Assembly: GCA_903851135.1 (NCBI GenBank)
Contig: CAINNK010000028.1
Coordinates: 1-42,144 of the forward strand
Origin: an uncultured bacterium
GTDB lineage: Bacteria; Patescibacteriota; Minisyncoccia; Moranbacterales; GWC2-37-73
Reading direction: 5' to 3'
DNA: 42,144 bases
The notes under the pieces were generated by a model, which saw only the letters and a list, made by a program, of their open reading frames with translations, was not told the DNA's origin and ran no database searches. Below are positions 1 to 42,144 of this stretch, in pieces (positions within the stretch are counted from its first letter, which is position 1; every line of letters begins with the position of its first letter). The position numbers and the translations under genes are program-made.

Positions 1-74
1 TCAAAAGTTAATCCCAATAGTAATAGCCGACTAATTTCCTCTCTGTCCTCAAAAACTAATTCGTTAATTTTCAT
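1..74 (-). CDS. Partial ORF running off the left edge
   Basis: Reading leftward from an ATG at 72-74 gives 24 open codons (MKINELVFEDREEISRLL..) that continue past the window edge. No family is recognisable from so few residues. No strong ribosome-binding site precedes it. It would be divergent from the hypF promoter. It could equally be a chance open frame. Confidence 0.3.
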   Translation of the reverse strand, partial: MKINELVFEDREEISRLLLLGLTF

Positions 75-130
75 AGCTTCTTTGTTTAATTATGATAGCC
101 TATATGGTATCATAATGTTGCAATAGAAAC

Positions 131-159
131 TTGAACCTAAGCAAGTATAAAACTATTAT
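131..159 (+). promoter_or_regulatory. Sigma70-type promoter for the hypF-like gene
   Basis: TTGAAC at 131-136 and TATTAT at 154-159 are separated by 17 bp, about 100 bp upstream of the ATG at 259. The transcript would include the 48-bp palindrome at 200-247. Confidence 0.55.
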
Positions 160-199
160 AGCACAAAAAATGTTTTCAATGCTAGAATACAGTTAGATA

Positions 200-247
200 A
201 AAATTTGGAGGCTAAGCCTCCTATAGGAGGCTTAGCCTCCAAATTTT
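200..247. repeat. Perfect 48-bp palindrome, itself made of two smaller hairpins
   Basis: Two 22-nt arms are exactly complementary around a self-complementary TATA centre. Each arm also contains its own stem, GGAGGCT against AGCCTCC. The DNA could form one long cruciform, or the RNA could form two tandem stem-loops. A TTG at 205 inside the right-reading frame of hypF lies in the palindrome, but I place the real start downstream at 259. The GCCTCC word recurs in the hairpin at 1832-1866. Confidence 0.9.
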
Positions 248-258
248 CACATTTTTTT

Positions 259-1602
259 ATGCAGACATATAAAATTCCCAATATCCATAATGAAAAAATC
301 ATTTTAGCCCTTGGTGCTGAGTCGGCTGGAAATTTTTCACTGTGGAAAGATGGGATTATTAACTTTTCCGAAGATTTTGGCGATTTGACAAATGAACAAA
401 ATTTTTCAAATTTTAAAGTTGCGCTTTTGAAATTTCTCAAGAATCAAAAAATCAAACCTGACATTATTTTGTCTGACTTGCACCCACTTTTTGAAACCAC
501 CAAACTCGCGCAAAAATTAGCAAAAAAATATAAGGCTGAGTATTTGCCAGTTCAGCATCACTTTGCCCATGTTTTTTCTGCAGTTGGAGATGAGGTCGTG
601 GAACTTGGAACGTGGAGCATGGAGCAAAAACTAATTTCTACTATACAATATACATCCTACAAAATACCTCATACAATTCTTGGGGTTGCTTGCGATGGCA
701 CAGGCTTGGGAACGGATGGAAAAATTTGGGGAGGAGAAGTTTTCACAATGACCAATAGCCAAAAGACAACAAACAATAAAACTCAAAATTCAAAATTACA
801 AATCACCAGAATTGGACATTTGGAAAATCAAATTTTGCTGGGGGGAGAAATGGCGATTCAGGAGCCAGCAAGAATGCTGATTGCAATATTATTTAAAATT
901 TCAAATGCCGCAAAAAAGTTCCCACTGTGTCATTCCGGACTTGATCCGGAATCCAGTAAATCTCACGAAATAAAAATGGGCCTGGATTCCCATTTTCATG
1001 GGAATGACACAAATGTAAAGATTGAAAAACAGAAAAAAATAATTTTTAGCTATATAAAAAAATATTATACCCCAAATGAATTTGAAGTCCTTTGGAAACA
1101 GCTTGAGCAAAATTTCAACTGCCTGGAAACTTCCAGCACGGCTCGGGTGTTGGACGCAGTTTCAGTTCTGCTTGGTTTTTCCAACAACGAAAGACTCAGC
1201 AAACATGGACCAATTGCGCTGCTTGAGAAAAATTCAACCAAATCATACTTAAATTTAAATCCTAAAATCACAACATACAATATACAAAATACAAGATACG
1301 GGATACTAGATACAACTTATTTATTTGAATATCTCATTAAAAATCTTGACCGCGACAAAGCTCGCCTGGCTGCGACAGCGCAAAAATACATTGCGGATGG
1401 AATGCTTAAGATAGTTCAGCAGTTCACAGTCAACAGTTCACAGAAACATTCAGCAAAAATTTTCGCCGCTGGAGGAATGATGAATAACAAAATAATTTCC
1501 GAAATCATGGAAAAACAAGGTTTTTACTTAAACAAAAAAATTCCCCGCGGTGACGCCGGGATTTCCTTTGGGCAAATTATTTTTTATTTGCTGACAAAAT
1601 AA
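259..1602 (+). CDS. hypF: HypF C-terminal (Kae1-like carbamoyltransferase) domain, stand-alone
   Basis: This matches the Kae1-like half of HypF, which transfers the carbamoyl group onto the HypE C-terminal cysteine to make the CN ligands of [NiFe] hydrogenase. Visible marks are ALGAES near residue 18, the metal-binding HHFAH at 100-104, the nucleotide-site DGTGLGTDG at 147-155 and the closing GDAGISFGQ. The acylphosphatase, zinc-finger and YrdC domains of full-length HypF (about 750 residues) are absent, so carbamoyl-adenylate formation must come from another protein. I chose the ATG at 259 because a TTG at 205 lies inside a palindrome. The 447 residues exceed the bare domain because several low-complexity stretches (about residues 115-139, 163-182, 224-254, 335-355) look like in-frame repeat insertions. 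The other hyp genes are on the opposite strand. Confidence 0.85.
   Translation: MQTYKIPNIHNEKIILALGAESAGNFSLWKDGIINFSEDFGDLTNEQNFSNFKVALLKFLKNQKIKPDIILSDLHPLFETTKLAQKLAKKYKAEYLPVQHHFAHVFSAVGDEVVELGTWSMEQKLISTIQYTSYKIPHTILGVACDGTGLGTDGKIWGGEVFTMTNSQKTTNNKTQNSKLQITRIGHLENQILLGGEMAIQEPARMLIAILFKISNAAKKFPLCHSGLDPESSKSHEIKMGLDSHFHGNDTNVKIEKQKKIIFSYIKKYYTPNEFEVLWKQLEQNFNCLETSSTARVLDAVSVLLGFSNNERLSKHGPIALLEKNSTKSYLNLNPKITTYNIQNTRYGILDTTYLFEYLIKNLDRDKARLAATAQKYIADGMLKIVQQFTVNSSQKHSAKIFAAGGMMNNKIISEIMEKQGFYLNKKIPRGDAGISFGQIIFYLLTK
927..1010. repeat. Dispersed palindromic repeat inserted in-frame in hypF
   Basis: Arms 927-956 and 982-1010 share GTGTCATTCC and its complement at the ends. Each arm also folds on itself (ATTCCGGA/TCCGGAAT and ATTCCCA/TGGGAAT). 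In the hypF frame it reads SGLDPESS..GLDSHFHGND. On the other strand it reads VIPMKMGIQ..RIKSGMT. That is the familiar product of a widely dispersed bacterial palindromic element which, like Rickettsia palindromic elements, can sit inside reading frames. The insertion keeps the frame open between well-aligned HypF segments. Confidence 0.8.
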
Positions 1603-1831
1603 ACAAAAACTTTTTTCACACCTATATATTAATATATGGGTTTGAAGTGCAATAATCTAATAAAACAACATTCTGACATTCTTGCCTGCCCGCCTCTGGA
1701 GGGAGAATATGAGAATGTCCTGAAAGTTTTTAGAAACTAAAAAACCACAAATCATACGACCGCTGGATTTTTGGTTTTTTCATTTTTGAGTATCAAAAAA
1801 GCCTGTTGCGCAATTTTGCAAACAAGCAATT

Positions 1832-1866
1832 TTTTAGAAGCCTCCATTAATTAGAGGCTTCTAAAA
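1832..1866 (-). terminator. Hairpin directly after the 191-residue hypothetical gene
   Basis: 13-nt arms at 1832-1844 and 1854-1866 are exactly complementary around a 9-nt loop, starting 2 nt beyond the stop at 1869. The A/T ends of the stem are symmetric, so it could work in both directions. There is no extended T-tract on the - strand. The rest of 1603-1868 holds no gene I can support. Confidence 0.5.
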
Positions 1867-1868
1867 TA

Positions 1869-2444
1869 TCAACAAAGAGTGAATAAATCTCCATATCCAT
1901 TCGCCAATACTACTGGATTACATGCCCATTTGAGCTGAAAATGACTATATTCGCCAATACTCCAATAGGGAACGTAGATTCTATCACCCCTTAAAACCTC
2001 TCCTGTAACCCTCACTGCACCCTTAAGGCAAAAAAGTTTAGAAGCAGATGGGAAGAAATGTTTAAAGAATTCAACACCTCTTTCATCTATGGACAATCCG
2101 GCATAAAGACCAAGCATGTTCTCTAATGTCCCCTCTTCACTTAATTGATCAAGTAAACATTGAATAGAATTAAAGCTTTTCGTTGAAGGATAAGGCTTCT
2201 TTTTCCTTATATCAAACTCGAATGGCCCCCTCTTCTCAAGCTCAGGAAAAAGTGGAGCACACGATTCTTCATGCTGTGTGAAACTCGGATAAGTAAAACT
2301 GCCAATCTTTGCTTCATCAACATTAACAAAGGGATTGCAAGTTTTCAGAAATTCTCTTAAATCTTTATCAGAAATAGCTCCTGTGAGAGTTAACCTCTGA
2401 ATTTCCTTAATTTTAATCATTGAATCAATAGATGTGTCTGGCAT
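1869..2444 (-). CDS. Hypothetical protein, 191 residues
   Basis: I do not recognise this family. The protein is soluble-looking with no signal peptide or membrane segment. It has a charged KKKPYP stretch near residue 84, four or more scattered cysteines and an aromatic C-terminal third (YVPYWSIGEYSHFQLKW). The ATG at 2442-2444 is preceded by GGTGAG, a reasonable ribosome-binding site. It forms its own transcription unit: a near-consensus promoter at 2579-2607, a leader hairpin at 2497-2547 and a hairpin after the stop. It is downstream of hypE but is probably not a maturation gene. Confidence 0.65.
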   Translation of the reverse strand: MPDTSIDSMIKIKEIQRLTLTGAISDKDLREFLKTCNPFVNVDEAKIGSFTYPSFTQHEESCAPLFPELEKRGPFEFDIRKKKPYPSTKSFNSIQCLLDQLSEEGTLENMLGLYAGLSIDERGVEFFKHFFPSASKLFCLKGAVRVTGEVLRGDRIYVPYWSIGEYSHFQLKWACNPVVLANGYGDLFTLC

Positions 2445-2496
2445 AACTCACCATCCTGAATTAAAAGGTTTGAAAGAAGAAATAATAAAGTTATTT

Positions 2497-2547
2497 TTTG
2501 GCCCTGCGGAAAAATGCCTAAAATAAGCCACTTTCTGCAGGGCCAAA
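2497..2547 (-). promoter_or_regulatory. Leader stem-loop upstream of the 191-residue gene
   Basis: TTTGGCCCTGC at 2497-2507 is perfectly complementary to GCAGGGCCAAA at 2537-2547. It is an 11-bp GC-rich stem with a 29-nt loop, placed inside the predicted 5' leader between the promoter and the start codon. It could terminate hypE transcripts or act on the downstream gene. There is no T-tract on the - strand. Confidence 0.6.
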
Positions 2548-2578
2548 GTGAAAAATTGTCAAAAAGCTACGATATTAA

Positions 2579-2607
2579 AGTATACACCTTTTTGAAGCTA
2601 TTGTCAA
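2579..2607 (-). promoter_or_regulatory. Near-consensus promoter overlapping the hypE stop
   Basis: On the - strand TTGACA (2602-2607), a 17-bp spacer and TATACT (2579-2584), with TG just before the -10. The hypE TGA stop (2604-2606) overlaps the -35 box. It drives the 191-residue gene. Confidence 0.75.
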
Positions 2608-3605
2608 CAGATGCGAGGGATGAGTTTGCCATTGGGCATTTCGATGGGCCGCAAGGAGCCAAGTTTAGTTTGAAGATAAAGACCTTTTCCTGCTTTAACT
2701 TTGCCGATGATTTTCGCTTCGGGATTAAACTTTTTCAAAATTCGCAGAACCCTGGCAGCATCTTTTTCACTGACGGTTGCCAGGAAGCGACCCTCACTGG
2801 CAAAAGAAAAAATATCAATGCCAAGCAGCCCGCCCAAGGCGATGGTTTCTTTTTTGTAGGGCAAAAGATTTTCATCCAGCACTATTTTGACTTTAGATTT
2901 TTCGGCCATTTCAACCAGATTAGCTGCCAAGCCTCCACGGGTTGGATCTTTGGCAGCATGCACAAATTTTCCAATGGCCAGCATTTCTTTGTCAATTGGT
3001 TTGCAATCCGAAGAAACTCGCGAGCGATAACCAAAACGCTCACTCAGCAGCGCCACGGTGTGCTCACCCAAATCGCCAGAAGCAATCACCACATCCCCAA
3101 CCTGCGCCCCGGCATTATTGATAACTTTTTCAGCCATGCCAATTCCAGCGGTGGTGATTTCAATTTTGTCGAGCTTGCCTTTTTCAGTCACCTTAGTGTC
3201 CCCCGTCACAATAGGCACCCCAGCCTCTTTTGAAACCTTGGCAATTGATTTGATGATTTTCAAAAAGTCCGCCTTTGGAAATCCTTCTTCCACCACAATG
3301 CTAAGAGAAATTCCCAAGGGTCTGGCGCCCATCACAGCCAAATCATTAATCGTTCCGCACACCGCAATTTTTCCAATGTCGCCGCCCGGGAAAAAAATCG
3401 GATCCACAATAAAAGCATCCGTTGTCAGCAAAAGATGCTGATTTTGGAAATCTTTTTTTGGCAAACTTATTTTCGCCAAAGCCAGTGAAGCCGAATCATC
3501 GCCTGAGTTTTGCCACTTGCCAGCCCCGCCCAAAATTTTGCGAACTTGCCTAATCAACTCACTTGATTTTGCTCCACCTCCACCATGGTCTAAAGATATT
3601 GTCAT
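2604..3605 (-). CDS. hypE: Hydrogenase maturation protein HypE
   Basis: HypE accepts a carbamoyl group on its terminal cysteine, dehydrates it with ATP to a thiocyanate and donates cyanide to the HypC-HypD iron centre. The N-terminus LDHGGGGAKSSELI is the family signature, followed by the PurM-like ATP-binding core (TTDAFIVDPIFFPGGDIGK, then DLAVMGARP). The protein ends in PRIC, so the essential C-terminal cysteine (Cys333) is present. At 333 residues it is normal length. The start is the ATG at 3603-3605. Downstream on - is the stand-alone hypothetical gene; upstream is a four-helix-bundle gene that separates it from hypD. Confidence 0.97.
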   Translation of the reverse strand: MTISLDHGGGGAKSSELIRQVRKILGGAGKWQNSGDDSASLALAKISLPKKDFQNQHLLLTTDAFIVDPIFFPGGDIGKIAVCGTINDLAVMGARPLGISLSIVVEEGFPKADFLKIIKSIAKVSKEAGVPIVTGDTKVTEKGKLDKIEITTAGIGMAEKVINNAGAQVGDVVIASGDLGEHTVALLSERFGYRSRVSSDCKPIDKEMLAIGKFVHAAKDPTRGGLAANLVEMAEKSKVKIVLDENLLPYKKETIALGGLLGIDIFSFASEGRFLATVSEKDAARVLRILKKFNPEAKIIGKVKAGKGLYLQTKLGSLRPIEMPNGKLIPRIC

Positions 3606-3629
3606 ATTGATATACTGTTATACTGTTAG

Positions 3630-4065
3630 ATTGTTATATTACTATATTGCTATACTCGTTTATTTTTCAAGTTTTTCGTTGGTGAATTTAATCAAATGGT
3701 TTATTTCCTTTGGCAATTTTTCTAACTCATTCATTATATATTGATACTGTTTTTCGTCTATTAAACTTCTTGCCTTGGCCTTCAAGGTCCAATCTTGAGA
3801 TTCTTTCAAAGAACCAAAACTATATCGATAGAAATTTATTTTATCTTTTTTTCCAAATCTTCCAAATCCTTCAGCAATATTGGCAGAAATAGAATCAACA
3901 GAACGTATCCACTGTTTACCAACTGTGTCTTTTGCTAAATAATCCCAACAAATTACAACATTCCAAACATAATTACTCAAATTATAAGCAATTTTATAAG
4001 AATTTAAATCATTCAACTTTAGGTAATTCATATTTAACAATATAACGATATAGCAATATAACAAT
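3630..4065. mobile_element. Candidate insertion carrying the four-helix-bundle gene
   Basis: The gene at 3660-4031 is bracketed by a 25-bp inverted repeat, 3630-3654 against 4041-4065. It matches at 22 of 25 positions and all three differences are transitions. The right arm touches the hypD stop and the left arm lies just after the hypE start, so the segment splits an otherwise compact hyp operon. No transposase is present. Related words (ATATTGCTAT, CAATATAACA) recur at 5566-5658, so the arms may instead belong to the spacer repeat class. Confidence 0.35.
3660..4031 (-). CDS. Four-helix-bundle protein (23S rRNA intervening-sequence family)
   Basis: This 123-residue helical protein has the family pattern: LNDLNSYKIAYNLSNYVW at the start, then RSVDSISANIAEGFGR in the middle and FYRYSFGSLKESQDWTLKA after it. 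Members are often encoded in sequences inserted in 23S rRNA genes or scattered as single genes. The fold is shared with the Avd accessory protein of diversity-generating retroelements. Function is unknown, probably nucleic-acid binding. I start at the ATG of MNYLKLND; the open frame extends 11 codons upstream through repeat sequence. It interrupts the hypE-hypD order and has inverted repeats on both sides. Confidence 0.8.
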   Translation of the reverse strand: MNYLKLNDLNSYKIAYNLSNYVWNVVICWDYLAKDTVGKQWIRSVDSISANIAEGFGRFGKKDKINFYRYSFGSLKESQDWTLKAKARSLIDEKQYQYIMNELEKLPKEINHLIKFTNEKLEK

Positions 4066-5108
4066 TAAACTCGGTATTGAAGGTAGTTTCGACACGCCCC
4101 TTCTTCGGACACCATGCAGGGTCCATAGGGATTTTCGGGCGTGCAAACTTTGCCAAACATTGGGCATTGTTTGGGGCTAAGCGTGCCTCGGATGATTTGC
4201 CCGCAACGACAACCGGTTGGTTTTTTTGCCTGCGAAAAATCAATTTTCGCAAGAATATTTTGATACTTTATTTTCGCATTCATTTTTGGATTTTTCACTT
4301 CCAAACCAGAATTTGCAATTTTTCCAAACCCGCGCCAATTGCCGTCACAAATTTTGAAATTCTCCCAAATCAATTTTTGCGCAACTTGATTTCCTTCTTT
4401 TTTCACCAAGCGGACATATTCATTTTCAACTTCTTTTTTTCCATCCCTGATTTGACAAAGGAGCAAATAAATCGCTACCAAAACATCCTCCGCTTCAAAA
4501 CCAGCAATCACCTGAGCAACTTTCAGATGTTCAAACGGCTTCGTGCCAATGATAGTTGCAATATGACCAGGACTAATAAAGCCATCGATTTTTGTTTCGC
4601 CCGCTTCAAGCAAAGCATTCATGGCTGGCAAAAAAAGTTTATGCGAAGAGTATACCGTCAAACCATTTTGCAAAGCCATTGCAGTCATCGGGGTAGTGGT
4701 TTCAAAACCCAAACCAAAAAAAACCAGATTTGGAAAATCCTTTTTTAGTTCAAGCGCTTCTTGGATAGAATAAACTGAAAAAACTCTTGCGCCCTGACTG
4801 CGAGCTTGCTCCAAGGAGCCAAAAAAACCTGGCACCCGTAGCATGTCGCCATAAGTCGCAATCGGAATTCCAGCTTTGGACAAAGCAACCACCACGTCAA
4901 TGTCTTCTTGCGCCGTCACGCAAACCGGACAACCAGGCCCCGTCAGCAATTTGATGTTTTTCGGCAGCAAACTTCTGATGCCATTTTTACTAACAGTTTG
5001 TGTGTGCGTGCCACAAACTTCCATCAAAACAACGCTTCTTTTGATTTGGCTGGCGACTTTATTTATTTTTTCAATTAGATTTTCAAACGATTTTGTTTCC
5101 TTTTTCAT
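4065..5108 (-). CDS. hypD: Hydrogenase maturation protein HypD
   Basis: HypD is the [4Fe-4S] scaffold that, with HypC, assembles the Fe(CN)2CO unit of [NiFe] hydrogenase. All signature regions are visible: CGTHTQTV (Cys32), GPGCPVC (Cys60, Cys63), GFETTTPMTA in the middle and FISPGHIATIIG later. The C-terminal cysteine cluster reads CRCG..CPMFGKVC..GPCMVSEEGAC. The 347 residues from the ATG at 5106-5108 are a normal length. An upstream TTG at 5139-5141 is in frame, but that stretch is repeat-like (similar to 5241-5290), so I prefer the ATG. Confidence 0.96.
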   Translation of the reverse strand: MKKETKSFENLIEKINKVASQIKRSVVLMEVCGTHTQTVSKNGIRSLLPKNIKLLTGPGCPVCVTAQEDIDVVVALSKAGIPIATYGDMLRVPGFFGSLEQARSQGARVFSVYSIQEALELKKDFPNLVFFGLGFETTTPMTAMALQNGLTVYSSHKLFLPAMNALLEAGETKIDGFISPGHIATIIGTKPFEHLKVAQVIAGFEAEDVLVAIYLLLCQIRDGKKEVENEYVRLVKKEGNQVAQKLIWENFKICDGNWRGFGKIANSGLEVKNPKMNAKIKYQNILAKIDFSQAKKPTGCRCGQIIRGTLSPKQCPMFGKVCTPENPYGPCMVSEEGACRNYLQYRV

Positions 5109-5110
5109 CC

Positions 5111-5290
5111 AGTAGTAGAAATTCAAATGAGCTCCGCCCAAAGAATTCTCTATATATTTATTCTTCTAAGATTAAATTTTATTCATTTAATAAGAAGTAA
5201 ATTAAATTCAAACCTTTGAATTATCACTACTGGATTCATACCGGGTAGTAGAAATTCGAATGAGCTTTGCTCGAAAGATTCTCATCCAGT
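5111..5290. repeat. Direct repeat in the hypC-hypD spacer
   Basis: GTAGTAGAAATTC followed by AATGAGCT appears at about 5112-5133 and again at 5245-5266, about 133 bp apart, each followed by an AAGAATTCTC or AAGATTCTC word. CATCCAGT flanks the first copy on the left and the second on the right. A related word (GAATTCTCATCCAG) is found upstream of rpsL near 36951. The segment also contains a short frame, MRIFRAKLIRISTTR, that I regard as repeat-encoded. Confidence 0.55.
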
Positions 5291-5331
5291 ATTAATAGTT
5301 GTTATTATTTTTCCGAGATTATATAAAAGGT

Positions 5332-5565
5332 TTAGGTTTTTTTATTTTTTCGAATTCTCACTCCCCGGTCATATTCTTTTAAGACTTCCCAAGCATCTTC
5401 AGTTGAAAGTTGCGAAATTGCAAAACCAGCATGCACGATCACAAAATCGCCCACTGTCACATCTGGGACAAGTGAAATATTTATATCCTTTTTAACCCCA
5501 TCAAAATCAGCAGTCGCCTGCTGATTTTTCAAAGCAATTATTTTTCCCGGAAAAGCTAGACACAT
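5332..5565 (-). CDS. hypC: Hydrogenase maturation chaperone HypC
   Basis: A textbook 77-residue HypC: it begins MCLAFPGKI, so the essential Cys2 is present, and carries VGDFVIVHAGFAI in the middle. HypC binds iron with HypD and hands the Fe(CN)2CO unit to the hydrogenase large subunit. It is first in the - strand hypC-hypD-hypE order, with a 223-bp repeat-rich spacer before hypD. Upstream is the aldolase gene, separated by a 93-bp word-repeat spacer, so its promoter may be further upstream or within that spacer. Confidence 0.95.
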   Translation of the reverse strand: MCLAFPGKIIALKNQQATADFDGVKKDINISLVPDVTVGDFVIVHAGFAISQLSTEDAWEVLKEYDRGVRIRKNKKT

Positions 5566-5570
5566 AAATA

Positions 5571-5656
5571 AATATTGCTATATTGCTATATTGCTAAAAA
5601 CTTCAGACAAGCCTTAAGTCTAACTCGCGACAATATAACAATATGACACTATAACC
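5571..5656. repeat. Word-repeat spacer between fba and hypC
   Basis: Tandem ATATTGCT words (about 5571-5596) face a complementary ACAATATAACAATATGAC run (about 5631-5648). They make an imperfect inverted repeat of the same vocabulary that flanks the gene at 3660-4031. Confidence 0.6.
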
Positions 5657-5658
5657 AT

Positions 5659-6522
5659 TTAGATTTTTCCGTCGCTACCAAAATATCCGATTTTTTTCAT
5701 CACGGTGTTTTTCACTTCATGCTGGGCGTCACCGAGAAGTTTTCGAATGTCGAAAGACAAATTATGTTGATCTTTAAATGAACCAGCCAAGCTGTTCACA
5801 AAAGCCAAACGAGTTGCCGTATCAACATTGAAACAACAAATTCCCCTGGAAATAACTTCTTTCACTTTGCCATTTTCCCAATCGGAAGCACCGTGCAAAA
5901 TGAGTGGAACTTGCACCAACTTATGAATAGCTTCTAGTCGATCATAATCAGGAACAGCACGCTCTTTGAAAAATCCATGCGCATTGCCAATAGCCACCGC
6001 CAAAGCATCAATGCCAGTTTCTTTAACAAATTCCGCGGCCTGCTCAGGTATGGTCATGTATTTGTCCCAATCAATTTCACCCATTTCACCTTCTCCGATA
6101 TACGGCACACTGCCCAATTCTCCCTGAACACAAATATCTTTTTCGTGACAAAAATCCACAACTTTTTTGGTAAGCAAAAGATTGTCCTCATAACTTTTGC
6201 GTGATCCGTCAAACATGACTGACGGAAAACCGATATTAACGCAGCGCTCAATAATCTCTGGGCTTTTGCCATGATCGAGATGAATGCCAACCGGAATTTC
6301 CGGCGCATAAAACTCAGCAATATTTTTCACCAAATTAAAAATCGCCCGCCCGCCCGCATAGTCTAAAGTCTTTTCAGTGATTTGAATAATAACCGGACTC
6401 TTTAGTTCCTTGGCAGCTTCCACAATCGCTCTGGTTGTCTCCATATTGGTCGTGTTAAAAGCTCCGACCGCATAACCGCCTTCTTTCGCTTTGTTTAAAA
6501 TTTCTTTGACAGATGTAATCAT
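5659..6522 (-). CDS. fba: Class II fructose-bisphosphate aldolase family
   Basis: Zinc-dependent aldolase of the FbaA/GatY/KbaY family, cleaving fructose 1,6-bisphosphate (or tagatose bisphosphate) to two triose phosphates. Visible are AVGAFNTTNMET at the N-terminus, HLDHGKS (catalytic Asp and zinc His) near residue 82, VQGELGSVPYIGEGE and VAIGNAHGFF (zinc ligand region). Then come LHGASDWEN and the FNVDTATR phosphate site. At 287 residues it is a typical short form. It lies just downstream of tpiA, so the two triose-phosphate enzymes are adjacent. Substrate choice between fructose and tagatose cannot be settled from sequence alone. Confidence 0.93.
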   Translation of the reverse strand: MITSVKEILNKAKEGGYAVGAFNTTNMETTRAIVEAAKELKSPVIIQITEKTLDYAGGRAIFNLVKNIAEFYAPEIPVGIHLDHGKSPEIIERCVNIGFPSVMFDGSRKSYEDNLLLTKKVVDFCHEKDICVQGELGSVPYIGEGEMGEIDWDKYMTIPEQAAEFVKETGIDALAVAIGNAHGFFKERAVPDYDRLEAIHKLVQVPLILHGASDWENGKVKEVISRGICCFNVDTATRLAFVNSLAGSFKDQHNLSFDIRKLLGDAQHEVKNTVMKKIGYFGSDGKI

Positions 6523-6533
6523 AATATTTTTTT

Positions 6534-6736
6534 CTACGAATTACGAATTTTTACGAATGTACGAAATCGCATCGTTCCTCTCTTTAGAAAAGATAGTGGA
6601 TGCGAGCGAGTACAACATTCACGAGAGATTTGAAAAACTTTCTTTGCAAATATAATATTTCAAATCCACCTCAATCCTCCTTTGCTAAAGGAGGAAGAAA
6701 ATACGTTCGTACATTCGTATTTTTCGTATTTCGTAG
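6534..6736. repeat. Inverted CTACGAATTACGAAT-type spacer between tpiA and fba
   Basis: A run of TACGAA words (6534-6565) is mirrored by TTCGTA words (about 6703-6736), enclosing about 140 bp. Inside is a clean 8-bp hairpin at 6676-6694, CCTCCTTT/AAAGGAGG with a 3-nt loop. The same outer words occur at 19816-19942, 24781-24816 and 33636-33670. Confidence 0.7.
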
Positions 6737-6745
6737 AGTTCTTAT

Positions 6746-7507
6746 TTATCCAATTAGAGAAACAATTTTCAAAAATTCATTTGGAATCAAACTTTCGCGG
6801 CCAACCAGCACACCGTCCATTTGCGGTTCGACGCAAACCTGAGCAACATTCTTGGAATTAACTGAACCGCCATAAAGAATTCTCACTTTCTCAGCCGCAG
6901 AGGCTCCATACTTTTCGACCAATAATTTCCTGATGGTTATCTTCACTTCCAAAATTTCGTCGCTAGTCGGGATTGCGTCGCTGCCAACAGCCCAAATCGG
7001 TTCATAGGCAAAAACAATCTCAGTTATTTTAGAAATCGGAACGTCACTCAGGCTTTGATTGAGTTGCGCCATGATTACTTCAGCCGTTTCCCCGTTTTTT
7101 CTTTCAGTTTGTGATTCACCAATGCAAACAATTGGAATTAGATTGTCTTTAAGCGCTGATTTTATCTTCGCATTGATGTCTTCGTTGCTCTCTGCAAAAT
7201 ATTTTCGTCTCTCACTGTGACCAATGATGGCATATTTACAACCGATATTTTTCACCATAAGCGAAGAAATTTCACCCGTAAAAGACCCTCGCTCTTCCCA
7301 AAAAATATTCTGAGCGCCAACAAAGATGTTTTCCTGCGCTAGTGTTTCGACAAATTTTTCCAAATGGACGGCCGGCGGACAAAGTACAATTTCAGCAGAA
7401 TTTTTGGCTTTTTTTTCAAAATCTCGCTGAAAGGATTCCAAATAGCGATCACGCTCAGCGACGGTTAGAAGGTTCATCTTAAGATTTCCCACGACTAATT
7501 TTTTCAT
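6746..7507 (-). CDS. tpiA: Triose-phosphate isomerase
   Basis: Interconverts dihydroxyacetone phosphate and glyceraldehyde 3-phosphate in glycolysis. Catalytic marks are all present: GNLKMN with Lys10, IIGHSERR (catalytic His), AYEPIWAVG (catalytic Glu, then the flexible loop) and YGGSV phosphate site. 253 residues, normal length. The start ATG at 7505-7507 is fixed by Lys10. Remarkably, the first 11 codons are repeated twice in the 178 bp upstream in exact 89-nt steps, so expression may be controlled through those units. fba follows downstream. Confidence 0.97.
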   Translation of the reverse strand: MKKLVVGNLKMNLLTVAERDRYLESFQRDFEKKAKNSAEIVLCPPAVHLEKFVETLAQENIFVGAQNIFWEERGSFTGEISSLMVKNIGCKYAIIGHSERRKYFAESNEDINAKIKSALKDNLIPIVCIGESQTERKNGETAEVIMAQLNQSLSDVPISKITEIVFAYEPIWAVGSDAIPTSDEILEVKITIRKLLVEKYGASAAEKVRILYGGSVNSKNVAQVCVEPQMDGVLVGRESLIPNEFLKIVSLIG

Positions 7508-7596
7508 ATATTTCTAAGTTAATTGGAAAGGTTTCAACCAAAGGTTGATCAGCCTCTGGCTGACATTTTTAAATTCCCAACAATTATTTTTTGCAT
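7508..7596 (-). repeat. 89-nt unit B: tpiA-start mimic plus twin hairpins
   Basis: It begins with an ATG at 7594-7596 and reads MQKIIVGNLKMSARG then TGA, copying the tpiA N-terminus with silent or conservative changes (for example LK as TTA AAA against CTT AAG). Next come two perfect adjacent stem-loops: TCAGCC/GGCTGA (7549-7563) and TCAACC/GGTTGA (7534-7548). A 26-nt A+T-rich linker then ends exactly at the real tpiA ATG. The micro-ORF stop lies in the first hairpin. It could be a translated leader or an old tandem-duplication product. Confidence 0.85.
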
Positions 7597-7685
7597 ATTA
7601 TTATAAATATTTTAGGAGAGTTTCGGCCCGAGGCCGATCAGCCTTGGGCTGACATCTTAAGATTTCCAACAACTAGTTTTGACAT
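7597..7685 (-). repeat. 89-nt unit A: second tpiA-start mimic plus twin hairpins
   Basis: Same architecture as unit B and exactly the same length. The ATG at 7683-7685 opens MSKLVVGNLKMSAQG then TGA. Hairpin one is TCAGCC/GGCTGA (7638-7652). Hairpin two is TCGGCC/GGCCGA (7623-7637), where unit B has TCAACC/GGTTGA, so both sides of the stem changed together. A 26-nt linker follows. The unit starts 4 nt after the stop of the MazG-like gene, so it would be reached by translating ribosomes. Confidence 0.85.
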
Positions 7686-7689
7686 AAAT

Positions 7690-8007
7690 TTATATTTCGT
7701 TAATTTTATTTTCAATTTCATCCATCGTCGCAGTAAAAAACTTCTCTACATCAACCCCATATTTTTCTGACAAAACAAGCACGCACCATAAACAATCAGC
7801 AAGTTCATGACCAATTTTTTCATCAACATTCTCACCCTCACGAATCCCTTCTTTCATCATTACAAGTTTTGCCAAATCTCCAACATCTCCAACGAAACCC
7901 TGCATGATGTCTGAATTATTCCAAGCCCTACCATATTTTTTGGTTTCATTGATAGCATATTTTTCACGAATCTCCAAAGCTCTCTTACTAAGTTCTTTTA
8001 TATCCAT
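7690..8007 (-). CDS. MazG-like nucleotide pyrophosphohydrolase
   Basis: A 105-residue all-alpha protein with MazG-superfamily features: GDVGDLAKLVMM and later GHELADCLWCVLVLSEKYGVDVE, giving the paired acidic helices that bind magnesium and nucleoside triphosphates. It probably removes non-canonical NTPs. The start is the ATG at 8005-8007 (MDIKELSKRA). The frame is open 59 codons further upstream, but that part is antisense to the neighbouring membrane gene. It lies 8 bp after that gene and directly before the tandem tpiA leader units, so co-transcription with tpiA is likely. Confidence 0.85.
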   Translation of the reverse strand: MDIKELSKRALEIREKYAINETKKYGRAWNNSDIMQGFVGDVGDLAKLVMMKEGIREGENVDEKIGHELADCLWCVLVLSEKYGVDVEKFFTATMDEIENKINEI

Positions 8008-8015
8008 AATGTTAT

Positions 8016-8495
8016 TTAAAAATAAATCACTAAGCCAGTCACAATTAATCCAGAAACAATGGTTCCGACCAACAAAAGTGGCAAGGATTTTTTCAGTGGA
8101 ATCCCAAACACAAAAGCCGCCAGCGCCCCAGTCATCCCACCCAAAAGCGGAATCGGAGTGGCAGCCAAAATGAAAATCGCCCACTCGCCATACTTTTCCA
8201 TCTTGCCTCCCGCTCTTTTGCGAGTATGTTCAAACAGCCAAGCAAAAAACTTTTCAAAAATCGGGATGTATTTGGAAAGCAGCTTTGCAATCGGATCCAA
8301 AAGCAGCACGATAATAGCCATCGAAAAAAAAGTTCCAGCCACAGAATAAAGCAGTGCCACTGTCGGCGATAAGCCATAGACCTTGATCGCCAAAGGAATT
8401 GAAGCGCGCAGCTCCGTGATTGGAATCAGGGCAATCAAAAATGTTGCCAGTTCTTTCGGAAAACTCGCGAAGAAATTAATAATCAAATTGTGCAT
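8016..8495 (-). CDS. Small multidrug-export-type membrane protein (COG2426 family)
   Basis: 159 residues with about four hydrophobic segments. The family pattern is visible: ATFLIALIPITELRASIPLAI near the N-terminus, then AILAATPIPLLGGMTGALAAF-like glycine/proline motifs near residue 120 and a C-terminal hydrophobic helix. The family is annotated as putative small multidrug exporters and resembles DedA-type half-membrane loops; its substrate is unknown. The start is the ATG at 8493-8495 (MHNLIINFF). The in-frame sequence upstream consists of CAGTAAT/CTAGCAA spacer words. It is followed 8 bp later by the MazG-like gene. Confidence 0.8.
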   Translation of the reverse strand: MHNLIINFFASFPKELATFLIALIPITELRASIPLAIKVYGLSPTVALLYSVAGTFFSMAIIVLLLDPIAKLLSKYIPIFEKFFAWLFEHTRKRAGGKMEKYGEWAIFILAATPIPLLGGMTGALAAFVFGIPLKKSLPLLLVGTIVSGLIVTGLVIYF

Positions 8496-8504
8496 AATTA
8501 TAGT

Positions 8505-8540
8505 AACTAGCAACCAGTAATCAGTAACTAGCAATTTATA
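8505..8540. repeat. CAGTAAT/TAGCAA word spacer
   Basis: Repeated AGTAACTAGCAA and CAGTAATCAGTAA words lie between galT and the exporter gene. The same CAGTAATCAG vocabulary appears before rplB, rplD and rplC. Confidence 0.6.
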
Positions 8541-8562
8541 TGGAAATTATTTTTTAAAATTT

Positions 8563-9624
8563 CTAATCCTTTATCTGTTTTCGCAGAAACTTCGCAGCCA
8601 CTTCCGGTTGGATAGTGGAAATTTCAATACCGGTTTCCAATTCAAAACCAGCCCAAGTTGCAGTGTGCGGCAGAATTTCAATGTGCCAATGAAAATGCGG
8701 ATAGTCCTTGCCATCACAGGGCGAAGTGTGAATATAAAAATTGTACGGAGGATCATTTAAGGCAGTGTAAATAGCGTTAAGACTCTTACTGAAAACTTCG
8801 GCCAATTTAACTTTCTCTGCATCCGTGATACGCTCAAAATATGGGCTGTGTTTTTTGGGCACAATCCAAACTTCAAAAGCCGCCCGAGAAGCAAAAGGAC
8901 AAAAAGCGACAAAATCATCGTTTTCGAACACCACTCTTTTTTCAAAATCACTTTCATATTCACTTATCACACAGTAAACACATTGCTGATTGCCCTTGTG
9001 ATATAGCTGCGCGCCATCCAATTCCAATTTCACATAAGGTGAAACAACTGGAATAGCAATGATTTGGGAGTGAGGATGTGGAATAGACGCACCAACTTCT
9101 CTGCCATGGTTGTGAAAAATTGCAATATAATTGACATTTTTCTTGTTCATCAAATCAAGATAACGATCCTGAAAAGCATCAAAGACTTCAGCCACTTCCA
9201 AAACATCCATTAAGGCCAGTTGTTTGTAATGATCTCTAGTCACTACAATTTCATGAAACCCAACTCCCGGCATGGAAAAATATGGTCCTTCAGAAATAGC
9301 ACGCGCGCTTGTCGCTGACGAGACTGCTGGAAATTTGTTTGGAAAAACTCGCAATGACCACTGCCCATCATTATCAGCATAAATCAAAACATCCTTTTCC
9401 TGACCACTAGCCACTGGATCTTCAAAAAGACAATGCTCAATGCCCTTGTCATCCTTGACTCGCTCAAAATGAGCGAAATCGTCTGGACGCTTAGCCCTGC
9501 CAGTTGCAATCAAAACCCAATCACCAGAAGCAATATCTTGTCGCAATTCGGAAATCTGATTTTCTTTTTCTTGATTTTCTTTTCCGAATTTTTCTCCGGA
9601 TTTTTTATTGATGTTTATTTGCAT
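8563..9624 (-). CDS. galT: Galactose-1-phosphate uridylyltransferase (HIT superfamily)
   Basis: Leloir-pathway enzyme that exchanges UMP between UDP-glucose and galactose 1-phosphate. The active-site HPHSQ (nucleophilic His) is near residue 182. Other family marks are NHGREVGASIPHPHSQ, a CVYC zinc-type pair near residue 216, VPKKHSPYFE and the closing PHFHWHIEILPH. The N-terminus has ELRQDIASGDWVLIATGRAKRPDDF, typical of bacterial GalT. 353 residues from the ATG at 9622-9624; a GTG lies one codon upstream. Related ADP-glucose phosphorylases share the motif, so the exact sugar is inferred. Confidence 0.93.
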   Translation of the reverse strand: MQININKKSGEKFGKENQEKENQISELRQDIASGDWVLIATGRAKRPDDFAHFERVKDDKGIEHCLFEDPVASGQEKDVLIYADNDGQWSLRVFPNKFPAVSSATSARAISEGPYFSMPGVGFHEIVVTRDHYKQLALMDVLEVAEVFDAFQDRYLDLMNKKNVNYIAIFHNHGREVGASIPHPHSQIIAIPVVSPYVKLELDGAQLYHKGNQQCVYCVISEYESDFEKRVVFENDDFVAFCPFASRAAFEVWIVPKKHSPYFERITDAEKVKLAEVFSKSLNAIYTALNDPPYNFYIHTSPCDGKDYPHFHWHIEILPHTATWAGFELETGIEISTIQPEVAAKFLRKQIKD

Positions 9625-9654
9625 CACTTTGAACAGGTCATAGGAATTAGAATC

Positions 9655-9731
9655 TAGGTTGTAGAAAATTCCTACCGCCCATAAACTATTGCCAAATACC
9701 TATTTTTATATTTTGTATTTTCTACTACCTA
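9655..9731. repeat. Inverted repeat upstream of galT
   Basis: TAGGTTGTAGAAAAT at 9655-9669 faces ATTTTCTACTACCTA at 9717-9731, matching at 14 of 15 positions, with a 47-nt A+T-rich loop. It fills most of the galT-glycosyltransferase spacer. Confidence 0.7.
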
Positions 9732-9744
9732 ATTAATATCCGAG

Positions 9745-10500
9745 CTATTTTATTTTCTTAATGTTGTATTTTCCAGCAATAAGCCTGCCCTTGGTTTTAA
9801 ACAAATCAATCAAAACCTGAATGAAACCATTAGGCCCAGTCAAGCTCACGGTTGAACCTTCTTCATTTAGCCACCTAACCGGTACTTGCACAACTTTAAA
9901 GCCAAGCGCCTTGGCGAGGACAATGAGTTCAAAATCAAAACCAAAACGATCAACTACCATGCGCTTAGCAACTTCATGGGCAGCCTTACCAGTAAGCATC
10001 TTAAATCCACATTGAGTATCAGGGAAATTCCAAAGCCCTAAAACAATTCTAATAATCCAGTTGCCACCTTCTCCCATAATTTCACGATGCTTAGGCTGAT
10101 GAATTTGAATAAAAGCACCTTTTATCTTGCGAGAACCAATCACCACATCAGCACCTTTTTCAAACTCAGGCAAAAATTTCTCCACGTGCGTGATTGAAGT
10201 TGAGCCGTCCGCATCCAAGAAAACCACGTATTGCCCCTTGGTCTCAAGCAAGCCCTGACGAACAACGTAGCCTTTGCCATGATTTTCCTTATTATTAATC
10301 ACTCTCAAGTTTTTCACTTGGCTGGCATAATTTTGCGCAACTTCAGCAGTATTGTCGGGAGAACCGTCAACTACCACGATAATTTCATATTCAAAGTTTT
10401 TTCCACTTAAAAAACTCTCAATTTCCAGTAAATTATTTCCGATACGCTCTTGTTCCCTATAAGCAGGAATCACAACTGACAAATATGGTTTATTTTCCAT
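9745..10500 (-). CDS. Family 2 glycosyltransferase, dolichyl-phosphate glucosyltransferase-like
   Basis: GT-A fold transferase with SVVIPAYREQERI at the start, IIVVVDGSPDNT (nucleotide-binding Asp), NHGKGYVVRQGL and the metal-binding FLDADGS. It then has TQCGFKMLTGKAA and a VPVRWLNEEGSTVS acceptor-site motif. This order resembles ALG5-type enzymes that move a sugar from a nucleotide sugar onto a polyprenyl phosphate. No membrane helix is evident in its 251 residues, so it is a cytosolic or peripheral form. It probably serves surface glycan synthesis, fitting with adjacent galT. The start is the ATG at 10498-10500. Confidence 0.9.
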   Translation of the reverse strand: MENKPYLSVVIPAYREQERIGNNLLEIESFLSGKNFEYEIIVVVDGSPDNTAEVAQNYASQVKNLRVINNKENHGKGYVVRQGLLETKGQYVVFLDADGSTSITHVEKFLPEFEKGADVVIGSRKIKGAFIQIHQPKHREIMGEGGNWIIRIVLGLWNFPDTQCGFKMLTGKAAHEVAKRMVVDRFGFDFELIVLAKALGFKVVQVPVRWLNEEGSTVSLTGPNGFIQVLIDLFKTKGRLIAGKYNIKKIK

Positions 10501-10530
10501 CTGAATTTATATTATTTATTACATGTTTCA

Positions 10531-10539
10531 ATTATAGCA
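10531..10539 (-). promoter_or_regulatory. Extended -10 promoter for the glycosyltransferase
   Basis: TGCTATAAT on the - strand about 30 bp upstream of the start. No good -35 box is visible, as expected for an extended -10 promoter. Confidence 0.5.
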
Positions 10540-10628
10540 TAGGATTAAAATATGCCTAGGACTAAAAATAGCTTATCAGGCTTTGGCTTCTTAGGAGTTA
10601 AACCACTCAGAAGCTGAAAAGCTAATGC

Positions 10629-11063
10629 CTAAAAAGCTGACCCATCCAGCCAACCTTGCAGAATAATCCTGGCCGCTTCTTGATCATCAAACTGAGCAAT
10701 ATTTTTGCCGCCTCGCAATTTGAGATTTTCGTGAGCCATTTTGGTTGAAAACATTTCATCAAAAAATTCAACTTGAACTTTATATCTGTTTTCAATTTCT
10801 TTGCCAAAAATTATTTTCTCCTCATTACCATCCAAATCCTTATCATGTCGAGTTGCTCCTATGATAATTTTAACAATATTTTTCTGACTAATAATTTCTG
10901 CTAGTTTGACATAAAAATCCTTGTCATTCCTGAGCGTATCAAAAGCAAAAGCCATTCTAGTTTCGCCGTCCGCAATTGCCAAACCAATTTTTGAGCGCCC
11001 GAAATCTAATCCCAAAAAAGAGCTTAACTGAGGCATATTTTCATTATCCATTGACTTAGACAT
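10629..11063 (-). CDS. ruvX: RuvX/YqgF-type Holliday junction resolvase-like protein
   Basis: RNase H-fold protein of 144 residues. FLGLDFGRSKIGLAIAD carries the first catalytic Asp. IIIGATRHDKDLDGNEE is the second strand region (a divergent form of the usual GLP motif). The C-terminal DDQEAARIILQGWLDG gives the closing acidic pair. In E. coli the family processes pre-16S rRNA; resolvase activity is claimed by homology. It begins MSKSMDNENM, with alternative ATGs at residues 5 and 10. Its start region overlaps the promoter of the divergent membrane gene. Confidence 0.87.
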   Translation of the reverse strand: MSKSMDNENMPQLSSFLGLDFGRSKIGLAIADGETRMAFAFDTLRNDKDFYVKLAEIISQKNIVKIIIGATRHDKDLDGNEEKIIFGKEIENRYKVQVEFFDEMFSTKMAHENLKLRGGKNIAQFDDQEAARIILQGWLDGSAF

Positions 11064-11077
11064 AATTATGATATAAT
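11051..11077 (+). promoter_or_regulatory. Promoter for the small membrane gene
   Basis: TTGACT at 11051-11056 with TATAAT at 11072-11077 (15-bp spacer), or TAATAT at 11074-11079 (17 bp). It overlaps the ruvX start on the opposite strand, so firing of one could interfere with the other. Confidence 0.6.
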
Positions 11078-11139
11078 ATAAATTGTTGTTATACGTAGTA
11101 TATCACATTTTCCAAAAACGTTGTTTAAAAAAAGAAAAA

Positions 11140-11400
11140 ATGACAAAAACAAAGAAGCCTTCAAAATTGACCGCGCCACTACTTTCAGGATTAATTGTGA
11201 CACTATTTCTGTCAGCAATCATTCACACCTTATTCAGAATTTATTTTCCAACCATACAATTATTTGCGTGGTTTAACTTCGTTGGTCCCTATTTGTGGTC
11301 ATCAGCAATTTTTTCTCTCGGTTTCCTCTTGCCAATTATTGCTAGTGCCACTAACAACAGACAAGCAGTAGAGATTACAGAAACCGAAAAAATATACTAA
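11140..11400 (+). CDS. Small two-helix membrane protein
   Basis: 86 residues: a basic N-terminus (MTKTKKPSKL), a first hydrophobic segment at about 11-28 (LLSGLIVTLFLSAIIHTLF), a second at about 47-67 and a polar acidic tail. I do not recognise a family. I chose the ATG at 11140 after AAAGAAAAA; the frame is open 19 codons further upstream without a good start. It is the only + strand gene between hypF and rpmB, has its own promoter and ends in a strong terminator, so it is a single-gene unit. Confidence 0.65.
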   Translation: MTKTKKPSKLTAPLLSGLIVTLFLSAIIHTLFRIYFPTIQLFAWFNFVGPYLWSSAIFSLGFLLPIIASATNNRQAVEITETEKIY

Positions 11401-11413
11401 GCAACTAAAATCT

Positions 11414-11460
11414 AAGTCACGAAATAAATGATACTAAATCAAATATTTCGTGACTTTTGA
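11414..11460 (+). terminator. Intrinsic terminator of the small membrane gene
   Basis: 13-bp perfect stem, AAGTCACGAAATA (11414-11426) with TATTTCGTGACTT (11444-11456), 17-nt loop, followed by TTGATTTT-like sequence 14 nt after the stop. Confidence 0.75.
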
Positions 11461-11471
11461 ATTTTTAAAAT

Positions 11472-11510
11472 ACCCCCTTCCAAAAATGGATCTTGCGGGG
11501 TCTTTTTTTA
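11472..11510. terminator. Second, convergent terminator between the membrane gene and map
   Basis: ACCCC (11472-11476) pairs with GGGGT (11497-11501), followed on + by CTTTTTTTAT. Read on the - strand after map, the stem is followed by ATTTTAAAAATT. It probably works in both directions between convergent genes. Confidence 0.6.
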
Positions 11511-11540
11511 TCCAAAAATATATTTTTCTAACTTATTCAA

Positions 11541-12305
11541 TCACTGCGTTAAAATTTCAACGCCATTTTTAGTTATCAAGATTGTGTTTTCATAGTGCGC
11601 ACTAAGTGAGCCGTCGGCAGTTTCAAAAACCCAACCATCACTACCAAGAACCGTTTTAAAATCACCAGTATTAACCATTGGTTCCAGCGCCAGTGTCATT
11701 CCAGCCTTCAACTGCAAATCTCGAAAACCTTTTTCAAAATAATTCGGAACTTGTGGATCTTCATGCAGATGTTGCCCAATGCCATGCCCCACCAAATTTC
11801 TCACCACCGAAAATCCCGCTGTCACCGCAACTTTTTCAGCAGCTTTAGAATAATCGCTAAGCATTTTTCCTTCTTTCAATTCTTTGATTCCCTTCCAAAA
11901 TGCCTGCTGCGTAGCCTGAATTAGCGTACTTGCCTGCTGGGAAATCTCACCCACCGCGAAAGTTCGAGCCATGTCGGAAAAAAATCCATCTATTTCCAAG
12001 CCAATATCAACCTTAAAAATATCCCCATCCTTAAGGACCCTTTCGCTGCTTGGAATACCATGCACAATTTCATTATTGATTGAAGCGCAAATAGTTGCCG
12101 GAAAAGGATTTTTACCACCGCCATATCCCTTGAAAGCAGGTCTTCCGCCGCGCTCCAAAATGAGTCTTTCAGCAAGTTCGTCAATTTGCAAAGTTGTGAC
12201 GCCAGGCTTGATTTTTTTTTCTAGACAGCTCATAACCTCAGCCAGCTTTTTACCAGCCTGCCGCATCGTCGCTATTTCAGATTCAGTTTTGATGTGAATA
12301 GACAT
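11541..12305 (-). CDS. map: Type I methionine aminopeptidase
   Basis: Removes the initiator methionine from new proteins at the ribosome. The dinuclear metal ligands can be read in order: VDIGLEIDG (first Asp), SDMARTF (second Asp), NLVGHGIGQHLHE (His), LALEPM (Glu) and HYENTILI (Glu). 254 residues, the short type I form without an N-terminal zinc extension. It follows adk and secY downstream of the spc cluster as in many bacteria, but with a 303-bp repeat-rich spacer after adk. Confidence 0.97.
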   Translation of the reverse strand: MSIHIKTESEIATMRQAGKKLAEVMSCLEKKIKPGVTTLQIDELAERLILERGGRPAFKGYGGGKNPFPATICASINNEIVHGIPSSERVLKDGDIFKVDIGLEIDGFFSDMARTFAVGEISQQASTLIQATQQAFWKGIKELKEGKMLSDYSKAAEKVAVTAGFSVVRNLVGHGIGQHLHEDPQVPNYFEKGFRDLQLKAGMTLALEPMVNTGDFKTVLGSDGWVFETADGSLSAHYENTILITKNGVEILTQ

Positions 12306-12608
12306 AAATTATCCAAAGATACAATAATCGAAAAAATAATTTCTAATTTCAAATAAAGGGTATTAAAAGCCCATGGCAAGCCCTGAAGCCTGCGGGCTCA
12401 CGAGGCAAGCCTTGAGGTTTTAAACCTTTTGGTATCGTCGCTCGCTGCGAAATGAAAGTACTCTTTCATTTCTCTCGCTTTGCTAGATAATAAAGTTTCG
12501 AATCTTAAATCCTAATTTTTGACATTTGGATTTTAGTTTTTATTAGTCATTGGAAATTTAGATTTTGGATTTTTCTCGATATTTATTTCTTGTATCTTGT
12601 TTGTTTTT
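12306..12608. other. 303-bp gene-free spacer between adk and map
   Basis: No gene is supported. It contains the palindrome AGGTTTTAAACCT (12415-12427) and a perfect 10-bp hairpin, GAAATGAAAG/CTTTCATTTC (12449-12472, 4-nt loop), flanked by CGCTCGC and CTCTCGC words. The part next to adk (about 12495-12600) is low-complexity TTTGGATTT/AATTTAGATTT words. No clear promoter for map was found here. Confidence 0.6.
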
Positions 12609-13256
12609 TTAAATTTTTTCAAGTTGCTTTATAATATCACTGAAAACTTCTTCTACGCCGCGATTTCCATCAACTTCAATTAGGATTTCTTTTTTTCGAT
12701 ATTCTTCGATAACTGGAACAGTGACTTCATAGAAAGTCTTGAGACGTTTAGCAATGCCATCTGGGGTGTCGTCACCACGTTGAGCTATCATACCGCCACA
12801 TGTTGGGCATTTTTCGCCACTGTGCGCGATGTGCTTTCCAATCACGAAATGTCTGAAGCATAAGGTACACATATAGCGCTTAGTTATCCTAGCGACCGAT
12901 TCAGCGTATGGCAGTGTTATGTAAATTGCTTTTTCTATTGGGCGTTTTTCAGCTCTCATTAAAGCTTCAATTGGTTGAATTTGACCTATTGTGCGAGGTG
13001 CACTATCAAGAATAACTCCCTTATCATCAGAAACTTTTTCCAGATAATGTTTCAAAACATCCACAGTTATTTCATCCGGAATCATCTCCTTGTGCTCATT
13101 TAAGTCTTTTATTTTAATTCCCAAGGGAGAACTTTCTCTAGCAATATCACGAAAAATCTGTCCCGTTTCAATGTGTGACAGATTAAATTGCTCAGCTAAT
13201 TTTTCCGCCTGGGTTCCCTTCCCACTGCCTTGTGGACCAAAGATGATGATGTTCAT
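12609..13256 (-). CDS. adk: Adenylate kinase
   Basis: Converts AMP and ATP to two ADP. The P-loop GPQGSGKGT is at residues 7-15, followed by the AMP-binding HIETGQIFR. LDSAPRT replaces the usual LDGFPRT. The lid carries a zinc-type four-cysteine site, CTLC and CPTC around residues 130-155, then RGDDTPDGIAKRL. 215 residues, normal for the long-lid form. It lies between secY and map, as in many S10-spc clusters. Confidence 0.95.
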   Translation of the reverse strand: MNIIIFGPQGSGKGTQAEKLAEQFNLSHIETGQIFRDIARESSPLGIKIKDLNEHKEMIPDEITVDVLKHYLEKVSDDKGVILDSAPRTIGQIQPIEALMRAEKRPIEKAIYITLPYAESVARITKRYMCTLCFRHFVIGKHIAHSGEKCPTCGGMIAQRGDDTPDGIAKRLKTFYEVTVPVIEEYRKKEILIEVDGNRGVEEVFSDIIKQLEKI

Positions 13257-13263
13257 TAAACAG

Positions 13264-13326
13264 CTTTTAGCTTCATTAGCTTTTAGCTTTTAGCAGCTAT
13301 AAGCTAAAAGCTAACAACTATAAGCT
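13264..13326. repeat. TTAGCTTTTAGC word spacer between secY and adk
   Basis: AGCTTTTAGC words in the left half face AGCTAAAAGCTAA in the right half, making an imperfect inverted repeat that fills the whole 74-bp spacer. The spacer on the other side of secY (14609-14695) uses the same TTAGCTTTTTAGCTT/AGCTAAGAAGCT vocabulary. Confidence 0.7.
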
Positions 13327-13330
13327 AGTT

Positions 13331-14602
13331 TTAAAATCCCTCGTAGTCTCTCATTACCAGCTGACCTTCAATTTGTTTGATTGTTTCAATAACAACCGAA
13401 ACAACAATCAAAATACCTGTTCCACCGATGCGCAAGGTTTGGATACTAGTTAACCCTTGAATGATAAATGGCAGCACTGCAATAGCGCCTAAAAATAGCG
13501 CGCCAGCCAAGGTTATTCTGTTCATGATTTTGTATAAATAATCTGCCGTCGTTTTCCCTGGACGAATACCAGGGATATAGCCACCTTGTTTTTGCAAATT
13601 CTCGGAAATTTTCACTGGATCAAAAACAACCGCCGTGTAAAAATAGGTAAACAAAACAATCAAAACAAAGTACATGCTTGCGTAAAAAAATTGATTCTGA
13701 AACAAATTATTAACACTGGTTGCAACCGCCGCCACGTGCTGATTACTAACTTTCATGAGAAAAGTTGCAATCATCCCAGGAAAAAGCATAATTGACATAG
13801 CAAAAATAATCGGAATAACACCGGCTTGATTGACGCGCAATGGCAGATGAGAAGAAGCTCCGCCATAGGTATTGTCCCCATGTACCCGTTTTGCATAGGA
13901 AACCGCAATATTACGCTGTCCTTCTGTCACCAAAACCACCCCGGCAATGGTCACTAGCATAACAGCCAGAATAATCGCATAAGTAAAAAATTGAGATGAA
14001 TCGAAAGTCAAAAAAAGTTTCGAGAGTGAAGAAGGCAAACTACTAACAATACCAGCAAAGATAATCAAGGAAACGCCATTACCAATTCCCTTTTCAGTGA
14101 TAAGCTCGCCTAACCACATCAGAAAGATTGTTCCGGTAGTGGCAATCAACACAAGCACTGCCATGTCGAAAGGCGACAAAACTCCGATTACATTTTGCGA
14201 CCTCAACAAAGTCACCAAGCCAAAAGTTTGCATGATTGCAAGTGGAACTGTAAGCCACCGCGTCCACATATTGAATTTCTGTCGACCAGCCTCGCCTTCT
14301 TCTTTGTATATTTGTTCAATGCTAGGAACAATCATGGTCAGCAGCTGCATGATAATAGAAGCTGTAATATAGGGACCTACTCCTAACATCACGATTGAAA
14401 TATTTGTTAAGCCTCCACCGGAAAAAACATTAAGCATGCCTAGCAATTGATTGCCTTCAAAAAGTCTCCGAAGCTGCTCACTATCAACCCCAGGAAGTGG
14501 AATATTAGCTGCGATGCGAAAAACAATAAGAACTCCCAAGATGAAAAGTATCTTATTGCGGAGTTCTCTTATTTTGAAAATTTGGGTTATTTTTTCGAAC
14601 AT
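13331..14602 (-). CDS. secY: Protein translocase subunit SecY
   Basis: Channel subunit of the Sec translocon in the cytoplasmic membrane. The N-terminus FKIRELRNKILFILGVLIVFRIAANIPLPGVD and the LGVGPYITASIIMQLLT plug/helix region are diagnostic. GKTTADYLYKIMNRITLAGALFL and the GGTGILIVVSVVIETI.QIE..L C-terminal helices complete the fold. About ten membrane segments can be read in 423 residues. It follows rplO as the last spc-type gene before adk. Confidence 0.97.
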   Translation of the reverse strand: MFEKITQIFKIRELRNKILFILGVLIVFRIAANIPLPGVDSEQLRRLFEGNQLLGMLNVFSGGGLTNISIVMLGVGPYITASIIMQLLTMIVPSIEQIYKEEGEAGRQKFNMWTRWLTVPLAIMQTFGLVTLLRSQNVIGVLSPFDMAVLVLIATTGTIFLMWLGELITEKGIGNGVSLIIFAGIVSSLPSSLSKLFLTFDSSQFFTYAIILAVMLVTIAGVVLVTEGQRNIAVSYAKRVHGDNTYGGASSHLPLRVNQAGVIPIIFAMSIMLFPGMIATFLMKVSNQHVAAVATSVNNLFQNQFFYASMYFVLIVLFTYFYTAVVFDPVKISENLQKQGGYIPGIRPGKTTADYLYKIMNRITLAGALFLGAIAVLPFIIQGLTSIQTLRIGGTGILIVVSVVIETIKQIEGQLVMRDYEGF

Positions 14603-14690
14603 AGAAATAGCTTTTTAGATATTAGCTTTTTAGCTTTCAGGAGATCCAAACGTTTTGGCACTTCTTTTCTAAAGCCGAGAAGCTAAGAAG

Positions 14691-15137
14691 CTATTTTTCC
14701 AATTCCTGAATAGTGCCGCCTGCTTTAATAATAGCAGCTTTGGCAGTTTGAGAAAGCAAAAGTTCACTAGTAATTGTAAGTTTTTTGGTCAGCTCACCGG
14801 TTGTCAAAATCTTCACACCATCTTTGGAATCTTTCTTTGAAATGACTTTTGCAGCCACAAGAGTTTCAATTGAAATAATATCCCCATTTTTGAAATTCTT
14901 TTCCAAATCGAAAATCTTCACCACAGTCTTTTTCGGAGTTCTTGACTTAAATCCTCGCACTTTTTTGAGTCTTTCAGTGAGTGATGAACGTCCACCTTCA
15001 AACAAAGGATCAATTGATGCTCCAGATCTTGCTTTTTGACCCTTGTTTCCTCGGCCAGAATAAGTTCCGCGCTTTCCTCCGCGACCAACAGTCTTTTTTG
15101 GCTTTCTTTTTTTGAGAGTAAGTTGATGAATTTGCAT
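14691..15137 (-). CDS. rplO: Ribosomal protein L15 (uL15)
   Basis: 148 residues. The N-terminus has the glycine/basic extension GRGGKRGTYSGRGNKGQKAR that threads into 23S rRNA, then GGRSSLTERLKKVRGF. The C-terminal fold contains IISIETLVAAKVI and AKAAIIKAGGTIQ. It follows rpsE directly; the L30 gene normally found between them is missing. Confidence 0.96.
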   Translation of the reverse strand: MQIHQLTLKKRKPKKTVGRGGKRGTYSGRGNKGQKARSGASIDPLFEGGRSSLTERLKKVRGFKSRTPKKTVVKIFDLEKNFKNGDIISIETLVAAKVISKKDSKDGVKILTTGELTKKLTITSELLLSQTAKAAIIKAGGTIQELEK

Positions 15138-15146
15138 ATGTTTATC

Positions 15147-15207
15147 GTTCTAATTGTTATAATTGTTCTATGCCTTCTAGTTGTTTTTCATTTACAACAG
15201 TTAGAAC
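15147..15207. repeat. GTTCTAATTGTTATAATTGTT inverted spacer, copy 1 (rpsE-rplO)
   Basis: Left arm 15147-15167. Right arm 15189-15207 ends TTAGAAC. The loop contains CTTCTAGTTGTT, another partial copy of the word. Confidence 0.75.
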
Positions 15208-15218
15208 ATGAGTAACTT

Positions 15219-15764
15219 CTAAGCTTCTTTAATAACCTTCTCACTAGCTGTTTCTTTCGCAACTTCCTTAACTGCAACGGCTTCAATCTTGATTCTTGGT
15301 TCTTTTAAAGTTTTCAAAGCTTCAATTGTTGCCCTAGCCACATTCAGCTTATTAGAAGTTCCAAGTGACTTTGAAACAATGTCTCGAATTCCAGCCAAGT
15401 CAACTACCGCTCGGACGGCGCCTCCAGCAATAACTCCGCGTCCTTCTGGAGCAGGTTTAAGCAAAATTTTCGCGCTGCCCAATTTCATTTTAACATCATG
15501 CGGGATAGTATTAGCGGACAATTTCACAGTAATCATGCATTTCTTAGCGTCATTATAAGCCTTTTGAATTGCATCAGAAACATCAGATCCCTTGGCAACC
15601 CCAACTCCAACTTGTCCTTTGCGATTTCCAATCACAAGAGTTGCGCGGAAACGGAATCTTCTTCCACCTTTTACCACACGGGTAACTCTAGCCAAATCTA
15701 AAAGTTTTTGCTCAAACTCTGGCTTGTCTCTTCTTACTGGTTTTTTTCCTGATCTTTTATCCAT
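15219..15764 (-). CDS. rpsE: Ribosomal protein S5 (uS5)
   Basis: 181 residues. It has the double-stranded-RNA-binding-like N-terminal half (LLDLARVTRVVKGGRRFRFRATLVIGN with GVGVAKGSDVSDAIQKA). The C-terminal GRGVIAGGAVRAVVDLAGIRDIVSKSLGTSNKLNVARAT is typical. A short charged tail ends in SEKVIKEA. S5 contributes to decoding accuracy at the mRNA entry side of the small subunit. Confidence 0.97.
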   Translation of the reverse strand: MDKRSGKKPVRRDKPEFEQKLLDLARVTRVVKGGRRFRFRATLVIGNRKGQVGVGVAKGSDVSDAIQKAYNDAKKCMITVKLSANTIPHDVKMKLGSAKILLKPAPEGRGVIAGGAVRAVVDLAGIRDIVSKSLGTSNKLNVARATIEALKTLKEPRIKIEAVAVKEVAKETASEKVIKEA

Positions 15765-15780
15765 AAATATAATCCTGAAA

Positions 15781-15846
15781 CGTGGAGCGCGTAACGTGGA
15801 GCGCTTTATATTCCTGCGTTATGCGTTATGCGTTATGCGTTATGCG
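15781..15846. repeat. CGTGGAGCG/GCGTTATGCG inverted spacer (rplR-rpsE)
   Basis: The left arm 15781-15804 (CGTGGAGCGCG then TAACGTGGAGCGC) pairs with a right arm made of four tandem GCGTTAT heptamers ending in GCG (15816-15846). Aligned without gaps over 24 positions I count 15 Watson-Crick pairs, 7 G.T pairs and 2 mismatches when read on +, so the + strand RNA would fold well and the - strand RNA badly. Confidence 0.8.
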
Positions 15847-15852
15847 ATTTTA

Positions 15853-16203
15853 TTAAAATTTCAATCCGCCTTCGCGTGCACCTTCCGCTAAAGCTTTTAT
15901 TTTACCATGGTACTGGTAACCTGATCTATCAAAAGTCACGGTCTCAATTTTGAGGGCTAGGCATTTTTCTGCAACCAATTTTCCAACAGCCATTGCACTT
16001 TCAACCGTATTAGGAGCTTTCTTAAGCTCTGAAAGTTTCGCGCTCACAAGCGTTTTGCCGGCGACGTCATCAATAACTTGAGTGTAAATACTTTTCAAGC
16101 TTTTGAAAACTGAAAGACGTGGACGTTCAGTTGTGCCTGAAATTTTTGCCCTGACTCGACGCTTTCGTTGCAAACGACTGCTATTGTTGCTTATTTTTTT
16201 CAT
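15853..16203 (-). CDS. rplR: Ribosomal protein L18 (uL18)
   Basis: 116 residues: RLQRKRRVRAKISGTTERPRLSVFKSLKSIYTQVIDD is the standard start of L18. The middle has AKTLVSAKL.., and the C-terminus KIETVTFDRSGYQYHGKIKALAEGAREGGLKF is diagnostic. L18 mediates 5S rRNA binding to the large subunit. It lies between rplF and rpsE, separated on both sides by related inverted-word spacers. Confidence 0.97.
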   Translation of the reverse strand: MKKISNNSSRLQRKRRVRAKISGTTERPRLSVFKSLKSIYTQVIDDVAGKTLVSAKLSELKKAPNTVESAMAVGKLVAEKCLALKIETVTFDRSGYQYHGKIKALAEGAREGGLKF

Positions 16204-16211
16204 AATTTTAT

Positions 16212-16284
16212 CGTGGAACGTGAAACGCGTAGCGTGAAACGTTTCTATTTTATACGCTTAGCGTTATGCGTTGCGCGTTATGCG
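16212..16284. repeat. CGTGAAACG/GCGTTATGCG inverted spacer (rplF-rplR)
   Basis: 30-nt arms at 16212-16241 and 16255-16284 align without gaps. By eye 20 positions are Watson-Crick, 6 are G.T on the + strand, and 4 are other mismatches, of which one is A.C. The loop is 13 nt. The vocabulary is the same as at 15781-15846 and 40146-40203. Confidence 0.8.
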
Positions 16285-16286
16285 AT

Positions 16287-16823
16287 TTACTTCGATGATT
16301 TCTTTCCTTCCTTACGTCTTACGTGCTCACCTACATATTTAAACCCTTTTCCTTTATACGGTTCTACTGGTTTAAGGGCTCGAATATTAGCCGAAAATTG
16401 TCCAACTTCATGTTTATCAATGCCTGAAACGGTCATAGTATTTCCTTCAATGACAACTTCAAGACCAGTTGGAATTTCCACTTCCACTGGATGTGAAAAT
16501 CCAAGAGCAAGGGTGATTTTTCTTCCAGCCAAAGCCATACGAAAACCAACACCATTAAGTTCAAGTTGCTTTTTAAATCCCACAGTCACGCCTTCAAACA
16601 TGTTTCCAATAATCCTAGCCGTAGTTCCCCAAATCGCTGGAGCATTCTTGCCTTTACCTATTTTTTCAACAAGGATACTGTCCGGGGCAACTTCAATAGC
16701 CACATCCACATGATGCTCAAATTTCATAGTTCCCTTTGGTCCGGTAACGGAAACAAGGTTTTTATCTACATTAATAGTCACTCCTTGAGGAATAGCTACA
16801 GGTTTTTTTCCAATTCTACTCAT
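16287..16823 (-). CDS. rplF: Ribosomal protein L6 (uL6)
   Basis: 178 residues, starting [20 protein letters not shown]. The repeated beta-alpha domains are readable as [12 protein letters not shown], then [28 protein letters not shown]. The C-terminal signature [33 protein letters not shown] is close to invariant across bacteria. L6 binds near the GTPase centre of the large subunit. Confidence 0.97.
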   Translation of the reverse strand: [178 protein letters not shown]

Positions 16824-16834
16824 ACTATTTTATC

Positions 16835-16904
16835 GATCTAATTGTTATAATTGTTCGACATGTTCTATTTGTTTTTCATTTACAACAATTACAACAGTTA
16901 GAAC
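16835..16904. repeat. TCTAATTGTTATAATTGTT inverted spacer, copy 2 (rpsH-rplF)
   Basis: Left arm from 16835; right arm ends ACAACAGTTAGAAC at 16904. The right arm has two overlapping TTACAAC words, so the pairing can slide. Confidence 0.75.
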
Positions 16905-16920
16905 ACTAGCACTTTTATTA

Positions 16921-17325
16921 TTACCAGACCTCACAAATTATTTCTCCACCCAAACCAAGCTTCTTTGCATTGTCTCCAGTCATCATACCTTTTGAAGTGG
17001 AAATAATTGAAATCCCATATCCATTCTTGATTCGTTTGATATCTGTCTTTTTCAAATAGATCCGCTGACCTTGTCTACTTACGCGCTTGATTTCTCGGAT
17101 AGCTGGATTTTTTTCGGTATTCGAAACAACCTCATATTTCAAAGTAATGTTAAGCACCGGAAATTTTTCTCCATCCTCTTTTTTAACAGATTGGATAAAA
17201 TTTCGTTGCTGCAAAATTTGAGCAATGGAATATTTCAACTTCGAAAAAGGAACAGAAACCTCTTTGTGTTTAGCTCTCTGTGCATTTCGAATTCTTGTAA
17301 GCATGTCTGCTATTGGATCTAACAT
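16921..17325 (-). CDS. rpsH: Ribosomal protein S8 (uS8)
   Basis: 134 residues, starting MLDPIADMLTRIRNAQRAKHKEVSVPFSKLK, a classic S8 N-terminus. The C-terminal motif GYGISIISTSKGMMTGDNAKKLGLGGEIICEVW is diagnostic. S8 binds the central domain of 16S rRNA and in E. coli is the translational repressor of the spc operon; whether it does so here is unknown. Confidence 0.97.
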   Translation of the reverse strand: MLDPIADMLTRIRNAQRAKHKEVSVPFSKLKYSIAQILQQRNFIQSVKKEDGEKFPVLNITLKYEVVSNTEKNPAIREIKRVSRQGQRIYLKKTDIKRIKNGYGISIISTSKGMMTGDNAKKLGLGGEIICEVW

Positions 17326-17395
17326 ATTCTAATTCTTTATCCTAATTATATTTAAACTATAAATCAAAATGTAAATCTCAAAATGTAAAATATCG

Positions 17396-17440
17396 GAATC
17401 GCTTTGCGATGATTTTTAAAATCATTAGCGTAGCGAATTC
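17396..17440. repeat. Inverted repeat in the rpsN-rpsH spacer
   Basis: GAATCGCTTTGCGATGATTTT (17396-17416) faces AAAATCATTAGCGTAGCGAATTC (17418-17440): a nearly perfect 20-bp stem with a one-base centre, flanked by AAATGTAAA/TTTAATTTT words. Confidence 0.7.
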
Positions 17441-17481
17441 AATAATTTTTAATTTTGATTTTTAACTTTTAAATTTCTATA

Positions 17482-17667
17482 TTACCAACTACTCTTCTTC
17501 ACTCCGGGCAATTCACCTTTACTTGCCAATTCGCGAAAGCAAATTCTGCAAATATCAAATGCGCGAAGATAACCATGTTTTCGACCGCAACGCCAACACC
17601 TTCGCACCTCACGGGTTGAAAATTTTGGTTTCTTCTCTGCTCTAGCTTGGGTAGATGTTTTCGCCAT
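17482..17667 (-). CDS. rpsN: Ribosomal protein S14, zinc-binding type (uS14)
   Basis: 61 residues from the ATG at 17665-17667 ([16 protein letters not shown]). It has the C+ zinc site CWRC..CRIC and the signature [34 protein letters not shown]. The frame is open 17 codons upstream but the motif-bearing length is standard from this ATG. The ATG lies in the 3' arm of a predicted hairpin (17665-17703). Confidence 0.94.
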
Positions 17668-17703
17668 TTTTGTCTGTGAGCGGAGCGAGGAGCTACAAAA
17701 ATG
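17665..17703 (-). promoter_or_regulatory. Hairpin that covers the rpsN start codon
   Basis: On the - strand CATTTTTGT (17695-17703) is perfectly complementary to ACAAAAATG (17665-17673), which contains the rpsN start codon. The loop is 21 nt, CG-rich, and holds CTCCTCGCTCCGCTC. The pairing could hide the start until the upstream gene is translated. Confidence 0.45.
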
Positions 17704-17707
17704 AGCG

Positions 17708-17821
17708 TCCCGCACCAATTCTTAAGTTAAACTTTATCTTTTATCCAACTAAGCCGCAGGCGAATTCCGTGAGAAGATTTCAAATTTATTTTAAAACCTT
17801 CATTCGGAATTTGGTGCGGGA
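17708..17821. repeat. Long-range inverted repeat between rplE and rpsN
   Basis: TCCCGCACCAATTC (17708-17721) pairs with GAATTTGGTGCGGGA (17807-17821) with one bulged base. It loops out 85 bp and closes most of the rplE-rpsN spacer. Confidence 0.7.
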
Positions 17822-17833
17822 TAGTCCTTGATA

Positions 17834-18382
17834 TTATTCGCTTTTTAGTGGAAATCCTAATAATTTAAATAATTCTAATCCTTGCTGCTGTGAGATTGCA
17901 GTTGTTGATATCGTCACTTGCAATCCAAAGGTGTACTTAACGCGTTCAGGAGAAATTTCAGGAAAAATCAAATGTTCTCTAATTCCAATGTTGATATTTC
18001 CATTTGTGTCAACTGATTTTCTGCCAATACCCTGGAAATCTCGAGTTCTCGGAAGAGTAGCTACAATCAATCTGTCAATAAACTGCCACATTCGAGCTCC
18101 TCGCAAAGTCACCTTCACGCCAACTTCCATGCCTTCTCTAGTTTTAAACCCAGCAATCGCCTTTTTCGCTTTTGTCTTAACGGGTTTTTGGCCAGTGATT
18201 ACGGTCAGAGAATTTACAACTTCTTCAATCTTATCATTTTCTTTGACAATCTTGCCAATTCCGACATTAACCACAACCTTGTTAATTCGAGGCACTGCCA
18301 TGACGCTTTTATATCCGAATTTCTTTTGCATTTCGACTGCAACAGTCTTTGAATATTTTTCTTTTGCTGGAGTTATTTTCAT
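17834..18382 (-). CDS. rplE: Ribosomal protein L5 (uL5)
   Basis: 182 residues. KKFGYKSVMAVPRINKVVVNVGIGK and later QKPVKTKAKKAIAGFKTREGMEVGVKVTLRG are the family core. DFQGIGRKSVDTNGNINIGIREHLIFPEI is diagnostic, and the closing helix contains the usual LLGFPLKSE. L5 contacts 5S rRNA and P-site tRNA. It is followed by rpsN after a structured spacer. Confidence 0.97.
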   Translation of the reverse strand: MKITPAKEKYSKTVAVEMQKKFGYKSVMAVPRINKVVVNVGIGKIVKENDKIEEVVNSLTVITGQKPVKTKAKKAIAGFKTREGMEVGVKVTLRGARMWQFIDRLIVATLPRTRDFQGIGRKSVDTNGNINIGIREHLIFPEISPERVKYTFGLQVTISTTAISQQQGLELFKLLGFPLKSE

Positions 18383-18392
18383 ATAATTTATC

Positions 18393-18462
18393 GCTCTAAT
18401 TGTTATAATTGTTCTATGCGTTCTAGTTGTCTTTCATTTATAACATTTACAACAGTTAGAAC
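18393..18462. repeat. TCTAATTGTTATAATTGTT inverted spacer, copy 3 (rplX-rplE)
   Basis: The left arm starts at 18393 and the right arm ends GTTAGAAC at 18462. The differences between arms include both G.T and A.C types, so no RNA strand preference is apparent for this family. Confidence 0.75.
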
Positions 18463-18474
18463 ATTAAAACGTTT

Positions 18475-18780
18475 CTAGATTTCCTTGCCACACTTCTTGC
18501 AAACACGCACTTTCTTTTCTTTGACAAAAGCGTAGGAAGTCCGAGTTGCTTTGGCGCATGATGGGCAAACCAACATTGCGTTTGAAGCATCAAATGGAGC
18601 AGCTATTTCAACTCGTTGACCTTTTTCTCCTTCTCTGCGAGCCTTCTTATGCTTTTTCACAATATTCATTTTTTCAACCACGATTTTTCCTTCGCTCGGA
18701 ACAGTTCGCAAAACTTTGCCTTGCTTACCTTTATCTTTTCCTGCAATTTTTTTCACGAGGTCGCCTTTTTTAATTCTCAT
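18475..18780 (-). CDS. rplX: Ribosomal protein L24 with C-terminal zinc ribbon (uL24)
   Basis: 101 residues. The KOW motif GDLVKKIAGKDKGKQGKVLRTVPSEGKIVVE is at the start, then the NIVKKHKKARREGEKGQRVEI loop. The C-terminal part carries CPSC and CKKC, a four-cysteine ribbon found in many bacterial L24 proteins. L24 starts assembly of the large subunit. Confidence 0.96.
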   Translation of the reverse strand: MRIKKGDLVKKIAGKDKGKQGKVLRTVPSEGKIVVEKMNIVKKHKKARREGEKGQRVEIAAPFDASNAMLVCPSCAKATRTSYAFVKEKKVRVCKKCGKEI

Positions 18781-18791
18781 ACTATTTTAGT

Positions 18792-18864
18792 GTTCTAATT
18801 GTTATAATTGTTCTATTTGTTCTCGTTGTTTTTATTCTTCTATAACATTTACAACATTTAGAAC
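18792..18864. repeat. GTTCTAATTGTTATAATTGTT inverted spacer, copy 4 (rplN-rplX)
   Basis: Left arm from 18792; right arm ACAACATTTAGAAC ends at 18864. The loop contains GTTCTATTTGTTCTCGTTGTT, a degenerate triplet of the same word. Confidence 0.75.
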
Positions 18865-18874
18865 ATTAAAAATT

Positions 18875-19240
18875 TTACAGGACTTCCGGAGCAAGCGATA
18901 CGATTTTAGAAAATCCTTTTTCTCGCAATTCTCTGGCAATTGGCCCAAAAATACGGGTTCCTTTCGGTTCTTTTTCATTAACAATCACAGCAGCATTTTC
19001 ATCAAAACGGATATATGAACCATCCTTACGTCTATAGGCTTTCTTTTGTCTAACAATAACAGCTCGGACTTTGTCTCCTTTTTTCACCAAGCCTCTCGGT
19101 TCAGCTGACTTAACAGAGCAAACAATGATATCACCAACAGAAGCGTACCGTCTGCGTGTACCTCCGAGAATCTTGAAGCATTCTATTACTTTTGCTCCAG
19201 AATTGTCTGCTGCTCTTAATCTTGTTTCTGCTTGAATCAT
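18875..19240 (-). CDS. rplN: Ribosomal protein L14 (uL14)
   Basis: 121 residues, starting [40 protein letters not shown], almost the bacterial consensus. Then [23 protein letters not shown] and the ending [24 protein letters not shown]14 forms part of the inter-subunit bridge and the ribosome-silencing factor site. Confidence 0.98.
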
Positions 19241-19250
19241 ATGTTTATTA

Positions 19251-19329
19251 TTCTAATTGTTCTAATTGTTATGGTGTAGTTCTATGTGTTCTATTTGTTT
19301 TCAATTACAACAGTTACAACATTTAGAAC
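19251..19329. repeat. TTCTAATTGTTCTAATTGTTAT inverted spacer, copy 5 (rpsQ-rplN)
   Basis: The left arm carries a duplicated TTCTAATTGT word (19251-19270). The right arm is TTACAACAGTTACAACATTTAGAAC, also with a duplicated word. Parallel duplication in both arms suggests that the arms evolve together. Confidence 0.75.
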
Positions 19330-19339
19330 GCTAGGACGT

Positions 19340-19579
19340 TTATGCTAATGTGTGGTTCTTATCCTTACTCAGAGGTCGACACTGAACAAACTCTACAACT
19401 TCTCCAACCTTATGCTTGTTTTCCTGATCGTGAACCTTGTATTTCTTGGTTGAACGATATTTCTTCAAATATTTAGGATGGGTTTTAAGAGACTGCACAG
19501 CAACAACAATCGTCTTGTCCATTGAGTCGCTCACGACTTTGCCCTTCTTTGTTGCTAATTTTTTAGTAGTGTTTGTCAT
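19340..19579 (-). CDS. rpsQ: Ribosomal protein S17 (uS17)
   Basis: 79 residues: GKVVSDSMDKTIVVAVQSLKTHPKYLKKYRSTKKYKVHDQENKHKVGEVVEFVQCRPLSKDK matches the S17 OB-fold pattern throughout. It binds the 5' domain of 16S rRNA. It follows rpmC after a 38-bp spacer. Confidence 0.96.
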   Translation of the reverse strand: MTNTTKKLATKKGKVVSDSMDKTIVVAVQSLKTHPKYLKKYRSTKKYKVHDQENKHKVGEVVEFVQCRPLSKDKNHTLA

Positions 19580-19617
19580 ATGCCTATGCTATGTATATTT
19601 TTAATAAATGGAATATC

Positions 19618-19806
19618 TTACTGCTCACGCTCTTTTAAAATGGTCATTGATCGAGCAATGTCCTTTTTGATAACTCGATACTCTCGATGATTTTTGAGCA
19701 CGCGAGCTGCAATATCAAATCTGAGCTTAACTGCTTGAGTTTGTTTCTCAGCAATCAACTTTTTGATTTGCTCAATATTCAGATCTCTAATTTCCAAAAT
19801 TTTCAT
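19618..19806 (-). CDS. rpmC: Ribosomal protein L29 (uL29)
   Basis: 62 residues, two antiparallel helices: EIRDLNIEQIKKLIAEKQTQAVKLRFDIAARVLKNHREYRVIKKDIARSMTIL. The usual L29 start and the RxxxK..IAR..T closing pattern are present. It sits near the peptide exit tunnel, where it helps bind the targeting factors. It precedes rpsQ. Confidence 0.93.
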   Translation of the reverse strand: MKILEIRDLNIEQIKKLIAEKQTQAVKLRFDIAARVLKNHREYRVIKKDIARSMTILKEREQ

Positions 19807-19815
19807 GTAATTTCT

Positions 19816-19942
19816 CTACGAATTACGAATTTGTACGAATGTACGAATTCCTAATTCATTTGTATATATCTCGTTAAACTCCGATCTTATTTGAATCTTA
19901 ATATGTCTCACTTTCGTATATTCGTATTCATTCGTAATTCGT
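19816..19942. repeat. CTACGAATTACGAAT inverted spacer (rplP-rpmC)
   Basis: 30-nt arms, 19816-19845 against 19913-19942. They match at 26 positions; two of the four differences are G.T on the + strand. Loop of 67 bp. Same vocabulary as 6534-6736. Confidence 0.75.
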
Positions 19943-19952
19943 AGTGATTGTT

Positions 19953-20366
19953 CTATTTTTCCTTAGCAACAAACTTTGTTTTTACACATAGCTTGTGAGA
20001 AGCAAGTCGCATAGCCTCTTTGGCAACTGAAACATCAATTCCATCCATTTCAAACAAAACTCTTCCTTCCTTTATCTTAGCTACAAAATGATCCACGCTA
20101 CCTTTTCCTTTACCCATAGGTGTTTCGTCACCTTTCTTAGTCATTGGTTTGTCAGGAAAAATACGAATCCAAATCTTACCACCTCTTTTCACATATCTGG
20201 TCATAGCTCTTCGAGCGGCTTCGATCTGACGAGCTGAAATTAATCCTGAAGTTGCAGCTTTGAGTCCGAAGGTACCGAAACTAACAGTATTACCTTTGGT
20301 TGCAACTCCCCGAATTTCTCCTCCTCGGTGAATCTTTCTGTGTTTTACTTTTTTTGGCATCAACAT
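19953..20366 (-). CDS. rplP: Ribosomal protein L16 (uL16)
   Basis: 137 residues. [20 protein letters not shown] is the typical start, so I keep the first ATG at 20364-20366. GFKA-like [65 protein letters not shown] is close to the bacterial consensus. L16 shapes the A-site tRNA channel. Confidence 0.97.
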
Positions 20367-20407
20367 ATGCGTAGACTAAATTCAAAATGTAAATATATAA
20401 ACCTTAA

Positions 20408-21061
20408 TTACTCGTGTTCTTTATCAAAAACTTCTCCTTTATAAATCCAAGTTTTAATTCCAATTGCTCCGTAGGTTGTAAAGGCAGTCGCTTTGGCAAA
20501 GTCGATATCCGCTCTCAAGGTATGAAGTGGAACTGTTCCTCTTGAAAGCCACTCTCTCCTTGCCATTTCAGCGCCACCCAAGCGGCCACAAATCTCAATC
20601 TTAACACCCTTGACAATTCTGTTCTTTTCAACCGTATCAAGTGTAGATTTCAAAATTCTTCTAAAAGGTACACGTTTTTCCAACTGTTCAGCCACACTTT
20701 GAGCAACCAAGGAAGCATTCTCTTCAAATTGACGCACCTCTTGAGCTTCAATTTTCAAATCAATCTTCTTGCCTGCAAAAAATTTGTCTTTGATGATCTT
20801 GCTAATATCACTAATTCCCGTACCACCTCTTCCAATCAAAACACCCGGACGAGAAGTTTTCAAAATCAATTTCAAAGTGTTGGAACTACGTTCAATTTCA
20901 ACTTCTGCAATTGCAGCACTTTTATATTTTTTCTTGATAAACTCCCTGATTTGAATGTCTTCCTTGAGCTTTCTGGTATAATCATTGTCTGAAAACCATC
21001 TTGATTTCCAAGTGTTGGTAATACCGATGCGCAATCCAGTTGGGTTTACTTTATGTCCCAT
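20408..21061 (-). CDS. rpsC: Ribosomal protein S3 (uS3)
   Basis: 217 residues, starting MGHKVNPTGLRIGITNTWKSRWF. The KH domain carries SRPGVLIGRGGTGISDI. The C-terminal half has RRILKSTLDTVEKNRIVKGVKIEICGRLGGAEMARREWLSRGTVPLHTLRADIDFA. S3 lines the mRNA entry tunnel and has helicase activity with S4 and S5. Confidence 0.98.
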   Translation of the reverse strand: MGHKVNPTGLRIGITNTWKSRWFSDNDYTRKLKEDIQIREFIKKKYKSAAIAEVEIERSSNTLKLILKTSRPGVLIGRGGTGISDISKIIKDKFFAGKKIDLKIEAQEVRQFEENASLVAQSVAEQLEKRVPFRRILKSTLDTVEKNRIVKGVKIEICGRLGGAEMARREWLSRGTVPLHTLRADIDFAKATAFTTYGAIGIKTWIYKGEVFDKEHE

Positions 21062-21109
21062 ATTATATTCTAATTTAATATCCCAATTATATACTAATTA
21101 AACTCAAAT

Positions 21110-21670
21110 TTAAACTCCTGATTTTCGTTGAAAAACTTTATTCAAAAAATTACCATCTTGTTGCTGTCCTTTTTTTGAAACTTCTTTCTTTGCGGCGGTC
21201 TTTTTTGGAGTAACTTTCTTTTCAGACACAACTTCGCCGTCTTTCACTTCTTCATCCTTAACTACTTGTTTGCTGGCTTTTTCTCGCTGAGCTCTTTCTT
21301 TTTCCAATTGATCTTTTGATTTGCGATTCTTTCCTTCAACTCTTTCTTCCAATTCCAGATCAATTTGGCAAGTTCTTTTCAAGATCAAAGTTGCTCTTCC
21401 TTGAGCTCGTGGAAGCCATCGTTTCAAACTCGGTCCGCCACCAACTTGAATATTACCCACAAATAAGTTGTCCTTATCTAATCCAAAATTGTTCTCAGCG
21501 TTAGCAATAGCACTTCGCAAAAGTTTTTCCAAAGGATTGCTGGTCTTTTTAACAAGATTTTGCAATTGAATCAGAGCTTGAGCGCAATTCATCCCCACAA
21601 CACTGCGAGTGACCAATCTGACTTTTCGCGGAGACATTCTTAAATTTTTGAGTGATGCTTTAACTTTCAT
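21110..21670 (-). CDS. rplV: Ribosomal protein L22 with long basic C-terminal tail (uL22)
   Basis: 186 residues against about 110 in E. coli. The core is normal: LRMSPRKVRLVTRSVVGMNCAQALIQLQ.. with AIANAENNFGLDKDNLFVGNIQVGGGPSLKRWLPRAQGRATLI. From about residue 112 a charged tail of about 75 residues is rich in Lys, Glu and Ala (EKKVTPKKTAAKKEVSKK). L22 lines the exit tunnel, and the tail would emerge from the outer surface. Its function is unknown. Confidence 0.96.
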   Translation of the reverse strand: MKVKASLKNLRMSPRKVRLVTRSVVGMNCAQALIQLQNLVKKTSNPLEKLLRSAIANAENNFGLDKDNLFVGNIQVGGGPSLKRWLPRAQGRATLILKRTCQIDLELEERVEGKNRKSKDQLEKERAQREKASKQVVKDEEVKDGEVVSEKKVTPKKTAAKKEVSKKGQQQDGNFLNKVFQRKSGV

Positions 21671-21718
21671 ATATTTTACCGATACGATTCTACGAATTAA
21701 AATGCGAATCTCAGAATA

Positions 21719-22060
21719 CTATTTTTTCTTCGCGCCTGTGTCAGCTTTGGCAGCTTTAGCAGCGTCTTGCGCTTTCTGTTTGGCAGCTGATTCTATTTCT
21801 TTCTGCATCTTACCTCCATGTCTGACAAATTTACGAGTTGGTGAAAATTCTCCAAGCCTGTGCCCAACGGTTTCTTCTGTAACGTAAACAGGAATAAATT
21901 CTTTTCCATTATGGACACCGAAAGTAAAACCAATCATTTCAGGCGTAATTGTGCATGCCCTAGACCAAGTTTTAATTGTGCCTTGACCAGGAGTTGCGTT
22001 TAAAACCTTTTTAACAACGCGCTGGTCCACATATGGTCCTTTCTTTAAACTTCTTGACAT
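21719..22060 (-). CDS. rpsS: Ribosomal protein S19 (uS19)
   Basis: 113 residues: [20 protein letters not shown], then [53 protein letters not shown], the S19 consensus. A C-terminal Ala/Lys extension of about 25 residues ([20 protein letters not shown]) is beyond the usual 90. It binds 16S rRNA in the small-subunit head. Confidence 0.97.
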
Positions 22061-22111
22061 AATTTTAGTTTAGTAGTTGATTAGTTTCTGAATATTCAGA
22101 AACCATTTTAA

Positions 22112-22942
22112 CTATTTCTTAACTCTTCGTTTAACAATAAATTTATCACTGTATCTTTTCTTCTTTCTAGTCTTCTTTCCGAGAGCAGGTTTGCCCCATG
22201 GAGTCTTTGGATGCTTCAAACCAATTCCTTGTCTTCCTTCTCCTCCTCCATGTGGATGATCAACTGGATTCATTGCTGATCCACGAACTTCCGGTCGTTT
22301 GCCTTTCCATCTGTTTCTACCAGCTTTTCCGATTTTCTCAGCGCTGTGTTCAAAATTGCTTACTTTTCCAATAGTTGCATAGCAATCCTTGCTCACTAAA
22401 CGTATTTCATTGGATGACATTTTCAGTTGCGCCATTTTTCCATCAATAGCCATCAAAGTTGCTCCAGAGCCGGCGCTACGTGAGAGCTGCCCACCCTTTC
22501 CAACCACCAATTCAATATTTGAGATAATAGTTCCTGAAGGAATGTTTCGAAGCACAGTTCTGTTTCCCTTCTTGATTGGAGCATTTTCTCCAGAAACAAT
22601 TTCAACATCCTGTTTCATCCCTTCTGATGCAAGCACGTATCGCTTGTCTCCATCTTTGTATGAGACTAAGGCAATCAAAGCGCTGCGGTTTGGATCTCGC
22701 TCAATTGCAATAATTTTTCCAGGAATATCAAATTTCTGCTGTTTAAAGTCCACCAATCGATATCGTCTTTTGTGTCCGCCACCCTGATGCCTGGTTGAAA
22801 TCTTTCCATGAGATCGTCCAGCCTTTTGGGTCATTGGGGCAAGCAAAGATTTTTCAGGTTTTTTGTCGGTAAGATCGTCCGGTTTTACAATCGACATGTT
22901 TCGCCTTCCAGCGGTATTTTTTTTGTATACTTTAATTGCCAT
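22112..22942 (-). CDS. rplB: Ribosomal protein L2 (uL2)
   Basis: 276 residues. GRSHGKISTRHQGGGHKRRYRLVDF is at the N-terminus, LRNIPSGTIISNIEL and GKGGQLSRSAGSGATLM in the middle. The peptidyl-transferase region RPEVRGSAMNPVDHPHGGGEGR includes the conserved His. The C-terminus GKPALGKKTRKKKRYSDKFIVKRR is typical. Confidence 0.98.
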   Translation of the reverse strand: MAIKVYKKNTAGRRNMSIVKPDDLTDKKPEKSLLAPMTQKAGRSHGKISTRHQGGGHKRRYRLVDFKQQKFDIPGKIIAIERDPNRSALIALVSYKDGDKRYVLASEGMKQDVEIVSGENAPIKKGNRTVLRNIPSGTIISNIELVVGKGGQLSRSAGSGATLMAIDGKMAQLKMSSNEIRLVSKDCYATIGKVSNFEHSAEKIGKAGRNRWKGKRPEVRGSAMNPVDHPHGGGEGRQGIGLKHPKTPWGKPALGKKTRKKKRYSDKFIVKRRVKK

Positions 22943-22946
22943 AATA

Positions 22947-22984
22947 TATCAGTAATCAGTAATCAGTAATCAGTAATCAGTATT
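22947..22984. repeat. Tandem AATCAGT words (rplW-rplB spacer)
   Basis: Four head-to-tail copies of a 7-nt ATCAGTA word immediately upstream of the rplB start. TGATTGTTTTATTG and related complementary words lie further on (23010-23055). A degenerate form of the same run lies before rplD at 24089-24121. Confidence 0.75.
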
Positions 22985-23054
22985 TAAATACTTTCACTGC
23001 TCATTGTATTCTGATTGTTTTATTGTCTCTTGTTTCTTGTCTATTGAATATTGA

Positions 23055-23438
23055 TTAGGCTCCTTGGAATAATTCAATCTTGTCTCCTTCTTTCAGGGTC
23101 ACAATTGCTTTTTTAAGGGCAGCTTTTGTGCCTTCGAATCTGCCGTACACCCTTTTCTTTGGAATAAAATTCAAAACCGCAACTTTCTCAACTTTTACTT
23201 TATAAAAACCTTCGATCGCCTTTTTTACTTGCTGTTTGGTTGCATCTTTGGTAATTCTAAAAACATATTTGTTCTCAGAAAGTCCAGCGTGAGATTTTTC
23301 AGTAATCCAAGGCTCAACCAAAACCCTGTAAGCGATATCAGCATTCTCAGCAACTGAGACAGTAGCTTTCTTGACTACTTTTTTAGTCGCTACGTCCTTT
23401 TTTGAAACATTTTCTTTTTTCTCTTCTATTGCTGCCAT
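23055..23438 (-). CDS. rplW: Ribosomal protein L23 with N-terminal extension (uL23)
   Basis: 127 residues. The first 30 or so are a Lys/Val-rich extension (KKDVATKKVVKKATVSVAE). The L23 core follows: VEPWITEKSHAGLSENKYVFRITKDATKQQVKKAIEGFYKVKVEKVAVLNF. The ending is the usual KKAIVTLKEGDKIELFQG. It sits at the exit tunnel and forms the docking site for trigger factor and SRP. Confidence 0.96.
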   Translation of the reverse strand: MAAIEEKKENVSKKDVATKKVVKKATVSVAENADIAYRVLVEPWITEKSHAGLSENKYVFRITKDATKQQVKKAIEGFYKVKVEKVAVLNFIPKKRVYGRFEGTKAALKKAIVTLKEGDKIELFQGA

Positions 23439-23458
23439 ATATTTAATAAATCTCTAAA

Positions 23459-24088
23459 TTATTTTACAAATTTTTCTTCCAAAAATGCAATCGAAGCTTT
23501 ACTTAAAAGCACATTCTTGTTGTTAAGCAAGTCATACACATTCAAATCTTTTGTTTCAATATTTGCAATCTTTGGAATGTTTCGACTAGCAATTGAAAGC
23601 GTCTTTTCTCCTTCAGCAAATGAAACCAAGGTTTTTCCAGTCAGCTTAAGGTTTTTAATAACCTGGGCAAAAGCTTTGGTTTTCGCATCCTTCAGTTCAA
23701 GAGCATCAACAGCAATCAAAGTTCCGCTGCGAAGTTTTTCAGAAAGGGCAATTCGCACTGCCTTTTGCTTCATTTTCTTGTTCACATCTCTTTTAAAATT
23801 TCGATCACTCGTTGGACCAAAAGCGATTCCGCCACCTTTCATCACTGGATTTCTTTTCTGTCCTTGTCTAGCACTTCCAGTTCCCTTTTGCTTGAAAGGT
23901 TTCTTACCAGTTCCAGCAACTTCACTTTTATCTTTCGTGTTGGCAATTGAAAATCTTTGGTTACCAGCAATCACCATAAAAACCTGATGCAGTAGTTCAT
24001 CATTTGATTTCACCGCAAAAACCTCATCTGAGATATTCAAATCTTCTAATTTTTTTCCTTCTAGATTGTGCAGGGCAATTGTAGCCAT
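23459..24088 (-). CDS. rplD: Ribosomal protein L4 (uL4)
   Basis: 209 residues from the ATG at 24086-24088 (MATIALHNLEGKK); five upstream codons are spacer words. The loop KPFKQKGTGSARQGQKRNPVMKGGGIAFGPTSDRNFKRDVNKKMKQKAVRIALSEK is diagnostic. DLNVYDLLNNKNVLLSKASI closes the fold. In E. coli L4 represses its own S10 operon by attenuation, which is relevant to the structured leader upstream of rplC here. Confidence 0.97.
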   Translation of the reverse strand: MATIALHNLEGKKLEDLNISDEVFAVKSNDELLHQVFMVIAGNQRFSIANTKDKSEVAGTGKKPFKQKGTGSARQGQKRNPVMKGGGIAFGPTSDRNFKRDVNKKMKQKAVRIALSEKLRSGTLIAVDALELKDAKTKAFAQVIKNLKLTGKTLVSFAEGEKTLSIASRNIPKIANIETKDLNVYDLLNNKNVLLSKASIAFLEEKFVK

Positions 24089-24201
24089 ATAATCAGTAAT
24101 CAATAATCAGTAACCAGTAATCAATAATTAATACTTTAACCACTTATTGAATTTTAAATTTATTTATCGTGTATTGTTTGTTGGATATTGTCTATTGTTC
24201 T

Positions 24202-24762
24202 CTATCCGTGAATTTCAACGATTCTTCCGACAACTCCGGGCACACTGCCGAGCACGCCGATAAGATTTTTTTCAACATTCAAATAAACAACTTTCACATT
24301 CTTCACTGATTTTCTTTTTCCTCCCATGCGTCCAGCCATTCGCTTTCCTTTGATAACATGTTGCGGTTGTTGAGCACCAATTGAACCAGGAGCTCTCAAA
24401 TCATGCTTGTGTCCATGAGATGCCGGGGAACCTGCAAAGCCATGACGCTTTACACCTCCCTGAAATCCTTTAGCTTTGGCAATTCCACTAACCTTAACCA
24501 AATCTCCGATAGTAAAGTTTTCAACTGTAATTTTGTCACCAACAGCCAATGTCACGGCCTGCTCGCTTCGAAATTCTTTTTTATGGGTAACTTTTTTTGT
24601 CTTTTCCGTAGCAAGTTGAATCGCGCTATAGCCATCTTTTTCTGATGTCCTCACAATAGACACAGTGTTTGGCTCACATTCAATCAAGGTTACATTGAGA
24701 GCGCCTTGTTTTTGATCATACAGGGTCGTCATTCCCATTTTTTTTCCTAAAATATTTTTCAT
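24202..24762 (-). CDS. rplC: Ribosomal protein L3 (uL3), compact
   Basis: 186 residues, shorter than the usual 205-210. The start MKNILGKKMGMTTLYD and the core VSGIAKAKGFQGGVKRHGFAGSPASHGHKHDLRAPGSIGAQQPQHVIKGKRMAGRMGG are standard. The loss is in the region between about residues 30 and 90. The gene is preceded by its own promoter, structured leader and terminator. Confidence 0.97.
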   Translation of the reverse strand: MKNILGKKMGMTTLYDQKQGALNVTLIECEPNTVSIVRTSEKDGYSAIQLATEKTKKVTHKKEFRSEQAVTLAVGDKITVENFTIGDLVKVSGIAKAKGFQGGVKRHGFAGSPASHGHKHDLRAPGSIGAQQPQHVIKGKRMAGRMGGKRKSVKNVKVVYLNVEKNLIGVLGSVPGVVGRIVEIHG

Positions 24763-24780
24763 ATCGGTGATTTTTCTTTA

Positions 24781-24816
24781 TTATTCGTACATTCGTACAA
24801 ATTCGTAATTCGTAGT
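24781..24816. repeat. TTCGTA/ATTCGTAATTCG word block before rplC
   Basis: One arm of the CTACGAATTACGAA family without its partner, lying between the leader terminator and the rplC start. Confidence 0.6.
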
Positions 24817-24819
24817 TAT

Positions 24820-24842
24820 AAAAAAACTGGCTTCTCAGCCAG
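24820..24842 (-). terminator. Intrinsic terminator inside the ribosomal cluster (rpsJ-rplC)
   Basis: On the - strand CTGGCT, loop GAGA, AGCCAG, then seven T. It ends about 57 bp before the rplC start. A terminator here would stop transcription into more than 20 ribosomal genes unless it is regulated. Confidence 0.85.
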
Positions 24843-24845
24843 CAT

Positions 24846-24910
24846 AGTCCAAGGAAAATCCTTTGACTTAGCTAATTGAGTATCCAACTTTTTGAATTGG
24901 ACTTTAACTA
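24846..24910 (-). ncRNA. Structured leader RNA before rplC (candidate attenuator)
   Basis: Reading the - strand, P1 pairs UAGUUAA (24904-24910) with UUAGCUA (24869-24875) and encloses P2, UCCAA/UUGGA (24897-24901 with 24883-24887). P3 follows as AGUC-A-AAGGA / UCCUU-G-GACU (24846-24868). The terminator comes 3 nt later. A competing helix exists: AGUCCAA from the P2 side is perfectly complementary to UUGGACU of P3. Two exclusive folds next to a terminator is the layout of an attenuator. I do not recognise a known riboswitch or Rfam leader. Confidence 0.6.
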
Positions 24911-24938
24911 GTTTTTTTCTTTTTTCTAACTTATCTAT

Positions 24939-24965
24939 ATTATACCAACTTTCAAATTTATGCAA
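24939..24965 (-). promoter_or_regulatory. Extended -10 promoter after rpsJ
   Basis: TGGTATAAT at 24939-24947, with TTGCAT at 24960-24965 as a possible -35 (15-bp spacer). It starts 8 bp beyond the rpsJ stop and feeds the leader and terminator before rplC. Confidence 0.7.
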
Positions 24966-24972
24966 GCCCTCC

Positions 24973-25308
24973 CTACATCTTTATTTCCAAATCAACTCCA
25001 GCCGGCAAATCAAGTCCAGTAAGGCTCTCTATTGTCTTCGGTGTTGGGTCCCAGATATCAACCAGGCGCTTGTGCACTCTCATTTCATACTGCTCGCGAG
25101 CGTCCTTATGCACAAAAGTTGATTTATTAACAGTCACCTTGTGAATTTCCGTTGGAAGAGGAACTGGGCCAGTTATTCTAGCTCCGGTTCTTTCAGCAGT
25201 TTCAACAATTTTTCGCGCTGACTGATCAATCACCTTATTGTCATAAGCCTTGATCTTAATTCTGATTCTTGTGGATGTTTGTCCTGATTCTATTTTTTTC
25301 GAAGCCAT
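24973..25308 (-). CDS. rpsJ: Ribosomal protein S10 (uS10)
   Basis: 111 residues: [98 protein letters not shown] follows the bacterial S10 consensus with a short N-terminal extension. S10 also serves in NusB-S10 antitermination. It is downstream of tuf and is separated from rplC by a promoter and a terminator. Confidence 0.98.
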
Positions 25309-25346
25309 CTGGGTAGTTTGAGATAAAAATTACTATTTAAATATTG

Positions 25347-25399
25347 TTCTAGTGAACACAAGTAGACATAATCGCTTATGTCTACATAGTAAACTAGAA
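25347..25399 (-). promoter_or_regulatory. Large stem-loop between tuf and rpsJ
   Basis: An inner perfect 10-bp stem, GTAGACATAA/TTATGTCTAC (25362-25371 with 25376-25385, 4-nt loop). An outer perfect 7-bp stem, TTCTAGT/ACTAGAA (25347-25353 with 25393-25399), is set off by short internal loops. It begins 5 bp after the tuf stop. With no T-tract it may be a processing or regulatory site rather than a terminator. Confidence 0.7.
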
Positions 25400-25403
25400 A
25401 AAG

Positions 25404-26597
25404 TTACTTGATGATTTTGGTTGCAACTCCGGCGCCAACTGTGCGTCCCCCTTCGCGAATAGCAAATCTCATTCCTTCTTCCATCGCTACCGGTGAGATC
25501 AATTTAACAGTCAAGCTAATTGTGTCTCCAGGCATAACCATTTCAGTTCCTTCAGGAAGAATCACTTCACCAGTTACATCAGTTGTTCGGATGTAGAATT
25601 GTGGTTTGTATCCTTTGAAGAATGGAGTGTGTCGTCCGCCTTCTTCTTTGGTCAAAATGTAAATTTCTCCTTCAAATTCAGTGTGAGGTGTGATTGAGCC
25701 AGTCTTTGCAAGAACTTGTCCGCGTTCAACATCTTCTTTCTTGATTCCGCGAAGCAAAAGTCCTGCGTTATCTCCAGCTTGTCCTTTGTCCAATGATTTG
25801 TTGAACATTTCAATTCCGGTTACCACAGTTTTCACTGTTGGACGAAGACCCACGATTTCAACTTCTTCATTGATGTTGATTGTTCCTCGTTCGATTCTTC
25901 CGGTTACTACTGTTCCACGACCTTCAATTGAAAAGATGTCTTCGATTGGCATCAGCAATGGTTTGTCAGTGTCTCGAACTGGATCAGGAATTTTTGCATC
26001 AAGAGCATCCATCAAATCATAGATTGGTTTTGCAGCTGGGTCATCCACAGAAGTTGCAGCCAAAGCTTTGGTAGCGCTACCGCGAACAACAGCAGCGTTG
26101 TCACCGTCAAATTCATATTTGGTCAAAAGTTCTCGAATTTCAGCTTCAACCAAATCAATCAATTCAGCGTCATCAACCATATCAACTTTGTTGATGAAAA
26201 CCACGATTGCTGGCACACCAACTTGTTTAGCAAGCAAAATGTGTTCGCGAGTTTGAGGCATAGGACCATCAGTAGCACTAACCACAATAATAGAACCATC
26301 CATTTGAGCAGCACCAGTAATCATGTTTTTGATGTAGTCAGCATGACCTGGACAATCAACATGAGCGTAGTGACGAGCCTCAGTTTCATATTCACAGTGT
26401 GAAGTTGCAATAGTGATTCCGCGCTCTCTTTCTTCTGGAGCGTTGTCAATTTCATTAACACCTCTTTCTTTCGCAAAACCTTTCAAAGATTGGCAATGCA
26501 AAATAGCCGCGGTCAAAGTTGTCTTGCCGTGGTCAACGTGTCCAATTGTTCCAACGTTTACATGTGGTTTTGTGCGCTCAAATTTTGCTACTGCCAT
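25404..26597 (-). CDS. tuf: Elongation factor Tu
   Basis: 397 residues. GTP-binding motifs are GHVDHGKTT, the switch [22 protein letters not shown] and NKVD. Domains two and three end in [11 protein letters not shown]. It delivers aminoacyl-tRNA to the ribosome. It is placed at the head of the S10 cluster rather than after fusA, with its own consensus promoter and a promoter-proximal hairpin. Confidence 0.98.
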
Positions 26598-26705
26598 ATT
26601 AATTTTTTCGCCTCTGCTTGGGGCTATTTTTGTCCCAAAACTGGCGGATACTTAAAGATTGTTTATTAATAAAAATTTTAACATGATATTCCAAAAAAAG
26701 CAATC

Positions 26706-26726
26706 AAAAAAATTCCTTTCGAGGAA
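26706..26726 (-). terminator. Hairpin with T7 run right after the tuf transcription start
   Basis: TTCCT, loop CGAA, AGGAA, then seven T on the - strand. The stem begins about 10 nt after the predicted start site. It has terminator form but lies so near +1 that it may be a 5' stability structure or a regulated early stop. Confidence 0.55.
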
Positions 26727-26742
26727 AATCAAATACTTGTTT

Positions 26743-26770
26743 ATTCTACACGATAAATAAATACTGTCAA
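26743..26770 (-). promoter_or_regulatory. tuf promoter
   Basis: TTGACA (26765-26770), 16-bp spacer, TAGAAT (26743-26748), with TG before the -10 box. Nearly identical in form to the rpsL promoter at 37025-37053. Confidence 0.8.
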
Positions 26771-26917
26771 GAGCTGGGGAAATAGATCTTAGATTCTGGA
26801 TTCTAGATTTTAGAATTGGCTTAGATAAAGGACTTTATTTTAATTTTATCAATAAAATAACTTATTACCAGCAATGATTAAGAAGATGCTGACTTATCAC
26901 TTATCTAAAAGATTTTT

Positions 26918-28366
26918 TCAACGCAACTTAAACTCATTGTTTTGCTCTGGTTTTCTGTCAACGCTATATCCAAAAACGCCTTCCTTTTTCAAATAATCAA
27001 ATATTTCTTTTTCAAATTCAGAAATTTTTTCCATTGAAATTTCACTATGATGATCAATCCAATCTTGCGTCATTTTTCTTTGCTCCTCTCGAGACAAATA
27101 GCCCAACTCATCAAATTTCGCGAACAGCTCCTTGGACAAACCAGCTTGGCGCATTTTTTCAAAATCCTCAGAGCCAGGCAACATTTCTTCGGGAAAAATT
27201 CCTACCGCCTTTATAATGTCCTTGTAGTTTTCAACCATCCACTTAATTCCCTCCCGCACAGATTCAATTGTTTCAGCATTTTCACTAGCAGAGCCCAGCA
27301 CGATTCCAGCTCTGAAATTTATGCCTTGAGTCTTTAGTGCATTCAAACATTTTTCCAGTGTTTCTCTTTTGCGAAATGATTTGTTTTCTTCTTGTAAGGC
27401 TTTTTCATTAAAATGGTCAATTCCTAAATATACCTCTGAAATTCCAGCTTCTTTCAGCAGAATCGCCACTTCATCATCAATAGATGAAACCGTAAAATAG
27501 GCATACTTTTCAGCCTTAATGCCTTTTTCTTCTCTGACTTCAATATATTTTTTCAACCACACTATTTTTTCTTTTTGATTTAAGGTTGGCAAAAATTGAC
27601 TTGCCACATCGAAAAATCTATCCGGCTGAAATTGATCTTCGAGTTGTTTTTCTATTTCCAAATATTCTTCGATAGTCATCTCATTTTTAACTTCCACATT
27701 TTGTAGAGAGCAAAAAGAACATGGCCCCTTATTGTTGGAAATTGCCCAAGCGCAGCCTGGCCCACCTGGCCCTTGGATGGTGAGCTGCGAAAAACCAACT
27801 TGGCGTTTTTGCGTTGCCATTCTATCCTTGATTTTCCAAAAACGCTCAAAAGAAACGCCCGAAAATTTTTTATCTTTTTCATCCATAACCCAGCCCTCAT
27901 ATTCTTCCTTTAAATTTCCCGCTTCCAAGTCTCTTAGTAGTTGCGGCAAAATTTTCTCAGCGTCGCCCACACAAACTGCGTCAATATTTTCATTTTTCAA
28001 ATAAGCCTCCCTTGCCAAAGGCACAAGTTGACCACCGATGATAACTTTTATTTTTTCGCCAAATTCTTTTTTCAGCTCTTGGATATATTTTATTGTTCGC
28101 TCTGAGTTATATAGAAGTAAAGTAAAAAGCAGGGCTGGAATTTTTCCTTCACTAGCATCGTCTTCAATAAGCTCCTTAATTTTATTTCTAGTTTCAAGTT
28201 CGCCAGGAAAAGCTTCGTCAATTCCAATAATATCATTTTGTCCCAACTCTTTTTCAATTTCAAGCAACGTCGCCACCGTGCTGGATGGAGAAATAAGCGT
28301 GTCAAACCTTTCTTCTTGATCTTGATTTTTCGAAACTGCCGGATTCAAATGAATATTAATCAACAT
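26918..28366 (-). CDS. Radical SAM protein with B12-binding-like N-terminal domain
   Basis: 482 residues from the ATG at 28364-28366. Residues about 20-145 resemble a cobalamin-binding Rossmann domain (KIKVIIGGQLVPLARE, then DAVCVGDAEKILPQLL). The iron-sulfur motif is atypical: GPGCAWAISNNKGPCSFC, giving Cys205-x10-Cys216-x2-Cys219 rather than CxxxCxxC. The SAM barrel continues with YAYFTVSSIDDE, VYLGIDHFNEKALQEENK and FRAGIVLGSASENAET. The substrate is unknown; B12-dependent methyltransferases and related lyases share this layout. It has its own extended -10 promoter. No partner gene is adjacent. Confidence 0.82.
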   Translation of the reverse strand: MLINIHLNPAVSKNQDQEERFDTLISPSSTVATLLEIEKELGQNDIIGIDEAFPGELETRNKIKELIEDDASEGKIPALLFTLLLYNSERTIKYIQELKKEFGEKIKVIIGGQLVPLAREAYLKNENIDAVCVGDAEKILPQLLRDLEAGNLKEEYEGWVMDEKDKKFSGVSFERFWKIKDRMATQKRQVGFSQLTIQGPGGPGCAWAISNNKGPCSFCSLQNVEVKNEMTIEEYLEIEKQLEDQFQPDRFFDVASQFLPTLNQKEKIVWLKKYIEVREEKGIKAEKYAYFTVSSIDDEVAILLKEAGISEVYLGIDHFNEKALQEENKSFRKRETLEKCLNALKTQGINFRAGIVLGSASENAETIESVREGIKWMVENYKDIIKAVGIFPEEMLPGSEDFEKMRQAGLSKELFAKFDELGYLSREEQRKMTQDWIDHHSEISMEKISEFEKEIFDYLKKEGVFGYSVDRKPEQNNEFKLR

Positions 28367-28424
28367 AGCCAAATTAAATTAAATTAATCCAAGAATTTAT
28401 TAACCTTATCCTTATCTTTAAATA

Positions 28425-28433
28425 ATTATACCA
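28425..28433 (-). promoter_or_regulatory. Extended -10 promoter for the radical SAM gene
   Basis: TGGTATAAT on the - strand, the same extended -10 as before rplC, about 60 bp upstream of the start. No convincing -35 box. Confidence 0.55.
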
Positions 28434-28475
28434 TATCTCAAAATTTTAAAACTAGTACTACTCGAAACTCCATTT

Positions 28476-28509
28476 AAAAAAATACCACCAAGCGAAAAGT
28501 TGGGGGTAT
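28476..28509 (-). terminator. Intrinsic terminator after the orphan nucleotidyltransferase
   Basis: On the - strand ATACCCCCAA pairs with TTGGTGGTAT around an 8-nt loop, followed by seven T. Nearly the same sequence occurs at 28988-29021. Confidence 0.8.
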
Positions 28510-28520
28510 CTCATTTAAAA

Positions 28521-28925
28521 TCAATTGGCATATGAGTTGATGATTCTTCTGTTTAATTCCCTTTCTATTTTGAAATATGGAGCATAATCAATAAAGGCGT
28601 GAAAAGCCTGCAATTTGAATTTCACAAAGTCTTGATTACTACCAACCAGCAGCAAGGAATTTTTGCTGATTTGAAAACCCAGCAATGGATTAACATTATT
28701 GATGATTGTCAGATCAACTTCCTGCTCGAAAATTTGCGAAAATTCGTTAATGAGTTTCAATTGTTTTTCAAAAGAGATCTTTTCAGAACCCAAAACTGCG
28801 AGATCAACATCACTATCTTTACGATTTTTTCCACTAGCAAAAGAGCCAAAAAGCACAATCAATTTCAGCTGGTATTTTTTAAAAATTTTGATCAATTTTA
28901 AGTTTTGTTGCTTAGTTATTTTCAT
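28521..28925 (-). CDS. Minimal nucleotidyltransferase, MntA-like, without a HEPN partner
   Basis: 134 residues from the ATG at 28923-28925. The pol-beta-type motif LFGSFASGKNRKDSDVDLAVL puts Gly27-Ser28 and the metal-binding Asp39 and Asp41 in place. The C-terminal helix has AFHAFIDYAPYFKIERELNRRI, typical of the longer MNT antitoxins. These enzymes usually AMPylate a HEPN RNase encoded next door, but here the neighbours are a radical SAM gene and a coiled-coil gene, each separated by a terminator. It may be an orphan antitoxin or act on a distant partner. Confidence 0.85.
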   Translation of the reverse strand: MKITKQQNLKLIKIFKKYQLKLIVLFGSFASGKNRKDSDVDLAVLGSEKISFEKQLKLINEFSQIFEQEVDLTIINNVNPLLGFQISKNSLLLVGSNQDFVKFKLQAFHAFIDYAPYFKIERELNRRIINSYAN

Positions 28926-28987
28926 AAAATTTTTTCTTACCTGACAATGCAATTATACAAAGTTTCAAAAAATAATACAACCGCCAC

Positions 28988-29021
28988 AAAAAAATACCAC
29001 CAAACGAAAAGCTTGGGGTAT
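28988..29021 (-). terminator. Intrinsic terminator after the coiled-coil gene
   Basis: ATACCCCAA on the - strand pairs with TTTGGTGGTAT, then seven T. It is a close copy of the terminator at 28476-28509, so the orphan nucleotidyltransferase is bracketed by two copies. Confidence 0.8.
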
Positions 29022-29050
29022 TTTGACTGAAGATTTTTTACTAAAAATTG

Positions 29051-29407
29051 TCAGTGTGAATAAGAAAGGTTTTCCAATTTAACAACTCGCTTTTCCAATT
29101 TTTCAAAATCATCCACGGCAACTTTCTTTTTCAGTTCAAACTTCACTTCCACCATATCGTCTTGCAACCTGTCAATTTTGGTTTCAACACTATCAAGTCT
29201 AACCTCGACTCTTCCGAGCCGATCATTCATATCATACTGAACTTCGAGAATTTTATCTTGAACCTTAAGAATTTTGTCTTGAGTATCAACAACACTCAAA
29301 TAATTCTCTGAAATTATTTTCACAGTGTTATCAATACCTTCAAGCATTGAACCTACCTCTCCGGCGGTGTAAACTTTTTCTTCAGTTTTTTTAGTTTGGT
29401 TTTTCAT
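29051..29407 (-). CDS. Small coiled-coil protein
   Basis: 118 residues from the ATG of MKNQTKKTEEK. After a short VYTAGEVGSMLEGIDNTV segment, almost the whole protein is heptad-like: DKILKVQDKILEVQYDMNDRLGRVEVRLDS, then a further helix ending in LEKRVVKLENLSYSH. This is a common unnamed family in Candidate Phyla Radiation genomes; no function can be assigned. Its start lies 39 bp after the PUR-domain gene, so they may form an operon. Confidence 0.75.
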   Translation of the reverse strand: MKNQTKKTEEKVYTAGEVGSMLEGIDNTVKIISENYLSVVDTQDKILKVQDKILEVQYDMNDRLGRVEVRLDSVETKIDRLQDDMVEVKFELKKKVAVDDFEKLEKRVVKLENLSYSH

Positions 29408-29445
29408 ATTGATATAATATAGCTGTAGATTAAGGCTGTCAATTT

Positions 29446-29700
29446 TCATTTCAAAAAAGTGCTGGCTTCCTGCAAAGAAGCGAAGAAATCTTGAAAATGA
29501 TCTTTGAAAAGCATCACACGACTCACAACCTGTTCGCCGTTTTGATTTTTGTAGGATTGCGAGATGGTCAGATAGTTGCTGCCATTGCTGGCTTTTTTGA
29601 CATCAAAAAAGAAATTTTTGCCTCCTGCGCGAAGCATTTTGGAAAAAACTTTTTCAGGAACATTGTTTCCGCCTTGAGCGGAATTTGGATAAGTACTCAT
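29446..29700 (-). CDS. PUR-domain (PurA-like) nucleic-acid-binding protein
   Basis: 84 residues with one PUR repeat: KVFSKMLRAGGKNFFFDVKKASNGSNYLTISQSYKNQNGEQVVSRVMLFKDHFQDFFASLQEA. This matches the small bacterial DUF3276/PUR family that binds single-stranded DNA or RNA as dimers. The N-terminus MSTYPNSAQGGN is flexible. A TTGACG promoter lies upstream (29894-29923) and the coiled-coil gene follows. Confidence 0.85.
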   Translation of the reverse strand: MSTYPNSAQGGNNVPEKVFSKMLRAGGKNFFFDVKKASNGSNYLTISQSYKNQNGEQVVSRVMLFKDHFQDFFASLQEASTFLK

Positions 29701-29756
29701 TTTTTTGCCCAGTTAAATTCTATTTTATATCAAGATAGCAAACGTTATTACCTTAA

Positions 29757-29791
29757 GGGAGTTCGACTACCCTAATGGGAATCGAACTCCC
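29757..29791. repeat. GGGAGTTCGA palindrome resembling a tRNA T-arm
   Basis: 10-nt arms, 29757-29766 and 29782-29791, perfectly complementary. The 15-nt loop itself contains CCC-TAAT-GGG. It looks like a dispersed palindromic element rather than an RNA gene. Confidence 0.75.
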
Positions 29792-29893
29792 AAATAGCAA
29801 CGAGGTTATTTTGGCATCAAAGCTAAAACTTAACTTGGATTTTTAATTTTAATTTTATTAGCCTGAGCTTGCGGCCGCTTGCCCAATAATGAT

Positions 29894-29923
29894 AGTTTAA
29901 CACTTACCTAGTATCACCGTCAA
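29894..29923 (-). promoter_or_regulatory. Promoter for the PUR-coiled-coil pair
   Basis: TTGACG (29918-29923), 18-bp spacer, TAAACT (29894-29899) on the - strand. The leader of about 190 nt contains the palindrome at 29757-29791. Confidence 0.5.
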
Positions 29924-29965
29924 ATCATCCATGTGGATAAGTCCAAAAAGTGGCTTGCTCGCAAC

Positions 29966-29988
29966 AAAAAACAGTCCTTACAGGACTG
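29966..29988 (-). terminator. Terminator of the HEPN-nucleotidyltransferase operon
   Basis: CAGTCCT, loop GTA, AGGACTG, then six T on the - strand, 67 bp after the HEPN stop. Confidence 0.9.
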
Positions 29989-30054
29989 CCTTTAAACGTA
30001 TATTTGAATTTTTGCTTCCATGTTCCATGTTTTGTGTTCCATGCTTCATGAAAG

Positions 30055-30456
30055 CTATTTCTCCGTGATTTCCCTCAAAACAAAATCCTTGATTTTTTTG
30101 GCTGCTTCATAGGCTTTCTCTGCATCCTCCCAGGAAAAATCGGGATAATCACCCACATAGCGAGTTTCGATATAAAATTGATTCAAAAGATTTGCCTCGT
30201 TGCTTAAAATTTTTATTTCTGAAGCACTGACTTCCAAAACTGAAATCAACCTCAAGAGATCATGCACTTTCAAGAGTTCTAAGTCAAAAGAAATCAGACA
30301 GGCTTTCAGATATTTTTCTGCCAATTGTTGTGCAAGAAAACACACTACGCCAGGAGTGCCATCGCGATGCCTCAAAATAGAATCAGCATTAAGCTCATCC
30401 TCCTGGGCTTTCTTAAACCAACGCTCAAGCACAATTTTTTTATTTTCTTCTTTCAT
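30055..30456 (-). CDS. HEPN-domain protein (putative toxin)
   Basis: 133 residues, all helical. The HEPN pattern is readable: WFKKAQEDELNADSILRH, then GVVCFLAQQLAEKYLKACLI and KVHDLLRLI. The ending is IETRYVGDYPDFSWEDAEKAYEAAKKIKDFV, as in the PF05168 group. Many such proteins are RNases or substrates modified by the adjacent nucleotidyltransferase. It starts 5 bp after that gene's stop, so the two are translated together. Confidence 0.87.
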   Translation of the reverse strand: MKEENKKIVLERWFKKAQEDELNADSILRHRDGTPGVVCFLAQQLAEKYLKACLISFDLELLKVHDLLRLISVLEVSASEIKILSNEANLLNQFYIETRYVGDYPDFSWEDAEKAYEAAKKIKDFVLREITEK

Positions 30457-30461
30457 TGCTT

Positions 30462-30782
30462 TTAATTTTGAAATAAAATTCTGCCTTCGTTGATTATTTT
30501 CAAAGCAAAAGGTTCCTCCAAATTAAGCTCCTTTTCTAGCTGAAAAGGAGTGTAAACAACCACGTCCATTGGAAAGAATCTGGGAAAAAACAATTGATTA
30601 ATCTCCTGAGCAGTTTTTCGAGTGTCGTTAGTTTTTTTCACCACAAACAAATCCACATCAGAATCTTTGTGCGGTTTTCCCCAAGCATAAGAACCAAAAA
30701 GAATAATCTTTTCTGGTTGTTGTTGCTCAGCAATTTGCTTGGCAATTTCAGCTATTTTTTGGTCAGTTATCTGCGTTTCCAT
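30462..30782 (-). CDS. Minimal nucleotidyltransferase paired with the HEPN gene
   Basis: 106 residues. LFGSYAWGKPHKDSDVDLFVV gives Gly30-Ser31 and catalytic Asp42 and Asp44. The protein continues with FFPRFFPMDVVVYTPFQLEKE, where the third acidic residue lies (MDVVV). It is the first gene of a two-gene HEPN-MNT module, probably the antitoxin or modifying enzyme. Confidence 0.9.
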   Translation of the reverse strand: METQITDQKIAEIAKQIAEQQQPEKIILFGSYAWGKPHKDSDVDLFVVKKTNDTRKTAQEINQLFFPRFFPMDVVVYTPFQLEKELNLEEPFALKIINEGRILFQN

Positions 30783-30851
30783 AGTAACAATCTAACACAT
30801 TTTAAAATTTAAGACAATCTCTTCCTTTAAAATTATATTCCCATCCCCCTT

Positions 30852-31958
30852 TTATTGCTCCAAATTAGCTTTGAAAAAATCCCAATCAAATTCACCTTTA
30901 TCCAAAGTTGCTTGTAATTTTTCTTCGATTTCTTTTTGATTAAAAATTTCCTCAAGAAAAATTTTATCGCCTTTATCAAAAAGCTCATTGTACATACCTG
31001 CCCCAAGCATAAAAAGCTGCTCAGTCTCATGCTCACTTAATTCCCTAATATGTTTTTTATTATTTTCAGCTAAATATCGATCCACTAGTAAATCTTGCAA
31101 CAAATATCCCACATCAAAAATTCTTCTTCTGCGAGCTGCGGCAGCGGCTCGAGTTTTGTAGCCATAATCTTTCATATATCCATCAATTGTGCAATCCTCG
31201 CAAATTATCAATGGCTTTTTAGCCAACGGATTTGAAGATCCTAAACGCTTTTTTCTGCGCTGGCAAAGAGAACAGACAAATCCGTCTTCAACCGTATTAA
31301 TGCCTAATTGCGTATATTTCAAAACAAGCTGCGGCAAAACCGTGCGCAATCTCTTGTTTTGATATTCCTCAAATATTTTCTGATAGTACTCACTGCAAAG
31401 AAGCTGATTTCTAAGGATTTCCAAACTTTTATACGCACTCGGTGGCAAACTGCTAATGTATTTAAAACGTTTATATTTTCTCTCATAAAAATGCTCCAGC
31501 ATTGCATCCAATTCAGTTATGAACTTGCCAATTCTTTCTTGGTTTTTCAAAATAAGTTTCTCATCTTGCTCATTTTTTCTGAAATCGCTGAAAGACGCAC
31601 GCAAAAAATGAATCAGATAGATACCTACATGGATCATAGCTTGCCTTATATGCCCGGAGGGATTTGTCATACAATACAACACGAATCGTGCGCAAGCTTC
31701 AAAATTGCGGTCATCTTGATCCACGGACATAAACGCATATTTCAAAGATCCAATGAAGGCAATCTTGTTGCTCTCATTTTTAATAGCTTCAAAGTTTCCG
31801 AATTCAGAAATAAACATTTCAAGAAACTCTTTTTGATCAGCCGATTCCCTGTCAAAATCATCCCAAATTTTTTCAAGCGCTTTATTGGCAAGTTTGATTT
31901 CTTCCTTGCTACCTGTCTTTATTTTTTCAATACATTCTCGCAGTTCATGCTTTTTCAT
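30852..31958 (-). CDS. Hypothetical helical protein with four-cysteine zinc site
   Basis: 368 residues; family not recognised. The N-terminal half is strongly helical and resembles HEAT-like repeats. A treble-clef or zinc-ribbon-like site is formed by Cys229, Cys232, Cys253 and Cys256 (CSLC..CEDC). Directly after it comes a very basic stretch, TRAAAAARRRR, suggesting nucleic-acid contact. The acidic C-terminus is helical. It lies alone between two toxin-antitoxin modules. Confidence 0.7.
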   Translation of the reverse strand: MKKHELRECIEKIKTGSKEEIKLANKALEKIWDDFDRESADQKEFLEMFISEFGNFEAIKNESNKIAFIGSLKYAFMSVDQDDRNFEACARFVLYCMTNPSGHIRQAMIHVGIYLIHFLRASFSDFRKNEQDEKLILKNQERIGKFITELDAMLEHFYERKYKRFKYISSLPPSAYKSLEILRNQLLCSEYYQKIFEEYQNKRLRTVLPQLVLKYTQLGINTVEDGFVCSLCQRRKKRLGSSNPLAKKPLIICEDCTIDGYMKDYGYKTRAAAAARRRRIFDVGYLLQDLLVDRYLAENNKKHIRELSEHETEQLFMLGAGMYNELFDKGDKIFLEEIFNQKEIEEKLQATLDKGEFDWDFFKANLEQ

Positions 31959-32028
31959 AAGCTTATATTTTCTGAATTATTATTTTCTCACCCCTATAAA
32001 GTAACAACAAAACCTAGTAAATGCAAAT

Positions 32029-32054
32029 AAAAAAAACAGGAAACCGATTCCCTG
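32029..32054 (-). terminator. Terminator of the mntA-hepT operon
   Basis: CAGGGAA, loop TCGG, TTTCCTG (one G.U pair), then eight T on the - strand, 31 bp after the hepT stop. Confidence 0.85.
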
Positions 32055-32084
32055 CCTAACTTTTTCACGCAAAAACAAAAATAT

Positions 32085-32417
32085 TTATTCAAGCAGTGCT
32101 TTCACGATAGATTTTAACTCTTTCAAATTATGATTGCACGTTTCCCAGACAACTCTTTTATTGACGCCGAAATATTCATGAATAAGCGTATTCCTTATGC
32201 CAACAATCTTTCGCCAAGGAATATCAGAGTGCTCCTTTTGAAATTCATCGCTTATATTGTTAGATGCTTCACCAATGATTTCCAGCTGTCGCACTATGGC
32301 ATCAAAAACAAGTTCGTTTCTTGAAAAATAATCAAAATCAGCGACAAGTTTTGCGTACTTTTCTATCTTGCCGATAGCTTCCATTATGTGTTCCAAATAA
32401 TTCCTGTCATTTTTCAT
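32085..32417 (-). CDS. hepT: HepT-type RNase toxin (DUF86)
   Basis: 110 residues from the ATG at 32415-32417. The catalytic RX4HXY motif is intact: Arg75, His80 and Tyr82 in GIRNTLIHEYFG. The upstream part has the family pattern DRNYLEHIMEAIGKIEKY and AIVRQLEIIGEASNNIS. HepT cleaves RNA and is silenced when MntA adds AMP residues to a tyrosine in this motif. It overlaps the end of mntA by 11 nt, a typical antitoxin-toxin overlap. Confidence 0.93.
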   Translation of the reverse strand: MKNDRNYLEHIMEAIGKIEKYAKLVADFDYFSRNELVFDAIVRQLEIIGEASNNISDEFQKEHSDIPWRKIVGIRNTLIHEYFGVNKRVVWETCNHNLKELKSIVKALLE

Positions 32418-32712
32418 AAATGAGTTCGGCTTCATTAATTACTTCGTCGCGAAAAAATTTGCTCAAGCCCTCAGGAGTAAGCAAATCAACTTTTTTTTGA
32501 ATCCGATCTCCAATTGCATTTTGAATTTCAACATATTCAAAAAGGCCAATGTGGGACTCTGGCGTGAATTCAACCAACACATCAACGTCGCTGTCATCTT
32601 TGGCTGTGCCATGAAGATACGAGCCGAAAAGCGACACCTTTTGAATGTCCTTTTTATAGGTGTTGCTTTCGATTGCCTGGCGAACTTTTTCTTTGATTTC
32701 TTGTTTATTCAT
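32407..32712 (-). CDS. mntA: MntA-type nucleotidyltransferase antitoxin
   Basis: 101 residues. LFGSYLHGTAKDDSDVDVLVEF carries Gly30-Ser31 and Asp42/Asp44. The third acidic residue is in KKVDLLTPEGLSKFFRDEVINEAELIYEK, whose ending is characteristic of the MntA family. It is the first gene of the mntA-hepT pair; as a type VII antitoxin it would polyadenylylate HepT. Confidence 0.93.
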   Translation of the reverse strand: MNKQEIKEKVRQAIESNTYKKDIQKVSLFGSYLHGTAKDDSDVDVLVEFTPESHIGLFEYVEIQNAIGDRIQKKVDLLTPEGLSKFFRDEVINEAELIYEK

Positions 32713-32786
32713 ATGTTTTTTCTAATTTCAGTATAGCAGTTCAGTCTAAAAAATCAACTCAACAAATCTATTATTCAGAAAATTTT

Positions 32787-33446
32787 TCAAATAATCCTAT
32801 ATTTAGCATTACAAAAAGTTTCAATATTATTACAAACTTTTTGTAGTCCCTCAAGAACATACTCATCACTAGTCGCACTATTTCCTTGGACATAAACTAT
32901 GAATTTTTTTGTATCCCCTCCAACTTTTGTCTCATCACATTGTTTCAAGTCCATACGACATAAAATTTTCTCATCATCAAGGCAGGCATATTCTCCTTTA
33001 GAAACTTTTTCTGTTTCACTTTTCCCGAGTGGAGTATATTTTTCTGATCCATTTGTATATCTGAATTGAATGTTACCACTAATATTTTCCAGATCGTGAG
33101 CGCCAATTGAAAGCATTGTTTCCGCAGACACAATATTATAACAATCAACAACTTTATTTATATTCGGCAGCATTCCAGACCTTTCGATTAATTTTAATAA
33201 ATGTTCCGCTGGTGGCACACCATCTACTCCAATAACTTCGTAAAACTTTTTATATTCCTCTAAAATTGAAGACTTTAGCATCTCGGCAATATTTAATTTT
33301 TCAATAATTGAATCGATCATTTTTTGAAATTCCTTATTTCTCCGCTTACTAACATCAGAAACAGCAAAGATTGCAACTTGAACTTTGATACCATTTTTAG
33401 CTAATTCAGATTCCACTGAAAATTTTATATTTTGAATATTTTCCAT
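32787..33446 (-). CDS. Stand-alone B3/4-domain protein (tRNA-synthetase editing-like)
   Basis: 219 residues. The B3/4 fold of phenylalanyl-tRNA synthetase beta is visible: VPPAEHLLKLIERSGMLPNINKVVDCYNIVSAETMLSIGAHDLENISGNI, then RYTNGSEKYTPLG. GEYACLDDEKILCRMDLKQCDETKV and the closing VYVQGN strand follow. Solo B3/4 proteins are thought to clear mischarged tRNA or modified amino acids. It has a good promoter at 33531-33559 and is not part of the toxin-antitoxin operon. Confidence 0.85.
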   Translation of the reverse strand: MENIQNIKFSVESELAKNGIKVQVAIFAVSDVSKRRNKEFQKMIDSIIEKLNIAEMLKSSILEEYKKFYEVIGVDGVPPAEHLLKLIERSGMLPNINKVVDCYNIVSAETMLSIGAHDLENISGNIQFRYTNGSEKYTPLGKSETEKVSKGEYACLDDEKILCRMDLKQCDETKVGGDTKKFIVYVQGNSATSDEYVLEGLQKVCNNIETFCNAKYRII

Positions 33447-33530
33447 AAACTTAATAAAAAAATTAAAAAATAGATACTATTTTAACAAACTCTTTTATGC
33501 ATGCAGAATTCTTTCATATTCTATGTTTAC

Positions 33531-33559
33531 ATCATAAGCTAAATTTTTCCAAATATCAA
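33531..33559 (-). promoter_or_regulatory. Promoter for the B3/4 gene
   Basis: TTGATA (33554-33559), 17-bp spacer, TATGAT (33531-33536) on the - strand, about 85 bp upstream of the start. Confidence 0.65.
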
Positions 33560-33596
33560 GAAAGTTTACTTTATAATGAAAACTTTGTTGTCTTAC

Positions 33597-33626
33597 AAAA
33601 AAACAGCCCCGCTTACGCGAGACTGT
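33597..33626 (-). terminator. Terminator of the str operon
   Basis: 10-bp stem ACAGTCTCGC/GCGGGGCTGT with two G.U pairs, loop GTAA, then seven T on the - strand. It lies 52 bp after the fusA stop. CGTAGATTCGTA words lie between. Confidence 0.9.
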
Positions 33627-33677
33627 CTCTTCTTGATTTCGTAGATTCGTATTTCATTCGTAGTTTCGCATCGGAAA

Positions 33678-35762
33678 CTATTTCTTGGCGATAATCGTTT
33701 CCGCCACATTCTTTGGCACTTCATTGTAGTGCGCAAATTCCATAGAATATGAGGCGCGACCTTGGGTCATTGAACGCATTTGAGTTGCGTAACCAAACAT
33801 ATTGGCCAAGGGAACTTCAGATTCAATTTCTTTCACGCGCGCATTTCCCTCTCCGCGATCATTGATTTCCTTGATCATCCCACGACGAGAATTGATGTCG
33901 CCCACGATGTCACCCATGAATTGTTCTGGCACAGTCACCACCACTTTCATAATAGGTTCCAAAATAATTGGGTTAGCGCGTTTAACTGCTTCTTGTACAG
34001 CCATTGAACCAGCAATTTTGAAAGCTGCTTCAGAGGAGTCGACTTCATGGAAAGATCCATCATAAAGGGTCACAATCACATCTACCATTGGATAGCCAGC
34101 CAACACTCCATTTTCCAGAGCTTCTTTAGCCCCTTTATTAATCGGGGTAATATATTCTTGAGGAATAACTCCACCTTTAATTTCATCGAAAAATTCATAA
34201 CCTTTGCCTTTTTCTTCTTGCGGCCGCACTTTGAGCCAGCAATGTCCATATTGTCCGCGTCCTCCAGATTGTTTGATATATTTTCCTTCGGCTTGGGCTT
34301 CGCTTTTGATAGTTTCGCGATAAGCCACTTGCGGTTGACCGATGTTAGCTTCCACGCCAAACTCTCTTTTCATGCGATCAATAATGATGTCGAGATGAAG
34401 TTCGCCCATTCCGGAAATGATAGTCTGTCCACTTTCTTCGTCTGTGCGAAGTCTGAGCGTTGGATCTTCTCCGGCCAATTTGCGAAGAGCAAGTCCCATT
34501 TTTTCTTGGTCAGCCTTGGTCTTTGGTTCCACGGCAATGTCAATCACCGGTTCCGGGAAAACAATATTTTCCAAAATGATTTGCTTTTGTTCATCGCAAA
34601 GCGTGTCACCAGTGGTCGTGCTTTTAAGTCCCACCAAAGCGCCGATTCCGCCAGCTCTAATTTCATCGATTTCTTCGCGATGATTAGCATGCATTTGCAA
34701 AATTCGTCCAATTCTTTCTTTTTGTCCATTAGTGGCATTGATCACATATGATCCAGCCTTGAGAGTTCCGGAATAAACGCGAAAGAAGGTTAATTGTCCC
34801 ACGAAAGGATCAGTGGCAACTTTAAAAGCCAAGGCAGCAAATGGTTCATTGTCATCAGCAGCGCGCGTGATTTCCTCACCGTTTTTTGGATTAATACCAG
34901 TTACTGGTGGCACGTCCAAAGGTGATGGCAGATAGTCAACCACAGCGTCCAGCACCAATTGCACACCTTTATTGCGAAGCGCAGTTCCCGTAAAGACCGG
35001 CACCAATTTGGCAGCAAGCACTCCCTTGCGAAGAGCGGCCTTGAGTTCTTCTGTTGAAATTTCTTCGCCACTTAGATATTTTTCAGTCAAAGTGTCATCA
35101 GTTTCTGAAATTTTTTCAATCATTTTTTCTCGCCACTGTTTGGCTTTTTCCACGAGTTCTGCTGGAATTTCATTTTCCACGACTTTGATTCCCATCTCGC
35201 CTTCAAAAGTGTAAGCTTTCATTTTCATCAAATCAACTACTCCAGAAAAATCATTGCGCTCCCCAATCGGAATTTGGAGTGCCAAAGCATTAGGAGTCAA
35301 ACGATTCCAAATTGAGCCCAGTACAAAATCAAAATCAGCGCCTTCTTTGTCAATTTTGTTGACAAAGCAAATACGCGGCACGTGATATTTGTCAGCTTGT
35401 CGCCAAACCGTTTCTGATTGCGGCTCTACACCTTCTTTACCATCAAAAATAACCACAGCGCCATCCAACACGCGCAAAGAGCGTTCAACTTCCACTGTGA
35501 AGTCAACGTGACCAGGCGTGTCAATGATGTTGATCGGGTGACCTTTCCAACTGCATTTAGTCGCAGCGGAAGTGATGGTGATGCCGCGTTCTTGTTCTTG
35601 TTCCATCCAATCCATCGTAGCAGCGCCTTCATGCACCTCTCCGATTTTGTGAGTGATTCCCGTGTAAAACAAAATGCGTTCAGTGGTGGTAGTTTTTCCA
35701 CCATCAATGTGAGCAATAATACCAATGTTACGTAGTTTTGAAATTTCTGATTCTTCTGACAT
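33678..35762 (-). CDS. fusA: Elongation factor G
   Basis: 694 residues, standard length. The P-loop is AHIDGGKTT (Gly where most have Ala). The switch is [12 protein letters not shown], then DTPGHVDF and [10 protein letters not shown]. Domains III-V carry [30 protein letters not shown] and [17 protein letters not shown]. It catalyses ribosome translocation and, with RRF, recycling. It is third in rpsL-rpsG-fusA; tuf is not here but at 25.4 kb. Confidence 0.98.
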
Positions 35763-35805
35763 ACAAATTTTTTATTTAATTTAATTACTTTAAAACAATT
35801 GTACT

Positions 35806-35896
35806 ACCCACGAATTTACAAATAAACTACAAATCTACAAATACACTTTTTAATTTTGTATATTTGTAGATTTGTAAAAATTTGTACATTTGTAGG
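35806..35896. repeat. TACAAATCTACAAAT inverted spacer (rpsG-fusA)
   Basis: ACAAATAAACTACAAATCTACAAATAC-type words in the left half face TATTTGTAGATTTGTA and TTTGTACATTTGTAG in the right half. The arms fill nearly the whole 135-bp spacer. Shorter blocks of the same words occur at 39984-40015. Confidence 0.75.
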
Positions 35897-35897
35897 G

Positions 35898-36365
35898 TTA
35901 GGCGAAATGAGCAAATGCTTTGTTAGCTTCGGCCATGCGGTGAGTATCATCGCGTTTCTTCATGGCGCTACCAACCTTATTTGAAGCATCAATGAATTCA
36001 TCGGCCAATTTCTCAGCCATTTTCTTGCCTTTTTTCGCGCGACAAGCTGCCAAGATCCAACGCACAGCCAAAGTCTGACGGCGTTCTCCAGAAACTTGAA
36101 TCGGAACTTGATAGTTTGCGCCACCGACTCGTTTTGATTTCAATTCCAAAAGCGGCGAAACATTCTTAATTGCTTGTTCAAAAACATTCAGACCGCCTTT
36201 TTTAGTTCGTTCATGAATAATATCAAAAGATTCATAGATAACTTTTTCGGCAATACTTCGTTTGCCATCTTGCAAAATTTTGCCAATGAAACGACCCACC
36301 AAAACATTTCCATATCTCGAGTCAGCTTTCCATTGTTTTTTATATACTCTTTTTCTTCGTGCCAT
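35898..36365 (-). CDS. rpsG: Ribosomal protein S7 (uS7)
   Basis: 155 residues. It starts MARRKRVYKKQWKADSRYGNVLVGRFIGKILQDGKRSIAEKVIYESF. It continues KSKRVGGANYQVPIQVSGERRQTLAVRWIL, the S7 consensus, and ends RMAEANKAFAHFA. S7 nucleates the 16S 3' domain and lines the E site. Confidence 0.98.
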   Translation of the reverse strand: MARRKRVYKKQWKADSRYGNVLVGRFIGKILQDGKRSIAEKVIYESFDIIHERTKKGGLNVFEQAIKNVSPLLELKSKRVGGANYQVPIQVSGERRQTLAVRWILAACRAKKGKKMAEKLADEFIDASNKVGSAMKKRDDTHRMAEANKAFAHFA

Positions 36366-36372
36366 ATTTTTT

Positions 36373-36470
36373 TATACTGATTTTAACAGATCCTTGACGG
36401 ATTTTTACGGAGCACGGATATCCGTGATCGGTGTTTATCAGTTTTATATCAGTGTTAATCTGTTAAATAT
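36373..36470. repeat. ACTGATTTTAACAGAT/ATCTGTTAA inverted spacer (rpsL-rpsG)
   Basis: Left-side words TGATTTTAACAGATCC face CAGTGTTAATCTGTTAA on the right. Near the centre GGATATCC and the pair ACGGATATCCGTGATC form a small perfect palindrome. Confidence 0.7.
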
Positions 36471-36472
36471 AA

Positions 36473-36895
36473 TTATTCGGTCTTAGCTTTTGGTCTCTTA
36501 GCTCCGTATTTGCTGCGGCCTTGGTTTCGTTTGTCAACGCCGGCGCTGTCCAAAACTCCACGCACAATGTGATAGCGCACACCTGGAAGATCTTTCACTC
36601 TTCCTCCGCGAATCATCACGATTGAATGTTCCTGCAAGTTGTGTCCAACTCCCGGGATGTAGGCAGTTACTTCCATGCCATTGGTCAAACGAACACGAGC
36701 AATCTTTCGAAGCGCTGAGTTCGGTTTCTTTGGAGTGGTAGTGCTGACTTTGATGCAAACTCCACGTTTAAACGGGCTGGCCGTTTGTTTCGGTCGGTTT
36801 TGCAAGGTGTTAAAAATTGTCATCATGGCTGGTGACTTTGATTTTTTGGTTGACGATGTGCGTCCTTTCTTCACTAGCTGATTTATTGTTGGCAT
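36473..36895 (-). CDS. rpsL: Ribosomal protein S12 (uS12)
   Basis: 140 residues: [24 protein letters not shown], then [77 protein letters not shown]. The loop with [10 protein letters not shown] holds the streptomycin-sensitive lysine. It is first in the str operon, with a consensus promoter at 37025-37053 and a leader of about 120 nt. Confidence 0.98.
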
Positions 36896-36950
36896 ACTCT
36901 TCGGTTAAATTCAAAAATTTATAATATCAAACATGCAAGGGCCAAGTGAA

Positions 36951-36990
36951 TTCTCATCCAGAACGAAATGAGCCTCAATTGACGTTCTTG
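36951..36990. repeat. Hairpin in the rpsL leader
   Basis: AGAACG (36960-36965) pairs with CGTTCT (36983-36988). The preceding GAATTCTCATCCAG word also occurs in the hypD spacer near 5278-5289. Confidence 0.5.
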
Positions 36991-36996
36991 CTAAAC

Positions 36997-37018
36997 AAAA
37001 AACGGCTAGTAAACTAGC
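36997..37018 (-). terminator. Hairpin with T6 run at the rpsL transcript start
   Basis: GCTAG, loop TTTA, CTAGC, CG, then six T on the - strand, beginning at about +1 of the predicted transcript. It is the same arrangement as downstream of the tuf promoter. Confidence 0.55.
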
Positions 37019-37024
37019 AAAAGT

Positions 37025-37053
37025 ATTCTACACAAGATTTGAAAAAGTGTCAA
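37025..37053 (-). promoter_or_regulatory. rpsL (str operon) promoter
   Basis: TTGACA (37048-37053), 17-bp spacer, TAGAAT (37025-37030), with TG upstream of the -10 box. Confidence 0.85.
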
Positions 37054-37063
37054 ACTGGGCAAA

Positions 37064-37120
37064 CTAGATAGCCACACTGAAAAACAAGCTCAGCATGGTG
37101 TTGAGGAAAATTTCAAAATT
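37064..37120 (-). pseudogene. 3'-end remnant of an M50 protease gene
   Basis: On the - strand it reads NFEIFLNTMLSLFFSVAI then TAG. The intact M50 gene ends MGIFLNTMLGLFFGITI. About 30 nt (37084-37113) are nearly identical to 39251-39280 in the intact gene. The remnant sits immediately downstream of the lemA terminator and next to the rpsL promoter, in the same orientation as the intact gene 2.1 kb away. Confidence 0.75.
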
Positions 37121-37158
37121 AAAAAAACCGCATCCCATTAACTCAATAATGGAATGCG
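37120..37158 (-). terminator. Terminator of the lemA operon
   Basis: 12-bp stem CGCATTCCATTA/TAATGGGATGCG (one G.U pair), 6-nt loop, then GTTTTTTT on the - strand, 19 bp after the lemA stop. Confidence 0.92.
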
Positions 37159-37176
37159 ATCTAAGCTACTCTGCGC

Positions 37177-37731
37177 TTATTTTCCGAATGTTCTCGGTGC
37201 TGTCATGGTTCCAGTGCTGAAGTCCCTCTGCGCTTCAGCCGTGGAGATTACTGTCATATAAGGCTTAATTGTTTCGTAGGAAAAGCCAAATACTCCAGCA
37301 AAAAGTTTGCCAGGATAACTCCCAATCCTTGACTCATATTCCCTGCCAAGGTCAATAAGCGTCGTTTGGTTGGCTGCGAATTGTGAAAATTCAGATCCAA
37401 CAATTTCCTGAATCTTTTGATACGCGGTTTGGGATATGGTTGGATTCTGTTCTTGAATCCAAAGCATTGCCCCCTGAGCCCCACCACCTCCGTAACGAGA
37501 TTTGATTGCCGTTTCAATACCACGAACCACTTGATCCGAATATCTGTCAGCTATCAAGCCTGACTGTTCGATTTTCATTCGAACGGAACCATAGATCTGT
37601 ACGTTGTTTTCGTGTGCAGCCTTGATTCTTCTTGTTAGGTCGTACGTCCCGTTATAGAAGGACACCGCATAAATAACAAGAACAATCAAAAAACTCGCCA
37701 ATCCCCCAATAGCCATCCATGATTTTTTCAT
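37177..37731 (-). CDS. LemA family membrane-anchored protein
   Basis: 184 residues. An N-terminal membrane segment (about 7-26, IGGLASFLIVLVIYAVSFYN) is followed by an exposed helical domain. LemA-type marks are NGTYDLTRRIKAAHENNVQIYGSV, NPTISQTAYQKIQEIVGSEFSQFAANQTTLIDLGREYESRIGSYPG and GVFGFSYETIKPY. The function of the family is not known. It follows the larger membrane gene by 13 bp and shares its promoter and terminator. Confidence 0.85.
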   Translation of the reverse strand: MKKSWMAIGGLASFLIVLVIYAVSFYNGTYDLTRRIKAAHENNVQIYGSVRMKIEQSGLIADRYSDQVVRGIETAIKSRYGGGGAQGAMLWIQEQNPTISQTAYQKIQEIVGSEFSQFAANQTTLIDLGREYESRIGSYPGKLFAGVFGFSYETIKPYMTVISTAEAQRDFSTGTMTAPRTFGK

Positions 37732-37744
37732 TTTTCATTCTTTG

Positions 37745-39064
37745 TTAGTTGTTTTCAAAAATGACACCAGTCCCCACGACCAGTGCTGCCTGCAAAATAA
37801 AAATCGACATCAATGCCCACCAAGGAAGATGCACATCGTAAAGCATGTATTCCAACTCAGCCATTGGTACGCGCCTAAAATCAGCTTTCACATTGTTGAT
37901 GAATATTGATGAAAGCATTTCCGCATCAGAAACATCTGATTGACCAGGAATTGCATTACGAAGTTTTACTTTCAACTTTTCATTTCCATGAAAAATCATA
38001 ACTCCAGACCACTGCACAACCGGGAATTTCTTCATCCCTAGAACAAGCACGACGTCATTTTTTTTCCCAAAAGTCCAATGTTCTTCCAATTCATGCAAAA
38101 ACCCACGATCACTAGTCCCGACAACATATAGCAGAAGATTCACTTGCTTTTTCGAGCCAAGTGAAGCAAGCGCCACATCCAACTCTCTGTCAATTATTTT
38201 TTTCCATTTTTCAGGGACCAAAACGCCTGACACAAGCACGCGATTTACTTCAACATCACCCATGAGACCACTTTCCACTCTAGGATAAGAAAGTAGAAAC
38301 TTCTTGTTTGGTCCAATTACACCCAAACGCTTGAAAATTGAATTGCTCGCCTTCAGATAATTCACATATTGATGCTCTGAGGCTGATGGCACAATCAAAC
38401 TTTCGTTGCCAGACGACCAAGTTGTTTCATACTTATCTCCGTCGCCAAAGCTAACCTGATTTAATCTGGACAAATGAACTTTGCTTTCATTTTGAAACTG
38501 GGAAACGTATCGCCGATATTCTTCCTGCGTTATGCCAATGGATCCATTATCTGTCGTTTCAATAGTCCAATACGGAGGATGATAGTCATAGCGTGTTTTA
38601 TACACAATGCGACTAGTTTGATCCTTGCCAGAACCGGAGGTTTCAGTCTCGGTATAGTGAACTATTTCTGTCCAGCTCTCATAATACTCTGCATTTTTAG
38701 CATATCCATTATGCAATTCAGTATCATGCAACCCAGTTGTCAAATAGAGGAAGGTGCTAAATACCCCAATTAATGACACGCAGCCAATAACAAAATGTGC
38801 CAAAAGCTCTTGCCATTTAAATTCAATAGGATTAGCACATTTCCGCCATACGCCATACGCCAAGCCAGCAAAAGCCAAAATCCAAAACTCTGGATTATGA
38901 ATTATAATCTTCCAGAGTTTACCAAAAAGATTTGGATTGACAAGAATAAAAACAATGCTAGCGAGAATAACCACCCCAAATAAAACCGCCACGACAAGTG
39001 AAGCCTTGCGTCCAGCCCCTTTCCAGTCGAAACCAGAGCTCAATAACTGTCTTTTTGAAAACAT
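37745..39064 (-). CDS. Multi-pass membrane protein with TPM-like exposed domain
   Basis: 439 residues from the ATG at 39062-39064; GTG is one codon upstream. A GGGGGAG ribosome site lies just before it. Hydrophobic segments are at about 22-45, 59-75 and 88-110, with one more at the C-terminus (about 415-436). The long middle part is extracytoplasmic. It contains a TPM-like run (LLLYVVGTSDRGFLHELEEHWTFGKKNDVVLVLGMKKF). TPM and LemA proteins are often encoded together, which supports the call. Substrate and function are unknown. Confidence 0.65.
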   Translation of the reverse strand: MFSKRQLLSSGFDWKGAGRKASLVVAVLFGVVILASIVFILVNPNLFGKLWKIIIHNPEFWILAFAGLAYGVWRKCANPIEFKWQELLAHFVIGCVSLIGVFSTFLYLTTGLHDTELHNGYAKNAEYYESWTEIVHYTETETSGSGKDQTSRIVYKTRYDYHPPYWTIETTDNGSIGITQEEYRRYVSQFQNESKVHLSRLNQVSFGDGDKYETTWSSGNESLIVPSASEHQYVNYLKASNSIFKRLGVIGPNKKFLLSYPRVESGLMGDVEVNRVLVSGVLVPEKWKKIIDRELDVALASLGSKKQVNLLLYVVGTSDRGFLHELEEHWTFGKKNDVVLVLGMKKFPVVQWSGVMIFHGNEKLKVKLRNAIPGQSDVSDAEMLSSIFINNVKADFRRVPMAELEYMLYDVHLPWWALMSIFILQAALVVGTGVIFENN

Positions 39065-39113
39065 CACTCCCCCTTTTTAATTGATTTAATTGTAAAAGAA
39101 AAATTAACGCTTG

Positions 39114-39142
39114 ATAATAGCATATCAGCAAAGCCTTGTCAA
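39114..39142 (-). promoter_or_regulatory. Consensus promoter of the TPM-like/lemA operon
   Basis: TTGACA (39137-39142), 17-bp spacer ending TGC, TATTAT (39114-39119) on the - strand. Confidence 0.85.
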
Positions 39143-39231
39143 GAATTGGCTTGTTAATACTTAATTTGAAATCACACTATGATTGCAAATTACTATTATA
39201 TTTGAAAAGAGCTAATAAGCGAAAAAATGAT

Positions 39232-39936
39232 TTAAATAGTAATCCCAAAAAACAAGCCCAACATGGTGTTGAGGAAAATTCCCATGGGAGTGGAGAAAAG
39301 AAAAATGAAAATCAAAAGCAACATGAAGCCATATTGCTCAAGCATCATCATAGTTTCGGTTTTGATAGGAAAAATGGTGAACAAAATTTTGGAGCCGTCC
39401 AATGGCGGGAAAGGAATCAAATTGAAAAAAGCCAGCAGCACATTCCAAAAAATCACCATAGTCATCAAAGTAAAAACAATAGCCCCAAAAGAACCAGCTA
39501 CAAAAGTTGAAAGCTGCGTCCAATTGCCAGCCGCAACACTGAGAATGATGTCACCCTTGATTGCAGTTGGCAAAGTTATCAGTCTGCCAATGATTGCCGC
39601 CACCAATGCCAACACAATGTTTGAACCTGGACCACCAAGAGCCACCAACATCGGTCCGAATTTTTGATTTTTCAAATTAAACGGATTATACGGCACCGGC
39701 TTGGCCCAACCAAAAGCATAGTGGAAACCGGAAGTTACCAACATCAAAAGCGGCACGAAAATCGAACCAACTGGATCAATATGATTGATTGGATTAAAAT
39801 TAAGCCGCCCGGCATATTTAGCCGTCGAATCCCCCAACCAAAGCGCCACGTAGCCATGCATGACTTCGTGAATGATGATTGAATAAATCAGGATGATGAT
39901 ATAAAAACCAATAAGCACAATTGAATTTAGGTCCAT
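39232..39936 (-). CDS. Site-2-protease family (M50) membrane metalloprotease
   Basis: 234 residues from the ATG at 39934-39936 (MDLNSIVLIGFY). The zinc motif HEVMHGYVALWLGD is in the first membrane helix. The third ligand is in NLIPFPPLDGSKI near residue 185. About five hydrophobic segments are visible, with no PDZ domain, which fits the small rhomboid-like M50B group. Such enzymes cleave substrates inside the membrane; the target is unknown. The 16 upstream in-frame codons are repeat words, so I exclude them. A 3'-end copy of this gene lies beyond lemA. Confidence 0.92.
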   Translation of the reverse strand: MDLNSIVLIGFYIIILIYSIIIHEVMHGYVALWLGDSTAKYAGRLNFNPINHIDPVGSIFVPLLMLVTSGFHYAFGWAKPVPYNPFNLKNQKFGPMLVALGGPGSNIVLALVAAIIGRLITLPTAIKGDIILSVAAGNWTQLSTFVAGSFGAIVFTLMTMVIFWNVLLAFFNLIPFPPLDGSKILFTIFPIKTETMMMLEQYGFMLLLIFIFLFSTPMGIFLNTMLGLFFGITI

Positions 39937-40084
39937 AAAATATATCTCATATGTTTTCCATGGAATCTTTCCCATAGAACCCACAAATCTACAAATTAGC
40001 TACAAATCCACAAATAGAATGCACACTGCCGGTCAAATTAACAATGTGGCAATATAACAATTTAACAATTTCCCCTTTCAGGTA

Positions 40085-40113
40085 TTGTCAAAACTCAATA
40101 GCTATGATACAGT
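40085..40113 (+). promoter_or_regulatory. Promoter for rpmB
   Basis: TTGTCA (40085-40090), 17-bp spacer, TACAGT (40108-40113). The leader includes the hairpin at 40146-40203. Confidence 0.55.
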
Positions 40114-40145
40114 AAACCTTGTAATAAATCAAATGAATCTTCAAG

Positions 40146-40203
40146 CGTAGAGCGCGAAACGTGGAGCAGAAAAGGCTGGACGTTATGCGTTTTGCGTTTT
40201 ACG
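40146..40203 (+). repeat. CGTAGAGCGCGAAACG hairpin in the rpmB leader
   Basis: 16-nt arms, 40146-40161 and 40188-40203, pair over their whole length with 13 Watson-Crick and 3 G.U pairs in the rpmB transcript. The stem ends 7 nt before the rpmB ATG, so it could limit ribosome access. Same vocabulary as the spacers at 15781 and 16212. Confidence 0.8.
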
Positions 40204-40210
40204 AAAATAT

Positions 40211-40378
40211 ATGAGTAGAGTATGCAGCGTTTGCGGTCGTGGAACTACAGCTGGAAATTCCCGCAGTCATTCAAACATCGCTTCCAAAAGAAAATTTGCA
40301 ATCAACATTCAATCCAAAAAAATTGATGGCAAGAAATCCAAGATTTGCACCAAGTGCATGAAGACTGAAAGCAAATAA
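40211..40378 (+). CDS. rpmB: Ribosomal protein L28 (bL28), short zinc form
   Basis: 55 residues: MSRVCSVCGRGTTAGNSRSHSNIASKRKF, then INIQSKKIDGKKSKICTKCMKTESK. The start and the SHSNIASKR core are L28. Two cysteine pairs (Cys5-x2-Cys8 and Cys46-x2-Cys49) form the zinc-binding version. It is a single-gene unit with promoter, leader hairpin and terminator. Confidence 0.92.
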   Translation: MSRVCSVCGRGTTAGNSRSHSNIASKRKFAINIQSKKIDGKKSKICTKCMKTESK

Positions 40379-40405
40379 AGCGAGTTTCAGTTTGAAAGCA
40401 ACTTT

Positions 40406-40437
40406 AAAAATCCCCTGCCGCAAGGTTGGGGATTTTT
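40406..40437 (+). terminator. rpmB terminator
   Basis: AAATCCCC (40408-40415) with GGGGATTT (40428-40435), 12-nt loop, then TTGGTTTT, 28 bp after the stop. Confidence 0.85.
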
Positions 40438-40455
40438 GGTTTTAATTTTTTTACA

Positions 40456-40491
40456 AATAAAAATTGCCAGCGTTTGTGTTCACGCTGGCAA
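40456..40491 (-). terminator. Terminator of the 205-residue hypothetical gene
   Basis: TTGCCAGCG/CGCTGGCAA (40464-40472 with 40483-40491), 10-nt loop, then TTTTTATTT on the - strand. Confidence 0.9.
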
Positions 40492-40528
40492 TAATAATAT
40501 TACAAAGACTACTTCTGAATCAGATCCG

Positions 40529-41146
40529 TTACTCAACTCTGAAACCGACATCAAGTGCAGTGCCGCATCCGAAGATTTCAAGCACTTTTCTTGCTATGCT
40601 TTCTGCCTCAGGATTACTTGGTTTCAGGTTATACAGTATTGTCTTCAACCAAAAAGCAGGATTTTCTTCAGATATAAGGTTTCTGTTAATTTTAGTCTCA
40701 GCAAGAATTTTTTCCGCCAAGGCCGCATCATCATCCTTAAATCTGGAAATCACCTTTGTTGTCAACTCTTTCAGCAAGCAACCAATTTCAGAAAATGCTT
40801 CAATATCCTTCTTGATATTTTTCAGCACCTCATCAACAACGGGATTGCGCAATAAAAGTATGGCGGAGGTAAAATCCCCCAAAGTGGGAATCAAAAACTC
40901 ACGAAAACTGCGAATTGGAAGCAATTTAGGGAGAAAATATGAAAAATCATAATAACAAGAATAGAGACCTCCTTGCTCGGATCTTATATCTATTTGCATG
41001 AACGGAAGTTTCCGCAACATTACACCCCTAAAGATAAACGTGCCCAAAAGTGTCACCCTAACAGCGTTCGGACTGAAGATTTCCTGTTTGATTTTCACAG
41101 ATTCACCTTTCAGAATAATGTAACCCTTTTCTTTCTGAGAATTCAT
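40529..41146 (-). CDS. Hypothetical protein, 205 residues
   Basis: I do not recognise this family. There is no signal peptide or membrane segment. The N-terminal half is beta-rich (GYIILKGESVKIKQ.., VRVTLLGTFIFRGVMLRKLPFMQID). The C-terminal half is helical (NPVVDEVLKNIKKDIEAFSEIGCLLKEL, DDDAALAEKILAETK). A near-consensus promoter (41227-41254) and strong terminator make it a stand-alone unit. It lies between the intact rpmB and an rpmB 3'-end remnant. Confidence 0.7.
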   Translation of the reverse strand: MNSQKEKGYIILKGESVKIKQEIFSPNAVRVTLLGTFIFRGVMLRKLPFMQIDIRSEQGGLYSCYYDFSYFLPKLLPIRSFREFLIPTLGDFTSAILLLRNPVVDEVLKNIKKDIEAFSEIGCLLKELTTKVISRFKDDDAALAEKILAETKINRNLISEENPAFWLKTILYNLKPSNPEAESIARKVLEIFGCGTALDVGFRVE

Positions 41147-41226
41147 AAAATAGCCTCACTCTTTTTTAAATTTGGAAAAAACATGTTATTTTCATACTTT
41201 AATTAAAAACAAAAACTGAACTAATA

Positions 41227-41254
41227 ATAATAGGATGTTTTGACTTTTTGTCAA
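41227..41254 (-). promoter_or_regulatory. Consensus promoter of the 205-residue gene
   Basis: TTGACA (41249-41254), 16-bp spacer, TATTAT (41227-41232) on the - strand. It abuts the rpmB remnant. Confidence 0.85.
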
Positions 41255-41257
41255 GGT

Positions 41258-41332
41258 CAACAATTCTCTACAACAACTTTTAGCAAGAAAGCCAAAATTT
41301 GTACCAAGCGTAAAAAAACTAAACGCAAATAG
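41258..41332 (+). pseudogene. 3'-end remnant of a second L28 gene
   Basis: In frame it reads QQFSTTTFSKKAKICTKRKKTKRK then TAG. It aligns with the rpmB C-terminus (IDGKKSKICTKCMKTESK): KK.KICTK..KT..K is shared. The second cysteine of the C-terminal pair is Arg here, so zinc binding is lost. There is no start codon and no N-terminal half. Its nearest upstream in-frame stop is at 41231-41233. Confidence 0.65.
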
Positions 41333-41402
41333 ACTTTTCGCCAGAAGTAATCTTTAAAAATTTTTATCGAAAACTAAAATAATAATATTAGATTAACAAA
41401 AA

Positions 41403-41433
41403 AGCCTGAGGGGTGGAAATCACCCGTCAGGCT
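41403..41433 (-). terminator. Terminator of the 162-residue membrane gene
   Basis: AGCCTGA and TCAGGCT form the outer stem (41403-41409 with 41427-41433); GGGTG and CACCC form the inner stem. T6 follows on the - strand. It begins next to the stop codon. Confidence 0.9.
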
Positions 41434-41922
41434 CTAAAAAAACAAATTGACACCTGAGATTATCAGGCACGCTCGCACAAGCCACAGGGCATTGCAAGCA
41501 AGTACGGAGGAAAAGAAAAACAATCCATCTTCTTTGAAGCACAGGCCATCACCCAGCCTGCGTCCCTTGAAATGCATCGTGGCAATCAAAGGATCAAGAA
41601 AAAAAACAATGCCAAGAAAGAACAGGCCGTTGTTTATTTTTCTAAGCGCATTGCCTTCCAAGGATAAGGGCAAGAATGCGGAAAGAAAAAAGGATGAGTT
41701 GCCAAAGAAAATTTGGATTTTCTTCAAAAACGCAACTTCTAGCGGAACATCTTTTCCATATCGAAATAAAATCAAGCAAATGGAGACTGAAAAAACTGTC
41801 AACGCTCCAAAGCCAGCAAAGCCCCACATCTTAATAGCGCATGGATACAAAATGTTGACAAAGAGCGAGGTTGCCCACACCCAAATGCCAAAAAAGCCAA
41901 TCGACAGAAAACTTTTTTTCAA
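41434..41922 (-). CDS. Hypothetical four-helix membrane protein
   Basis: 162 residues with hydrophobic segments at about 4-26, 34-53, 71-88 and 97-116, and a final one at about 137-160. The motif DPLIATMHFKGRRLGDGL faintly recalls RDD-type proteins, but I would not name the family. The start is a TTG at 41920-41922 after a very strong GGGGGG ribosome site. It is a stand-alone unit with promoter at 41969-41997 and a terminator at its stop. Confidence 0.65.
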   Translation of the reverse strand: MKKSFLSIGFFGIWVWATSLFVNILYPCAIKMWGFAGFGALTVFSVSICLILFRYGKDVPLEVAFLKKIQIFFGNSSFFLSAFLPLSLEGNALRKINNGLFFLGIVFFLDPLIATMHFKGRRLGDGLCFKEDGLFFFSSVLACNALWLVRACLIISGVNLFF

Positions 41923-41968
41923 TTTTCCCCCCTTTTATGATTTCAGGTTTTCAAAAGAACAACATTCC

Positions 41969-41997
41969 AGTATACAAGAAAATAAAGCATTTGTCAA
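41969..41997 (-). promoter_or_regulatory. Consensus promoter of the 162-residue gene
   Basis: TTGACA (41992-41997), 17-bp spacer ending TTG, TATACT (41969-41974) on the - strand. Confidence 0.88.
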
Positions 41998-42070
41998 GCC
42001 TAAAAGGTAATGTGCACAGACATATGGCGGTTTTTCCCAAGATGTGCAATCTTGGAACATGTGTATAAAA

Positions 42071-42144
42071 ATGCCAAAAAATGTATTAGAAGAGCGATTA
42101 AGGTGGGTTCTCCCTATCTTCAGAAAGGAGGTGAAACTGAAAGA
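42071..42144 (+). CDS. Start of a probable transposase (partial, runs off the right edge)
   Basis: ATG at 42071 opens MPKNVLEERLRWVLPIFRKE and is still open at the edge. The pattern is like the helix-turn-helix start of IS481-type transposases in Candidate Phyla Radiation genomes, recalled and not checked. Upstream, TGTGCACAGACATATGG at 42011 could be an insertion-sequence terminus, and a 7-bp hairpin CCAAGAT/ATCTTGG is at 42037-42055. There is no good ribosome site before the ATG. Confidence 0.5.
   Translation, partial: MPKNVLEERLRWVLPIFRKEVKLK

Follow-up and report, generated by a model that had tools for sequence, protein, structure and literature searches.

Tandem tpiA gene starts in a candidate-phyla bacterium as probable derivatives of a homing-like element that rebuilds its target

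The window, that is the whole 42,144-nt stretch of DNA that was analysed, belongs to a genome of 1.28 Mb (G000) and carries tpiA, the gene for triosephosphate isomerase, on the minus strand. Three minus-strand ATGs (7685, 7596 and 7507) are spaced by 89 + 89 nt, which confirms the exact period described in an earlier, sequence-only reading of this DNA. That reading had also stated that the two upstream units, A and B, copy the tpiA N-terminus, and indeed they begin with MSKLVVGNLKM and MQKIIVGNLKM compared with MKKLVVGNLKM in the gene. Start A differs from the tpiA start at 5/33 nt and start B at 9/33 nt, and the complete units translate as MSKLVVGNLKMSAQG and MQKIIVGNLKMSARG, each followed by a stop codon. 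Both starts run into a 30-nt twin hairpin with two 6-bp stems and triloops. The stems are perfect, as had been reported, and folding of the two elements as DNA gave this structure with z of about -4.1. The twin-hairpin pattern was found twice in the window versus 0.01 times expected from shuffled sequences. On the 3' side of each hairpin, tpiA codons 12-13 resume (AAAATG, hairpin, AACCTT in unit B; AAGATG AACCTT in the gene), and therefore the hairpin interrupts a truncated tpiA start rather than marking the end of a designed mini-ORF. No ORF was present within the 89-nt units, and Rfam 15 gave no relevant family at gathering score for the tpiA upstream region and the twin-hairpin loci. The features are listed in Table 1.

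Table 1. Features of the tpiA locus, with positions in the window
Feature	Position	Strand	Basis
tpiA (triosephosphate isomerase), present working start; codons 1-11 at 7475-7507	6746..7507	-	ORF and Pfam TIM, 279.7 bits
Displaced tpiA start A (MSKLVVGNLKM), outermost copy, in native-start position	7653..7685	-	3-4/33 nt from G003 and G005 starts
Twin hairpin A (TCAGCCCAAGGCTGATCGGCCTCGGGCCGA)	7623..7652	-	pattern scan and DNA fold
Unit A target-codon remnant (AAACTCTCC) and AT-rich linker	7597..7622	-	comparison with gene codons 12-13
Displaced tpiA start B (MQKIIVGNLKM)	7564..7596	-	1/33 nt from G004 start
Twin hairpin B (TCAGCCAGAGGCTGATCAACCTTTGGTTGA)	7534..7563	-	pattern scan and DNA fold; identical in G002
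Unit B target-codon remnant (AACCTTTCC) and AT-rich linker, abutting tpiA ATG	7508..7533	-	sequence reading
Putative insert 1, 89 nt: twin hairpin A, linker and replacement start B	7564..7652	-	boundaries by analogy with filled/empty tRNA-Ser site
Putative insert 2, 89 nt: twin hairpin B, linker and present tpiA codons 1-11	7475..7563	-	boundaries by analogy with filled/empty tRNA-Ser site

The twin hairpin (TCNNCCNNNGGNNGATCNNCCNNNGGNNGA) is a dispersed element. G000 contains 14 exact and 7 near-exact copies, and 60/131 genomes of the order carry it, while a reversed control pattern gave zero matches. An old duplication around a dispersed double-hairpin element, which had been mentioned earlier as the alternative to a functional unit, comes close to the actual state. 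Among 149 distinct copies, 93% of the stem halves are complementary although the two middle base pairs vary (CG, AG, AC, CC, GG, AT and AA), and the flanks are symmetric (T-N^N-A), with T at -2 and A at +2 in 85%. The compensatory stem change between units A and B, which had been taken to argue for function, is thus real but belongs to the whole dispersed family, and, because this family is a DNA palindrome, it provides no evidence for an RNA specific to tpiA. When the twin hairpin was excised from displaced gene copies, the native sequence was regained without duplication in nearly all cases (ATG^AAC, TTG^GAA, GCT^CAG and TTTT^CAT).

Several further copies were recorded in other contexts. In uvrC of G000 (L009 1501-1530; G000:C8:14340), a twin hairpin lies in frame in a variable linker and is absent from the five congeners. 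An intergenic repeat of ~150 nt, with four copies in G000 (L011, L012, L019 and L021), contains a twin hairpin flanked by acttttgtaacttttc and aaatctcccgacacgtgc. At the tmRNA locus (L020 1082-1560), the twin hairpin lies 3' of the gene, and a degraded, short repeat of the tmRNA 3' end follows beyond it. In G000 and G002 (L022 1339-1621 and L096 910-1090), tRNA-Thr(CGT) has a second copy of its 3' half downstream, separated from the gene by twin hairpins, and the copy in G002 has an extra palindromic insertion of ~20 nt. These 3'-end copies, along with one of tRNA-Arg (L252), look like att-type duplications and, being less clear, were left out of the main evidence. Tandem repeats in L251 and L181 were rejected, since they are ordinary domain or gene repeats.

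To place the tpiA units among relatives, we compared the gene in 18 members of the family. Three of them have one unit each, compared with two in G000: that of G002 is nearly identical to unit B, that of G001 is decayed, and G014 belongs to another genus. The 89-nt spacing and most of the linker are common to three congeners. No unit was seen in the other 15 relatives, which include the congeners G003 and G004, with an incomplete view in G005, where the contig ends 159 nt upstream of tpiA, and in G016, where tpiA is cut at its 5' end. A search for the tpiA start joined to the twin hairpin gave G000, G002 and G014 in the order, G000 as the sole convincing case in the class (384 genomes, few of them family members), and G014, G002 and eight matches in unrelated phyla across 84,980 species genomes; those eight were put down to chance without one-by-one inspection. 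In G005, the closest relative, the 3' part of a group II intron (L030 64-138; RF00029, 41.5 bits) ends ~20 nt before the tpiA start; the intron is incomplete as the contig ends there.

The origin of the starts was traced by comparing the first 33 nt of tpiA with the gene body. In G014, the body has 85-86% identity to G015 and G012, and the displaced start differs from the G015 start at only 2/33 nt. The working start of G014 differs from that of G015 at 9/33 and is nearest to that of G013 (3/33), a genome with a body identity of 71%. Similarly, copy B of G000 and the tpiA start of G004 are 1/33 nt apart while the bodies are only 72% identical. Such close starts on diverged bodies imply that starts were swapped between lineages. 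Wherever relatives permit the test, these comparisons identify the upstream copy as the native start and the working start as one derived from a foreign lineage. The synonymous differences between the starts, which had been regarded as a sign of function, are therefore attributable to lineage exchange between real gene starts and not to selection on micro-ORFs.

The same architecture was present at other genes. A partial start split by the twin hairpin lies directly 5' of an intact gene at atpF (G054 and G051), at tpiA of G118 from another family, and at tRNA-Lys, tRNA-Arg (three genes) and tRNA-Ile in several genomes. The atpF locus of G054 has two tandem units whose twin hairpins are identical and 89 nt apart. 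Its displaced atpF start has a GC content of 0.44 and differs at 4/36 nt from the start of G058, while the working start has a GC content of 0.31 and differs at 10/36, compared with a GC content of 0.49 in the gene body. Copies spanning the insertion point were found at 9/152 twin-hairpin loci versus 2/831 control positions (Fisher p about 2e-6); the p value is approximate, since the count of nine is our own tally across two scans and the tpiA loci of G000 and G002 share ancestry. One of the control positions (L055 670) is itself another displaced tRNA start, split by single hairpins. The view that these are displaced starts split by a dispersed element is well supported, and we hold it with high confidence.

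These distributions bear directly on the conserved tpiA leader of the sequence-only reading, in which mini-ORFs and hairpins would steer tpiA translation through reinitiation or attenuation. Consistent with such a leader, three congeners have the spacing and most of the linker in common, the displaced copies retain a start codon where the native one lies and terminate just ahead of the next ATG, and the RNA of both tpiA units folds strongly (z = -5.1). However, the unit was unseen in 15/18 relatives and is decayed in G001, and the covariation extends to the entire twin-hairpin family. Furthermore, the design recurs at atpF and tRNA genes, each with its own start sequence, and at tRNA genes a peptide is impossible. 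Upstream regions of relatives without units, and units before unrelated genes, were both outcomes which that reading itself had regarded as speaking against function. A regulatory leader at tpiA is thus very unlikely.

Full-size inserts were found once longer spacers were allowed. In these, a displaced tRNA 5' part cut by the twin hairpin is followed by a few target bases, a GIY-YIG gene of ~82 aa, whose assignment is backed by Pfam matches, and the intact tRNA, usually separated from the GIY-YIG gene by no more than a few tens of bases. Such inserts are located at tRNA-Glu (G010, and contig C23 of G000 with a twin-hairpin variant), tRNA-Ser(TGA) (G002, G003 and G004), tRNA-Asn (G120 and G088) and tRNA-Val (G054). 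The same order, including the GIY-YIG gene, is found with other palindromes at tRNA-Cys of G000 and tRNA-Ser(GGA) of G002. The tRNA-Ser locus provides a pair of a filled site in G003 and an empty site in G000. Excising 319 nt from G003 yields the G000 sequence with no gap; the segment comprises the twin hairpin, GAGTGGTT and following bases, the GIY-YIG gene, TAAATT and GGAAGCATGGCC, and its removal joins GCATGGCC to GAGTGGG. The twin hairpin, the ORF and the replacement half were thus gained together as one segment. In this pair, the segment entered a copy that had been displaced earlier, suggesting that recognition depends on sequence and not on whether the gene works. Moreover, the GIY-YIG genes of G003 and G002 share 96.8% identity compared with 74% for the tpiA bodies, which points to movement between species. 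As in homing elements, a GIY-YIG ORF is found at sister loci, the empty site is precise and the spread exceeds host divergence.

Other GIY-YIG genes were noticed in the vicinity of tRNAs and repeats. The tRNA-Gln of G005:C29 (L290 and L301) lies between two GIY-YIG genes, with a palindrome-broken pseudo-tRNA-Gln upstream. At L289 (G000:C25), 24-nt direct repeats border a GIY-YIG gene, and an inverted copy of them lies just 5' of the next gene, whose start reads like dnaG.

Based on the tRNA loci, we consider it likely on balance that the two tpiA units arose in succession, as derivatives without an ORF, from a homing-like element of candidate-phyla bacteria that rebuilds its target, and their derivation from GIY-YIG target-rebuilding elements is, by analogy, probable. 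Units A and B would be former tpiA 5' ends, shoved upstream by small inserts between codons 11 and 12. Each insert would consist of the twin hairpin, a few target bases and a replacement copy of the left half of the target, so that tpiA would stay intact but acquire a leader stretch and codons 1-11 of new origin. The full-size form, as seen at the tRNA genes, carries a small GIY-YIG nuclease gene between the twin hairpin and the replacement copy, and the tpiA units are read as versions lacking this ORF because their boundaries match those of the 319-nt tRNA-Ser insert; the GIY-YIG link at tpiA is what we infer from this match. Spread most likely occurred by homing-like recombination between species, in which the insert and a foreign start would be copied into an uninterrupted allele. 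Such transfer would account for the native upstream copy, the foreign working start, the exact position and the stacking of units. The nuclease would presumably cleave the target, and the twin hairpin may be its substrate or, more speculatively, may split the recognition site in the displaced copy. Alternatively, the putative GIY-YIG role could lie in cutting the twin hairpin, or the gene could be a mere passenger. Several observations count against the full model. Neither tpiA nor atpF was accompanied by a GIY-YIG gene in any of the genomes examined, and most twin hairpins are solitary. The proximity of twin hairpins to GIY-YIG genes (7/146 versus 8/791, p = 0.004) is only moderately significant, with three orthologous loci among the seven and controls taken from the same loci. 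In addition, the rebuilt tRNA is often identical to the displaced part, so the target sequence is restored and a sequence-specific nuclease should cut it again.

A neutral history in two steps would dispense with the nuclease at tpiA. Here the start would be duplicated first, by slippage or by recombination with foreign DNA, and an independent miniature palindrome, the twin hairpin, would land later in the redundant copy, where alone it is harmless; the GIY-YIG genes would be unrelated to tpiA. Displaced copies of tRNA-Ala (L241), tRNA-Arg (L055) and tRNA-Cys (L247) do carry other palindromes, G000 has one displaced tRNA-Ser copy without a twin hairpin, and native 5' UTRs resemble the linkers (G002 ATTAAACTAGAAATAT and G004 ATTAAATTCAGAAATTT). 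Nevertheless, three lineages have the twin hairpin at an identical base of tpiA, as do the two atpF units for their gene, and the one-segment acquisition in the G003/G000 pair is at odds with independent arrivals. We therefore regard two separate neutral steps as rather unlikely.

The twin hairpin could instead be a REP/BIME-like sequence moved by a RAYT (Y1) transposase, with the foreign start brought in by ordinary recombination. Y1_Tnp genes occur in all six congeners. Like REP/BIME sequences, which are short dispersed palindromes that form head-to-head pairs, lack target duplication and are sometimes intragenic (PMC2817692, PMC3733652), the twin hairpin inserts without target duplication and resembles a head-to-head REP dimer (PMC3733652). 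In contrast with the REP/RAYT system, it lacks a GTAG or CGTC tag, its flanks are symmetric (T-N^N-A), and it is linked to GIY-YIG genes and displaced starts, the former being left unexplained by a transposase. At 16 Y1 loci of the genus, we found no twin hairpin and one isolated single hairpin, and the palindromes there are of other sequence. Mobilization by a RAYT thus seems highly improbable. The RAYT-like Y1 genes themselves (L081, L084, L082 and L088) contain or adjoin twin palindromes of a different kind (e.g., CTTAGGGACTAAGTCCCCAATTGGGGACTTAGTCCCTAAG), the sequence of which is gene-specific.

For the target-rebuilding element that we favour, the mobile-ORF gene hybrid of fungal mitochondria is the closest analogue. 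In Allomyces atp6 and in Glomus atp6, atp9, cox2 and nad3, a mobile element with an endonuclease gene brings in a foreign 3' end, which takes the place of the native one; the latter is pushed aside and differs largely at synonymous sites (PMC3630166). A foreign working end with a native displaced end was likewise found at tpiA of G014 and atpF of G054, while an endonuclease ORF between both ends of the same gene was found only at tRNA loci and not at tpiA or atpF. In the mitochondrial hybrids, it is the 3' end that is replaced, and the endonuclease ORF (LAGLIDADG or GIY-YIG) is a full one (PMC3630166). The present cases are bacterial, concern mostly 5' ends and include tRNA genes as targets; the displaced copy contains a twin hairpin, and tpiA lacks an ORF of this kind. 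T4-like phages also have free-standing GIY-YIG homing endonucleases, whose small genes lie outside introns, adjoin tRNA genes and spread by recombination; SegB of T4, in the tRNA region, is an example (PMC2988022). T4 Seg enzymes, however, cut hundreds or thousands of bases from their own gene, do not rebuild the target and have no twin hairpin described. We know of no gene-start replacement by Rickettsia palindromic elements. These can be in frame in a coding gene, as the twin hairpin is in uvrC, but are longer or of other sequence (PMC3733652). Insertion sequences in rRNA genes of candidate-phyla bacteria are homing-type elements of the same bacterial group, and a few have GIY-YIG ORFs, which the authors put outside homing spread; unlike the present elements, they are often introns and mostly encode LAGLIDADG proteins (PMC11270868). 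A GIY-YIG protein is among the genes predicted as donations from Patescibacteria to other bacteria (PMC12455944). In the literature covered, mostly outside subscription journals, there was no account of a target-rebuilding insertion at bacterial tRNA or gene starts.

Taken all together, the loci may represent a class of target-rebuilding elements, a generalization for which we see the case as evenly poised. Its members would pair a tiny GIY-YIG nuclease with a DNA end formed by the twin hairpin, insert at conserved sites in essential genes (tRNAs, tpiA and atpF), rebuild the gene with a foreign 5' end, exchange starts between species and leave cast-off starts stacked as tandem units. If true, many very small GIY-YIG proteins in these uncultivated bacteria would gain a role, gene hybrids of the mitochondrial kind would be known from bacteria and from 5' ends as well, and there would be a route by which single-copy essential genes gain foreign first codons. 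Such codons can mislead gene-start calls and fine-scale phylogenies. A further caution is that gene starts which lie in tandem, differ synonymously and bear hairpins do not in themselves point to a translational leader.
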